From Hydractinia symbiolongicarpus (taxonomy: Eukaryota; Cnidaria; Hydrozoa; Anthoathecata; Hydractiniidae): a DNA stretch of 64,000 nucleotides. Every line of letters begins with the position of its first letter. The stretch's first letter is position 1. Shown here in pieces: positions 1 to 64,000 of the stretch. The DNA lies in contig NC_079888.1 in NCBI RefSeq assembly GCF_029227915.1, positions 17,276,001 through 17,340,000 on the forward strand. Direction: 5' to 3'. The position numbers and the translations under genes were made by a program. The notes under the pieces were generated by a model that saw only the letters and a program-made list of their open reading frames with translations, was not told the origin of the DNA and did not search any database.

Positions 1-180
1 AAACTTATTTCTTCATTAAGATGACCCAGTACCGACAAATATCAAAACAGGATGTGAGGAAAACGAAAATGGATTTCTATGCATGTTGAAGATATAATAA
101 AAAGGTAGATTTATGTGATAATATATGTTCAGTAATGTCGTCACTAATAAAATTACATTTCATCGTATACTAAATAACAA

Positions 181-1236
181 ATGTCTAGATACACAGTAGC
201 ATATGCTGACAACATAGGCAATGTAAGAGAAAAACTTAAACAAGAAGGCATAAGAAAGCTGAAAATATTCATCTGCTCCAAAAATGCTACTGGAGAATGT
301 AACCATTGCCCCTTCAAATCCGCACGTACGAGGGATCTTCATGAGGAACTGAAGCATAACATGGACATGTCAGATAATGTATATTTAAATGTAATCCATG
401 TTCAGTATATATATCGTACCTTTACAGTTAAAATAAAAATAAAAATGTTAAAACTTTTATATTTTCATAGCCGCGAACCTGATGTAATACAGCAGCCTAT
501 TATAAAGGACCACGTCCTATGTTATCAGAAAGCCTTGTTCACTATCAATCTGCTACTGAAGAACTTGAATGATGCAATAAGACAGGGAGATGGTGAACGA
601 TTAATCGAAAGTTATAAGTTGGTTCTGCTTTACTTCAAGGCAACTCGGCATCACAAATACGCATACACCATCCTGAAGTTGTTATACCGAATCAGATTGG
701 AACCGGAAAATGCATTCAAGTTGACCTGGGGAAGGTTCATTATTACACAGGGATACAAAGGAAGAAATATATCAAATGATCTTCACCTGGAACATTTAAA
801 TCATTTTTTAAAGGAATTACTGCGTTCATTACGTAGCAACATCAATGAAAAAAATGCTGAAAGGGTGTCGTATACATTACAAAATATGAAAGGTAAAAAA
901 TATTACAGCTATATGTGAAATACTACTATAATACAATGTAAGATACTATCTGTTAAGAAAAAACATATATTTTATTCAAAAGGAATTGTTGACAACTTGG
1001 AAAGGTCACTGGAATTGTCTGAGGTCAAGGGTCATAGAAAGATGCCATCTACTATTGAAGACGTAAAGAAGTTGGCACTTGCATATCATCAGGCTAAAGT
1101 ATTTAGAGAAACACCAGGAAGAGAATATGAATCGTTTCCAAATTTTAAAGAAACAATATTATGCTCAATAGATGCAGATCATCTACATAAGTGGTTATCA
1201 CAGAAAGAACACGAATTCAACGAACTTTATACCTGA
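181..1236 (+). CDS. DUF6589-like protein, C-terminal part, two exons
   Basis: Exon 181-892 joins exon 983-1236 at AAG|GTAAAA and TTCAAAAG|G; the split Gly codon keeps the frame and translation ends at TGA. The product resembles the C-terminal half of DUF6589-type proteins, which are repetitive in cnidarian and sponge genomes: a motif like LLYFKATRHHKYAYTILKLL, then RIRLEPENAF, LTWGRFIITQGYKGRNISNDL, NHFLKELLRSLRSNINEKN. The start at 181 is only the first ATG of the open frame; the first 60 residues contain a CxxC...H pattern (CNHCPFKSARTRDLHEELKH). A stretch at about 379-470 is low-complexity and reads like a retained intron or insertion, but splicing it out would shift the frame. Function of the family is unknown. 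The family call is from memory of its motifs. Confidence 0.55.
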
Positions 1237-1434
1237 ACCTATTTATTTACTTTTTCACATTTCGTTTTTTGCATTATATTTTATAACTTTGTATATTGTA
1301 CATACTAACTTAATAAAGTAGGACATTTTGGAGATTGAAATAGGACCTATCTTTTGTGATTTGTTATTAAAGCAATTTTTAGTAGAGTTTAAGTTTGAGA
1401 ATAGGTTCTAAATTCAGTTTGTCATTAAAAAAAA

Positions 1435-3505
1435 TCAATAGTCAAGTTCACTGTCATTTGACTCATGTTCAGAGAAATCTGAAAATTCAGGACACTCTAG
1501 ATTCGTTTTATCAACGATTTCCATGCTATCGTTACATTCTTTGTGAACATCTGGAACTTCAATATCGTGAAACACATCATTGAGTATTAGCATAAGTTCC
1601 TTGGAAGTATCTGTACCCAGATTGAGATTATTTTGTATATATTCCATTGAATTTATGTAAGGTTAATGCAAAACAATTTCATTTATACAACTCTTTGATA
1701 ACCCAGTCATCACTTCTCCAGGCACTAGTAACATTGGTTTGGAACATATAGTTTCATGGTACTCAACTAGCATATCTTTGACAAGTTGTTTATCATCTTC
1801 TGAAACTTCACGTATAATCTTTTTACCAAATAATTTGGATTCTTTTTCTTCTGTTACAATTTCAAAGGGAAACAACGGACATTCATCACACTCACATTTC
1901 CTTGCACAAAATGAACAACAGTTATGGCCAGGTGACAAAGGCATTACACTGTTTCCGTCTTCATTGAATGGAGTGTACAGTGATGTCCTCAAGCAACTCT
2001 TTTCATGGCTCTGAATGTAGGATACCATAGAATTATTTACATTTCCTCAGCCCTGTGGAAAGACATATAGTACTGCATGGCAAAGTCCTTCAATGTTCCG
2101 TCCTGCTCGGCCAACCTGTTGGCAATAATCAGCGGTGTCATATGCTGGACCATAATGAACAACAAATTTAACGTTCTTCATGTTAACACCACAACCAAGT
2201 GAACTTGTTGCAACTACCAACCGAATAGTACCTGTGTCTGATGTCAGGGCTGATAAAACATTCGATTTTTGGGCTTCCAATGTTCCAGAGTGAAATAAGG
2301 CAATTAAGTCGGTAGATTTCATACCATTTCCCAAAGTTTCTCGTTCAATCATCTTACGAACGTGGTAGTAAACAAAACCACACAAAGTCACTGATCGACA
2401 GTAAATTATTACTTTATGTGTATCAGAAACCTCTGATAAAAAAGTGTCAACAATCCACTTCAGACATTGGACATTTTCCCTACTGGAAATATTCAAAACA
2501 CACAATCGTATATTTTGTCTGTCACTACATACTGATATTACTCTCAGTTTTTTTGACAATCCGCAACTTCCGATAACAAGCTGGGTCAAATCAACATCCA
2601 CAGTGGCACTGAGGGCAAGAATAGGTAAATCTTGACGACAGATAGACCGCATTTCACTGATTCTACCAAATGCTTCTCTGAATGGCTTGTACTCATTGCT
2701 CATTGGTGAGGCACCCCTAAGATAAGGATATATAAACATTATAAAGCTATAAAATAAAACTTGGTTCAAAAAATGGAAAACGTTTTTATCTTTTACAGAG
2801 AGTGGCAGAAAATGAGCCTGTATCTGCATGTACAGTAAAGTTCATGCTGTTTTGCATTAAACTACACTCTCTTTTCTGTCGCTAAAAACTAAAGATGCAT
2901 AGAGGAATATCATGGGGTCAGATTTAGTTATATCTAGCATCATATTATGATGGAGGATGTTATTATACAAAACATACATTCTGAAAATGCTTTCTTTGCA
3001 GCTTTGGGGCACCAATAATAAAAATACCATACCATGACACTTTGTGTACTTCATCCACAACAAGGCAAACAGCATTGTCCAGTACAAATTTAGATGAGAG
3101 AAACTGTCTCCACCTGGCATTATTAAGCCAAGATTCAGGTGTGCCAATCAAAATATTGAAATTGCCAGATATAATATCCCCATAATCATCGCAATCTAGT
3201 TTGGAAGCCTTTAATCCTAAAGCACTTAACGAATTTGCAGATGAAACTTGATCTTGGATTAAAGAAATAAGAGGAGAAACGACTAAAACAAGTGGTGAAG
3301 GTGCTATATTTAACTCCAAACACACACTTGGTAAAAGTTGGTAAATTAAACTTTTACCATAACACGTTGGAAAAATACACAAGGTATCGACTCCATTTAA
3401 AATATTTACCACAGCTTCTAATTGTTTGGGTTTAATTGAAAAAGAAAGTGGAACTAAAATGTTTGAGATGACTTTTGAAACATCCAAAACAGTCGCCATG
3501 TTCAA
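1435..3505 (-). pseudogene. RecQ-like DNA helicase, broken
   Basis: A superfamily-2 helicase reading right to left. The first exon (3505-3033) has Walker A-like PTCYGKS, SPLISLIQDQ and a DEVH box. It splices with GTATGG at 3032 and TTAG at 2717, rebuilding HKVSWGASPMSNEY. The second exon has LALSAT, an IIYC segment, FHSG, VVATSSLGCGVN and the arginine-finger motif QQVGRAGR. Right after FPQG an in-frame TGA (2047-2049) interrupts the frame, which continues unchanged into a Cys-rich tail (HNCCSFCARKCECDEC, about 1663-2028) typical of these RecQ copies. A second in-frame stop follows LH* at about 1660, before an acidic tail to 1435. The normal lysine is present, but Cys replaces the usual Gly in the P-loop. 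Probably a decaying repeat-associated helicase; a missed intron at either stop is the alternative. Confidence 0.72.
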
Positions 3506-3682
3506 TGAAATAAATTAAATCCATAATTTTAATCATCAGCCTCACTATAATATAATTAAAAGGGTGTAGCTTTCTTTATTAGTTTAGTTGATACGGCCAC
3601 GGATCAACAAAATTGTTGCGCAACTGCCCTGCAAAAATTAGCCAATCAGAAAGTAGCAGTTGCATTCCTACGGTAGGTTAGT

Positions 3683-3766
3683 CCTGTCTCTCTTTTCAGC
3701 GATAGCGCGCTAAAAAAAGCAGGGTTAAAAAAGCAGGACAGCGCGAGAGCAGAAAAGAGAGACAGG
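3683..3766. repeat. 84-bp fold-back (inverted repeat)
   Basis: A 15-base arm, CCTGTCTCTCTTTTC (3683-3697), is repeated exactly in reverse complement at 3752-3766 around a GC-rich centre. It lies directly at the point where recognisable reverse-transcriptase coding begins, so it may be a small insertion or part of the rearrangement that truncated the retrotransposon. It is followed by a third partial CCTGTC. Confidence 0.6.
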
Positions 3767-3778
3767 TATCCTGTCTAT

Positions 3779-5275
3779 CATCACATAGAAATTGCTCCAG
3801 AGCATCAAAAATATTTAGGATTTTCTTGGGTAACAAATGGCGAAAGAAGGTATTTTGTTTTTACAGTCCTACCGTTTGGTCTCTCTTTTGCCCCCTTTAT
3901 TTTCACAAAAACAATGCGAGTCCTCGTAAAACACTGGCGAGAACATGCTATAGAAGTTGCATGTTTTATTGATGACGGCGCTGGCACAAGCAATACCTAT
4001 GTATCGACTCTGAGGGCGTCAAACTTCGTCCGAGACTCGCTTAAGAAATCTGGGTTTGTCGCAAACAACGACAAATCTCTGTGGAGTCCCACTCAAAACA
4101 TGACATGGCTCGGCATTAATCTAGATCTGAAGAAAAAACTTTTTTCTATACCTTCCCAGCGATTAATTTCTACTCTTTCGAGTTTACAATTCATTCTTGA
4201 TTCCCTATCGTACACGTCAGCACGAAAATTAGCAAAATTTTGCGGAAAAATCATATCCATGAAAGTTGTTATAGGCAATTTGGCCCAACTGAAAATTAGA
4301 CGAGTTTATTATCTTATTGAATCGCGAATATCATGGGACTCCCGAATGAACATGTCACACGCTTCAGAAGCTGTGAAAGAACTGTTCTTTTGGAAGAACA
4401 ATCTGCTAAAACACACTGAGAGACCAATGACACGGGTAAATACTCCTTGGTTAATCGTTTGTTCTGATGCGAGCGATACAGGGCTGGGTGCACACACGTG
4501 GCACAAGAATAGAATGCATATTTCTATTAAGAATTTCACACTAACGGAAAGCCTAATGCACTCCACGTGGAGAGAGCTATACGCTATACAATATTCGCTA
4601 CAATCATTAAAATCAGTTTTATGCAACAAAACAGTACTTTGGAAGACAGATAATTACGCGAGCCATTGTATAATAAAAAGAGGCAGCTCAAAGGAAAACT
4701 TACAGATATTGGCAGAAAATATTTTTGATATTTGTAAGAAACAAAAAATAGATTTAAATGCCGAATGGGTCCCAAGAAACCAAATTCAATACGCTGATAA
4801 ATTAAGTCGTTATACGGACACGGACAATTGGGAAATCACCAAAAGCTTTTTCGAATACCTAAACAGGCTCTGGGGTCCATTCACCGTAGATAGGTTTGCT
4901 AATGACGAAAACAAAAAGGTGGGCAGGTTCAACTCAAAATATTATTGTCCGGAAACTGAATGCGTAAACGCCTTTAATACCTCGTGGGAAAACGAAAATA
5001 ATTTACTCGTGCCCCCGATTCAATTTATATCAAAGGTTTTAAAACACATGCAGACCTGTAAAGCTTCGGGCACACTGGTGGCCCCATACTGGCCTTCGGC
5101 AGCGTTTTGGCCATTTTTAACTGATTCAACAGGGGACTTCCAAAAATTTATTAAAAACTTCAGGATCTTTGACAATCCCAATTTATGCGTTACTCAAGGA
5201 GAGTGCAAAAAATCCGCCATAGGTTCAAAGCATTTTAAAAGCAAAATAATAGCTTTCAAACTGCAATTTACATAA
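3779..5275 (+). CDS. Reverse transcriptase-RNase H of Ngaro/DIRS-type element, N-terminally truncated
   Basis: The frame is open from before 3779 and enters homology at HHIEIAPEHQKYLGFSW. It continues with TVLPFGLSFAPFIFTK and the catalytic palm motif FIDDG (usual YLDD, so two of the three Asp are visible; the first, in the missing D-x-K-SGYHH block, is lost). RNase H follows: IVCSDASDTGLGA (first Asp), STWRELYAI (Glu), WKTDNYAS (Asp) and QYADKLSRYTD (final Asp region). The in-frame ATG at 3914 lies inside the RT domain and is not the native start. There are no stops up to 5275, so the surviving part is well preserved. The recombinase gene starts 46 bases downstream, as expected for one retrotransposon transcript. 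Confidence 0.85.
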   Translation, partial: HHIEIAPEHQKYLGFSWVTNGERRYFVFTVLPFGLSFAPFIFTKTMRVLVKHWREHAIEVACFIDDGAGTSNTYVSTLRASNFVRDSLKKSGFVANNDKSLWSPTQNMTWLGINLDLKKKLFSIPSQRLISTLSSLQFILDSLSYTSARKLAKFCGKIISMKVVIGNLAQLKIRRVYYLIESRISWDSRMNMSHASEAVKELFFWKNNLLKHTERPMTRVNTPWLIVCSDASDTGLGAHTWHKNRMHISIKNFTLTESLMHSTWRELYAIQYSLQSLKSVLCNKTVLWKTDNYASHCIIKRGSSKENLQILAENIFDICKKQKIDLNAEWVPRNQIQYADKLSRYTDTDNWEITKSFFEYLNRLWGPFTVDRFANDENKKVGRFNSKYYCPETECVNAFNTSWENENNLLVPPIQFISKVLKHMQTCKASGTLVAPYWPSAAFWPFLTDSTGDFQKFIKNFRIFDNPNLCVTQGECKKSAIGSKHFKSKIIAFKLQFT

Positions 5276-5320
5276 ACCGAATCCACAGGGACAGCGACGG
5301 TGTCGTCACTGGACTAAGAC

Positions 5321-6382
5321 ATGCAGTCACTGGACAAACAAAAACTCTTAAAATCAATAGGCAATGTTTTTCACATTTTAGAACTCTTTGCAAGTCATTT
5401 TACGCAACATTTGGAAAACGAAACTTTGAGGCATTTAGCAGAAGATCTACCAGAATATATCTTAAATTCCAGGGCGAATAACACGATAAAAACGTACTAT
5501 TATTCTTTTAATTCATGGAATACATGGTGTCAAAAATATTCTGTATCAAAATTACCAGCTCCACCGCTAACAGTTGCGTTGTACATACTTAACCTAACCC
5601 AAATGAACAATTCTTATCCTAAAATCGAAATCGCATTGTACGCTATCCAGTATTTTCACAATTTGACAGGCTACAATAACCCATGCGACCACACTTTACC
5701 AAAAAATATGCTCGAAGCCGCTAAACGCCTACTACAACATCAAACTCGCAAGAAAGCCATAATCACGGTTGAACATTTGCACGCATTACATAAACAACTT
5801 GTTAAAAGCGAAGCTGTTAACCTTTACAAACTTAGAACTTTTAATATCTTTCTCTTGGGATTCTGTGGCTTTCTTAGGTTTTCGGAAATTAGTAATCTGA
5901 AAAGATGTGACGTCAATTACAAAAATAGCTTCATGAAACTGTTCATAGCGAAAAGCAAAACAGATATCTACAGAGAAGGACACTGGGTTTACATCGGCGC
6001 TTGCGGAAATGGGATCTGCCCAGTATATAATTTAACTGAGTATATGAAGTATGTACCTGCTAAGCCTGATTCCTATCTGTTTAGAGCGGTCACAGTTACA
6101 TCAAACAACAAATTCGGAAGTTTTAAAAAGATGAATCGCCCAATCAGCTACACAACAACAAGAGAAAATGCACTCGATGCACTGGCATCAATCGGATTGG
6201 ATAGGACAAGATTCGGACTCCACAGCCTACGTGCTGGAGCAGCAACAGCAGCGGCAAATGCAGACGTCCCAGACCGTCTTTTTAAACGACATGGTAGATG
6301 GCGTTCGGAGACAGCCAAAGATGGTTATGTGGAGGACGACGCAGAGCATTTACTATATGTTACAAGGAATCTAGGCCTTTGA
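5321..6382 (+). CDS. Tyrosine recombinase of Ngaro/DIRS-type element, intact
   Basis: 353 codons without interruption, a normal length for a DIRS-class YR. An N-terminal SAM-like core-binding half (about residues 30-150, NNTIKTYYYSFNSWNTWC) precedes the catalytic domain. The catalytic set is visible: Arg in GFCGFLRFSEI, HSLRAGAATAAA (H-x-x-R), HGRWRS (His/Trp position) and Tyr in KDGYVED. It would integrate a circular DNA intermediate made by the upstream RT. Of the two coding regions here this is the complete one. Confidence 0.88.
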   Translation: MQSLDKQKLLKSIGNVFHILELFASHFTQHLENETLRHLAEDLPEYILNSRANNTIKTYYYSFNSWNTWCQKYSVSKLPAPPLTVALYILNLTQMNNSYPKIEIALYAIQYFHNLTGYNNPCDHTLPKNMLEAAKRLLQHQTRKKAIITVEHLHALHKQLVKSEAVNLYKLRTFNIFLLGFCGFLRFSEISNLKRCDVNYKNSFMKLFIAKSKTDIYREGHWVYIGACGNGICPVYNLTEYMKYVPAKPDSYLFRAVTVTSNNKFGSFKKMNRPISYTTTRENALDALASIGLDRTRFGLHSLRAGAATAAANADVPDRLFKRHGRWRSETAKDGYVEDDAEHLLYVTRNLGL

Positions 6383-6413
6383 AACACCTACTAACCCTAA
6401 CTTTTTCGTACAT

Positions 6414-6510
6414 AACTACTACTAGTTGAAGTTCTTTGAGTCTTCCCTGTCGCAAAAATAAGAAAATAAATAAGGTTATTTTCGGTTGAGCGCAGCGAAT
6501 TAGAAAATAA
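6414..6510 (+). repeat. Split direct repeat, copy 1 (B1) of the Ngaro-like element
   Basis: About 95 bases, starting near ACTACTACTAG and running through CTTCCCTGTCGCAAAAATAAG and GGTTGAGCGCAGCGAATTAG. Nearly identical to 6932-7030. It begins about 30 bases after the recombinase stop, the expected place for B1. Confidence 0.75.
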
Positions 6511-6931
6511 TTGAATTTAATTTCGTATGTATGGCCAAGGCCGGTCACGTGGTTTTTTAAGTGTTTAAAGGGCGTACAAGGCATGGAAGCGCTCACATGT
6601 CAATTAGTTCTTGAACCGTACACGTTAAAACTGTTTGATTACCTATAAGATAAGCAGTTTTATTTTGAATAGTTTATAATGTTGTTGTTAATAACAGTGT
6701 AATTTTTTTATGATACCCTTAACCTTGGAGGGTTAGTGGCTGTAGCACTGGGGTCTAAGAATATGTTTCCCCATAGAATGGGGTTTTTCGCATCCGGCTT
6801 AGCCACGATTTCCCAAACATTTCGATTGTAAATTAGTGGTTGTAATTTAGTTCGTAGGAGATATAGATGTATTATATTGTGATATGACTACCGATAGCAC
6901 ACGGTTCCTAACCAAGATGACAAACTATAAC

Positions 6932-7030
6932 TACTACTACTACTCGAAGTTCTTTGCGTCTTCCCTGTCGCAAAAATAAGAAAATAAATAAGGTTATTTT
7001 CGGTTGAGCGCAGCGAATTAGAAAATAATG
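6932..7030 (+). repeat. Split direct repeat, copy 2 (B2) of the Ngaro-like element
   Basis: Matches 6414-6510 from ACTACTACTACT through GGTTGAGCGCAGCGAATTAG to AAAATAAT, with only a few differences (TCGAAG for TTGAAG, TTGCGTC for TTGAGTC). The homology ends at about 7030, which marks the likely 3' end of the retrotransposon. Confidence 0.75.
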
Positions 7031-7557
7031 TTCAATATTAATAGTTCAATAAAAGTTACAAATTCTTTCGTGTTGTAAAATTCATATGTATTCGTATTAC
7101 ATTCATATTTTATTTCTGTCCTAAATTTTTTATTCATCTTTTTCTCACTTTATCTTTTTCTCTCACTGGAAGATGGGTGTGTTTAGTTTAGCCAGCTAAC
7201 TAGCAAGGCTTTTTAGCTGCTTGATTTAGGACTAAAATACACTACATGATTAATTATACCAAACTTTTCGAACACACTTAAGGTCTTGTTGTGAGAGAGA
7301 AAAATGGATTTTATGCACATCTTCTGAATGAACTTAGATTTAAAGAAAGGACAAACGTCATAAATATTTGGTGTTGGAGTCAAACGACCGACCCTATTTT
7401 TTGACCACAAATTTTCACATATTGACTCGAAAGAACTACAAGAACAAAAAATATTATATGCTCGTTGTTTCCCCCGCAGCAATCATGCACCATTGTTTTC
7501 GTGATTTGCATTAAAATTCGGCAGTGAGTGCTAAGAGTCCAGGGAACTAGTTATATA
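7031..7557. other. No gene recognised
   Basis: AT-rich sequence between the Ngaro-like 3' end and the telomeric repeat. One open frame on the minus strand (7213-7482) has no recognisable domain and no supporting splice or context evidence. Confidence 0.5.
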
Positions 7558-7581
7558 TAACCCTAACCCTAACCCTAACCC
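7558..7581. repeat. Interstitial telomeric repeat, four TAACCC units
   Basis: Four perfect head-to-tail TAACCC units (the complement of TTAGGG), flanked by AT-rich unique sequence. A related CTAACCCTAAC stretch occurs at about 6390. Confidence 0.9.
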
Positions 7582-7595
7582 AAAATTATATAAAA

Positions 7596-7965
7596 GGGGG
7601 CGCTTAATCGAAAGCTACCTTAAGGAAATGGGCGCTTATTTGAAAATTTCACTTTCTTATATTGAGAATAAAAAAACATATTTTATATTTTGACTATCTT
7701 TTCTATAATACATAAATAGGGAACTTCCTATATACAATCTTTTCTAAAAAACCCTATCAAAACTAACTTCTTTTTTTACACCTTTTGTTCCGTTTTATTT
7801 TTCAGGAAAAAAAACAAAATTGAGAATTACCGTTGTCTTTAATTTGAACAAAATTAGGAAATATGTATAAGCGCCCAGCACCTTTCAAGCGCCGCCCCCT
7901 CGATTAAGCGCCCATATAAAATATCCAAAAATTTAATACGCGCCCAGGGCGCTTGTTCGAATCAT
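7596..7965. mobile_element. MITE-like element with GGGCGCTTAATCGA ends
   Basis: GGGCGCTTAATCGA near 7598 reappears in reverse complement (TCGATTAAGCGCCC) near 7901. A related GGGCGCTTATTTGAA at about 7632 matches GGGCGCTTGTTCGAA at about 7946. The inside is AT-rich and non-coding. It looks like a small non-autonomous DNA element, but exact termini and a target duplication could not be fixed. Confidence 0.45.
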
Positions 7966-7979
7966 TACGGTAATGAATT

Positions 7980-8640
7980 TATGCAAATATTAGGAAAACA
8001 TGTCAATAAAGATCTTTTAGCTAATGCTGGAACTGTTTTAAAAATATCCAAACATAGTCAAATCTGAAACTAAAACTAAAAATTTGGTGGTGAATATCTG
8101 TACTTTGGTATTGAATCTTCAACTGTTAAACAAATTAAAGAAATCTGCGATGAAAGGTTTCTTTGGTGATAAACGTTAATGGTTTATACTTTCTACGGTA
8201 AATAATGGTGATCCATTCATGATTGTCCTTTTTTTGGATCAAGTAAGCCAGTCCCTGTTGACGGTTTTTACAAAGCGATTCTCAGTAAGTATTTAAATAC
8301 GAATTCTGTAATCCTTTTTGTCAAAATTTGAAGCTAAATATCATTACACATCTTTTCTTTTAGAAGCTACAAAGAAGCTTTTCAATACAGTACTTACAGC
8401 ACTGTTCGGACTACTATAATTAAAACTTTTTTAAAGTATGTACCCGATCGCGTTGGAGCAGTTGGGAGACAAATTAGACCACCGCCCAAGCGCCGACGTA
8501 TCGTTCGAGAGGAAGAAGATAAAGGTGAAAAAGATGAAGAAGATCAGGAAGATATTTAAGTAGTGAACGAAGTTGAAAACAATGAAAGTGAATGAGATAA
8601 GAATGAAGATGAAGACGATGTGTTTAATTCTAAAATATAA
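7980..8640 (+). other. Fragments of decayed coding sequence, unknown
   Basis: Short protein-like stretches occur on the plus strand: a start reading MQILGKHVNKDLLANAG at 7981, a splice-donor-like CAGTAAGTATT at about 8283, and a basic then acidic segment near 8435-8560 (RVGAVGRQIRPPPKRRRIVR followed by Glu/Asp/Lys repeats). Stops interrupt them. The basic-acidic pattern is reminiscent of minor structural or nuclear proteins of large DNA elements, but I cannot name a family. 8640-9100 shows only a short coil-like remnant near 8850. Confidence 0.25.
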
Positions 8641-9129
8641 ATAATTCTACAAATTTTATATAAGTTAAAAAAAGTGTTTGCGAAAGAATCTTTAAATTTT
8701 TAGCAATTTTAAAAAAAATTGTCGAAAGTTTTTTTTTGCAATTTAAACACCCAGGCGTCAATAGAAAAATATTTTTATATATGCATTATTTGTTACTTTT
8801 TTTTATTTCTTCGAAGATTAAATTCATATTGTTTATAATATATATATTTTTAGAGGAAGAGTTCCGAATCAAGAAACTTAATGATGAACTTTCTCTATGA
8901 GAAACTTTTTAATTAGAAAAGGCCAAAGTTGCGCTCGTTAACACCGTGGTTCTAACACCTTTCCTGTGAAAGTGATAGCCACGTGCGAGACAAAGTAGTT
9001 AACGATTGGTGTTTGTGGAACAAGGTAGCAAAAGATAACTATTTTACGACGTAAGTGACTTTTGCTCTTTTTACATGGAACATATTATATTCACTTAAAT
9101 TTTTCCTTCTTTCTACCCTTCATAGAATT

Positions 9130-9735
9130 ATGGCTGCTGTACTTTTAACGTTACCGAGTTTTGGAGAAGCGGGTGGAGACGGAGGTGGTGATGAAAGCCG
9201 GAGTGAAAGCGATGAAGAACTGATTCCGATAGTGAGTGTAAGTGTTGATACTCCCTAATTAATTAGTTAATTGATATTTTAAAAAGATATGAGAACGAGG
9301 TTGTTGAAGATTTAAGAGTTTATTCTTTTTTGTAGGAGGCAGTGTTAATAGAGGATGATGAAGAAGAAGATGAAGAAAAAACTAAAGAGAATGAGAACAG
9401 TAAGAAAGTAAAGGTTGAAAGAAATGATGGAGAAAGCCCAAAGAAATTATAAACATCGGATTAATAAAAAAAATTCAGTACTGTACCTGTAAAATTTGTA
9501 AAAGACCTTTTGCAGATATGAACAAGTTGAAGTTTCACCTGTTCATCCTTCGCTAACAAAGTCGAGCCACAAATTCATTTGCAGAATTTGCAAAAAAGGA
9601 TTTGTGGCAAAATACAGAAGAGATGAGCATGTCATATACACTCATCTCCAGGAGTGGGATCACGTTTGCGAGTGTGGCAGAAAATTCCACCGCCCGGGGA
9701 TTTAAAAAAGCACCAAGCAAAATGCAACAAAGAAT
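9130..9735 (+). pseudogene. C2H2 zinc-finger gene, decayed
   Basis: A possible first exon starts at ATG 9130 (MAAVLLTLPSFGEAGGDGGG, then Ser/Glu-rich) with donors GTGAGT/GTAAGT near 9231. A second exon after TTTTTGTAG at 9336 is in frame and very acidic (EAVLIEDDEEEDEE), ending in TAA. Downstream are finger remnants: CKICKRPFADMNKLKFH, then a complete C-x2-C-x12-H-x4-H finger (CRICKKGFVAKYRRDEH...H), then CECGRKFHRPG followed by a stop and a shifted tail. The original was probably a multi-finger protein. A similar degraded finger, CNVCKRRF, occurs at about 54,500. Confidence 0.5.
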
Positions 9736-9904
9736 AGTTGTACATGTTTCTTGTAAATAGTTAACTTCCTGAGGAAAATTTGACTGTGTTTTTTATTTTC
9801 CCGAGTCTACTCTTATTGATAACCCGTCTGACTTAATTGAGAACTAGTAAACCTAAAAATAGTATTTTTTTTTAATTTTCTGCATTTAACGCCAAAGTTA
9901 AAAA

Positions 9905-10191
9905 AAAATTTAAAGAATTCTTCAACACCAGATGGTTTCTGGGACATAAATTTCCCAGACACTGCAGAATTGAGGGCAAAAGGTATGCTCCGCGATGAAA
10001 CTGTTGCTTTGCTGAAACATGTGAAACAGGGTTTACTCTCCAGTAAGTTTCCTATGTTGGTTTTTAACTGTTTAGCAGCCGCCGCGAAAGATTATACAAA
10101 TTATTATTTTTTTATAGAGAAAAAAGGTTCGAAATACATGGGTTACTCGCCGATTTTAAAGGGAGAAGTTCCACCTGTCGTCGCCCAATAA
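9905..10191 (+). CDS. Small hypothetical protein, two exons, possibly a fragment
   Basis: The plus strand reads NSSTPDGFWDINFPDTAELR... to about 10042, where CA|GTAAGT forms a strong donor. TTTTTTTATAG ends the intron at 10117 and the frame continues KKGSKYMGYSPILKGEVPP to a stop at 10191. The upstream limit is unclear and no start codon is evident in the exon, so this is probably an internal piece. No family recognised. Downstream, about 10250-10360 reads as a short coil (KSQLQADIKEAVEKTENY) and ends in a stop. Confidence 0.35.
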
Positions 10192-10649
10192 TCGATAAAA
10201 TTTCCGGCTAAATCTGTGCGAAGAGAAGTGCAGAAGATCTCATACCGAAGGTGAAGACAAAAAGTCAGTTGCAGGCAGATATTAAAGAAGCTGTAGAAAA
10301 AACTGAAAATTATGTCACTCATATAAATATTTATTTAGAGAAAATAAACGAGGAGTAAGAAAAATTGCTGGAAACTAAATCTTTGTCTTTTCTCGGAATG
10401 CAATTTAAAATCACGCTTGCGAAACCGGAAATGTAAAAATGTCCTAGGACCGCGGTTGTCGCTCAGCAAGATAGTTTTTGGCTACGTGAATAGAACTAAG
10501 TGAATAAGTTTTTGCAACCTTATTATTTTTTAAAAAGAGTTTTTTGCTTTTTTTTGTCTCAATTTCCTAAGTAACGGAGATGATAATTGACATAACACGT
10601 ATATATTAAAATATAATATTTTTCAGAAAGACAATAAAAATTTCTATAT

Positions 10650-13600
10650 ACAATTTTCACAAAGCCAGTCCTCCCAATTTTGAGTGGAATTTCTCACACA
10701 ACAATCGCAACTTCTATTTGCACACTTTACAATTTCATGAACATTTGCTGAACGATAGCAAATACAATATTGCGGACCATGATCTTCTTTGAATTCACCA
10801 TTACGAATACAATCACAGTACCAAGTGCCCTGAAGCAAACAATATAATTTTACGCACTTCAGGTGAAACCATTCGATTTTGCACGCTTCGTACCTTGAAC
10901 AACCAGTCATTTCACCATAACTCTCTGTAAGAGGAAGTAAAAAAACGTTAGACATATGAAAGTTATGGAAGTCTATTAATTTTCAACATCATAATACTAT
11001 GGCGCGCCTGAGGGGACAAAATTAAAAAAACATTTTGTTATTTAAAAAAATAATTTTTTTGTAAAAAATCAGTTTTTTGAACAAAATACTTATTTTTTGA
11101 AATTTTTAAAAAATAATAATGAAAAAACAACAACGAATAAACAAAAAGATAAAAAAACAATTTGATTTAATTTATTGCTCATTTTTGTTTGACAGGGTAA
11201 TCTGTTTTGCAATTTATTACTTTGTTTCCCCTCTTGCGGCACTTCTAAAATGGCGCAGAAAGAAAACAACATGAGCTCTGCACTTGAAGACCTCAGCAAC
11301 CTTGTTCGTGCTTTGGAACAGCAAAAAAAGAAGTCCGAGCAGAACAGCGAATAAAACAATGTTGAAGAAGCTGTACATTTACTCTTCCGTCCAAAAAGAC
11401 AAGAGAAAAATGGTAAAAAGCTACGTTATTTTGTTTTACAAACCAATTTCACTTTTTTGGTTTTGTGACTTATAGCTAGCAATCTAGCTAGCTAAAACCA
11501 AGTTACAATGACTACAATACATATTTTTCCCCAGAGGTAGGTATGGGTAACAACTATTTTTGTGCCCTTTTTACCGTCATTTTTGAATTATTTTAAAACA
11601 GAAAAATCGGAACACTTTCACACGATTGCCATCTTCCACCAAAAGACCTTTTACCAATACCAATAGTAATACTTCTAAGCAAAGAAAATCTGCAAAATTC
11701 ATGAAAGATCTTGTGTTAATTCCTTCACCAAAAATTAAAGTTATACCGAAAGGTGAATTGAAGGAACATTTACAATCATCAGGATTTATTGTTAATGCCT
11801 TCGAGGTTTTACTTGAAGCTCAGGAGGATGAAATCAGAGAAATGATTTTTGAAAAGTTCCAAGATAAACTTCCAAGCAAAAATCAATCTTCATTTATGAA
11901 ACCGGTACATAAAAAATTAATGAATCCTTCAGGCATAAATAACATAAATGGAAAAGTTTTAAAGCATTTGTCTTCTCCTGGTATAAACGGCTGCATTTAT
12001 ATCAGGTCTTTAATTGACACAACTAAAAGTTATTTTAGTGCATTCATCAATTGCTATGAAAAAGAAGAAAAGTTTGAATCTGCTAGTGATGATGGATTAT
12101 TAGAAAAGCCAGCATTTGGATTAATTAAAGATATAAATAACAATACTTCGACATCAGGCCAAGTCGAGTCATCAGCTCAAAGTTCATCAAAGGATATTGT
12201 ACTTGAACAATCAGAAAAAAGCTTGGCTGCAGTACAGATTTTGTGATGAAGGATTTGGTTGATATTCGTACAATTCATGTAGCAACCGGGAAGAAACAAA
12301 AAATTTTAATCAACAGGTCAGATACATAGTTAAAAACCACTTTAATTCAATATAAACGTGGCCAAATTGAAATATCTTACTTCCCAGAAGTAACCTTTGA
12401 AAATGGAGAAGAAGGCATGGGTGCAGATGGTCCAAAAAGGGAATATTTTTATATATTACTTCAAGTAATACGTGGAGAAGGAAGCATTCAATTCACGTAT
12501 GCTTCCTTGATACGTGGATAAGGAAGCATTCGATTGTTTAAGGGAGATATAAATCATAAAGTTCCTGTTTACAATGAATTCCACTTGGACAGTGAGTTAT
12601 ATCTCTATGCTGGAAAAGTTATTGCACATAGCATTCTGCATATGTCCATTTTTTGATTACTAATGATATTGCAGAAGCATATTCTGTTGTAACAGATCAA
12701 GATTTTCCAGATTTTGAATTACGACACATAATACAGCAGGTGGTTATAGTATATATATTTAGTACTATTGATTCTAACTTACTATTATTTGACTTTTTAT
12801 AATGTTGAATCTTTAGATGAGAATGGTAAATTTATAAATTTATGTGTTTTTTTAGATTCGATCATGTGATGATGACAAAGAAATGTTTGCATATCAAAGT
12901 AATGATTTCTTATAGTGTGAACGTAAAGCTGCTGGATATGGACATTCCATGTTTACAACAAAGACCAAGGACACAGCTTTGTATCTGTTAACTATATATT
13001 GCATCTTTAAAATGGGACATGAAGAAACAGAGCAACTACGAGAAGGTTTTGAAACCATCTCCCTTATCAGTGTGCTAAAAAACAATCGAAGCATTTGGAA
13101 AGAAGTATTTCAATCCACATGTGATTCAGCCTGAAGATCTTTACAATTGATTTAAGTTACCAAAGGCGATAAAAAAGTGCAGTATAAAATCATTGTTTTC
13201 AAAGTTAGAACGGCAATCCACTTTGTAAAAATGTTGTTTTTATATCTACAAATTTTATAACATTTTGTGTAATATTTTGTGTCTTTCATCAAACAGCAAT
13301 GAAGATACAGTTGATGAAGGTATTTCTATTTTTATATTTTTAAATTACTTACCAATTTTTTATAGGACTATAATTTGTATTTTTAAAATTTTTTGCAAGT
13401 TCATATATTTCTTATGGGTGTAAAATTTGCAGCTTCTTTTTATTTTAGCTATCACAAAAAAAGGACCTATTAGTATTTTGTTGCTCTTCGTCAGTTCCTT
13501 TGGAAAATGGCATTACTCTAAAGTTTAACAGGAGAGGTAAACCATTTCCTGATGCAGATACGTTTTGTCGATACTTTCGATTCCAATTTGTCATGATGCA

Positions 13601-16600
13601 TATAACGATTTCAAAAAGGCAATTGATGCTACCTTACGGTTACAAGGACAGGGTTTTGAACGTTTGTGAGTTTTTTAACTCGTTTTTTTCCTTTTGCTGT
13701 CCTAAAACGTCCAAAGTTATACAAAGCGTGAAGTTAAAAAAGATTATTATATAAGATTACATAAGATTATTATATATTATATAAAAAGATTGTTATATTT
13801 ATGTTGACATTATGTTTCATTTTGTTTACTTTTCGTTATATAAAAAGGGGACTTATTGACTTAACTTAATTTTCTTAATGTTAACAATAAAAGGCTTAAA
13901 AGTTTTTTACGTTAGTAAAAAAAATATGTGAAGGCTACTATGTTTTGTTAGTGATTACTAAAGTTTTTGTTATTTAATACGAGTAAATGTAAACTTCTGA
14001 TTAAAGTATTTCTTTGACACACTAAAATACATTTTTAATAAACTCTTGTCCCTGTTAAAAATTAACAACTTATTAACTTTACATACTCCTACTATCAAGT
14101 GCCAAATAAACGCCAGCCCATCAACTGAATTATAAATTTTTGGCCCTGATGTTCCATCGCGAGCGCTTAAAATCCTTTTTTTGGTATTCAACCGTACATC
14201 AGCTTTTCATAGCACATGTACCAATAATTCACGAGCTTGAATGTAAAGTTTGTTCCGTGATTGTGGTCTTCAGAAAGTGGTTCAATATTTTGCATGAAAT
14301 TGTATGGTAGGTCCAGAGCTATCTCAGGAACATCTATGTTATTGGCCAAATCTATTAAAGGAGCTGGACCGTCAAGTTCGACTCCATGTGTACCAATGTT
14401 TTCATTTTCCTCCATTATCTGTTTCAAGCCGTTATCAGAAGAATGCCAGTTCCTATATATGCCTTGAGTCCACAGCTGATACGGCTTTCTATTGCCTTCA
14501 GTTGATAAAGGATGATTATTCCACTGCTTCACAAAATCCTCGCAAGCACGATTAATTCTAGGCAAAACACGCTATGCAATGCGTACAAATCTACATCATT
14601 TACGTGGTCTAACATTTCTTCCTGCTCCATGAAAAAAATGCCTTTAAAATATTCAACAACCTGTATGACTAAGTCGCGCCAAAGCCTTTCCATTCTTTGA
14701 TTATGCACTGATAGTCCAGTTATGACAGGTTTACTGGCCACATCCATCGTGCCACTGCAATATTTTCTGTACCGTGGTCAGTGCGAATTCTCCTAGGGAC
14801 ATTGTATTTATTGATGGCTTCCAGAAATAGATCTAATACGGTAGTGCTTCTGTTATTTGAATTACATCTGAGAAATGTTACTAATCTTGAATAACCATCT
14901 ATACATCCGTGAAACACAATGCGCCATCTAATTAAGTTATGATGGCCGTCCATATGCCTAAAAGAATGTTTTAAGAAATGGATATGGTCATAACGCAAAC
15001 ACTGTTTGTTAATTCGGGAAACTTACTTACCACAGCGAAATTGGAGATTTCACATTGTACCTCCTTCTTTGTATACAATTCCTTCGCCTCATCACCCTGC
15101 TCAACGCGTCTACTCTCATGATTGATTGTCGCAATCTTTCTCTTTTCGCCTTAACCCTATTCGGTCCGGGGGGGGGGGGGGGCGGATTCCGCCCCCCCCC
15201 TGACGGTTTTGTTTTAATAACTTCTGATTGCTTTCTTATATGGCTATGATACTTACTGAGTTTCAACATTTATCTATTAGACACCTGCATGCTAATTTTT
15301 TGGGTCCCATACCTTTCAGAGGCTTTGATATTGGCCATTACTCGTAACTACCCCTAAAAATCTCTATGAAATCCTTATAATGGGGAAAATATAATAACTC
15401 CTGTTAGGATTATCCTTGAACTTGAAACTTGCAACACAACTTTGCTTTATCAAGAAGAATCATTTGGAATAATTTGAACACGTGACTAATCCGATTTCCC
15501 GATTTTGTCGGATTTTACCCGAAAATCGGAAAAAAACGGATTTTCGGGCAATTTTTGGCAATTTTTTATCCGATCCATGTAAAAACCGGAAGATATGTTA
15601 AATAACTTTTATTTAGCTTTCAGAAACTTCAAACAGAATGTAAAAATTTGCTCTAGAACAAAAGTAATTATATTTCAAGCAGATAGTGGCATTTTTAACA
15701 ATTTTCAAGCTTCAGATGACGTCACAGAAAATGTGCTGACGCAAGCAAAAGTTTATTGGCGCCATTTTGTTCCTTTTATGACGTAATATAAGTGTGCCAA
15801 GTTTGATTCAATTTGAACAACCCTATGAAAAGTTATTGAGGGGGGGCGGAATCCGCCCAGGGGGGGCGGAATCCGCCCCCCCCCCCGGTCATAGTATGTT
15901 CGAAAAACCCCGGACCGAATAGGGTTAATATGTTTGCTGGTAATTGCACCTATTACCATTCTTTCGCCGCAATTTGGGAGTATCAAAAGCAATTCTCGAA
16001 CTATTTCATCGAGTTGTTGATCAGTTATGTCTGAATATTCTGCTTCTCAAAAAAGTAAATCAAATTGTTTACGACGACGACGGGGTGTTTTGATACTAAT
16101 ACCAAGCATCTGAGCAATGTCCTTCCATTGGTATCCGATCTTTCTCAGGCTAATGACTTGTTCCTTTGGCACTTCATACTTTGGTCTGCCAGCTTCACCA
16201 GTCACAGCTCTAGGACTAATGTAAGCATTGCTTTTATCACCACATGGACAACGATGTTTCACTAGTTCTTCATAAGAATTTTGTCGTGATCTAATAACTT
16301 CTGGTACACGATCACTTATATTAGGGACTTGTAAGTACTCTAAGTATATTGATGCTAAATTCCATATAATTTCGTCAAACTGAATGTTGTAAATTTTCTG
16401 CCCGATTACATTCAAGGGCAAAAACCTGTTTCTTTCTAAACCATTTAGAAACGTAATTGCAGCTGTAACATGTGGAACATATTCCGCCATCATTGTTTTT
16501 CTAATATTTCATTTTTGAGCGGAATTTTGAATAAAATGCTGAATAGTTATACTTGTCGAAATTTGGATTGATTGATTGATTGACAGGTGCCACAAAAAAA

Positions 16601-17600
16601 GAAAAAAACATTTATTAAAAAAATATAATAATTTTTTTTCAACTAAAAAGAAAAAAAAATGCGAAAAAAAAAATGTTTTCGTATTTTTTATATTATTTAT
16701 TTTTATTTTAATATCGAAAACGTTTTTTTCTTGGAAAAAAGTTTTTTTGTTTACTTTTTAGGTTTTTTTAATTTTGTCCCCTCAGGCGCGCCATATAATA
16801 CCTTAAGGGAAGAAATTATTTGCGGAAGAAATTTGTGCAAAAATTATTTTTGAGGATGAGTGACCCAATAATAGCATATTTCGCGGAATAAGTTTTTGCG
16901 GATACCGACCTCAACAGAGATATTGCGGAATTTATTTTTGCAGATGACCAAAATTAAGGTATAAGGATAAGGCGTGGTGTATAAACATGCACATACCTTT
17001 ATTACCACATGTACACCAATGATCCTCTTCACGGCATATCGCACATTCCCACACACCCAATGGAACTGTGTTTGAGGTTAAGCCCACACATGTCAGATGG
17101 TACCACTTAATCCGACAAGTGGAATTTCCGCACAATATGGATTCTTGTTCATCAGCATCATCAAATAGGCAGAAACAATAAATGCCATTTTGGTCGCCAT
17201 TTTGGTCACCATTAAGCTCTTCACCCTCTCCATCGATGCATCGATCTTCATCTCTCCTAGTACAGATATATGACGAAATTAAATACCCGCAAAGCACATA
17301 CGGTTTTGTAAAACAAATCAAAAACATGTTGCCATACATCGTAAAATTTTTTTACACATGCAAATAAATATAGTAAAAAGGGATTTTATGTTGCTAGAAA
17401 AAAAAAGCAAAAACTAATAACAAATATGTCAACCTACCTGATCTGAGTAAACTTCTTTATATCATTATAGAATGTTTTAATCATGTCCAGTTTCTTGTAA
17501 AATGTACGTCTAAGTGCCACATAATTTTTTCTGATAAATTTTTGGCTCAGCATAAAATATATCATCCGAAACCTTTCGATACACAACTCAAATAACCTCA
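10650..17600 (-). CDS. PHD-finger protein, 3' exons, with a transposon in one intron
   Basis: Reading right to left: an exon ending at 17438 (donor CAG|GTAGGT) encodes a helical segment (ERFRMIYFMLSQKF). It joins exon 17256-16997, which carries a C4HC3 PHD finger (YCFCL...CGNSTC...WYHLTC...WECAIC). The donor AAAG|GTATGT at 16996 joins acceptor TTACAG at 10925, giving a second PHD finger assembled across the junction (CTCGNK + ESYGEMTGCSRYEAC...WFHLKC...WYCDC). A third, partial finger (QYCICYRS...VKCANRSC) ends near 10671. All three joins keep frame. The last intron is 6.07 kb only because a 5.8-kb transposon sits in it. PHD fingers usually read histone H3 tails; the partner here is unknown. 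Confidence 0.6.
11626..13679 (+). pseudogene. HECT-like E3 ubiquitin ligase gene (G2E3-type) of the transposon
   Basis: 11626-12246 encodes a Lys-rich then Glu-rich N-terminal region (residues 1-206). After a frame change, 12360-12640 encodes a HECT N-lobe: PEVTFENGEEGMGADGPKRE, then HKVPVYNEFHLDSELYLYAG and KVIAHSIL. 12920-13130 carries EQLREGFETISLISVLKNN. 13500-13679 gives the C-lobe end (PFPDADTFCRYFRF), where a shift near 13590 is needed to read on into HDAYNDFKKAIDATLRLQGQGFERL. Several stops and shifts make this a pseudogene, although some breaks could be unrecognised introns. HECT ligases pass ubiquitin through a C-lobe Cys; a Cys is present, offset by one residue from the usual ADTC pattern. 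Confidence 0.65.
14188..16493 (-). pseudogene. rve-type DDE integrase with N-terminal HTH, IS3EU-like, broken
   Basis: The start at 16493 leads to an HTH (GRPKYEVPKEQ, QWKDIAQMLGIS, residues about 105-145) and then IVRELLLILPNCGERM. The frame is interrupted by the TTAA element (15151-15928) and resumes with RERLRQSIMRVDALSRVMRR. A clean 73-bp intron (GTAAGT at 15030, TTTTAG at 14958) rebuilds SLWHMDGHH. The DDE core follows: HMDGHHNLIRWR, GCIDGYSRL, RIRTDHGTEN, QRMERLWRDL. Two single-base shifts, near 14735 (before KPVITG) and 14558 (one T lost in GTTTTGCC), break it before PRINRACEDFVKQWNNHP. The acidic C-terminus ends at 14188. Confidence 0.8.
15151..15928. mobile_element. TTAA-flanked non-autonomous element nested in the integrase gene
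   Basis: TTAA at 15151-15154 is followed by CCCTATTCGGTCCGGGG; the reverse complement CCCCGGACCGAATAGGG ends at TTAA 15925-15928. Long G and C runs and GGCGGATTCCGCC-type palindromes sit just inside both ends, and a hairpin CCCGAAAATC/GATTTTCGGG lies at 15518-15548. No ORF of note. TTAA duplication suggests mobilisation by a piggyBac or Kolobok transposase. Removing the element with one TTAA leaves the host integrase frame continuous. Confidence 0.85.
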
Positions 17601-17636
17601 ACATTTGCGTTAGATTCTACTTAAAAACACATATTT

Positions 17637-20270
17637 TTACTGGGTAAGAAAGTAATCACCTTGATGTAGCATTACCTTATCTTGATAATCAATATGTTGG
17701 TCATCTTCCGAGCGTAAGCGCACGACGTTGTGCTGATCAGACTGTTTTTTTATCGCCACGTTGTTTGTGAATGGTGACATCTTACTTACTGTTGTTCTCT
17801 TAACATCCATATTGAGAACGGGGACAGTTGGTGGACGAATGGATCGCACTGTTGTTCCACGTTCCAAATTACCAGTAATTACTGGTACTTCCATTTCTAC
17901 GTTAACAACATCAATGTTCAAAAAGTCTGGAACACCATCTTGAGGAAACTGTCCTTTAAGTTTTTTCAATCTCATCTGTGGTGAAATGACTTGATGAAAT
18001 TCTTCATTTTAAAGGAGATTACTCATTCCCAGTTTTGAAAATTCAAGTTAATTCGGTTTTGTTGTTGATGTCAACATCACGTCGTGTCAGACCAAAGTCT
18101 GGTCCCATTTCATAAACACGACATAAATGGCTGAAGGCTACAACAAAATTTCAAGTCTAAGTGGCTTTGTAGATAAAGTGGAACTTTTAACAAGCTTGCG
18201 CAGCCAGTGGCATTGGTCCTGTGTGCAAGTTCTTGGAAGATCTCCAAGAAATGAAGCATATGACGGAAAAACATCTGTCAAGCATCGTATTCCAATTAAA
18301 ACTCCACAACGGTTCCGTTGTCTGGACTAAAAAAAATCAAATATATTTTCGCTTACAATATTTATACAATAAATCTGAGGATAAAATTAGAAAAGAATAA
18401 TGCTTTAAAGAGACAACATAGTCCAGATGCAATCTACTATATGTAATTTGAAGTATAATTTCTATACGCATATAAGAAACAAGGACAATGGTAAAAAGCT
18501 ATATACCTGAATGGGATCTGAGGTTCACTTAACAGATGTTTAGCATAGCTTCCTCGCTTCAATTCGTTGGATGGAACAATGTAGTGGAACAATTCTTCTA
18601 CCTGCATAACAGGCATGACCCAACCGCTGCTGTTACAAATGTCTTGCAGTCACAACGGTACATCCAATTTGACATGTGTATAACTGTTGTATCTTTGTAC
18701 TCATATGCTGATATTTGCAACATCTGGCTTCTAAATCTAGAATCTCCATCAGCAACAAATTGAAACACAGGCACATGGTTTCTGTTTAACATCTTCATGA
18801 AGTTGTATTTCTGAAGCTTATGATCATACAAAACAATTCAACAAAAATCCATACGCATGAGAAACAAACCTTAAATTTTTAATAGAAATTTAAATGCAAA
18901 TACAATGTGAAGGACGATGCATACTATTTAAAAGAATTACCTGGTTTTGCAAATAGCGATTGTTTGTACTGATTGCTGCTACTTCATACAACGGAACATC
19001 TACAGCTGTTTGGCCGACAGTCAGGGAGTATACGTATGTGGATCTCGGCCAATTTAGTGCTATTGATTCTGCAAATACTTCGATACTACAATATCACATT
19101 TAGAATTATCAGGTGATATCAATGGAAATGTTGGTATTGATTCGACAGTTACACCATATTGCCCATTTTTGTTTAATGCTGTTCGCCAGCCTTCGTATGT
19201 CTCAAATTGAGCATTGATAACATGTGTACCAATTAAATGTTTTCGAGTTTTTTTTTGCCATACTGCACTGGTATACCATGCAATAAATTCTCTATATCAA
19301 GATTTTCACTAGTGATATTTCGGACTAGCACATATCGGGGCATAGCTGGCAATCCATATAACTTCATGTCATATTGATTAAATTCAATTATTATTTTTGT
19401 CGCTGTCTCACCAATCATACAATTCACAGGATTTATATTTCCTATATCAATCAAGTTTTTATCTCCTCGTAAAAGTGATGATGTATCCACAGTAACACCT
19501 AATTAAAAAATGCAAGAATTTCACAGAAAAATAAAATATGAAAAAAATAATCCATCTACTTATTCTAAACCTGATACCAAAAAGCATTATAGTTAAAATT
19601 ATGAAAAAATTACAAATTTATTACCCTCGGTATACATGTGAGTATTTGGATTCAAAAAAGCAACTGCAGCAGCAACAGATTCCCATGACAATTAAAACAC
19701 AGGGACCATGTAAGTTTTCTGACAAACAATTGAAAATCTTTTCGACCCTTTGCTTATATCGGTAGCAAAGGTTTTTATAAGACCAATATGTAATGGGGAG
19801 ATGTCTCCATTGTCCACTAAAGATGTTATAATTGAGGCAGCTGGTGATAAATGTTGTGCTGCTTCTATTTTTTTCAAACTGAGATGCAGTTTTTTCAATA
19901 TCAGACAGACGACTTTTCAATTGGGAAATTTCATAATCCTTTACCTTAATGCACTGTTAGATCAACTCCTGTTCATAGTTTTCTATCTTTTTCAAAAGTA
20001 CATTGTTATAACCATCCAATTCATTAAACCGTTTTATTAACTTTCCATCAATGCTTTCAGGCTGGTCCACAACAATATCACATCATCCAACATAACTTGG
20101 TCACATATACTAGAAGATGAAGCTGTTGGAATATCACATGTGGTGGTTTCGATGTAACAAAAAAGTAATTTTCAATTTTAGGTCGTTTATTCATGATGGC
20201 ATCATCCTGATCTCTTTTAATAATCTTTCATTGAAGGTCTACCACCATTAGGACGATTTAAACTTGACAT
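17637..20270 (-). pseudogene. Upstream part of the minus-strand PHD gene, unknown, partly decayed
   Basis: A series of minus-strand coding fragments precedes the PHD exons: 20265 reads MSSLNRPNGGRPSMKDY then stops; about 20100-19630 has a coiled-coil-like stretch (NYEQELI*, KVKDYEISQLKSRLSDIEKT) in more than one frame; 19490-19233 reads VDTSSLLRGDKNLIDIGN and YGLPAMPRYVLVRNI; 19225-19080 reads HVINAQFETYEGWRTALN; 18831-18598 reads VPVFQFVADGDSRFRSQML; 17990-17637 reads KKLKGQFPQDGVPDF. Frame breaks are frequent. I do not recognise a family; fragment order and strand suggest one gene, possibly a transposon-encoded protein ending in PHD fingers. Confidence 0.35.
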
Positions 20271-20956
20271 CTTCGACAAAAATACAATCATGAACACAAA
20301 AATATAGAGCTAACTATAATCTTTTTAGCATAAACAATGAGTGTAAAGTTTGTAATATTTATTTGTTCATTTATATCTAGTTTTCTACCTTAATCACAAG
20401 CGAAGATTATTACATTTAAATTGTATAAAATTTCGTGGATATTAGTAGTATTAGCTACCTATCTACTTAGCTTACATACAAATAAGCGACAACACAAATT
20501 GGTTTGCAAGGATTGGCAGCTTAGAAAATAACACGAAATAACTGGAAAAAATAGAAAAATTACCTTTTATTAATAGTGGTAGTGCATTAGTTCTGAAAAG
20601 AATTGTTTTATAGCCTTTATTCGATAAATAGCTGCAATAAAACCCACAAATAAGAAACTGACAGTACAACAACATAATAACATCTTCCTTCGTCTCCACA
20701 AAATTTAAATGAGAACAATAAGCTCGTTCACGTTGCACTTCGGGCACAAATCGGGCGGTTTCGATAGGGCCCAGGCTTTTCCGGGCGGTTACAGACGAAA
20801 ACCTCGAAAAAACGCCCACGTCTGGGCTAACGTATACGGCGTTTCACGCGAGTCGGCACCCTCGTAAGTTATTATGCATGTCTTTAAGTGCCTTGGCGGA
20901 GCCGGCGTTCTTAAGAACTGGTAAAACATTTCTAACCAGCGTCACTATTCTTAAAA

Positions 20957-21310
20957 ATGTCAATCCTTTCATCTACCAACCTCATTACACTGATTATAGA
21001 TTATATAGTTGTAAGAAACAACAACATTAGAAAGCGACGATGGTTCCGTGAAAACTTTCCAAAATCTGAGGAAATTGTTGTTATAGAAAATCCCAACGGT
21101 ATGCATGCCTTTAATAGACTTGAAAAGGATGGGCATGTTGAGCGATATCAATTTCACTTCAGACTTATTATTCATACAAATCATCTTACTCGGGATGATT
21201 TGTATGATTTAAGTGATCCGGCATTGGAAGATTGGTCGCAGTCTTCGATAGCAATTTTTCATTTTCTTGGATTTGACCAAGATAAGAAATTTTGGATTCC
21301 AAAAAATTAA
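20957..21310 (+). CDS. Hypothetical protein, 117 codons
   Basis: An intact ORF from the first ATG after a GC-richer stretch. It contains RKRRWFRENFPKSEEIVV and a Phe/His-rich region (YQFHFRLIIHTNHLTRDDLYDL). No family recognised. It ends 12 bases before the next ORF, an unusual spacing in this gene-poor DNA. Confidence 0.35.
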   Translation: MSILSSTNLITLIIDYIVVRNNNIRKRRWFRENFPKSEEIVVIENPNGMHAFNRLEKDGHVERYQFHFRLIIHTNHLTRDDLYDLSDPALEDWSQSSIAIFHFLGFDQDKKFWIPKN

Positions 21311-21322
21311 GAAAGATAAAAA

Positions 21323-21702
21323 ATGTCTCGAATTCCAATGGACACTGTGCTATGCGTAGTCGATAAAAACTATCCTCATGAACGTGGGATATCTGGCAGA
21401 CAAGACTATTATAGGATCAAATGTCAACGTCAACAGCTAGCAGCGAGAATAAATATTTTACAAGCGATGGACCCTAATATGATAGTAAGGGAACCAGTAT
21501 GCGACGATCTAAATACCGTTCACGCCTGGTGCTACTTCAAAGAAGATATTCTTGGTACCAACTATTTTTACCTCGACCATTGCCTGATGACGATACGCGT
21601 GAGCTTTTCAAAGAGTTGTTTTATATCGATATGGAGAAAGCAGGCGATGATTTTGTGACTCTTACAAGTCATAAAATTATTAAAAATCTACCATTCTTGT
21701 GA
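21323..21702 (+). pseudogene. Hypothetical protein, frameshifted
   Basis: Starts MSRIPMDTVLCVVDKNYPHE, then GRQDYYRIKCQRQQLAARIN. The frame appears to change at about 21565 (after LGTNYFYL), continuing RPLPDDDTRELFKELFYID to a stop at 21702. If joined, the product would be about 125 residues. Its tight spacing behind 20957-21310 suggests one bicistronic unit of an unknown repeat. No domain recognised. Confidence 0.3.
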
Positions 21703-21746
21703 ATGAAAAAGGTTTACAATACAGCAAGCTGCACTGAAGTATCTTG

Positions 21747-21962
21747 TCTACAGGGACGGTGGATGTAAATAAAATTGGGATTAGGCTCCCAGAAGAAGGT
21801 GCTGAATACACTTTCTTGCTTATTACAAGCATGAGTACTGTCCAACTTGGACCTATAACTATTCACTGAAAAATCTTAAAGAGAAAAAACAATCCTTCAA
21901 TCACAAACAATATGACACAAGACAGAGCTAACAACATAAACGGACTGGTTACAGAACAAACA
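21747..21962 (+). repeat. Dispersed ~210-bp repeat, copy 1
   Basis: Begins near GGGACGGTGG and contains CTCCCAGAAGAAGGTGCTGA and GCATGAGTACTGTCCAACTT. More than 90 % alike by eye to 31707-31920. It ends at AACGGACTGGTTA. Non-coding. Confidence 0.8.
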
Positions 21963-22018
21963 CAAATGGAAAAAATGTATATGTCAAAAATATATAATAT
22001 AAAAAAGAATTATATAAA

Positions 22019-22390
22019 ACCCTCCTGTGCGCCAGAACTTGTGACTCTGGCTGTAGCTTTCCACATGTGTTACAGGGCCCCAACACTCAGCCTTACACAG
22101 GAGGTTGTCATGACAGGACCAGCCTGTACATATTTTGACTAAGGACAGCAGGGTTGTCAAGCCTAAAGACCAAGTTAGTAAACTTGGGCACCTTACTGAA
22201 CTGGGGTAAAAAGTTGGGGTCGTTACACCCAAAGACAAGCTGAAAGCAAACCCCCTTGCTAAGCTTCTTTTAAGTTACCAGAGAAGAGTGAGCTGAACTC
22301 TTTACCCTCTGGGTATTGACGGCAAACTGGTTCGAATGAACTAGCTGGGGTAATATAAAACCGCTCGGATTTACATTTTCCTCCCCCATG
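22019..22390 (-). repeat. LINE 3'UTR fragment, USP-LINE subfamily 2
   Basis: On the minus strand this reads in the same order as the 3'UTRs at 51246-51690 and 25146-25545: GGGGGAG near the start, two spaced AGCAAGGGGGTTT-type blocks with adjoining ACCCCAGTT blocks, and the end block CTACAGCCAGAGTCACAAG followed by TCTGGCGCAC. No coding sequence survives. 22390-22805 holds no recognisable gene. Confidence 0.6.
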
Positions 22391-23339
22391 ACCCTGGAAG
22401 TACAGGTTTTATAAACGTAAGGATAAATGTATAAGAAAGAAAGAAAAAGCGGATCAACAGCGAACGTAACTCACATATTAAGAAGGTACTTCAACATCCT
22501 CTGGAATCAACATTAATTCTTCTGCGACAAAACTACGGTCAGGCCCGGCTTTTTGATTCTGCTACAATGCGATCGAGCCTATATGTTTTATTGCCCCAAA
22601 AAGCATCCGTGGCACGTCTTTTTTGATCACCATGTTCTTTTCCAGGTTGAACAAGATAGAGGTGTACAACCCATCTTCAGGCAAAGGTTTTTCGGGATAA
22701 TCTTGTTTTTTTGTAAGTGGCACGTCCTCCAACTTCATGGCCTTCGAAGGCTTTATTCCAATCATTGCAGTCTTGGTATTGTTGAGGCCTTTCACTATAG
22801 CCCAGCCGGCACACAACGTTATATTAACGTTAGAGTAACGTTGTATTTAGGTTTTACGTTAGACAACGTTACAGCAACGTTGGGCTAACATTACCTTGAC
22901 AACGTTAACTTTATAACGCTATGACAACGTTAGCACAATGTTGCATAAAAAAAACATATTTAACGTTTTTTGTAACCTTTTTGTAACGTTAAGCTAACAT
23001 TGCCACAATAACGTTAACTTTACAACGTTACGACAACGTTAGGACAATGTTGCATAAAAAAACATATTTAACGTTTGTGTAACGTTAAAGGGGAATTAAG
23101 CCTCAAACTTAAACAGCATTATTTCGGTTAACATTATGTTCGTTTCCCAAATTCTGGTCAAAATTTTGAAAAATAAATATTATTTGGATTGATTTTAATA
23201 TAAAAGTTACCCCTTCTATGAGCGAACGGTAAGCGCCATTTAAATTTTCTGAGGCCACGGCTGATTCTGGAGACTGTTATATCGTGACGTATATTACGCT
23301 GAAGAAGCATAAGCTTGCGCTGAGCGAAAGCAGCGATAT

Positions 23340-24260
23340 ATGGCAAATTCAAGCTCCTGCTCTGACTCTCCTATTTCAGAAGTAGAATATTCAAGTGACT
23401 CTAGCGAAACGTCAGTAACAGGATGTTACATGAATGAGCCTGAATACTCCAAAGCAGAACTTGAAAAAGTGACTTATAAATCCAGTGATAGCGAAGAAGA
23501 AGACGAATTGAATTCAAGCAGACTTGAAAATTTGCATTGGTGTACTTGTACATGTTGCGTTATTTATAATTGCTTCACTCTTGTGGAATGCAAGTGTTGC
23601 CAAGAATTTTTCAATTTATTGAACGACAAGTTGAATGATAACAAGTGCATCACGATGCACAAGGATTTTGAAATGTTATGTTTGAACCGCACAGTGTTAG
23701 AGACAGCCAGCATACGACATCGACGATATCAGAAAAAATATAACGAACTCTCCACATATACTAATAAGTAAATCTTTCTTCAAAAAATATGTTTCTCGTA
23801 AATATTTTCACAGACCATATTTCTCATTGTCACACACAAATAAAACGTTCTTCTAATCTTCTCACTTTTCGCTTTATAATCTTACAGGTCCATGCGCTAT
23901 GAAAATACACACCATCGCAGATTATTTAATTAAATTAAAAACAATGTCATTCCTTGAATATCTAATAAAAAAGGAGGAGAGCCCATGTGCCTCAAATAAC
24001 AATTTGTTTCAAAGAAGTTTTGATGAATAAATAATTTCTTTCGAATATTTTATCCTGGTTTACACTATAACATAAACTTTGATTCCGTTGTAACGGAAAT
24101 GAGGTACACCAGTTACCGACAGTACACGGCCTGGGTACATTATTATGAAAGGCTTGGAAAAGGATGTCGCGTGGTGATTCCAGCTTGTGTTGTGCGGAAA
24201 ATAAGGGAAGAATCTCCTTTCTTTCAATTATGTCATTCATTATCGCATCAACAAAACTGA
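23340..24260 (+). pseudogene. P2X7-C (P2RX7 intracellular-like) domain protein of Kolobok
   Basis: The first ORF (23340-23771) has an acidic/Ser-rich start, then the Cys motif LHWCTCTCCV...ECKCCQEF and ITMHKDFEMLCLNRTVLETA. The last domain exon lies at about 24097-24220 (RYTSYRQY, HYYERLGKGCRVVIPACVV), reached by splicing or separated by decay. The domain resembles the cytosolic Zn/GDP-binding region of vertebrate P2X7 receptors, which occurs widely in invertebrate mobile elements. It lacks any channel part. The final exon overlaps the 3' end of the convergent transposase gene on the other strand. Confidence 0.65.
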
Positions 24261-24561
24261 AAGACTTGGGTTCTTTCACAGGTTTCGCGACCCACTCTTT
24301 ATTCAATTTGCTTGAGACAAACTTCCACTTTTTTTCACCGACCTTCTGACTCCCTTTACACGCGCATTTTACAACAGCCTGCTTTCGACCAACGTTATTG
24401 TTATGGTCCAAGATAGCCAACTTCACTCGGGCGTTCATCACATTCAACTCGAAATGTTGCCGTTCTTTCCCAGTACTATTTCTACAGCCATAAGCTTTAC
24501 AAGTAGGCATCGTTTTTGGAAGAAAGATAACATCAACAAATACGCTGTTACGTTTGTTCAC
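24215..24561 (-). pseudogene. Kolobok transposase remnant: THAP start fused to C-terminus
   Basis: Starts near MPTCKAYGCRNSTGKE, the first half of a THAP C2CH zinc finger (its later Cys/His are missing). It passes directly into ARVKLAILDHNNNVGRKQA and EWVAKPVKEPKSFSFVDAIM, the C-terminal block also seen at 62603-62960. The central DDE region (GDGR...DSPG etc.) is absent without leaving a stop, so this is an internal deletion. The open frame runs on to 23992 only as an antisense shadow of the P2X7-C exon. Confidence 0.75.
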
Positions 24562-24835
24562 ATTGTGTAAACAACTTTAAAAAAGATAAAGAGATCAAAA
24601 AATTGAAATGAGCGTAAAATACGTCATAGATCTCCATCGCAGATTTTTTATGATTTAAACATGGCGATTACTGTTGTCAACTTTTATGCTAAAAAAGGGA
24701 TGTAAATTCAAAGAATTTCAATTTTTTTTATATACCATCAAAATAAGTAGGGTTTGTAAAAGATATTTCCGAAGAAAAAAAAATTGGGCTTAATTCCCCT
24801 TTAAGCTAACATTGCCACAATAACGATAATGATTG

Positions 24836-25856
24836 GTAAAGTTACAAAACAGCTGCCTGTTGTGATATAGCTTGTCTAATGAAAATAGCAAAACCCTCCC
24901 TTTTAACAAGGATTATCTCAGAAAAAATACATTGACTATTAAACAGGACGCGTAAAACAGTGGCAAAGCACAAAACACTAATAAAAAAACATAAAAAGAC
25001 AACAAACAAAACAATTAGGCAATTCAAACTGAGTTAATAGGCACACATAAAATAAATAAAACTGATTTGACAAAACTATCCTTAAAAGGATAAATCTTAG
25101 AATAATTCCTAACGGAACAAATGTAAACTAAAGCAGGCAACGATCTATGCGCCAGGACTTGTGAGCCTGGCTGTAGCTGCGGTGGGTCAACCTAGTGACA
25201 ATGCCAGCCTGTCATGACTGGGGTGATGTGCGTGCGCGTCAAACCACGAGGACAAGATAAGAATATTAAACCCCCTTGCAAAGTTTCTAAAATGACTCAG
25301 GGGAGCAGGATCATCAATCCTGAAGGCAAAGTGAGCAAACTCTGCCTACCTACTGGATTGGGGTAACAAGTGGGACCGTCAAACCCAAAGACAAGACAAC
25401 AAGTCTAGCCTCCTTGCTATGCTTTTTACAGGACCTTAAGAGAGAGAAAGGAGTGAGCAAACTCCTATATCACGGTAAACTAACCGGGCAAGGATTAGCT
25501 GGGGTGAATTAGAACCGCTAGGGAAATTTATTACCTCCCCCAATTTGTTTTTATGGCATGGAAAAAGTTAAATCCTGGTAAAAAATAGTATGTAACAGGA
25601 CAGTTAACACTTGAAGGATAGAGTTTGCATAGCATGTGTTACCTTTGTTTATCAAACCGGCATGGGCGCTGTTAGCTTTCTGCTTGGATTTGGTCTTTAA
25701 GTCACCTGCGGGGTTTGGCAATGATGTGGCTGGATACGAACCGTTATCGAAAAAAGCGTTTGATGCGAAAGAAAGCACTTGGAACATACGAGCGTTTGAG
25801 GTTGTGGATGTTGTTAGATTGCATTCTTGGGACCATTGCAGGGAATCTAACGTCAC
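24836..25856 (-). mobile_element. LINE fragment of USP-LINE subfamily 2 (USP N-terminus plus 3'UTR)
   Basis: Right to left: an ORF 25856-25551 reaches the USP Cys box GLINKGNTCYANSILQVL (catalytic Cys in NTCYANS), then stops after LTFSMP. The 3'UTR follows directly (25545-25146), with AGGGGGTTTAATA-type blocks and ACCCCAGT blocks, then a tail to about 24836 with ATCCTTGTTAAAAGGGAGGG and CATTAGACAAG...CAGCTGTTTTGTAAC. The same order occurs at 51030-52012 on the plus strand. The middle and His-box half of the USP is deleted. It sits inside the AACGTT repeat. Confidence 0.7.
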
Positions 25857-25880
25857 GGCAACGTTAGAACAATGTTAAAT

Positions 25881-26333
25881 TTTCGTGGGATAAAAATATT
25901 GCGGTTTCGCAAATTTTTCCAAAATACTAATGGATGTTAAGCCCAAAATGATGATTTATTATAGTTCCCAAGTTCTTGAATTTAGCTGCTGATAAACTGT
26001 TGACTAACTCAAGTCTAATAGAGAAATTGAGTGCACTTTACGTGTACATTAAGGCGCGGTGCAAAAAAATTAAACTTAATTTAATTAAAAATAGGGTTAA
26101 AACAAATCCAAAATAATTGATAATCCATCATGATAAAAGATTTTACCATATATAAGTATATTCAAAATATCAAACAAAATCTATATACATCTCATATATA
26201 AAAAATCTAAAAAAACCCCACTTTAATCATAACGTCATACGTATTTGGTATAATTAGCAAAACCTCGAATTCCAAAATTTACAAACATATCAACATTTAT
26301 CAAAAAAACAAAAGACAACTTTCCAAGCTCTTT
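25881..26333. other. No gene recognised
   Basis: AT-rich DNA between the AACGTT repeat and the piggyBac element, with no ORF or repeat structure that I could support. Confidence 0.5.
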
Positions 26334-29097
26334 TTAACCCCTTTCCGCATAGCGTATTATATATGATACAGTCTGTGTTTTGTTTATCTCTGGTCACACT
26401 ATCTAATTTTAGGCTAAATAAACTTGATATACGGGTTCTCTGGATAGTTCTTAGTAAGTTAAACCAAGATTTATATAAAATTTCATAATTCCCGTTTCTG
26501 AATACTTTCATATGTTTACAAGATGGCGTCCGGCAGCAAATCTCAAGGTCCATGTAAGTAAACATGTTTAAAATCATATTTAATTTGATGCTACGAAGCT
26601 GAATAAATTCATACAGTTTATTTGTAGGTTGTTTATGTCTAGGAACAAGTTTTTTACAAGTTTTTCTCTATAATTTCTTCATAAACTCCAGATTTTAGAC
26701 TGTATCATATATGATACACTATGCAAAAAAAGAATATTAGCTAGCTATTTGCCTAAAAACGTGATTTCTTTTATTATCTTTATTTGATGCCCATACACAC
26801 AAATAGCCTTTATAGTGAGTATATTTGATGTGTTTAGCATAGTAATTCATTTCTAGATAATTATTTTTATTTTTAGCAATTGGCGTAAGATCATTTTATG
26901 GGCGAAAACCTGTCGGCGTTAACCGAGTACAACCATTTGTAAATGTTAGGGGTATTCCTGAACCAAACGAATCTTCTGATGACGATCTTGATTCAGACAG
27001 CGAAAATGAATATTACAATGCTGCAAACCAATAAGATTTAATAATTGAATCAACGTCATCAGAATATGATGACTCATCAAGTGACAGCGATGACAATTTG
27101 GCACTGAGTTCGATTGCGGCTACCTCGAAAAGAACAGCGACGGATGCAAAAAAAACAACTGCTGCTGCAAAAAAAAAGATACCGATTAATTGGAAGAAAA
27201 AGAATCTTGAAGTAAAGGAGAACTATGAGTTTAAAGTTGACTACCAAAATGAACTAGATGATGATTTGGAGGGTCTTGGATCAGAGCTTTCGTATTTTTT
27301 CTACCTTTTCCCTAAAGATTTGATCGAAGATATTGCACGCCAAACTGTTTTATATTCAGTTCAATCACGTCCAGAAAAACCTGTTGATATCACAGAAGGT
27401 GACATTCAGAAATTTATTGCGTGTGTTTTATATATGTCAATCGTCAAGTTACCGAGTACTCGAGATTACTGGTCGTCCTCGATCGGTATTCCCCAAGTAG
27501 CAAAAGTGATGACAGTCAACCGCTTTGAAGAAATAAAACGTTTTATTCATTTTAGTGATAATGCTACTGCTGATAAAACTGACAAAATAAATAAAATTCG
27601 CCCACTGGTTAACAAATTAAATGAGCAACTTCGAACAATACCTATTGAAGAAAGTTTAGCTGTTGACGAACAGATTGTCCCCTTCAAAGGGCGGCATTCC
27701 ATCAAACAATATAACCCTAAAAAACCACATAAATGGGGCTTCAAAGTTTTCGTTTTGAGTGGCGTTTCAGGCTTTAGTTATAATTTTGAAGTTTTTACTG
27801 GTGGAGCAGATAATGTATGTGCCCAAAATGAGCCTGATCTTGGTGCAAGCAGTAACGTTGTCGTACGATTAGCACGAGTTATTCCTGAAAACTGTAATTA
27901 CAAACTTTATGTTGATAATTGGTTCAATAGTATTCCACTAAACGTGTATATGTATACAAAAGGTATACAAATGGTAGGGACAGTTCGTCGTAACCGAATA
28001 GGAAAATGTCCAGTATCGTCAGATAAAGAAATAAAAAAGAAAGGTCGCGGAACTCATGAAGAACGTGTCGCAACAATAGATGATGTTGATGTCTGCGTTG
28101 TCTCGTGGTTTGATAATAAGGTGGTAAAACAAACATATCGAGACACCGTGCCCAAACCTTGTTACGATTTATAACAAACATATGGGAGGCGTAGACTTTT
28201 TAGATTCGCTTTTAGGGTATTACCGCAACAAAATCTGGTCGAAAAAGTGGTATCACAGAATTTTCTTCCACTTAATTGATATGATGGTAGTCAATGCTTG
28301 GATTTTATGGAGAAAACAAGATCCAAATGTGCCTTTAGTAAAGTTCAAACTAGCTGTTGCTGATTTATTGTGCCATTACCAGAAAACTCCAAATAGAAAG
28401 CGTGGTCGACCATCAATTGATAATGGCGTTGACCGTCTGGGACCTAAAATACCAATGCCCCATCAGGAGGTTCGTACCGATAAATTTGCTCACTGGCCTG
28501 TATTCAATGATTCTTGCACTCGCTGCAAATACCAGAAATGCTCTACATTAACCTATGTATGTTGTGAGAAATGTAATGTCGCTTTATGTTTAAATAAGGA
28601 CAGGAATTGTTTTAAGAAATTCCATACATGATTTAAACAGAGTGCTTGAGTGGAGTAACATTTACTAATTATAATATTTATACTGTATAATATATGTTTT
28701 GATCTTCGATTGACATAACTTTTCCATTTATTTTTACCCATTTTCCACCTTGTGCTGCCAACTGGCCACCAGCAGGTGGTGTTCACCAATTCTGACATTT
28801 GGTCCTTTTAGGAAAAAAAATTGAAATGATAAAATTTTCAATTCATATACGAGTTTGAGGCAATTTTTGGCCTTTTTTAGCTTTTAAAACACTTTTTTCC
28901 CAAAAATTTTTTTGGTGTTTTAATAACTTTTTGTGCATAATGTATCATATATGATACAGTCTTAAAAAATTGATTATGTCAGCAAATTTCTTTTTTTTTG
29001 CAAATTATGATTTAAATATGTTTTTAGTTGGTTAAAATAAATGAAATAACATAGGTTTCATAAAAAAAAAAAAAAAAATCATGCAAAAAGGGGTTAA
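26334..29097 (+). mobile_element. piggyBac DNA transposon
   Basis: TTAA target duplications at 26334-26337 and 29094-29097 flank ~16-bp inverted ends (CCCCTTTCCGCAT on the left, CCCCTTTTTGCAT as reverse complement on the right). The motif ATATGATACA, mostly in the palindrome TGTATCATATATGATACA, recurs subterminally near 26352, 26702 and 28942, the kind of repeat transposases bind. One transposase gene occupies the middle. A length of 2.76 kb is normal for piggyBac. 28800-29090 is non-coding and A/T-rich. Confidence 0.9.
26523..28631 (+). pseudogene. piggyBac transposase, one stop and one frameshift
   Basis: A plausible first exon 26523-26553 (MASGSKSQGP) splices (CAT|GTAAGT, ATTTTTAG|C) to 26877. 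An acidic N-terminus with an in-frame TAA at 27032-27034 then leads into the open frame from 27098. The DDE Asp residues are visible in ESLAVDEQIVPFKGR, YKLYVDNWFNSIPL and, after a frameshift near 28160, MGGVDFLDSLLGYYRNK. The C-terminal Cys-rich domain is present (CTRCKYQKCS...CCEKCNVALCL...CFKKFH). Only two lesions in about 590 codons suggest a fairly young copy. Normal activity would be cut-and-paste at TTAA. Confidence 0.88.
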
Positions 29098-29517
29098 GAA
29101 ATTTTTCAAGGTGAAAGGTAATAAGCTTTAAAAAACCCAAAACTTTAAATTTTGAAGTAAAAAAGATCAACAACCATGTATAAAAATATACTAAAGAACC
29201 TTAATGGTACTAATTTTGGTATTTATTTTCCGGAATTGTTAAATATATATGTTATCAAATATTTTTGAAAAAAGTATTTTCTGAATAAAATATTCACAGA
29301 GTTAATTACACCTTTAATACTTTTGTTAGGAATTTGGCAATGCTGTTCTATTTTTTACTTTGTGAGGTAAAAATTTTATGAATTATTGATATTCTTAATT
29401 TTTTGTGCAGGCATTAATTAACGAATATTAAAGGAAAAACACGAAAATTATTGCATGCAAAAATTAGTACCATTAAGCTATATAAAATGATTATACTTTA
29501 AAATACTTGAAGTTTAT

Positions 29518-30255
29518 CTAATGCATTATTCCGTGATATACGAAGTTTAATATCTTTGCCAGTATTAAAATGCGCTCACTTGGAGGTGATGTTCTGGTAG
29601 AAGGATGTTTAAACATATAACCAATTGAATATGTGTCAGATTTAAATGACTGAGATGAGCCGGGAATATTACGTAGCTCATAGGCCAAATGTCTATGGTA
29701 CCTTTCATATTTTTCATGCTCTGTAGTTCCAGGTTGAATAGAGTATGTGAGACAGCTTGCAACCCATATTAGCTTTGCCAAAATCAATAACCTTGGGAAT
29801 ACTTCCATGAATAACTATATTGTCAGCCTTAATATCATTATGCAGGATATTTTTTGAGTGAAGCCAAATAAATGATTCTAGATTAGTCCTGGATATGCTT
29901 TGGAACATTATGGGATCAAAGGAACAAATAGCTTTTGCAAGATTTCGAGAAGCTACCCAGGCACCTAAATGAAACATTCCAAGGAATTGCATTATGTTTG
30001 TTTCGTTTAACAATCCAAATACGTACGGGAAATTAGGATGACCAACAATCATGCCAATAACAGTTTCAACATCTATTGCTTAGAGTTATGTGAGTTGCAC
30101 ACTTTAGCTGCTGCCACTATACCAAGATTTTGAAATCTGAGAAGCTTTAACTCCCCAAACTGACCAGATCCAAAATTTCTGTTAGATGTAATGATCCATT
30201 GAATATGTTTTGAGGTATGTGATTGCAATATGGGCAGGAAACACAAATCCTTCAT
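29518..30255 (-). pseudogene. Protein kinase-like domain, frameshifted
   Basis: Right to left: Gly-loop NFGSGQFGELKLL and AAAKV (30230-30075); after a shift near 30070, DVETVIGMIVGHPNFPYVFG; the catalytic loop LHSKNILHNDIKADNIVI (HND in place of HRD, with Lys and Asn kept); DFGKANM (Mg-binding DFG). A second shift near 29780 leads into LAYELRNIPGSSQSFKSDTYSIGYMF, matching the APE/subdomain IX region. Such kinase copies (HNDIK...DFGKA) are repetitive in cnidarian genomes. It sits directly downstream of LINE RT remnants on the same strand, possibly by chance. Not functional as it stands. Confidence 0.7.
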
Positions 30256-31654
30256 TCAGATCTGCTAAAAATCACCCAGTCACTAGCATGGTGGAATAGA
30301 CTAGTTGGTTTGGATCTTTTAGCGGAGGAACAGATACCTGCTTTCACAAATGACACTTTAAGGTGCTTTTTCGTTTCCGGGACAACTTCAGATAAAAAAC
30401 GCTCTAGATTTAACAGGAGCCTGCCAAGCACAGCATCGTAAAAATACCTCCAAAGTGTTGGTACTAGCTGGATGAGGCTTAAAAGAGAATGACTTGCTCC
30501 AGAGGCTGCCATTGAAACACCATAGCGGCGAAGGGCCATGAAAATGAGTTTATGCGGTATAGTGGGATACGCATTAAGCCACATTAAGCCATATTGCAGA
30601 TTGTGCATTTTTTCTAGACTTGGCGTTTCTCAGAGCAGCCCAGACAAGAGACATATGCTCCCAGCAACCAGGAACTTTTTCCATACATCCTTTTTGAATG
30701 GATTTGTTAATAAAGTGGTTTTTCGGCATGATGTGGTTTTCTAGGCGCTTTGACACAAGACTGAAAAAAAGTTTTCCTTCCACATTGAGGAGAGCTATTG
30801 GCTGAAAGTCCTTAATGGATGATAGAGATGGAGGCTTGTTTTTAGGGACATAAACTTCTAAGCGACCCTCCACTGAACAGGAATGTAGGAATTCTTTAAA
30901 CAAGATTGGAAAAGGTTGAAAAGAAAGGACGCAATTTGAGGACAATTCTTGTAAACAGTGTAAGGTATTTGTTTCAATCCGGGTGACGATGCATTCCGCC
31001 GAGTATGAAGGATGGTTGAAAGTCCTTGAAATTAAACTTGGAGGAATCAAATGCAGACGTGACGTTGGGAGCATTAGGCAAACCAGGAAGAGTCGAAAGC
31101 GGTATCTCATAAAAGGGATCAACTAACATGGAAGATTTGTGGGCATCTAGGGATTTTTAGGAACATTAAGCCTAATAGAGCATTTGGGATCCAGCAGATC
31201 TTTACCAGCCTGATAAGGATTCTTACCAAATGCACGGTTTGCATTGCGGATCTTCCAACGCTTTTTTGTGTTCCATTCTCCCTGGCGTAATGTTGTTAAC
31301 TTTAATTTAACATTGCCTAGCGAAGTTTGTAAATGTTCCCTCTGCATTAAGTCCGACACGTTTTCTAGTTGTTGAAGAAGTGAATTTTTTTCTTTTACCA
31401 ACGAGATGGACTGTAAAACACGTCTGTTTAAACCAGATGGGGCATGTGTGGGTTGAGCCTTAAATCCAAAGAGAAGGGAAGCATGATGGTAAATTGTGGA
31501 TTCCAGAATTTCCATTCTCTCTGACAAAGGGTGAGATCCTAACAGGTTGTGGAAAACAGCATTGTTGAGAAGAATGAAAATTACAAAGTGCACGCACAAT
31601 GATAAACTCGACCAGATGTCTGCTACGGCGCAGTTTGAGTTCGTTTTGTAACAT
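30252..31654 (-). pseudogene. LINE reverse transcriptase fragment, related to the USP-LINEs
   Basis: Right to left: the pre-RT region (LVKEKNSLLQQLENVSDLMQ, RWKIRNANRAFGKNPYQAGK), the sequence before RT fingers (LHCLQELSSNCVLSFQPFPI), then EVYVPKNKPPSLSSIKDFQP and IALLNVEGKLFFSLVSKRL. KGCMEKVPGCWEHMSLVWAA and NAYPTIPHKLIFMALRRYGV follow, after which it joins unrelated or other-part sequence (VPTLWRYFYDAVLGR). The palm FMDD is missing here. Nearly the same RT block exists on the plus strand at 43150-43900. Several frame breaks. Confidence 0.7.
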
Positions 31655-31706
31655 ATCTATGTATATGTAATTTAGAAATTTAACTGAAGTTTTTACTTTT
31701 TGTCAG

Positions 31707-31920
31707 TAATAAAGGGACGGTGAGTGTATATAAAATTAGGACTAGGCTCCCAGAAGAAGGTGCTGAATACACTTTGTTGCTTATTACAAGCATGAGTACT
31801 GTCCAACTTGGACTTCTAACTATTCTCTGACAAAATCTTAAAGACAAAAAACAATCCTTCAATCACAAACAATACGACACAAGACAGAGGTAAGAACATA
31901 AACGGACTGGTTATTGAGTC
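31707..31920 (+). repeat. Dispersed ~210-bp repeat, copy 2
   Basis: Matches 21747-21962 in the same orientation, from GGGACGGTGAG through AACGGACTGGTTA. It adjoins the LINE RT remnant here and a LINE 3'UTR at the other site. Confidence 0.8.
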
Positions 31921-33306
31921 AATTTTTACAGACCAAAAATGTAAACCCTGCGCCTGCTTTTAAAATAAAATTGGAGTGTACTTCCAGGATACCCAGCGCC
32001 CTGAAATTTCAGTCCACAATCTCGTGCATACGGAACCATACGCTGTGCCAGATACGAATTGAGTAGAATATGGGTTCCGTATTTCACTGAACAATTTTAG
32101 TTCTGGCGAATACGGAAATATACACGTATCCTGTGTAATACATTTCCGTATAGCAAGTATTTCGCATACTTTTGTTATTCACTCGTATTCGTGTAATATT
32201 ACCAAATTCCGTTTTCTTAAAGTCAGGCATGTTTCACACAGCCCTAGTCACATCATTACAGCCTGCTGTATTGTTATCTCATAACCCATTTATAACGAAT
32301 TTAAGTGACGGAGAAAAGAAAAGTGAAACAAGTAACAGAGGTCTAGAAGGAATATATGACGATGAGAAACGAGAGCCGTGAGATGAGAATGCATAATTAA
32401 AAGTAAACAGCAACATCTGGACAAGGAGATGTGCTGAACGCTTACGGTAACGGTGGGGCAAGAATTAAGACCCGCCGAACAAAAGTTTAGAAACAATCGT
32501 GTAGCAAAACATTACTGTGCAAGACTTCCGTGAAATTTAAATCGTCCCAGTTATTAGTTTTATGGGCTTATCAATCAATCATTTAATCGTAGCAACTATA
32601 GAATTCCACCCGGCGAAATTTAGGGTTGAATTAATAAAGCCAACGGACAACAGGTCTGACTTGACTAGACTCGATGTTTTATTCTACGCAGCTGACATAA
32701 AAATTCAATTAAACATTTAGCAGCCTACGCAGCCTAAACAGAAATCCAATTAAGAGAATAGGAGTAACTACATTGCAATGCAGATATAACTAGCCTTTTA
32801 CGACAGAGATATATTTAACAGCCTACACCGCATACGCAGGAGCAACTGTTATAGTTCTTTCACTTCACTTATTGAACATACAAACAAGTACTAATTCGGT
32901 AACAAATTAACAAATGCCTTCAGGCTATATTTTATATACATACCATCAAAATTTTTTCTTTTCAAAAATAATTTTATTTGTGTGTAATTCATATGTAATG
33001 AATTACACACATTCAGTTTTAAATTATGTACACAAAGTGGAACATTTTAACAGAATTGTAAGTATTGATAAAAGACGGGGTCTTCGTTTTGGTAGTATAA
33101 TGTGCAGTTGCTATGTGAAAAGTAGAATTGAATCGAAGAAAAAAGCATAAATGTTGATATATATTATATAGCAAAACTCAATAACTTATGGTAGAAATGG
33201 AGTTGCAAACATTTTTCACCCATTTATTTTGGCAATTTATTCATACCCGTACATGATATTTTGAACCTCAATAAACAGAAAAGACATCATTTTATAATTT
33301 AAGCTA
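31921..33306. other. No gene recognised
   Basis: No ORF with recognisable domains and no clear terminal repeats. A few short inverted matches around 32090-32170 (AATACGGAAATATACACG / TACATTTCCGTAT) are too weak to call. Confidence 0.5.
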
Positions 33307-33323
33307 TTAAAATAAGGACGTGG

Positions 33324-33520
33324 ATATTCTGCCGGTACCGGCAGAATAAGTAGGGGTGTTTATTCTGCCGGCAGTAACCAACTACCGGCAGAATAAAGAG
33401 AGATAGTCTGCCGGCAGTAACTACCGGCAGAATAAAGGGGGCTATTAATTCTGCCGGCAGTAATCAACTACCGGCAGAATAAAGAGAGATATTAGTCTGC
33501 CGGCAGTAATAACGGAAATC
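33324..33520. repeat. Subterminal palindrome array of the MULE
   Basis: ATTCTGCCGGTACCGGCAGAAT (two 10-base-plus arms) is followed by three ~45-48-bp units. Each runs TCTGCCGGCAGTAA, a short spacer, then ACTACCGGCAGAATAAAG, i.e. each unit can fold on itself; a final half unit ends near 33510. The spacers between units are GAGAGATAG or GGGGGCTATTAA. Probably transposase-binding sites; only two such motifs are seen at the other end. Confidence 0.8.
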
Positions 33521-33822
33521 ACGATAAATACACCAAAAAGGTATTATTTTGCAAAAAGTAAATATAGTACATAATCGTGGCAAAAATACAAAAAAACTCA
33601 AAGCAAACAAAACTCCGGTTTTATTCCACGACATGACGAGACAAAAAAAACGTGTAAAGTGTACCAAACACTATTAAAAACTGTACTATTAAAATTGCAG
33701 TATATAAAGATAAAGATCTCCATATACCAAACTTTCTGAATTTTTACAAAATGAAAGTTCTTGAACCAACACAAGTAAGTTAATTAGAACAAAAATAAAA
33801 ATACATCAGTCGTGTTACCGGT

Positions 33823-36800
33823 TCATGACTTATACGCATTGACGAGTCGCATAACAATATGTTCTAATCTAGCACAGGTAGTTTTACCAATGTCAAAGCT
33901 CTCCTTATAACCGTGATGGACAAAATGTAAAATTTTTTCCTTTGGTTCAGTTTCATCATTGGCATATAACTTATACTCCTTTTCGAATTTCGGAAATGTG
34001 TTGAATAATTCTTCCAGCGCGTGGGCGTACTTTTTCCCTTCGTACTTACAAATCGCAAGTAATTTATTGTTATCAGGATCACTTGACTCTTGCACAATAT
34101 CCATCAAACTTCCGTCATGTGCCATTTTTCTTAACAGCAGCCGCCAATGACAAAACCACCTTTCTAGTTCTTTTTTTTCACGTTGTTCTAAGAAGCAGAA
34201 GTGACTAATAATAAAAAATTAAAGCGAGTTAAGTGGCAAAAAAATATGATGCCGGCTATATACCTTCTTCAATTGCTTTTTCCATCTCCTCTTTTCCTAA
34301 TGGAATATGGTAACATTATTTTGAGAATGTAATGACAAAATAATTATAGATTTCTGTATTATAAACTTTTGTAAAAAAACTTACGTTTTTTCAAAAATTT
34401 CTCACAACTAAAGCAAATATTTCCATCTGTGCTATTAAAACAAATGTCGTGGTATCTGACTAAGCACCTTGTACAAGAGCGTGGTTCGACCAACTCTGCT
34501 TTACAATTTCCACACAAACTTTCTTTCCGTGATTCAACTGCATCTTTTATGTATTTGCACAGCTTACCATAAGTTTCTTTTAGGCAAAATCTCCTAATTA
34601 GTTTTATATCGAATGATTCGTCACTTATGCAATTTGGAAGATCCTGTTCGACCATCCTTCGAAACGCATCTTCGTCTACACTTTCGTTTTCATTTATACA
34701 GTCAATAGCAAATTCGGGGCAAAACAAAACAGACAAAATCATTTTAGCCTTTCCTTCTTCGTTCATCTTGTTAAAGTCATAAGTTTGCAAATCACCTAAA
34801 ATATAAAGCAGATGGAAATTTTTTGTGACATTCAAGTATAAAAAGAAAGAAACTGTTAATAAACGCAATAGATTAGACTAGTCGATGGCCCGTGGAAGAA
34901 TCCACGGGTCCGCCCATCCTTTTTATACCACTTAAGCGCGTCTCGCTACTTACGGTACGGTACCATTTTGCGTGACAGACAGACGCACACGGGTATTATA
35001 ATATAGATATTTACTTGAATTATGGTGTTCCTCAGATAGTGTGCCTGTATCTATTATCGAAGAAGCGCAAGATTTTTCTGAAACGCCAGCATCCTAAAAG
35101 ATTTTGGTAGGTATTAAGAAGTTAGTTGCTTCAAAATTCATGAAAGGTAATAATTAAAAATAAAGAAACGACAAGGTGACATTTATGACATATGACTCAC
35201 AGGAATAGTTGTCAGATAATTGATTTTCTTAATCTGCATGCCACCAATTCGATTGCTATTTAGTTTCGACAAAATCCAAGATATGTAATTGTGTGTGTAC
35301 GTCATACTGCAAGTCAAAAGGTGATAAAACCATTTGCGTATTTGTATCATGTGACCAGGATAAAAATCGAATTCGGCGTCCTTGACTATGTATAAGAAGT
35401 ACATTACCGCAAATATGCCACAATCCACTCCGTTTCTCTGCCTTGGTAACTTTCGCGAAAAAGAAAACTCAAATCTCTCTGATGTGATTATGCACCAGTC
35501 TGGTATGGATTCCGGTATTGGCGTTTCCAAATTGTTATTGAGAATATTATACCAAATGATGTGGTTTATAACATTGATATCTTGCTTGAATTTCGTGTCT
35601 GGAACATAACCATACATAGGGTCCAGATAAAGAATATTCTTTTGCACACAATCAATCAAAACCAAGGACCAGTGGTTGGAGTAAAAAGAAGCAGACACGA
35701 TTAAATCGATATCTTCACAGTCACCAGGCAAAACTGCCTCAAGTGTTGAATCTCTTTTAACGCGTTCGAAAAAGGAAGAAGGCAAAATGAAAATATTTTT
35801 CTCTTGAAATACTGTTGATGATATCAGGATAAATAAGCCATCAATAACTTCCCCTAACACCATAGTTCGTGGACTAAGTGACTGTAAGTCGTCAAAGTAC
35901 AACTTAAATGGAGAGCTAGACGGGGTTAAAACCGTTTTTGACGACATTTGTTGTTTACAAACTGTTTCAAAAGCCATGGACCAAACATTGCGATTCGCCT
36001 CAATAGAAATTGGAAGAGGTTTTGGTACATTGATATTGTTTCGAACAGGTACTAAGGAAAATATAAATACGAGAAGATTGGAATAAACATATTCTAATTC
36101 ATATATAGTTAAATATTTTTAATGTCAAAACGTATTTGTAGAATTGACAAAAAAATTACCTGAATTCCCACATTTCCTAGTCAAACACGTCTTGCACACC
36201 CAGTTAACCATTTTTGGTTTTTGTTTTAAACCAATGCATGTCAGGTGGTACCAATTTAAACACACTTCGCACCCTATCACGTGACCGTCTGCTTCATTTT
36301 TGCATCGTGGGCATGTCCAGGTTCCCTTTTTGTCTTTGACAATCAAAAGTCTCTGTAGTTTGGCAAATGCGGTTGAAGTAAAGTACTTGTAAATCAATTG
36401 CGTATCCACATTTTCATCTAGAAGTGCCATAGAGAGTGAACATGCTTTCGGAAGATCATTTTCACAAACTGTAGTGCCGTTTTTGACAATTTCTTCACCT
36501 TTTTGTTCTCCGAAGATCCATGACATGCGACATTGCTGCTCCCGAACAGGTAGTAATTTGAAAGGAGTTGGACGTTTGTCAAGTGCCTTTTTCCTGCGTT
36601 TGTATGTTAAACCAATTACGTTAAAATCCACTCCCTTTGGGCGACCTCTTCTCTTAATTTTAACCGGTAGTTTGAGATCAAGATTCGACTCTAAATTTAA
36701 ATTATTTAAAAAAAATCTACGTCCCACAGGCAGATGAATTCATTTAACACAAAAATAAATATAAAAATCCGAGAGGTATCAGGAAAGAACATCTGACATA

Positions 36801-39800
36801 CTTTCTAATACACCAACGTCTTTTGATGCCATGTCATCCGCCTCCGCTAATTCCACTGTTTCAACTTCACTTGGAGGTTCATCACTTTCTTTTTGTTTTT
36901 CCGTTTGTTCATAATCTTGACCACATGTAGATGCCGCTGTTTCATTTTGATTAGAATAGTCATTGGGATATGCAACTTCAACGCCATCTTAAAGAATAAA
37001 AGGAAATTATTAATCCGTGCATTTTTCCAGCCTATGCAGTTTATCCTTTTGCGCCATATTTTAGAAAAATAAATATTAAAAATAATAAGAACCTCTTGTT
37101 CCCAGCAATTGTACATCAACGTCATTGTCCCAATACCATACAAGTTTCTTTAGAACATCCATCTTTCCCAAAAACCGTTTCGTACCTTCACTCGACACAA
37201 TTGTCTTTATTTCTTCGCAGACCCGATGCACATTGCGGTAACGCTCGTTAAGATTCAATACCTTCTTTTCGCCTTTTCTTAAGGATACATGAACTGGTGT
37301 GACTGGAGATGGGTGCTCTGATATAAACATCCGATGTGTTTTTCTATGAAAATCATTAGTCCACCGGTCAGCGCATAAACTTTCGTCAAAAAGAGGTAAA
37401 CCTTCAAGTTCTCGTACAACAAATATGTGCCGACAGGGTAACAGCATCGAGGTTGTAAAACTGCATGTGCACGAATTTGTGTTGACATTTAAATGCATTT
37501 CACCACGAACTTTGAAAACTGTCCCCTCTTTATGAACATTTCCGACATTTTTCATTTCTTTTAATTGGTTCAGCACAAAATTTAAGGCGTAACTTGTTAA
37601 CAAATTTGAATATTGGTATTGAGGGGTTGAAATATTAAATGGTATTACTTTGCGCTTGAGTAATGTTGATGCAGCTTTGTGATCTCGTTCGTTCCTTAAG
37701 GAGTACAAAACCGTGAAAAAACCGTCAATAAAGTCTTCTAACGGACTGTACAACTTAATGACAGATTTGAGTTTGCCATTTAAGCTCTCAAGTCTATTGT
37801 TCGTCGTATTTAGGAAGCTATTGACATTAAGGACATCACCTAAAACCCACTCATTCTTTATATCGTGCCAATTCTCTGTAAAGTAGCTTTGAACCATTTC
37901 TGGAGCAGCCTTCATAAATAGATCGTATTGTTCACGATATTCACTTTCCGTTTTGCTGTAACACATTTTCTGAAAAAGTTCTTTTAATACCACTTGTTGG
38001 CATTCTCGTAAATTAAATGATTGGTTAGAAATTTCACGCTTAAAACTACGTAGTGTGTGAAATAAACAAATCAATAGTTTACAGGTGGGGAAAATTTCTT
38101 TAACCACCTTTCTCAATGTCAGATCTTTGTCGGCCATTACGATGCGAGGAATTAACCCATTATTATTTTCTTTAAAAGTGTTTAAAAGCCAAGTAATTGA
38201 CTCCTCATTTTCAGATACAAGAAGCCCCACAGCAGCAACCTCGGTTCCACCCATGGAATCTTCAACCACCAACAAATAAACAGGAATTTTTAGTTCTGTC
38301 AACTTATATGTAGCATCAATGAAAAATATTTCAGCATATGCTGCCGTTACAATTTTCATGAAATCATCTTGAAAGAAAATCCCAATCAAATTTTTTTCTT
38401 CATCAGCATGAATGCTAACAGTGCAACCTACAGTAGATTTACAAATTGTTTACAAAGTGAAAATTTTATTGCAATCATGTTTACAGTATCAATTGGTAAG
38501 TCAAGAGTTAAACCTCTGTATTTTTAGAAATTCTCTTTCAAAATAGAAGCATGAAGGCTAAAAAAACCCAAAAGAGAAACAAAGAAGACAATAACTGCCC
38601 CATAATACAGAGTTGATAAATAAGTAAAACCAACCGTATTTATTTGTTAAAATATCTACAACTGAGTTTAGGTCGTTACGAGTTTTTTCTCTTTTGTTTT
38701 CTGCAGCGATGTTGGAAATATCTCGGAGTGTTACAACTTTCCCACATTCTCTCGAGAGTTCCTGCTGCAATAACTTTTTGTTGACATTCATCGAGAGCAG
38801 GTACTTAGCCTTTTCCTTGCTTTGGTCTGTGAGACGCCTTTGTTTTGGCAAGTGGTTGAACAACTTCTATGAAAAATATACCATTTAAATGTATTACATT
38901 ATAACATTAACATTAAAAATCAAATTTATATTAAAAAGATTACTTTTAATTTTATTATGTATATACAGATAATAAATGAAGGCAGCAGGAATTGAACCCG
39001 CAACTGCAAGGCAAGAGCCATGCCGTTTTTCCGTTAAACTATACCTTCGAACATAACAATTTTTAAGTTGACTTTGTACATTATTTTTACGTCTTAAGTT
39101 ATATATGACTGAACACTTTATTATTGTTACTATTATATTATTATTATTATATTATTAGGTTTCAATATTTTATTGTATTTATTATATAGTAGTCATTTAT
39201 ATGTAATTGTCAGTGTACAGCAATGTTTAATCTCTGAAATACGCCACAACAGGGTGGCGAAACGTCATAAAGGTAAATGATGTTTATCATAAAAATTGTA
39301 CCACTGTGTGTAGCTAGCAGTTACCTGGTTGAGTTCATGATTATGTTTATCAACTATATCTTTTACTTCTAAAGTTTGGCCATCTGCAGATGCCCTAATC
39401 TTGATACTAAATGGGCAGTTATTCTTCAGTGTTCTGCAATAAAGAAAAAAGAACAGTAGCTAGCTAGGCTAGGTGAACACAGAGGAACAGAGCTTGCTAA
39501 ACTAATACTATGCAGAAATTATTTTCAATAAAAAGCTAGAAATAAATAACTTATTGATATCTACTTACTGCGAGGAGCGTTTTCCTGAACTTTCTGAGTG
39601 AAATTTACGACCACCATGAACACAAGACAGTTTTAGCTCATAATATTTTAACTCAGGATTTAGTGTTTTCTTTACTCTCCCTTGAGAAGCTTTTATTGTC
39701 CGAGAATCTCTAATCCATAAATCTACGAAGTGTGATGCTTTAAAACGTTCTAATTTATTACATAAATCCTTATAGCTCGCAAACTTTTCACCAACAGTAA

Positions 39801-39825
39801 ATGCACCATCAACATCATCCGCCAT
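33823..39825 (-). CDS. MULE transposase fused to SWIM, PHD, Ulp1/SENP protease and second PHD, 11 exons, intact
   Basis: Exons: 39825-39569, 39433-39325, 38866-38635, 38427-37093, 36987-36802, 36690-36160, 36051-35201, 35093-35015, 34795-34385, 34296-34264, 34187-33823. All introns are GT-AG and the sum is 4389 nt, exactly 1462 codons plus stop. Domains by my count: FAR1-like N-terminus (CVHGGRKF, KNNCPFSIKI, HNHELNQ, 1-125); MULE DDE with D237 (FIDATYK), D299/D301 (VMADKDLT), E413 (NNRLESLNGK); SWIM C519-x-C521...C531-x-H533; KRRGRPKG at 719-726; PHD about 829-875; Ulp1 with H1010 (NHWSL), D1027 (YLDP), Q1088, C1094 (GVDCG); second PHD about 1285-1324; charged coil-like C-terminus. All catalytic residues are present. 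The protein should cut and paste the element; the protease suggests SUMO or related-modifier removal, which is inferred. Confidence 0.85.
38981..39051 (-). tRNA. tRNA-like sequence (tRNA pseudogene or SINE head) in a MULE intron
   Basis: On the minus strand, 71 bases with acceptor arms GAAGGTA/TGCCTTC, a GTTT/AAAC D-stem, a T-arm GCGGG-TTCAATT-CCTGC, and matches to the pol III A box (TAGTTTAACGG) and B box (GGTTCAATTCC). The anticodon arm does not fold convincingly, so the isotype is unclear. It lies in the intron between exons 2 and 3 of the transposase gene, on the same strand. No T-run terminator follows directly. Confidence 0.5.
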
Positions 39826-39977
39826 TACGATTATGTCTGAATGATGTTAAGTACGCGATTTGGCGGGAAATTTACTGCCGGCAGAATAATTTTCTTCCTT
39901 AACCAGCCGGTACCGTCCGACTAACGCGTGTTACTATTTCCGCCGGTACCGGCAGAATATACACTCCGTTAAAATAA

Positions 39978-40601
39978 ATCAAGTCAAATAATAGAAAGTC
40001 TAAACAGGAAATTTTTACATTTAATGGAATAACTCCTAAGCATTCTAAAGCTAAAAACCAAATTTTTTTAAAAAAGAAAAAGAAAAAAAGTTTACAGTTT
40101 TAACTACGCAACACTGTTTCCATTTAAGAAAACTAAATATGTTAATGTATTTTTTTTGGAGATTATTCCAGCAGATTATGGATTTTGACTATTAATATGG
40201 AGTTAATTGGCGTATATGAAAAGTGGTATAAGAATAAGCGACATTTTTGGATCAACCTTTTTAATGTCCATTAAATTATCACACAAGTTAACATATCAAT
40301 GTTTAATATAATCTACCATATTTTGTGTAATGCATTTGTGCTAAGGAACGTTGTATTTTGATTCGTATTCAGTGTTTGGACATAGTGAAGTAGGAGGAAA
40401 ATCATCTGGAGAGACTGTCACAAAAAGTTTGATGGTTTTTTCTGTACCAGCGTTTATGTATAAGATGATAGTGCCTAGTGATTGTTCTAGCAAATTATGT
40501 AATAATTCCAGATATTCATTATTTGCTGGAAGCTTGTGGATGTTGTATGCTTATAAACACGGATACTTATAATTATATTCTTAATGTCCCCGTCAATTCC
40601 A
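39978..40601. other. No gene recognised
   Basis: AT-rich flank of the MULE. One open frame at 40351-40572 has no recognisable domain. Confidence 0.4.
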
Positions 40602-40985
40602 CCATTACCTGAGTTAAAAACAAAAAATAGCACAGTTGAACAGAAAGTGGTCAAAGTTTACTGTAGGAAGATAGGGATATCTAGTTTCTGCTGATGAATG
40701 TCCGCGGACCTCTTCGAGGTGACCCAGCTAGACATCCAGGGTACTTAGGTTTACAAATATGGGTCGAAACCTACCTGCCCTTGGTTAAATTTCTGTTCAT
40801 CTTTCAAATGTGTTGTGTCCTTTTTAATTTTTTATATATTTTTAATTAATTCCTTGTAAAAAGGGAGAATTGTGCTTTTAGAGGCATGTTCTCTAGAGGA
40901 GTACAACCTCTAGCTTATTTCCAAAGACCTAACAGGTTCAGTTCATCATTGCGGTGGCTTGCCACCTCTTTGTAAATTATTTTCT
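40602..40985 (+). repeat. LINE 3'UTR, USP-LINE subfamily 1 (3' end copy)
   Basis: From TTACCTGAGTTAAAAACAAA through GGAAGATAGGGAT, CGAGGTGACCCAGCTAGACA, ATGGGTCGAAACCT, AATTCCTTG.AAAAGGGAGAA, TCTCTAGAGGAGTACAACC and CAGGTTCAGTTCATCATTG, ending GTAAATTATTTTCTT. The reverse complement occurs at 56229-56612 with near identity. Both end at the same point, so this is a 5'-truncated insertion of the LINE 3' end. Confidence 0.75.
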
Positions 40986-42239
40986 TATTCTGTGATTTCC
41001 TGGTTTACAATAAATGCGCCAAAATTTTGTGTTAAAAATTTAGTCAATCCATTGCTGGTTGTAGAGGGGATAATTAATTTTCGGATATATTCATTAGTAA
41101 TTGAATCAGCTAATTTTATTGCCGGAGATTTTCCTAAAATTGTCAGTTCCAGATACAATGATACGGAAGTAGAATGTGTGTTTTATATATATATTTTTTT
41201 CCTTTTTTCATTTTAAATTATTGGGACACCTTTAGAATTAGTACAAAAAAATAGTGATTATGATATAAAAGCTGCAACGAAATGATACGAAGTTTTTCGT
41301 GTGGACTGATTGCTTGAGTGCGTATCTGCGTACCATTTTAATTTTGTTAAAATTTTTAGTGAACATTTTTTAAATTATAGGCTAATTTAAATGTTAAAAC
41401 GAAAACTGATGTAGACACGCACTTATAAAGAACAGTAAATTTGATGGTGTTATAAAGGCTGCAAAGCAGAGACGCAGTTGTAAAGAACGATAGTTTTGAT
41501 AGCGTCATATAAAATCTGAAATGCAGAAGCAGATACGAAGATATAAAAGAATTTTCTATTAATATTCAAATTGTGAAACAAACCTGTGGATGGTTTACCA
41601 ACAAGTATCCATAATGTATTTAAGTTGATTTTGAATCCTATTATTACGCAATGTGGTTTATGAGCAGCCAATATGAACCTAATTGCAGTAAGCAATGACG
41701 CAAGAACGTATCCGGCATTGGTCTTTTAGCTTTTGCGTTGTTGGAAATGAAAGTTGCTAGTTCTTCAGTGAGCATACAATTGATTTCTGCTTCATTTAAT
41801 ATCAATCGTTTGTAAAGGGCAGCCCAAGTGTCGTCATTTTGCTGGTTAATTAAGTGTTTATACATGATGACTTCATTGCGCGCGTTGATTTAGAGTTTGG
41901 TATAAAAAGCAGCAGGTAGTCGGTTATTTGTCGATGTTTATTGGAGATATTGATCTACCAGGAAGACAGTTTAAAGTTGCTGGGATAGATGCAGCTGGCG
42001 GTGACGACGATGTGGACTGTACATTAGACAATTACAATTGGCAGTATAGTTGACGATGTAATTAACGGTATAGGTGGCGGCAGAGTTGACAAAGCAATAG
42101 ACGGGACAGGTGTCGGTAGAGTTGACAATGCAATTAAATTTATGGACAGTGAATTGACAGATATATGCCACATGACCGAAATAATGAAAGAATGCGCGCT
42201 TAGCTAAAGGTTTCCCCATACGTCAGCTTGAAAACAGCA
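40986..42239. other. No clear gene; minisatellite-like stretch at 42005-42150
   Basis: Open frames at 40959-41216, 41450-41865 and 41971-42219 have no recognisable domains. About 42005-42150 contains imperfect 36-39-bp repeats built on GT(A/T)GAGTTGACAAnGCAAT and GGTGTCGGTAGAG/GGTGGCGGCAGAG, which would look coding by chance. Confidence 0.4.
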
Positions 42240-42706
42240 GAAAATTCTGTTTTGGAAATCGGAATATTTCTTGTGATGCTTGACCTTCAGATCTGAACCT
42301 TAACTGATTCTGCTGAAGTATGTCTTTAGTGGACCGTACAATCCAACATCCAAGGGCTGAAGCACATGAGGGGGAAGGCAAGTTGTATGAGGGGGAAGGC
42401 AATACAAGATAACGTGGTTCTCCCTAGCAGCACATATCACATTGAGTTTGATGTGAGACTCGTGGCCATCAATTATCAACATTAAACGAGTAAACCACTT
42501 GAAGAACAGATCTTCATCCATATATCTATTGTCGGTTTTGCCATATAGAGCATCGGTGGTGCCATTGACAGTAGTTTCAACATGGAAAAGACTTCTTTAA
42601 AATAATAAATAAAAGGTGGAACCATCAGTTTGCCTGGACAAGCACAGAAATTAACAGTAATGGGTTTCTGGATCCGATTAATGAACTCCAAGACCATTCT
42701 AAACAT
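42240..42706 (-). pseudogene. Tigger/pogo-type DDE transposase fragment
   Basis: Right to left: TVNFCACPGKLMVPPFIYYF, then after a shift DNRYMDEDLFFKWFTRL, LIIDGHESHIKLNVICAARE (first catalytic Asp of this segment in IDGH), ILYCLPPHTTCLPPHVLQPL, DVGLYGPLKTYF (last Asp). This is the DDE_1 core of Tc1-mariner-superfamily pogo/Tigger elements. A duplicated ~24-bp segment (ATGAGGGGGAAGGCAA twice, near 42368-42405) adds residues inside PPHTT...PPHVLQPL. N-terminal HTH/CENP-B domains and both termini are not visible. Confidence 0.75.
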
Positions 42707-42743
42707 TGAATCTACTTTCCCTTCCTGACCTATTTACAATGTT

Positions 42744-42772
42744 CCATTTCTATGACTTTGTCATAGAAATGG
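42744..42772. repeat. Perfect short hairpin
   Basis: CCATTTCTATGAC at 42744-42756 and its exact reverse complement at 42760-42772, separated by TTT. Confidence 0.8.
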
Positions 42773-42895
42773 TCAGTGGAGTACACGAGTCAAAATGTGT
42801 TTAATGTACACCACCAACCTTTTTTCCTCATTTGCTGTTAGAGTTTGCTGTCCTGATTTCAAAGGATGGGGATATCAAAAAACTCTTGACGCCTT

Positions 42896-43241
42896 GACAT
42901 GCCATCATCTAACGATGTACTCCACTTGTTTCCACATGCCATCATCTAACGATGTACTCCACTTGTTTCCTCAGTTAAAAACAATGAATAGCATAGTTGC
43001 GTAGAGAACGGATAAAGTTTACTTTAGGAAGATAGGGATGCCTAGTTTCTGCTGATGACCTCTGCGGACCTCTTCAAGGTGAACCAGCTAGACATCCAGG
43101 ATACTTAGGTTAAGAAATATGGGTCGAAACCTAGCTTTTGTGTTAATTGATCCCTTATATGAGACCCCGCCTTCGACTCTTCATTGATTGCCTAATGCTA
43201 TATGAGACCCCGCCTTCGACTCTTCATGGATTGCCTAATGC
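42896..43241. repeat. Cluster of short tandem duplications
   Basis: Two exact or near-exact head-to-tail duplications: a 37-bp unit starting ACATGCCATCATCTAACGAT (about 42896-42970) and a 43-bp unit starting TATATGAGACCCCGCCTTCG (about 43156-43241, one base different). Together with the 24-bp duplication at about 42370 this makes three in 900 bp. Confidence 0.75.
42973..43138 (+). repeat. LINE 3'UTR fragment, USP-LINE subfamily 1
   Basis: Contains AGTTAAAAACAATGAATAGC, TTTAGGAAGATAGGGATG, CTCTTCAAGGTGAACCAGCT and ATGGGTCGAAACCTAGC, aligned with 40602-40770. It stops before the terminal GTAAATTATTTTCTT and abuts the body of a LINE starting at about 43150. Confidence 0.6.
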
Positions 43242-46170
43242 TTCCAACATCACTTCTGCATTTGATTTATCAAAGTTTAATTTCAAGGACTTTCAAATCA
43301 TCCTTCTTACTGATCGCAATGCATCGTCACCCAGATTGAACCCAATACCTTACACTGTTTACAAGAATTGTCCTCAAATTGTGTCCTTTCTTTTCAACCT
43401 GTTCCAATCTTGTTTAAAGAATTCCTTCAGTGGAGGGTTGCTTCAGAAGTTTATATCCCTAAAAACAAGCCTGCATCTGCATCATCCATTAAGGATTTTC
43501 GGTCAATAGCTCTCCTCAATGTGGAAGGAAAACTTTTTTTTTTCAGTCTTGTGTCAAAGCGCCTAGAAAACCACATCATTCAAACCACTTTATTAACAAA
43601 TCCATTCAAAAAGGATGTATGGAAAAAGTTCCTGGTTGCTAGGAGCATATGTCTCTTGTCTGGGCTGCTCTGAGAAACGCCAAGTCTAGAAAAAATGCAC
43701 AATCTGCAATATGGCTTAATGTGGCTTAATGCGTATCCCACTATACCGCATAAACTCATTTTCATGGCCCTTCGCCGCTATGGTGTTTCAATGTCTTGGA
43801 TCAGGTATTTTTATTGGATGTACATTATCAATCATACTATTTTTGGCAGCTATAAATGTAATCATTTAATATGTGTGCGCCGAAGAAGAGTTAAAAAGTT
43901 GTGTTCCGCCTGGCGATTTGGACCATCCTCTGGTTAAGGCCTTTATGGATGACATTTTTTTAATGTCTTCAAGTGTCCCTCAAACTCAGAACTTGTAGGA
44001 TCGTTGTGTAACAGCCCTTCATTGGGCTGGAATGGGCTTTAGACCTTCAAAATCACGAAGGATTGTTATAGCTAATGAAGAAGTTTTAGATCAGTCTCCT
44101 TTTTGAGTCCTGCAAGAACCAATACCATCTATTCACGCAAACCCAGTTAAGTTTCTTGGCCAGAGGATAAATTCAACATTGCCAGATTTAGCTGTTGTCC
44201 AACTCATAGATTATTCTTCCCATAGAGGCAATCACAGTGTGGTTTTTGCATCATCTTCTAATTCCCCGAATACGATGGCCTTTTTTAATTTATGAAGTTC
44301 TGATATCTCGTATTGTTTGACTAAAACAAAAGTTTTCTTTCTTAATAAGGAAGTGGCTGAGACTCCATTACTCTATTTTTAACATAAGTTTGTATTCCGC
44401 TTTATCGCCATGCCCTCTACCTTTAAAAAGTCTATCCGCTGTACTAAAATCTAAGATTAGTGTTCATCTTTTCTTGCGAGATTCGGCTGATCCTCTAGTC
44501 TCAAATTCTCTTCCACATATAAAGGCTTGACACTGGAAGGTCAGACATTAAAATCAGCAGAGAGTCAACTGGAGTTTAAGAAAATACTTAATTTCCACCA
44601 GTTTGGTAGAGCAGGCCTGAGACTGGCAAGCCATAAGAGTGTCCCACCAATTGGTACCCATTCTTACCGCAAACTTGCATCAGATGTTGTGCAGAAAAAT
44701 CAGGAAGACATATATTATGTTTGAGCCGTTCAGCTTCATGTTCAAAGTAACTGGAGTAAGTGGTGCTCGTTTATTAAATACGATCTTTCTTGGAAGAACC
44801 CACTGTCTCTGCCGCAAAGTTTATCTTCGTTTTCCATCAGCGCAACCTTATGACACGCTTCCTCCTACAAATCTTGTCAAGTGGGGAATTCAAAAGGACA
44901 AAAGTTGCACCCTATGTAAAAAGCCTCTTGTAATGTGTCCCACATTTTAGGCGCTTGTAACTTAGCCCTTTCACAAGGTAGATTCACATACAGCCACGAT
45001 ACTGTTCTATGTGTGTTAGTGACAGCCATTCAGAACTTCTTATCCGATTGAGGGCCAGCAAAACCCTCTAGATATCACAAAATATCCTTTGTTCTAACTG
45101 GTTAACGTCTTCCCGCAAAAAAGCGTCCAAAAATTCAAGGAATCCTTCACCTGGCCTCTGATTGGAGATTATTGTCAGACTTATATTTAACCTTAATAGT
45201 ACCAACTTATCTTGCTGTAACTCAATTTCGTCCGGACATACTTTTAACTTGTGCCATGACCAAAACTGTAATTATCCTGGAATTAACTTGCCTGTGCGAA
45301 GAGAACATAGAGACTTGGCATGGAGTTAAGTTTGATAAATAATCGTCGCTTTGTTCCGTCATGAGATTAAACAATTGGTCTGTGCATTTCTTTGCTGTTG
45401 AGTAGGTGCTATGGGATTATGTTCCGAAACAGTTAGAATCTGCCTCCGTCGCCTCAGCTTTTCTAACACGTCTGTGCGTTCTACTCTGAAATCTCTTACT
45501 GAGTCATCTCTGTGATCGTTGTTTTACATCTGGCTATCTCGAGATTCTTTGTCTTGGATTCATCCTGGTAGGGATACCAACTGTTCGTCCCCGTCACAAG
45601 CAACTTTGACCACTACCTTAAAGGACAAGAATCTCCAGGGCGTAACAAAGAGCTCCACTACCTTGCCTGCACAAGAATCACTAGGCAGCACCAGCAGTTT
45701 GCTAAATTTAGGCAACACATGTTACATCAATTCCATTTTGCAATGTTTTTATGTGTTACCAGTAGTCACCACAGCCATCTCTGCAAATGATTCCAATATG
45801 TCGATAGGTAGAAGTTTTGTAAGTATTCTACGCAAATTATCCTCCTCCAAATTTCCAGTGAACCCTTCTTTATTTTCAAATGCATTAAAGTCCATGTTTC
45901 TAATGTAAGGGACACTGCTTTTAATCCGTTCCGTTAGCAAGATGCTCTAGAGATTGAGTATCTCATACCAGAGTTGCCCTTAGCCTTTCCTTTCTTTGGT
46001 AGATTATTCAACACTCGTGTAAAAATCTGCACTACTTGCAACGCTTGCAATAATATTTTCACCTCAAGTTAGTCCATTTCTTCAACTGCCCTTGACATCG
46101 TCTGTACAATCTTCAGTAGATAACTTTTGGAGAGCAAAGAATTGTCAGGTGCTATGTCAAAAATATGTTG
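43150..46170 (+). pseudogene. LINE with RT, restriction-like endonuclease and USP domain (RT-RLE-USP), decayed
   Basis: In order: pre-RT (RPRLRLFIDCLM); RT fingers (EVYIPKNKPASASSIKDFRS, IALLNVEGKLFF, NAYPTIPHKLIFMALRRYGV); palm FMDD at 43942-43953 followed by IFLMSSSVPQTQNL and GMGFRPSKSR; a CCHC knuckle near 44910-44970 (CTLC...HILGAC) followed by NLALSQGRFTYSHDTVL; then RLE with RPD (45229-45237), VIILELTCLCEENIE, and IWLSRDSLSW. Without a break the ORF 45519-45908 continues from WLSRDSLSW through a Ser/Thr-rich linker into the USP Cys box LLNLGNTCYINSILQCF (about 45699-45750). USP residues go on to about 46140 in shifted frames (KICTTCNACNN, LESKELSG). The His box and 3'UTR are absent. 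Many stops and shifts. Confidence 0.8.
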
Positions 46171-47650
46171 GTAATAACTTTATAGAATTCTTTTGCATTT
46201 TCAGGGTCGCCACCACTTCCACGAAAATCTGCCAATTTTTTTTCAAGTGTCGTCAGTGACTTTTTCGTTAATCTCTTTTAATAAAATACGGTTGCGCATT
46301 AGTTTTAATGAAATGTTGCAAAACAAACAGTTGTGACGCACTAAACACAAATTTTAAAGTATGCATATTTTTAAGAAAGTTGTTAAAAATAAACATAGTT
46401 TTTATCTATGCTTTTTGTATATCTGCGTACTAAAAACCCATGCTTGAACTACAGCAACTTAAAATCGCAAAAAAATGTTCTGTAAAAATTAATTTATTTT
46501 AATTATCATTTAGCAACTGCCCAGACCTAAAATAATATGCACCAGTTATACCATGCGTTGCACACAGAATTTTGTAGTTGCTGTACGTAACTACACAAAA
46601 TATGACTCATTGTATTTGACTTGTTGCAGCATTTTTATTTGTGGTCAAGACCTTTCAAGGCAGACTCTCAAGTCTCTTTGTGTTTTTCTTTCATATTTTT
46701 AATTTGCAGTAATCGTTCTTTACCTTACAAATGCTAAACAGTATTGTGTTTTCTTCATGTCTTGATTTAGAACATTGCCTACTTGATATGTCATTTTGAA
46801 ACTATTTCCTCCAGGTCCTCCATCAATTTTAACATGGACCTTATTTTCTGGAATTACACTGTTTCACAAGTAAATTTTGGCCTACACCTTTTTAAATTGA
46901 TACAGAATGTGGCCAACTACATTATACAGGGCCTAGGTATAACCCTGTTTCCAGCTGATAATTTAGTGAGACAAGCCAGCTCAACTCTTAGTCCTTGGCC
47001 TACCATATGTTATTAATTTCTTTTATGCAAAATGTAATATTGTTAAAACTAGTCGATAAGGCCCATGGAAAAATCCAATTAGGTAGAAGAATAATGGGAA
47101 AATGGGTTGTGTTAGGTGTTTTGCTGACGTCAGCACTGCATGAACAAAAGGCAAAATTCGTTTATCTGTTTCCTGTTGCATGCAGAGCTTAAAACGCGGA
47201 TAAGAAAAATGTATAGTATCATGTGCTATTGACGAACTGTTAAGAATATATAAAGTCTTAAAAATTTTGCTGACATCTGCAAAGTCCCTGCCACAATTAA
47301 ATTTTTTTTTTCGTTGTCTTCGTTGCATTGATCTTGAAACGCTGATCGAAAAATGTATAAGTTCGTGTACTTGTGAGGAATTGTTACAGAAATATTGTGG
47401 TTCAATAATTTTTGATGATGTCATAAACCTGTTTATTCCACAGCGAATTTGGGGAATCAGGTTAGGGATAATTACCAAGTTTGGTCCCAAGTGGTTCCTA
47501 GTTACCCACGCGATGAAACATGAATAACGTCACAACCTTGTTTCCAAGTTTTTGGCCTCAAGTGTTTATGCATTAGTTGATTTGTCAAAACATCACGCGA
47601 TCACGTACAAAAAATAAGTAACTCGTAGTTTTATTGCATAAAAGAAATTA
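46171..47650. other. No gene recognised
   Basis: AT-rich sequence after the USP homology ends. Short ORFs here carry no recognisable domain. Confidence 0.5.
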
Positions 47651-47690
47651 TCAGGTTGTTTATTATCTGGCTAGATAATAAACAACCTGA
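47651..47690. repeat. Perfect 18-bp-arm hairpin
   Basis: TCAGGTTGTTTATTATCT (47651-47668), loop GGCT, then the exact reverse complement AGATAATAAACAACCTGA (47673-47690). Perfect arms of this length are unlikely by chance and suggest a recent fold-back or an RNA/cruciform structure. Confidence 0.85.
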
Positions 47691-47744
47691 AAAATGATCT
47701 ATCTTGGAGAACAATTCTTTCACTGCCACAATGTCTAACTTCCT

Positions 47745-47880
47745 TTTGTATAGGGGCAATCTACGACACCCTTCCCTCTCCAACCAATCTTGTGAGATGG
47801 GGAATTGAGAAAGAGAAAAGTTGCATTCTGTGCAAAAACCCTCCTCAAATGTCTCTCACATATTGGGTAGGACCTACTTT
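47745..47880 (+). repeat. LINE fragment (zinc-knuckle region)
   Basis: The plus strand reads YDTLPSPTNLVRWGIEKEKS then CILCKNPPQMSLTY, matching YDTLPPTNLVKWGIQKDKSC at 44850-44925 of the RT-RLE-USP LINE. Flanks are unrelated. Confidence 0.65.
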
Positions 47881-48019
47881 TATTTCCATTGAATCCAATA
47901 ACACTTTTCATGAGAGTTGTACCACATGGTTTACGATAACGAATCCGTGTGTGACTTGAAAATTCAACATAGGAACAATTTTTGGATATCATTTTGCCTG
48001 AAAATAAAAATAATTATCA

Positions 48020-48260
48020 ACATCATCATTCATCATTCCCGGCTTAACGTCCGTTTTCCATGCTAGCATGGGTTGGACGGGGTATATTAATGAGCTTATT
48101 CCAATCTGATCTAGACTGTGTTAGATCTAAACTCAACTTCCTCTCTATCAAGTCTGTCTTTATAACCTCCTGCCAAGTCTTTCTTGGTCTGCAACTGGGC
48201 TTTGCCCCAGGAATTCTCCAGTCTCTACACTTTCTTACCCAATTATCCCCCTGTGAATTA
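48020..48260 (-). repeat. Different LINE, ORF2 C-terminal end
   Basis: The minus strand reads NWVRKCRDWRIPGAK, RPRKTWQEVIKTDLIERKLS, LDLTQSRSDWNKLI and PRPTHASMENGR, ending at a stop. The RPRKTW...DL...W pattern is the common C-terminus of many APE-type LINE ORF2s. The palindrome CCATGCTAGCATGG at 48058-48071 is part of it. Confidence 0.65.
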
Positions 48261-48269
48261 AACTTCTTA

Positions 48270-51020
48270 ATTTAATTAATGTCCAGATAAAGATAATCAC
48301 TGGAAACTTCTTTTTTGTAGAAATTTTGCAGGAATAAACTTTCAACAATTTGAGTTCTATGTAACAGGGAATTTCTCGATAAATTGGAAGATACGTTCTG
48401 ATTGAATAAAACCATTTAGAATGGACACTATCTTGTGCACAACAACCAATGACGACTCTGTTGCAGAGTCAGATAAAAACTGTGCAGTTTGCAATAGCAA
48501 AATAACACGTAAAACCAAAACCAATATTGCAACACCACCCTGTGTTTGCTCCTCCTCCTCAACAGGAATTTGGAAATCTTTAATTGGATTATCATTTGGA
48601 TCACCCCAAACTTCTGGTTCATTTTCCTACAGAAACATAAATCATAAATTAAACTGATAATGTAACACATAAGACACGACAAGAATACAACAAGGTGCAA
48701 GTAGGTTCGCTGACTAGACAATTTCACAGAGACACAAAATTTTACGTATAGTAAAGTAAAAAAGGAAAAAGAGGATTTTTTGGAATCCTACTGGCTATGT
48801 CTAATTTTGTAAAGCTCTTTCCCCCGCTAGTTTATTTCTTGTGAAGTAGTGCATATTATTTTATGTTGTTTTTACAAATCAAAGTTACTTCTGCTTGAAT
48901 AATATATCTAAAATGGATATTTATCAACATAGATAGCTAGATTTGATTTCTTGTACCTGATAATCATTAATGTTATCACTGTCATCAAAATGATCTAATC
49001 TTCTGCATCAAATTCAAGACCTTCAACTTCACCCGTGTCTAAAATATAAATAGAAAAATTAAGTATTTTTCCTAATTGGCAACCACAGATTTTTTAGATA
49101 AGTTAGTAGAGCCTTTTCAATTATATTTTTATTTTAACAAAAAACTGCCAATGTGAAATGTCATGTGCCTAATTTACATCAGCACACTTGTGTTAAAATT
49201 TTGGCAATTTATTTTTTGTTTTGTCATCACATTTGCACCCATACACGAACGGCCATGAGCAAAACTTACGTAAGTTCATGTTCAATTTAAAGAAAAATCA
49301 CATCATTAAAAATTTGTCATGTGAAACCAAGAATCTTTGGTAAGACGTTGGTATTTGCGTCGTCAATTGCAGTACGCTATAAGTCTTTAAAATTTACACC
49401 CCAGGCATTTTTTAACAACTAGCTAACTAATTTTTCTGGAAAGAGGAGGTTGTTAGGGTCTGGCATTTGCGGAAAAAGTTTGCAATACGTCACGAAAGTT
49501 ATTCGACTTTGTTTGGCCTGTTAGTACAAATCAATTTACCTAGCTAACTAGCTATGAAGCATGTCAAGGAAAGGTCTTGCTGACAGTGAATTAACTTAGT
49601 AGAACAACAGATCACTTTCTCCTTCTGACCTCTCACCAGTGCTACAATTTGCATTAATTTCTTCATTATCTCAACTCATTTCCTTCACGTCATTATGCTT
49701 TTTCTGCAATAAAACTTCGGTGGTCTTTTTGAAACAATATCTTGGTTTTCTTTTAGTTTTGATGCAATTTCCTGTTTTAAGTAATAATTCGTTTTTAAAA
49801 CCCTTTGACCACAAAATCTGCACAGCTTCTCCCGCCATGATTTTCAGATTTTTATTTCTTTGAGGAATATTTTATATATTTCCATGACTGGCATGTTTAA
49901 ATAAATGGAACATTAGATGCTTTTTAACGGGGATAGAATTTTTTTTATATTTTTAAACTTTGGTTTACTCAATCATGCAAGTCTTTTTAGGTAATTGATA
50001 AATAATTATATTAAGTGATCAAAGCACATTTTATCATAAAATGTAGCATAAGCAGACAATGGGATAAATTTTATGGATTTTTTTTTCCCCACAAGCAAAA
50101 CATTATCGCCCATTCTTCCGGCCTATGAATTTGGCTAATTCTCTTCTCCATCTGCAGCAAATATATTTTCTAGCAAAAAATTTCTCATTAGCTACCTTAT
50201 ATCTCAAAACAATTATATAATATTCAAAAATCAAAGAATGGCTACAGAAATTTGTACAAGTGAGTTTTCTAATTTGTTTTTTTCTTAGATTAACCCATAT
50301 TTTTGCACTTTTTTCTCATATTGCTGATGTAAATACTTTTAGATCTTCACCTACACAAGATCTTTCTGTTGATGAAACTGATTTCGTTTCCTACGAGTAA
50401 TAACACCACAAACATGTTCAGGTAAGAACACAACAGTAAAAGTGCCTTTATCAGCAAGTTGGCGACTTTTTAAATATATAACTTCTTTAATTTCTTTCAC
50501 ATGCTAAGGCGGCTTGCATGTAGTCACTTGGTCTGGAAGATTATTCCACACTTTTGCAGCTCTAAATGGTAAGGCTTTTTTGCCAAATTCCGTGTTTTTT
50601 TAAAGCTTCTCTTGTTTGATGATTATGACAGTTTTTAGCCAAAAGGAGTTTTTTGGAACATATACAATCAGCGTTAAAAAATAGCTACATAAGAACTGCT
50701 CACAACACAGCCTAACAGGTCGCACTACAAAGAAGGTAATTTGCAGAATATACTTTGAAACACGATAGACTCTGTGGTACCTCTGACTCCATATTATGTA
50801 AAAAAACAAAGAGTGCCTGGGGTTGATGTTGATCAATGGTCTTTATAAGAAAAACGAAACAAAAGGATATAATCGTAACAACGCCGTTAGTAAAAGATAT
50901 TTAAGTGTAAAAAATGTACTTTCGGAAGTCATTTCTCGTGGCCAATACGGTCAACATTCACAGACAACAGGGTAGTTACTGCCTTCCCATGAAACATTAA
51001 GTTTTAAGGGTTCCCATCCC
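48270..51020. other. No gene recognised
   Basis: AT-rich. The ORFs at 48421-48657, 49639-49863 and 50600-50836 have no recognisable domain or splice context. Confidence 0.5.
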
Positions 51021-51029
51021 ACCCAACCA

Positions 51030-52012
51030 ATGACAACTTATCGTTCAATAACAACTACTACTTAGTTGCAACTATCAACCATTCTGGTATATTAAAAGCC
51101 AAGCATTACTGGGCATTTATCAAAAACCAGCAAAACACCTGGCTTAAGTGGGACGACTGCTCTATTTCCGAGGTGTGTTCTTCCCACCGTAACAATTCCT
51201 TAGCTTTAATACTTTTTTTGCTAGAAGGTAGCTTGTTTCTCTCCACGAATTAAATGGGGGAGTAAATCTTTCCCTAGCGGATTCTATTTACCCCAGTTGA
51301 ACCTTGTTCGGTCAGCTTTACCAAAATCTTGGAGTTTGCTCACTTCTCTCTCGTTCTTGGGAACCTGTAAGAAGCATAGCAAAGGGGCTTGACAATTTGG
51401 TGTGTCTTTCGGGCTGACGATCCCACTTATTACCCCAGTTCAGTAGGGAGGCATAATTTGCTCGCTTTGTCTACAGGATAGAAGAAGCTTTGCAAGGGGG
51501 TTACATTTTCTTATCTGGTCTTTGTGGTGTTACGCCCACGTATATTACCCCAGTTATGACAGGCTGGTACTGTCATTAGGCAGGTCCACAGCAACAATTA
51601 TCTGTGTAAGGCTGAGTGTTGGAGCTCCATAACACATGTGGAAAGCTACAGCCAGGGTCACAAGTCCTGGCGCGCAGATAGTTGTTTGCTTCTTAAACAC
51701 ATTCTCTAAAGAATAATTTTAAATTTATCCGTTTAAGGATATTCACGTTATGATAAGTTTTATTTATCTCATTTGTACCTATTCAATTCATTTTGAATTG
51801 CTTTAATATTTATTTTTTAGTGTTGTGTTCTGTCGCTGTTGTATTTTTCTGCCTTTTACGGTCAATGTTTTTAGGAAATCCTTGCAAAAAGGGGGATTTT
51901 GCTTTTTTGAAAAATCTCTAGAGGGTTGCAACCTCTAACTATAGTAGAACCAGCTGTCATTAGACAAGAAATATCATTACAGCTAGCTGTTTTGTCACCT
52001 CATCATCAATCA
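51030..52012 (+). mobile_element. LINE 3' part, USP-LINE subfamily 2 (USP His box plus 3'UTR)
   Basis: 51030-51240 reads NLSFNNNYYLVATINHSGIL, KAKHYWAFIKNQ (His-box region, usual GHYW), TWLKWDDCSISEVCSSH and ALILFLLE, the end of a USP domain. The 3'UTR follows: GGGGGAG at 51255, two CCCCAGTT blocks with CAAGGGGGTT-type blocks, CTACAGCCAGGGTCACAAG, then ATCCTTGCAAAAAGGGGGAT and CATTAGACAAGAAATATCAT to CAGCTAGCTGTTTTGTCACC near 52000. It aligns along its length with the minus-strand copy at 24836-25545. Confidence 0.7.
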
Positions 52013-52079
52013 TTAAGTAGCATTATTGGGTTGCGATCTCCTCTCTCCGTCCTTTGATCTACCATTTTGGGACACCACC

Positions 52080-52690
52080 CCTGTTAGGAAAGGCTTGTAC
52101 TCTCCTGTGGCTGGCCCACCACAACTATTTGTGTAAGGCTGAGTGTTAGGTACCCGTAACACATGTTGAAAGCTACAGCCAGATTCACCGAGTCCTGGTA
52201 CATTGGTACATATGTACACGATATTAAAAAAGAATGTACCATGTACTTTAATTTGTTTTAAATGATTTTTGAAGAGTTGGTCAAAGTACAGTTTGGACCG
52301 TGGGTTATGTTGTGCCATACCATGCAAAATTGATTTTTGACCAATACAAAATCGGTTATGGAATTTTAACCATGCAAGGAAAGGAATCCAAAACTTTCTG
52401 TGATAAGCCAAGATTTGAGATGTGGAACAAATCGCTCCAAATGTCAGGTCGGGCAGGTACAAGTGTCCGCTTAGGGAATCACAAATGCCTCCATCTTCTT
52501 TGGTGGCACCGCATATCATGCCAGCGTAATTCTTCCTGGTCGTGTTGGTATCTCCTGAGCAATGCCTGTCATCCTTTGGTGGGTTTGAAAACATACCAAC
52601 TTGTGGGAATTCTCTATTAAATATGGCGAGGTTCAGCATTGTATCATAGGAAAGGTATAATGAGTTCACATCCCGACTAACATAGATCAT
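52080..52690 (-). pseudogene. Gag-pol retrotransposon remnant plus LINE 3'UTR piece
   Basis: The minus ORF starts near 52690 with YVSRDVNSLYLSYDTMLNLA and NREFPQVGMF, resembling the region just after the aspartic protease of cnidarian RT elements, followed by GICDSLSGHLYLPDL. From about 52200 down the sequence is a LINE subfamily-2 3'UTR fragment in antisense (CTACAGCCAGATTCACCGAG on the plus strand). No RT motifs are visible. The family assignment is weak. Confidence 0.35.
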
Positions 52691-52699
52691 GGTATTGCA

Positions 52700-53740
52700 G
52701 GAGACTGACTGTCCCGTCGGAGAACTCCCAATGATGAACTCCCAAAAATTGACTCTATTTTGGAAAAGAATTGACTCCGCTCAATTGACACCAACTGTTT
52801 CAAAGAAATCATCCAAGTCACAAGCAACTTCGACCACTAGCTTTAAGGACACGAATCCCCAGGGCAAAACAAAGAGCTCCACTACCTTGCCTGCACAAGA
52901 ATCACTAAGCAGCAACAGCGGTTTGCTAAATTTGGGCAACACATGTTACATCAATTCCATTTTGCAATGTTTTTATGTGTTACCCGCGTAGGTAGAAGTT
53001 TTGTAAGTATTCTACGCAAACTATCCTCCTCCAAGGTTCCGGTGAACCCTTCATTTCTAAATGCATTGAAAGGCCATGTTTCTAATGCAAGGGGCGCTGC
53101 TTTTAATCCATTCTCTCAGCAAGATGCCCTAGAGATTCTTGAGTATCTCATACCAGAGTTTTCTTGAGCCTTTCCTTTCTTTGGTAGATTATTCAACACT
53201 TGTGTGAAAATCTGCACTACTTGCAACGGATGCAATAATATAAGCACCTCTGAGCAAGTAAGTCCATTTGTTCAACTGCCCTTGACATCGACTGTATAAT
53301 CTTCAGTAGACAAATTTTTGGAGAGCGAAGAATTGTCAGGCGTTAACTCGTACTTCTGTCACTACTGCAATAGTTACCAAACTGCACCAGTTGAAAAAGA
53401 GGTCGCAGAGTGCAGGTCAATTTTGATTCTGCAATTAAAGCGCTTTGCTTATAACAAAGGTCTTGTGTCTAAGGTTTGTTCTCCTGTGACATCTTACCCG
53501 GGCACCGTTTCTATACCTATCACTGTAGAAAGTGAAGTCTCTTATGGCAAGCACTACAACTTAAGGGCTGTAATTAACCACTCTGGAAATTTGAACAATG
53601 GCCATTACACTACTGTTGCTTATAACCAAGTGCATGGTAAGTGGCTTCATTGAAGGACAGAGCAGTGGTCCCTTGCAAACAAAGCATGCTAAATGGTGTA
53701 CAACCTTACATCCTGTTCCTTGAAGAGCTTAGGTAAATTG
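52700..53740 (+). pseudogene. Ubiquitin-specific protease (USP) domain of the LINE
   Basis: All USP landmarks appear in order: a Ser/Thr linker; Cys box LLNLGNTCYINSILQCF with Cys at 52944-52946; GRSFVSILRKL; FNPFSQQDALEILEYLIPE (QQDA block); zinc pairs CTTCNGC and YFCHYC; ILILQLKRFAYNKG; YPGTVSIPI; YNLRAVINHSGNLNNGHYTT with His at 53603-53605; and a C-terminal ...KWLH, then PYILFLEELR in a shifted frame. At least three frame changes and one stop break it. The span of about 330 residues fits a normal USP core. It would remove ubiquitin; its role for a LINE is unknown. Confidence 0.8.
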
Positions 53741-54190
53741 CAGTCAGCACCACAACTTCCTGTTTATGTCAGCAAGGGGGTTTGACTATTCATATTTTTT
53801 TATTTTTTTTGTAGTCTTGTCTTTTGAGAGTGACGACTCCACTTCTTACCCCAGTCACACAAGATTGTACAGAGTAGGACAGATGAAAGGGTATGGATGA
53901 AAGAAAGTCTAGTTCCTGCTGAAGACTGTTTGCAGACCTCTTTTGAGGTGACTGAGCTAGACATTTTGGGTACCTTGGTTCAGGAATATGAGTCGAAACC
54001 CTTGTACCCTTTACAGAAGTCCTGTCCTACTCTCTCTGTCTGTTTGTTTGTTCAATTTTTGTGCCAATTAACTCCTTAGAAAAAGGAAGAATTGTGTTCC
54101 TTTATATGAGCATATTCTTTAGAGGAGCAAAACCTGTAGAATTTAAATTTTGAGACCTAACTGGTCGAGTTTATCATTGTGCGTGCACGT
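52700..54190 (+). mobile_element. LINE 3' half, USP-LINE subfamily 1 (complete USP region plus 3'UTR)
   Basis: The USP domain (52700-53740) is followed by the 3'UTR: CAGCAAGGGGGTTTGACT near 53770, GAGAGTGACGACTCCACTT, ACCCCAGTCA, a GAAAGTCTAGTTCCTGCTG block, TTTTGAGGTGACTGAGCTAG, GAGTCGAAACCC and AACTGGTCGAGTTTATCATT near 54175. It diverges from the other copies by more than they do from each other, so it looks older. The RT and RLE upstream are missing; instead a retrotransposon remnant abuts at about 52690. Confidence 0.75.
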
Positions 54191-54419
54191 TGTAACTTTT
54201 ATTCTTTTCATTGCATTTCCCTAAGTTATTAATCATCTTTTGAAGAAAGTTCTATGAATAACAATTGCGTTATTAGTTTGTCCTTTCATCATAGATTTTT
54301 GACGCAGCATTATGAATGTATCGTTTTCCAACGTAGGAGACCTATGCTTCGAAATTTCAATCTCTATTTGTTCATTGTTCACTTTTCTCCACTGTAAAAT
54401 TCTACCATCAAAGACGATG

Positions 54420-54560
54420 GCGACAACAGTGACGATGGTCATATCAGAACAAGCAGCGAAAGTATTGTGTTGGAAAGTTTGGAAGATAAGTCCCATGTTT
54501 GTAACGTTTGCAAACGACGTTTCCCTAAAAGTTGCCAAATGCAGTTGTTGGATACACAAT
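54420..54560 (+). pseudogene. C2H2 zinc-finger remnant
   Basis: The plus strand reads DDGDNSDDGHIRTSSE, LESLEDKSHVCNVCKRRFPK then CQMQLLDTQ and a stop. The CNVCKRRF core resembles the finger remnant at about 9490 (CKICKRPF). No intact His pair. Confidence 0.3.
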
Positions 54561-54623
54561 AGACCTAACAGGTTGAGTTCATCATTGCGGTGGCTTGCCA
54601 CCTCTTTGTAAATTATTTTCTTT
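54561..54623 (+). repeat. LINE 3' terminus, 63 bp
   Basis: GACCTAACAGGTTGAGTTCA, TCATTGCGGTGGCTTGCCAC and CTCTTTGTAAATTATTTTCTT match the ends of the copies at 40602-40985 and 56229-57150 almost exactly, and stop at the same final base. A very short 5'-truncated insertion. Confidence 0.75.
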
Positions 54624-54639
54624 CTTGGGAAGGTGTAAA

Positions 54640-55460
54640 AGAATTTACAAGAGAGTGATGATTATATTGACCCTGATGAAGATATTGCCAGCAAAAGCGT
54701 CAATAAAATGGTGGAGCAGATTATAAATGACCGCGTTGCACAAACCCGGTAGCGTTTGTTGAAGTTGACACAGAGAAGCGGAAACACAAAAGGCTTGCAG
54801 AAAAACGTTGTCAGCGAACCAACACATTAATGAAAAAAACCCATGGAGCTTCATGCTTATACCGGTCTTTCGGTGGTTACAATCGTCCGGGATAAGCTTA
54901 GCAAAATTATTATGACGGGTCACCAGACTTCGAAAAGCTGTTATTGGACGGAAACCCACTCGTTGAAGTAGGCCAGCAATTAGTGCACAAGTGGGTGGAT
55001 AAAAATCATCATTACCGAAAGAGCTGCCAGAAGTAAAATCGGTGTCATCGCACATTGTAGATAAACTTCCGGAACAACTACGACATAGTATTCCTGGTGC
55101 TGCACAAGCTGTGAAAAATTCAATCGCCGATTTTGTAGTGAAACAAGGGTCAAGTAACGTGAGAACACTCTCGCCTGTGGCGGAAGCGGTATCACAGCCT
55201 GCGAAAAAACCTTCAATCAAAACGAAAAGAACTTATGTGCGAAAAACCAAAAAAGTTGGCGAAAAGAGGCCACCCTCCATGTCATTCCTACCCCCCAAAA
55301 AAATCACAAAAAATGATTGCTGCTTCACATTGTGTAAAAAAAATGGTCGGAGCGTGCGCACGACGAACGCTGGATAGAGTGTTGCATTTGTAGGAAATGG
55401 ACGTGCGATGGTTGCGCAAAGAAGAAAAAAAATGAGCAAAGAGAACATTGAAAAACTTGA
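54640..55460 (+). pseudogene. Decayed gene with a Cys-rich end, unknown
   Basis: Plus-strand fragments in alternating frames: SDDYIDPDEDIASKSVNKMV, VEVDTEKRKHKRLAEKRC, then an open stretch 55040-55375 (SHIVDKLPEQLRHSI, VSQPAKKPSIKTKRTYVRKT, CCFTLCKK). A shifted end near 55360-55430 reads WIECCICRKWTCDGC, similar to the Cys-rich tails of pogo-like transposases. No family named. 55461-55620 holds nothing recognisable. Confidence 0.3.
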
Positions 55461-55625
55461 AATTTTATTGTGAAATTTGTAGAAAAAAATAATATTATAT
55501 CACTTCTTAACGTAGCTATCACAGAAAGTGGGTCTAAAAGTGCGGCAAATTTTGTGGATAAGAGTTAAAAAGTATACATAAGTAATAGCTTGTAAAAAGT
55601 ATACATAAGTAATATGCCCTACAAT

Positions 55626-55627
<2 letters not shown>

Positions 55628-55657
<30 letters not shown>
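55628..55657. repeat. (TA)n microsatellite
   Basis: About 15 uninterrupted TA dinucleotides. Confidence 0.9.
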
Positions 55658-55660
<3 letters not shown>

Positions 55661-55737
55661 TAATTTGTTTTCTATATTTTTTAAAAAGTTTGCCGCAGAC
55701 TTAGATTTACAATACAGTTTCCAACATTTTTTGTGAT

Positions 55738-56178
55738 TTAACAATTAAAGACGTACACTTTTATTGTTTCCTTTGTCTTCCTTCTCACGTCGTTGAGTTC
55801 GCTTCTTTCCTCTGGTGTAATATAATCTGGGTGCATCAACTGTTCGTTATTAAGAATCTCTTCCTTCAAAAAGTTTTTCATAACCGTGTAAAATCGTTTT
55901 ATTTTACCCAGTTTAGTAAATATAATCAACTCTTGGACGAGTTGCTTTCCATCAATTGAAATAAAATCTTTCTTAAGGAGAAAGTCGGATTTTCGAATAC
56001 ATTCTCTCCATTCGTTTATTTCGTTCGTAAGCTCGTGATGCCTGTACCCCGAAAAGGAAAAATCTTTAAAATCAACCCTTTCGAAATGCTTTGATTTAAG
56101 CTCTTGAAGTTGGTCGTAATTTCGGCATACAATTATCAACATATTTTCTGTTGGAACACCAGACTTCGGAATCCATCC
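55738..56178 (-). CDS. Hypothetical exon, about 145 codons
   Basis: Open from a splice-acceptor-like TTTTAG at 56179 (GWIPKSGVPTEN...) through the ATG at 56142 to a stop at 55738. It contains CRNYDQLQELKSKHFERVDF, ELTNEINEWRECIRKSDFLL, VMKNFLKEEILNNEQLM and HPDYITPEERSELNDVR. The composition looks like real protein and no stops occur, but no family is recognised. It abuts a LINE 3' end at 56229. Confidence 0.4.
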   Translation of the reverse strand, partial: GWIPKSGVPTENMLIIVCRNYDQLQELKSKHFERVDFKDFSFSGYRHHELTNEINEWRECIRKSDFLLKKDFISIDGKQLVQELIIFTKLGKIKRFYTVMKNFLKEEILNNEQLMHPDYITPEERSELNDVRRKTKETIKVYVFNC

Positions 56179-56228
56179 TAAAATAATTTATCATGGGAGC
56201 TTTTTGAAAGAAAAGGCATAAAATAAGA

Positions 56229-57594
56229 AAATAATTTACAAAGAGGTGGCAAGCCACCACAATGATGAACTCAACCTGTTATGTCTTTGGAAATAAGCTA
56301 GAGGTTGTACTCCTCTAGAGAAAATGCCTCTAAAAGCACAATTCTCCCTTTTCACAAGGAATTAATTAAAAAAATATAAAAAAAATAAAAAGGACACAAC
56401 ACATTTGAAAAGATGAACAGAGCTTTAACCAAGGGCAGGTAGATAGGTTTCGACCCATATTTCTGAACCTACGTACCCTGGATGTCTAGCTGGGTCACCT
56501 CGAAGAGGTCCGCGCACGGTCATTAGCAGAAACTAGACATCCCTATCTTCCTAAAGTAAACTTTGACCACTTTCTGTTCAACTGTGCTATTCTTTGTTTT
56601 TAACTCAGGTAATAAGTGGAGTCGTTACTCTCCAAACACAAGATCATGCGTGATCAAACCCCCCTGCTAATATTTTTTTTGTGTTTTTTTTTTTTTTTAA
56701 CTGGAGTAATAAGTTGAGTCGTCACTCTCCAAAGACAAGACCTAGTATGATCAAACCCCCTTGCTAACTTAATTTTTATTTGATTTTGTTTTATTTTGAC
56801 TGGGGTAATAAGTGGAGTCGTCACTCTCCAAAGACAAGACTGAGTGTAGTCAAGCCCCCTTGCTGACTCATTCTGGTTAAAATATTCTTACCTCAGCTCT
56901 TCTAGAAAGAAGACATATGATTCGAGACTGTTAATAAGGCAGTCATCACAGAAAATTACTGCTCTATCGTTGCAATGTATCCACCTGTGAACCATTTGGT
57001 CGAAGGCTATGGTTGTGTAGTGACCATTATTTAAGTTGGCGCAATGGTTGATAATAGCCTTTAATTGAAAATTTTTACGAAATTTCACTTCTCCATCTAC
57101 GGTAAAAGGTATGGAAAGGGTACCAGGGTAAGCAGTAATTCCCCCACCCTTATTGATACCGAAGGTAATAAAAACAAAATCCCAGACCAACCCCACAATA
57201 AAAGCTTTTATGGATGATATATTCTTAATGTCCATGTCAATTCCAAGTACTCAAAATTTATTAAACAGGTGTACAACAGCTCTTGATTTGGTAGGCATGT
57301 CGTTTAGGCCTTCTAAATCACGCAGCATTGTTATTGATAAGGGAAAAGTCGTCCAAAGTTCACCGTTTACAGTTTGCAGCGAAAAAATTACATCCATTCA
57401 TTCTAATCCAATTAGGTTTGAATTTGTCTGATTCTGCTGCAATACAAGTATTTCTAAATTATGCCGAAGACAAACTTATAGCTATAGACAGGTCCTTTCA
57501 TAAAGGGGTCCATAAGGTTTGGTTTTTACACCATGTGTTGTTCAACATCGGAGCAATCATATTGTTAACTGTGGAGATTCTTAAAGAACCTTAA
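56229..57594 (-). mobile_element. LINE copy of USP-LINE subfamily 1 with inverted 5' segment
   Basis: Minus strand 57140-56888: YPGTLSIPFTVDGEVKFRK, IINHCANLNNGHYTTIAF (His box), RWIHCNDRAVIFCDDC and YVFFLEELR then stop, the end of the USP. The 3'UTR (56880-56229) holds three ~85-bp units (each with AGCAAGGGGGnTTGA, GGAGAGTGACGACTC and ACTTATTACnCCAGT), then the conserved tail ending GTAAATTATTTTCTT. From about 57150 to 57594 the strand flips: the plus strand reads AFMDDIFLMSMSIPSTQNLL (palm FMDD), GMSFRPSKSRSIVI and IQVFLNYAEDKLIAIDRSF, RT sequence of the same family. Confidence 0.8.
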
Positions 57595-57599
57595 ACAAA

Positions 57600-58600
57600 G
57601 CAAAAACATTAAAGATGGAACTTTCTATGGACTTTCTGACAGATCTTACTTGAAAATATGCAGTATTGATTTTTGTCCTCGCCTTCTTTAAGGTGGCATT
57701 AACCCTTTTTTAGCTGTCTAAATAGATGAATTATTTACTCAGTGTTTCTTTATACCATTTTTTGACTATTTTTTCTTGACTGTGCGAAAAAGTTGTGAAA
57801 TGAAAAATAGCAAAATCACAAAATATTTAATAACTTTGGTTAAAACCGTTATTAGATCAAGAAAACTCACTGGGTTGGAGTTTGTAGAGATACTATTGGT
57901 CCTACAAGGTCAATTTTGAAAATTAGGAGTGTGTCGCGATAATATTGGTCATTTTGAGTTTTTGCTCGTGATCATTTTTTCGAAAAAATAGTAAAATTGT
58001 ATTTTTAAAGCATCTTTGACATCTTGGAAACCAGTAAAAACTGTGATGAGTAAAATTTATTCAGAAATTAGTAGGTAATGAGCGATTCAGTCACAAGCCT
58101 AACTTTTTCGAAAACATGCAATAATCACTCTTAAAACATTATAGCGATTTGAAAATTTGGCAGAATAAATTGTCTGACTATGCTTTTTTCATTCAAATCA
58201 AAGTTGACAACAGAATTAATGAGTACTTCGAAATAAATGTGGTCTTTGAATAAATAATTTTTGGTGAATTATAACTTTGAAATTTTCATTAAATAACAAT
58301 TTAGAAATTTGGATAAATAATAATTAGGAACATATAATACTTATTTACAATGATAAATTTTCGTTTAAAAGAGTGAATTATGATGTTATTGGTCTTTAAA
58401 ATTCATAAAATCTAGGTTCAATATCCTACACTAGAAGCGAAAAACAGGACGTAGATAATTTCAATGAAATAATAAGAATCAGTTATACGATTCAATATTC
58501 AAATTCGATATAGGGTGTGCAAATGTTTAGTATAGTATTCTGTTTATGACTTATTTAAGAGTAATTTGAGATTAACTTAGTCCAAGGCAAAATTGTAAAA
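57600..58600. other. No gene recognised
   Basis: AT-rich unique-looking sequence with no ORF above background and no obvious terminal repeats. Confidence 0.5.
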
Positions 58601-58602
58601 AT

Positions 58603-61032
58603 TTACGATGCTCTTAAAACAAGTTCCGCATAGATATCCTTTGGCATACAAAGGCTGTCATGATCAATATCAACGAAAGCTTCAAACACTTCAACAGGAT
58701 CACAAAGAACATCTCCAGGAACTATGCTGAATCTTTTCAAAGCCATATTGCGAGACCTGTCAGACTTCAGATAGTTTCCTCTCAAGAAACACTCGCCAGA
58801 ATTAATGGAGTGTCCTTAACGATCCCTCATTACATCGGTTGCAACTCCTTTTTCAATCACTTTAATAAAATAAATTGGCTCACAGGATTTGAATGAGATT
58901 ACGGCAATAAACCATGGAATCGAAACAAATTCAAAAATGTGTTGACCACGATCTTGTTCTTCATCCAGGTAACAGTCATCATCGTTTTCTACGGATTCCT
59001 CAACTTCATCCATTTGACTCTCATCAGGACCATCTACTCTCAAACATGCATCAAACTCTAAATTTAAACAGTTATCACAATCACATAAGAATTTTTTCAT
59101 ATATACAGAATTCTCATTAGGCTTGTATTCAAACAGATGCATTGCCATACAACCATCGATCTTCCGTTCAACTCTCGCCATGCGCTTTTTGTCAACTTGC
59201 TTTTGACTGACGACTGTGTAATTCATTCTGGGATCTTTCCGGATATCGAGATAGTCACGAATCGCTTGGCTGTCGACAAACCAAACGTCCAAACCAATGA
59301 TGTCTCGTCTTAATATAGATTTAACTCCGAAGGCGGACATGGCATCAATTAGCCCTTTACCGTGACCTGGTGCTCCGTACAGACGAATTATGCGTACATC
59401 GTACTTGTTGGCAAGAGAATGGTATGAATGAAAAGCCCATTTATTTTTATATTGAGTGGGAGCGTTATCGCTTTTAATGATAACTGTTTCATTTCGGATT
59501 TCCCAACGATCAAAAATAAAGATGGGTCGTGAGTTGTATCGTCACTCAAATGATACACAAATTTGTTTTCTCCGGGTTCAACAATGGAACAATGTAAGGC
59601 GTACTGTTTCCCAGAAAAATGCGCTTCTTGTACCTCGTGTTTGGTTTTGATGGCAATGTTCTCTGAAAAATCCATTTCAATGTACCTGCTCCCTTCGTGT
59701 CGTTCTCTGATTTTTGGAATAACTGTTGCGGTATTTTGTATATGTTGGCGATGTTTAAGATAGGCTGGACTGAGAGTGATGAGTTGCTCCACTATTACCG
59801 ATACTTTGTGCGTTTTGTCAAGACGTGTTGTTCTCTCGTAGCTCTTTTCGACACCATTCTTGACATAGATTTCCGTCATCTTTCCAAAAATGTAATAAGA
59901 TGTCTCCTTCAGCGAGGTGAATTCCGGATGAAGCTTTTCGAGATCTTCTGATGACAATGAAGCTTTTAAACTGAGAAACTCCGTGACAGAGTTTAGCTGT
60001 TTTAAACATTTTGTTTTTCGGAAATTGTTGATTCCTTTCAATAAAAGATGGACATTTTGGCATTTGATACAAAGACACGACTCCTTTTCTCGTTCTGTAG
60101 GTGGGCCGATATAGAATGGTCGATATTTGTAGAAAGTGGAGAACGAACACTTCAAATCCTGGTGAATTTTATTAAAATCCTTAAAGAGTTGACGAAAGGT
60201 TTTGTGTATATTCGGCGATGGGCTCTGATATACGTTTTAGTGCTGCCGGTCTTTTTCAGAATGATCTGTTTCTCCTCTACACTGTCATCAGTAATACAAG
60301 CTAAATGTTTGAAATCTTTTAAATAACGAAGCTTACCGATTCTGCTTTCATTTCGTCCGGAATCAGTTGTCGGGATGGAGACTTCTTCGTTCAACCAGTA
60401 ATTGTAGATTCGTTGAGGATTTTCCGTAGGGATTGAATAGCGAGCTTTGTGTTGATGTTTGTAGTTAGTTAAAATTGATTTCAGTCTGTAAGGCTTGTAA
60501 TCCAAACTTTTAGCAATCCACCTAATAAGGCATTCGTTATCAAGGGCCTCTCCGAAGGTTTCGTCCAAAAACTTTGCTGCCGTATATTTATAAAATCGGC
60601 TATTTAAATCGCATTTCAATTTCGAGAGAACGGATTCCTTGAATTGACGCTCAAACATGTTGTCACGTTTTTCAGCCAATCTGGCAAGTTCGACGCCGAT
60701 TGATGTGGTTGTGTCGTTCATGTCATAAGTGTCGTTATTCCGGATGGGTGATAGAGGAATGACAGTGTGAGTGAATCATTATTCTCAACTGTTGCGTTAT
60801 GCGGTACTAAATTTTCAGGTTCAAACGGAGGAATGCTCGACGATGTTGGTTCACGGATCTCAAAAACAGCATTTTGTTGGTCAACCAATGACATTTCCGT
60901 TTCGATTACATTACCATCTCTTCTCGTGTTTATTTCTGTTGCTAATATCACTGAATTGTTTCTTGCATGAGTCATCGCGACAAAAATAAAACTTTGCTTT
61001 ACTGACTGGCGCCATCTCAAACTTTCAGACAA
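58603..61032 (-). pseudogene. DDE-like transposon-type gene, unknown family, broken
   Basis: Right to left: 61032-60720 acidic N-terminus; 60721-60152 (KYTAAKFLDETFGEALDNEC, SITDDSVEEKQII); after a shift near 60200, KYRPFYIGPPTEREKESCLC and KCQNVHLLL; YIEMDFSENIAIKTKHEVQE (candidate first Asp); YHLSDDTTHD; after a shift near 59515, VIIKSDNAPTQYKNKWAFHS (candidate second Asp), YGAPGHGKGLIDAMSAFGVK. An in-frame TAA at 58816-58818 precedes GECFLRGNYLKSD and a stop at 58603. A widespread repetitive family in cnidarians and molluscs carries DFSEN/SDN/GHGKG-type motifs, but I cannot give it a superfamily name. Termini not identified. Confidence 0.55.
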
Positions 61033-61533
61033 TGAAGTTTGAATGAAACTTTCTCTCTTTTAAATCCCACGCGCGCCAAAACACTGTTTCGATTTAAAAA
61101 AACATTCGATTCAGAAAGTAAACATTCGATTTGATCTCGTAAAACAATGCAATGTCTTCAAATAAATGCGAAAGGAAAGTAAAGTGACGCAAGTTCAGTA
61201 CCAAGGTTTGTGGCTTTATTGGCTTTATTTATTAGTACTTTTTTAAAGGGGCACTCCAGTGAAAAAAAAATATTTGAAAAAAATGTTATTTTTATAAGAC
61301 AATACATAAATATGTCAAAATAAACCTTTTACAATCGTTAAAAATCTTTATTTATACCTTAATCGCGTCCGTAAACATCTTCAATTTCAAATAAATTTGC
61401 AAGGTCGCGTAAAGTCGAGAGGACTAGGTCCGAATAAATTAGCATACGTCACATCGTGCAAAAAGTCCGTGAGCTCAGCAGCACGCCTTCTAAAAGTTTT
61501 GTTTACTTACTGTTTACATTGTTCGTTGATAAG

Positions 61534-62579
61534 ATGTCTTGTAATAATGACGAAGAATATAACTTAGAAAGCTCAGAATCGGATAATTCTCTTCATGAAA
61601 AAGACTTTACAAAGCTACAGCCATACGAATTTGAACCTCTTGTGTCTGACGAGGAAGAAGTTAGTAACGGTGTAGAAAATGACGAGGTTTCTTTTACTGA
61701 TGCAGAGCCACGTACGGGTAATACAAATTGGTGTGAATGTGGAAATTGTAGAGCAATGGAAACCGATACTGAAAGCGTGTGCTGTGTCGAGTCAAACGAA
61801 ATTCCTGATGAGTTTTTCCAAGGTAGGTAGGATATATACTGCAAATATAATTTTTTTCTAAGCGAAATTTTCCTTTTTAAACAAATAAAAAATATATTTC
61901 ATCGCTTTTCTTTTACATTCTTTTCGTCAAAAACTTTATCTTTTGCTTCAATAAAATAATCTTTCATCACTTTTTTTTTACTTCACAAGCCAATTTATTT
62001 TTATTTCACGGTTCAACAATCTAATTCCTCCGCATGCGCTTTTTTTTGCACACAAATGCAAAGAAATCTTATGTAATGTTACATTTTCTCCGTGATGGAG
62101 AACATTGAAATGCGTGATCGAAAGATCGAATAAGGTTCGTGTGGAAATGATAAGTTAGTAAAACGGGGGTATAAATATTGTATAATTGAAAATCACTCTT
62201 ATCATAGGTCATAAATGCGTTACAGAAGCTGCTGATTTTCAAGTGGTTGTTTTGACAAAAGCTGTTTTAGAAACTGCGTTATCTGCATTGCATGATTTGA
62301 GAGGAGACACTTTAGAATTAAAAAATGAGTAAGTAGCTCAACCTCGTTTCCAAGCCCTTCTTTTGTCCGAGAAAAAGAAGGTAAAAAACTGACAATAATG
62401 CCTCCCTTATTTTTCTATATAGATCTTATCGTTACGCTGGTTATAAACAGTTCACTTGGTGGATACACAGTCGATTGGGAAAAGGGGTGAGAAGAGTGAT
62501 TCCTTCTTGTGTAGTATGGGCAATTCAAAGAAAATATCCGGCAGAAGATGAAAAATATGTTTTATTCAAAGAAAGTTGA
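61534..62579 (+). CDS. P2X7-C (P2RX7 intracellular-like) domain protein of Kolobok, three exons, intact
   Basis: Exons 61534-61822, 62208-62328 and 62423-62579 (CAAG|GTAGGT, CATAG|G; GA|GTAAGT, TATAG|A) join in frame to 188 codons plus stop. After an acidic, Ser/Glu-rich start, Cys-rich NWCECGNCRAM...ESVCCVE is followed by CVTEAADFQVVVLTKAVLET and SYRYAGYKQFTWWIHSRLGK, VRRVIPSCVVWAIQRKYP. The P2X7-C fold binds zinc through these Cys in the mammalian receptor. The start at 61534 is chosen over the upstream ATG at 61456 because acidic domain sequence begins there. It ends 24 bases before the convergent transposase stop. Its role for the transposon is unknown. Confidence 0.8.
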
Positions 62580-62602
62580 ATAAAAATAAAAAAATAAAAA
62601 AG

Positions 62603-63830
62603 TCACGTTTTAAATCTTGTCCTGATGGCTTTAATGGCATCGCTTTTGTCGGGTTTTTCAACCTCTGTTATTCTTTCAGCAATTTCTCCTGTTTGTGGTA
62701 ACTTATCTTTTTCGTTGTCGATTGGTTCCAAAGTAGCCGTCATTAATTCTGCTAAATACGCCTTTTCTTTCTTCTCGGTAATTTTTTTTACGACCCAGGA
62801 TTGTGTTACTCGTGAAAAGACTTGTTTATAGCGGAGTACTCCTTTTTTGGTAACAGCCTGTTCACAATTAGTCCCCGAGTTAAAATCAAGGACAGCCAGC
62901 TGCGTGCGCGCGATCATACCTTCCATGCTGAAATGAATACTTTGCACTGTAACCTGGAGAGTCACTTCGCCCATCACCAATCAAATTCCCTTCTTTCGCA
63001 GCGCACTCAGAATAAATGTTATTTCGATATTTTTTATAAAAAGTGTTTAATTTTGGAAAAAGAACGGACCTTTGAATATCATAGAAGGTGGACTTAGAGA
63101 TAAACTGAAGCCTCAAAATACTCATCATTTCGGCAATGCGGGCGTATGTGTTTCCGGAATACAATATGGCTGCAGAAAGTAATAAGTTCCCTGCTGCTCT
63201 TCCATTTACGATAGGTTGAGACTGCCAGCTGAAAACATGTTTATTTGGACAAATACTAGTAACAATGATAAGAGTTCCACGTTTTACCACACGAGTAATG
63301 CACGTTTTTTGTAAACACGTGAAACAAACTTGAAATAATGTCAACAGACAAGACCAGAAAACAAGAAATTGTGCGTCGCTTTTGAGCCCTGGGTTACATT
63401 CAGCAGTGTCAAAAGACTCTTCTTCGCTGATATTTTCATCATAACTGTCGTCGATGTGAATTTGTAATTGCGGTGAGTATAAAGAATCATCAGAAGGGCA
63501 CTCATCACCAGAGACGATATCATGATCACTTTCCATATTTGCATTCAGCAAGAATGTCACGTCAGCTTGCGGAGGAAAGGATAGGTCGGTGTTAGTAGAC
63601 TTACATCGTCCGTGCGGAAGAGTAAATTTCACTTTTAAAACATCCTTCGTTGGTTGTATCTCAGGATGAATTGCCTCTAAGGGATCACATTGTGTTCTAA
63701 CGGACCTGGTAAAAGTATTGGCACCAACCGATTTCTCTACCGTTTCCACAATTGCACTAACGCCTTGTTCCTTAACCAATGAAATTATTTCTTGTTCAGC
63801 GTATACTTCAAGGTCAACATCATCCTCCAC
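62603..63830 (-). pseudogene. Kolobok transposase, internally deleted
   Basis: Right to left: an acidic region (VYAEQEIISLVKEQG, DECPSDDSLYSP), then NGRAAGNLLLSAAILYSGNT, RIAEMMSILRLQFISKSTFY and LIGDGRSDSPGYSAKY (first catalytic Asp block). The frame then shifts near 62940 straight to SMEGMIARTQLAVLDFNSG and WVVKKITEKKEKAYLAELM, the C-terminal block, ending at 62603. Roughly 250 residues normally between these blocks, including the other catalytic residues, are absent. The THAP-bearing N-terminus would lie beyond 63860, where a splice site (TTCTAG) is visible. Confidence 0.75.
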
Positions 63831-64000
63831 ACTTAAAGCCTTTGCAACACACTAGAAAAAAAATGATCAGAATAACTTCCAAGAAAAAAGACAGGCACAA
63901 CTCACATTTTGGCAATAGCATAAATTTTAAAAACACACTTGTTTTTTAGCGAAAGTTTCCAATCTTTTTGATGTCGATTCTCTTGAATTTTCAGGCTTAC

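Follow-up and report, generated by a model that had tools for sequence, protein, structure and literature searches.

A ZSWIM3-type Mutator-like element of Hydractinia symbiolongicarpus with a single gene most likely encoding a transposase joined to PHD units and a Ulp1-type protease

Element boundaries and gene structure

The window analysed here, a 64-kb stretch of Hydractinia symbiolongicarpus DNA in which all positions are counted, contains a Mutator-like element (MULE) with a core of 6,653 bp (33316-39968). Its ends are organized as follows:

33307..33315, no strand, left 9-bp target-site duplication TTAAAATAA, perfect match to the right copy
33316..33346, plus strand, left terminal inverted repeat of 31 bp, 26/31 against the right end
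33325..33510, plus strand, subterminal array of TTCTGCCGGCAG / TACCGGCAGAATA repeats, five 18-bp units and two 70-bp units
39938..39968, minus strand, right terminal inverted repeat, 26/31 against the left end
39969..39977, no strand, right 9-bp target-site duplication TTAAAATAA, perfect match to the left copy

An earlier note, made from the letters of the window alone, had described a perfect 9-bp duplication and similar inverted termini, and both descriptions hold. The same 9-mer stands on either side of the core (chance-identical 9-mer pairs within the window: 10 of 200,000), and the outermost 31 bp match in inverted orientation at 26 positions, with a maximum of 17 among 2,000 random window pairs. 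MULEs characteristically have terminal inverted repeats and target-site duplications of 8-11 bp, most often of 9 bp. The subterminal TTCTGCCGGCAG / TACCGGCAGAATA repeats are possible binding sites for the transposase.

The gene lies on the minus strand. The eleven-exon model proposed in the earlier note was reproduced exactly, with ten GT-AG introns, 4,389 nt, 1,463 codons including the stop and no internal stop codon; two of the splice donors (GTTGGT and GTTCTT) are weak. The exons, all on the minus strand and given in the order of translation, are:

39569..39825, minus, exon 1, start codon and ZSWIM3_N/FAR1-type domain (gene model, Pfam)
39325..39433, minus, exon 2, second half of the FAR1/ZSWIM3_N DNA-binding domain (gene model, Pfam)
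38635..38866, minus, exon 3 (gene model)
37093..38427, minus, exon 4, RNase H-like DDE transposase core and SWIM-type motif (Pfam, gene model)
36802..36987, minus, exon 5, acidic linker (gene model)
36160..36690, minus, exon 6, RGRPKG motif, helical segment and TAF3-like PHD1 (Pfam, PDB match)
35201..36051, minus, exon 7, Ulp1/SENP-type protease, Peptidase_C48, with H1010, D1027, Q1088 and C1094 (Pfam, SENP1 alignment)
35015..35093, minus, exon 8, linker (gene model)
34385..34795, minus, exon 9, second helical and PHD unit (PHD2) with C4HC3 ligands and without the cage tryptophans (profile test)
34264..34296, minus, exon 10 (gene model)
33823..34187, minus, exon 11, C-terminal tail of ~120 aa, common to integrase-bearing loci (gene model, tail comparison)

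Transposase and protease domains

Pfam was run on eight stop-to-stop frames of the element gene. ZSWIM3_N (4.7e-12), ZSWIM1-3_RNaseH-like (PF21056, 2.3e-28, above cut-off) and MULE (PF10551, 7.6e-18, above cut-off) were all found, while FAR1 (0.0011) and SWIM (0.038) stayed under their cut-offs. The locus was rightly described as a MULE that is intact, and it falls in the ZSWIM3-type clade. The rve integrase of Ginger1 type gave no match in any of the eight frames, which carry MULE instead. The motif residues that had been claimed are all located in the 1,463-codon model and were assigned in this analysis: the DDE residues are D237, D299 and E413, and the SWIM-type CxC...CxH motif, which aligns in relatives, is formed by C519, C521, C531 and H533. 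A SWIM finger is frequent among MULEs but does not occur in all of them. The Ulp1 domain is identified by Peptidase_C48 (PF02902, 2.4e-15) and by a match to SENP1 (E 2.8e-8), and its His-Asp-Gln-Cys set, listed under exon 7, was taken from the SENP1 alignment. AlphaFold, given the Ulp1 exon as a single sequence, produced a poor model (mean pLDDT 39.9).

PHD units

The earlier note spoke of two PHD fingers. The first is directly recognized by Pfam (PF00628, 1.2e-7, above cut-off; ligands within 833-875), and its best PDB match is the PHD of TAF3 (2e-9), a reader of H3K4me3. The cage of TAF3 is described as D877, M882, W868 and W891 (PMC12238850), and these align in PHD1 as A, V, W and W, so that two of the four residues are kept. 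The second finger reaches no Pfam cut-off and is supported by all eight C4HC3 ligands (within 1288-1324) and by a profile test. The profile of the PHD1 unit was built from seven proteins, with the element protein and P0016, a metagenome relative, left out; it scores 44 bits against the exon-9 unit and 51 bits against the second unit of P0016, whereas 1,000 shuffles of each that preserved Cys and His reached at most 15.7 and 23.4 bits. The exon-9 unit is thus a duplicate of the first, and the protease therefore lies between two helical and PHD units.

Copies in the genome

A survey of genome copies gave at least 46 matches, with 40 of 1,498 candidates scored, and a search with exon 4 gave at least 51. 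Near-full copies on other chromosomes are 99.1-99.7% identical. Twenty loci were examined, leaving out some near-identical places on C5, C2 and C14, and both ends could be assigned in 13 of them. Ten of the 13 have a perfect 9-bp duplication, L009 has one with a single mismatch, and L011 and L027 have none, with right ends that do not match. Copies with differing ends, which the earlier note had named as evidence against its reading, are confined to these last two; all other both-ended copies share their endpoints.

Another full copy, L012, has a coding sequence of 4,383 nt without a stop. In coding length, L009 and L012 differ from the window by 3 and 9 nt, and the coding sequences of L011, L013, L014, L017 and L018 have indels of lengths not divisible by three. 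Vertebrate ZSWIM-type genes are known as domesticated genes, and the locus might likewise be read as a domesticated host gene with leftover transposon-like ends; we consider this highly improbable, given that several chromosomes carry near-identical copies that have 9-bp duplications of their own and, in many cases, internal deletions.

The Ulp1 exon has 10 matches at 8 places in the genome (all 20 candidates scored), and all eight lie within element copies; this search found no separate Hydractinia gene matching the exon. The PHD-Ulp1-PHD exons thus travel within the element, as had been claimed, and nothing in this search points to a host gene that the element merely surrounds. Ulp1 was also searched for in three other MULE families of the same genome (L029, L031 and L034), with no match at E <= 0.01. 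L030, a young copy with another perfect 9-bp duplication, has lost PHD-Ulp1-PHD and retains exons 1-4, of which exon 4 is open; the protease may therefore not be needed in cis for movement.

Relatives and the one-protein model

A PHD match behind MULE in one protein occurs in ten of 15 protein hits at E <= 0.01, and three of these ten reach the Pfam cut-off. MULE is also followed by PHD in P0017, where PHD exceeds the cut-off, and in P0018, where it falls slightly short of it. With residues 760-1462 as the query, no protein of ~800-2,560 aa came up at E <= 0.01. The relative P0016 is a 699-aa ORF on a 3,273-bp contig; it has no transposase, and its Ulp1 stands between a PHD and a second PHD unit. 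It is 38% identical to the element protein over 89% of the query and keeps the Ulp1 H, D, Q and C.

The one continuous protein suggested earlier, from FAR1 to PHD2, is inferred from the open splice frame and the overlap of relatives. Its most likely order would be a FAR1-type DNA-binding domain, DDE transposase, SWIM-type finger, RGRPKG motif, helical segment and PHD1, Ulp1, helical segment and PHD2, and conserved tail. The same element could instead make two proteins, a transposase from exons 1-4 or 1-6 and a separate PHD-Ulp1-PHD protein, through splicing or alternative initiation. This arrangement would fit the L030 derivative with its open exon 4, several relatives that stop shortly after PHD1, the transposase-free P0016, the two weak splice donors, and the finding that none of 18 protein hits has both MULE and Peptidase_C48. 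However, P0016 may be a contig fragment, a single frame stays open through ten introns, and exon 6, with its transposase-type RGRPKG-PHD unit, directly precedes Ulp1. We regard the two-protein arrangement as rather unlikely, and a single gene product of 1,462 aa as the most likely one.

Comparison with known systems

The suggestion that such a protein may be undescribed in an animal was too strong. According to Bao, Kapitonov and Jurka (2010), hydra and lancelet have Mutator elements that encode Ulp1, and their Figure 1e legend announces an alignment of Ulp1 and PHD from Ginger1 and Mutator transposases (PMC2836005). This was the only paper to combine Mutator, Ulp1, Hydra and transposase among the open-licence PubMed Central papers searched. 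The elements of Hydra magnipapillata, also a hydrozoan, and Branchiostoma, described in Repbase reports that this paper cites, are likewise animal Mutator transposases with Ulp1; two PHD units around Ulp1 and a shared tail go unmentioned for them in the parts of PMC2836005 used here. The Hydractinia element appears to elaborate on a combination known before from Hydra, and its novelty is limited.

Ginger1 elements, above all Ginger1-9_HM, also have a transposase with C-terminal Ulp1 and PHD, but theirs is a Gypsy-type integrase with 4-bp CCGG/CCGT duplications, as opposed to a MULE transposase with 9-bp duplications. Plant Kaonashi MULEs share the Peptidase_C48 domain; they belong to a plant lineage, and PHD units are unmentioned in the descriptions taken from PMC6117577. 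Rehavkus elements have a PHD finger too, and their duplications are likewise 9 bp long (PMC6446971, Table 1), whereas their PHD is described inside the transposase domain, a minisatellite lies near the end, and Ulp1 is unmentioned in the parts of that paper drawn on. Proteins of wasp and sea star (P0001, P0003, P0005, P0014, P0017) and of metagenomes (P0006, P0010, P0018 and others) also have a transposase followed by PHD. Most of these MULE-PHD proteins have SWIM-type and RGRPKG-type motifs as well, and P0001 and P0003 have ZSWIM3_N; unlike the Hydractinia element, as deposited they are without Ulp1, a second PHD unit or the tail.

Proposed mechanism

We think it probable that the locus is a young, autonomous animal MULE of ZSWIM3 type whose product may couple chromatin reading to deSUMOylation. 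The N-terminal domain would bind the TTCTGCCGG-type repeats at the element ends, and the DDE core would cut and paste with a 9-bp stagger. PHD1 could dock the complex on active chromatin of H3K4me3 type, and the tethered Ulp1 might act on nearby proteins of chromatin, repair or silencing, or on the transposase itself, by removing SUMO or a related modifier. This would help the element to insert and to evade SUMO-dependent silencing. The roles of PHD2 and the tail would probably be structural or in protein contacts. This functional idea is narrowed because PHD1 keeps both TAF3 cage tryptophans and PHD2 neither. SUMO is a putative target; for the Kaonashi proteins of plants, action on SUMO is considered unlikely (PMC6117577).

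A role in transposition has been proposed for transposon-borne Ulp1/OTU proteases by Bao et al. 2010 (PMC2836005), and a young, apparently intact open-frame element in a laboratory stem-cell model animal makes this proposal directly testable. The fused histone-reader-type finger adds a concrete prediction, namely insertion near active promoters.

A PHD-tail module shared with integrase loci

Two Ginger1-like loci of the same genome with rve integrase, L032 and L033, contain the PHD unit (84 and 104 bits), and their tails match exon 11 with 42 bits (best of 1,000 shuffles, 8.9). This sharing points to an element-borne module. It bears on a further reading, in which PHD-Ulp1 was captured and is carried along passively, playing no part in transposition. 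MULEs are described as tending to take up fragments of host genes (PMC6446971), and 9-bp duplications flank copies that miss all or part of PHD-Ulp1 (L010, L013, L016, L017, L018 and L030). Against this stand the module just described, the lack of a separate Ulp1-exon gene in the genome search, and the catalytic residues and two-unit layout kept in P0016; passive cargo appears improbable.

The PHD-protease-PHD-tail end may be part of a mobile-element cassette that moved between transposase superfamilies. More tentatively, the whole reader-protease-reader cassette (helical and PHD, ubiquitin-like protease, helical and PHD, tail) could be independently mobile and exchanged between the unrelated MULE and Ginger1-like superfamilies, each fused machine finding H3K4me3-marked chromatin and clearing SUMO or ubiquitin at that site so as to insert and to withstand silencing. 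The shared unit and tail suggest that the accessory modules of transposons, like their transposases, have histories of their own; the exon-9 protein, for its part, matches the L033-type unit with 35% identity over residues 6-119 (E ~1e-9).

The element and its copies

The core of the element occupies 33316-39968 and is flanked on each side by TTAAAATAA, a 9-bp target-site duplication. Its left and right terminal inverted repeats are identical at 26 of 31 bp, and an array of TTCTGCCGGCAG-type repeats lies at the left end. The eleven exons proposed in an earlier note were rebuilt with a total length of 4,389 nt and ten GT-AG introns. Of the domains listed there for a HMMER search, MULE, PHD and Peptidase_C48 were found by Pfam, while SWIM stayed below threshold; the eight open frames of the gene also matched ZSWIM3_N and ZSWIM1-3_RNaseH-like, the FAR1 match was weak, and no Pfam family passed the cut-off in the exon 3, exon 9 or exon 11 frame.

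Twenty loci, fetched around the best DNA matches in the 480.9-Mb assembly (76 contigs), were compared. Three copies are near-whole: L012 (99.6% identity) with an open frame of 4,383 nt, L009 (99.7%) with one stop, and L011 (99.1%) with coding deletions of 14, 13 and 11 nt. Internal deletions, the longest per copy ranging from 73 to 4,222 bases, are found in L010, L013, L014, L016, L017 and L018; L015 is a partial older copy (91-95%), and L019-L027 are partial or diverged (72-91% in the listed pieces). Perfect 9-bp duplications flank 10 of the 13 loci with both ends assigned; that of L009 has one mismatch, and L011 and L027 have none. Six further loci have a single end assigned; L028 corresponds to the copy of the window itself, with the right side cut off.

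A whole-genome search with exon 7 (Ulp1) gave 10 matches in 8 places, all within copies already found by the DNA search, which places PHD-Ulp1 inside the element and not in a separate host gene. The exon-9 search returned element copies and diverged derivatives, with other loci much weaker. From the Ulp1 and exon-9 matches in element copies we conclude that the predicted PHD-Ulp1 module travels with the element.

The exon-4 search identified L030 (G000:C11:24290600-24297900), a locus of ~3 kb on C11 that retains exons 1-4 along with 191 bp of the element's left end, has no PHD-Ulp1-PHD and carries the duplication TTCTAGAAA. It is a young derivative and a natural transposase-only element. This suggests that a module-less copy was mobilised, and full copies may have acted on it in trans; another reading is that the module was lost after insertion.

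Organisation of the predicted protein

A search with the transposase region yielded 15 proteins, all of which were scanned for domains. A PHD match follows the transposase in 10 of them at E <= 0.01 (above Pfam's cut-off in three of those 10), and Peptidase_C48 is present in none of the 15. The relatives P0017 and P0018 have the order MULE-RGRPKG-PHD, as in the PHD-bearing transposase-region relatives. P0016, a 699-aa ORF on a metagenome contig of 3,273 bp, encodes in a single frame a PHD, then Ulp1, followed by another PHD-like unit and the tail (38% identity). Exon 6 is therefore joined to the transposase in one set of relatives and to Ulp1 in the other, and the putative gene pieces are connected pairwise. 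MULE and Peptidase_C48 occur together in none of the 18 protein relatives, which counts against one protein, and a protein search with residues 760-1462 gave no match of about 800-2,560 aa at E <= 0.01.

A unit profile spanning RGRPKG to the end of PHD1, built from seven other proteins, gave the exon-9 unit 44.0 bits and the second unit of P0016 51.3 bits, against maxima of 15.7 and 23.4 among 1,000 shuffles of each in which Cys and His were held in place. All eight ligands are present in the second finger, and a structure predicted for exon 9 from ten aligned rows has a mean pLDDT of 80.4, with values >85 in the helical residues 11-90 and 53-69 across the finger part. Scores, ligands and model together lead us to place Ulp1 between two copies of one helical+PHD unit. 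The second units of the window protein and P0016 cluster in the tree (98/93), suggesting that the unit was duplicated before these two proteins split, although both sit on long branches.

Relation to integrase-bearing loci

The exon-6 search gave at least 69 matches (150 of 606 candidates scored), and among those listed 9 lie in element copies and 60 elsewhere. Two of these 60 places, L032 and L033, were opened. Each begins with an rve integrase (L032, 2.5e-10; L033, 7.6e-9), followed by frames without family assignment, a helical+PHD unit and a tail; the PHD (PF00628) reaches 4.6e-5 in L032, just below the cut-off, and 5.6e-6 in L033. The MULE-derived unit profile scored 84 bits on L032 and 104 bits on L033, and with a profile of their two tails exon 11 reached 42.4 bits and the tail of P0016 33.9 bits (best of 1,000 shuffles, 8.9 and 8.6). 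These C-terminal parts are therefore common to the MULE and the integrase-bearing loci. The exon-9 protein is 35% identical to the L033-type unit over 114 residues (E about 1e-9, six near-identical places), compared with 28% for exon 6. The two loci look like Ginger1, transposons with a Gypsy-type integrase; their element ends were looked for and not found.

L034, of another MULE family, has RGKPSG, resembling the RGRPKG motif, together with a PHD unit ~5 kb past its transposase, with no Ulp1 match at E <= 0.01; L029 and L031, also from other MULE families, have no Ulp1 match either.

The frames without family assignment between integrase and PHD lie at L033:1283-3454 and L032:1427-2852. A region with NTCxLDTW common to both may, by eye, be another protease, and L033 has a cysteine-rich stretch there (Pfam TCR 0.021, below the cut-off).

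Possible function and previous work

The best solved relatives of PHD1 are TAF3, followed by BPTF and ING-type fingers. Residues A, V, W and W of PHD1 align to D877, M882, W868 and W891, described as the TAF3 cage (PMC12238850); PHD2 has neither cage tryptophan. PHD1 is predicted to read H3K4me3. MULEs move by cut-and-paste transposition. The FAR1-type domain would bind the element ends and PHD1 could dock the complex; local deSUMOylation might follow, relieving silencing or helping repair.

Bao, Kapitonov and Jurka (2010; PMC2836005) enter Ginger1-9_HM as "Ulp1, PHD", state that Mutator elements of hydra and lancelet encode Ulp1, and propose a transposition role via ubiquitin or SUMO pathways; in a figure that they announce, the Ulp1 and PHD domains of Ginger1 transposases are aligned with those of Mutator transposases. 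The combination is hence already known in outline; the earlier note thought that one continuous protein of this kind in an animal might be undescribed. The main text of Dupeyron et al. 2019 (PMC6446971) does not mention Ulp1, its Table 1 giving a PHD finger for Rehavkus only and OTU for MuDR-6_HM, and the main text of an arthropod survey (PMC13359780) mentions neither Ulp1 nor PHD. As far as the open-licence PubMed Central literature searched can tell, what is added here is the sandwich of two units, the tail shared with integrase-bearing loci and the young, intact copies.

Minor features of the window

Intron 2 contains a tRNA-like sequence without a proper anticodon (38977-39048, ARAGORN), perhaps an old SINE; it is also present in the near-full copies, where the introns align without gaps. 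The stretch 34872-35000 in intron 8 is a separate short repeat, with at least 19 further matches (82-95%) lacking the remaining element among the matches listed (40 of 1,498 candidates scored). By eye, the window also holds:

27035-28631, plus strand: two long frames resembling piggyBac transposase
3677-6382: tandem reverse-transcriptase-like and tyrosine-recombinase-like frames, DIRS/Ngaro-like
16932-17351, minus strand: another PHD-finger-like frame
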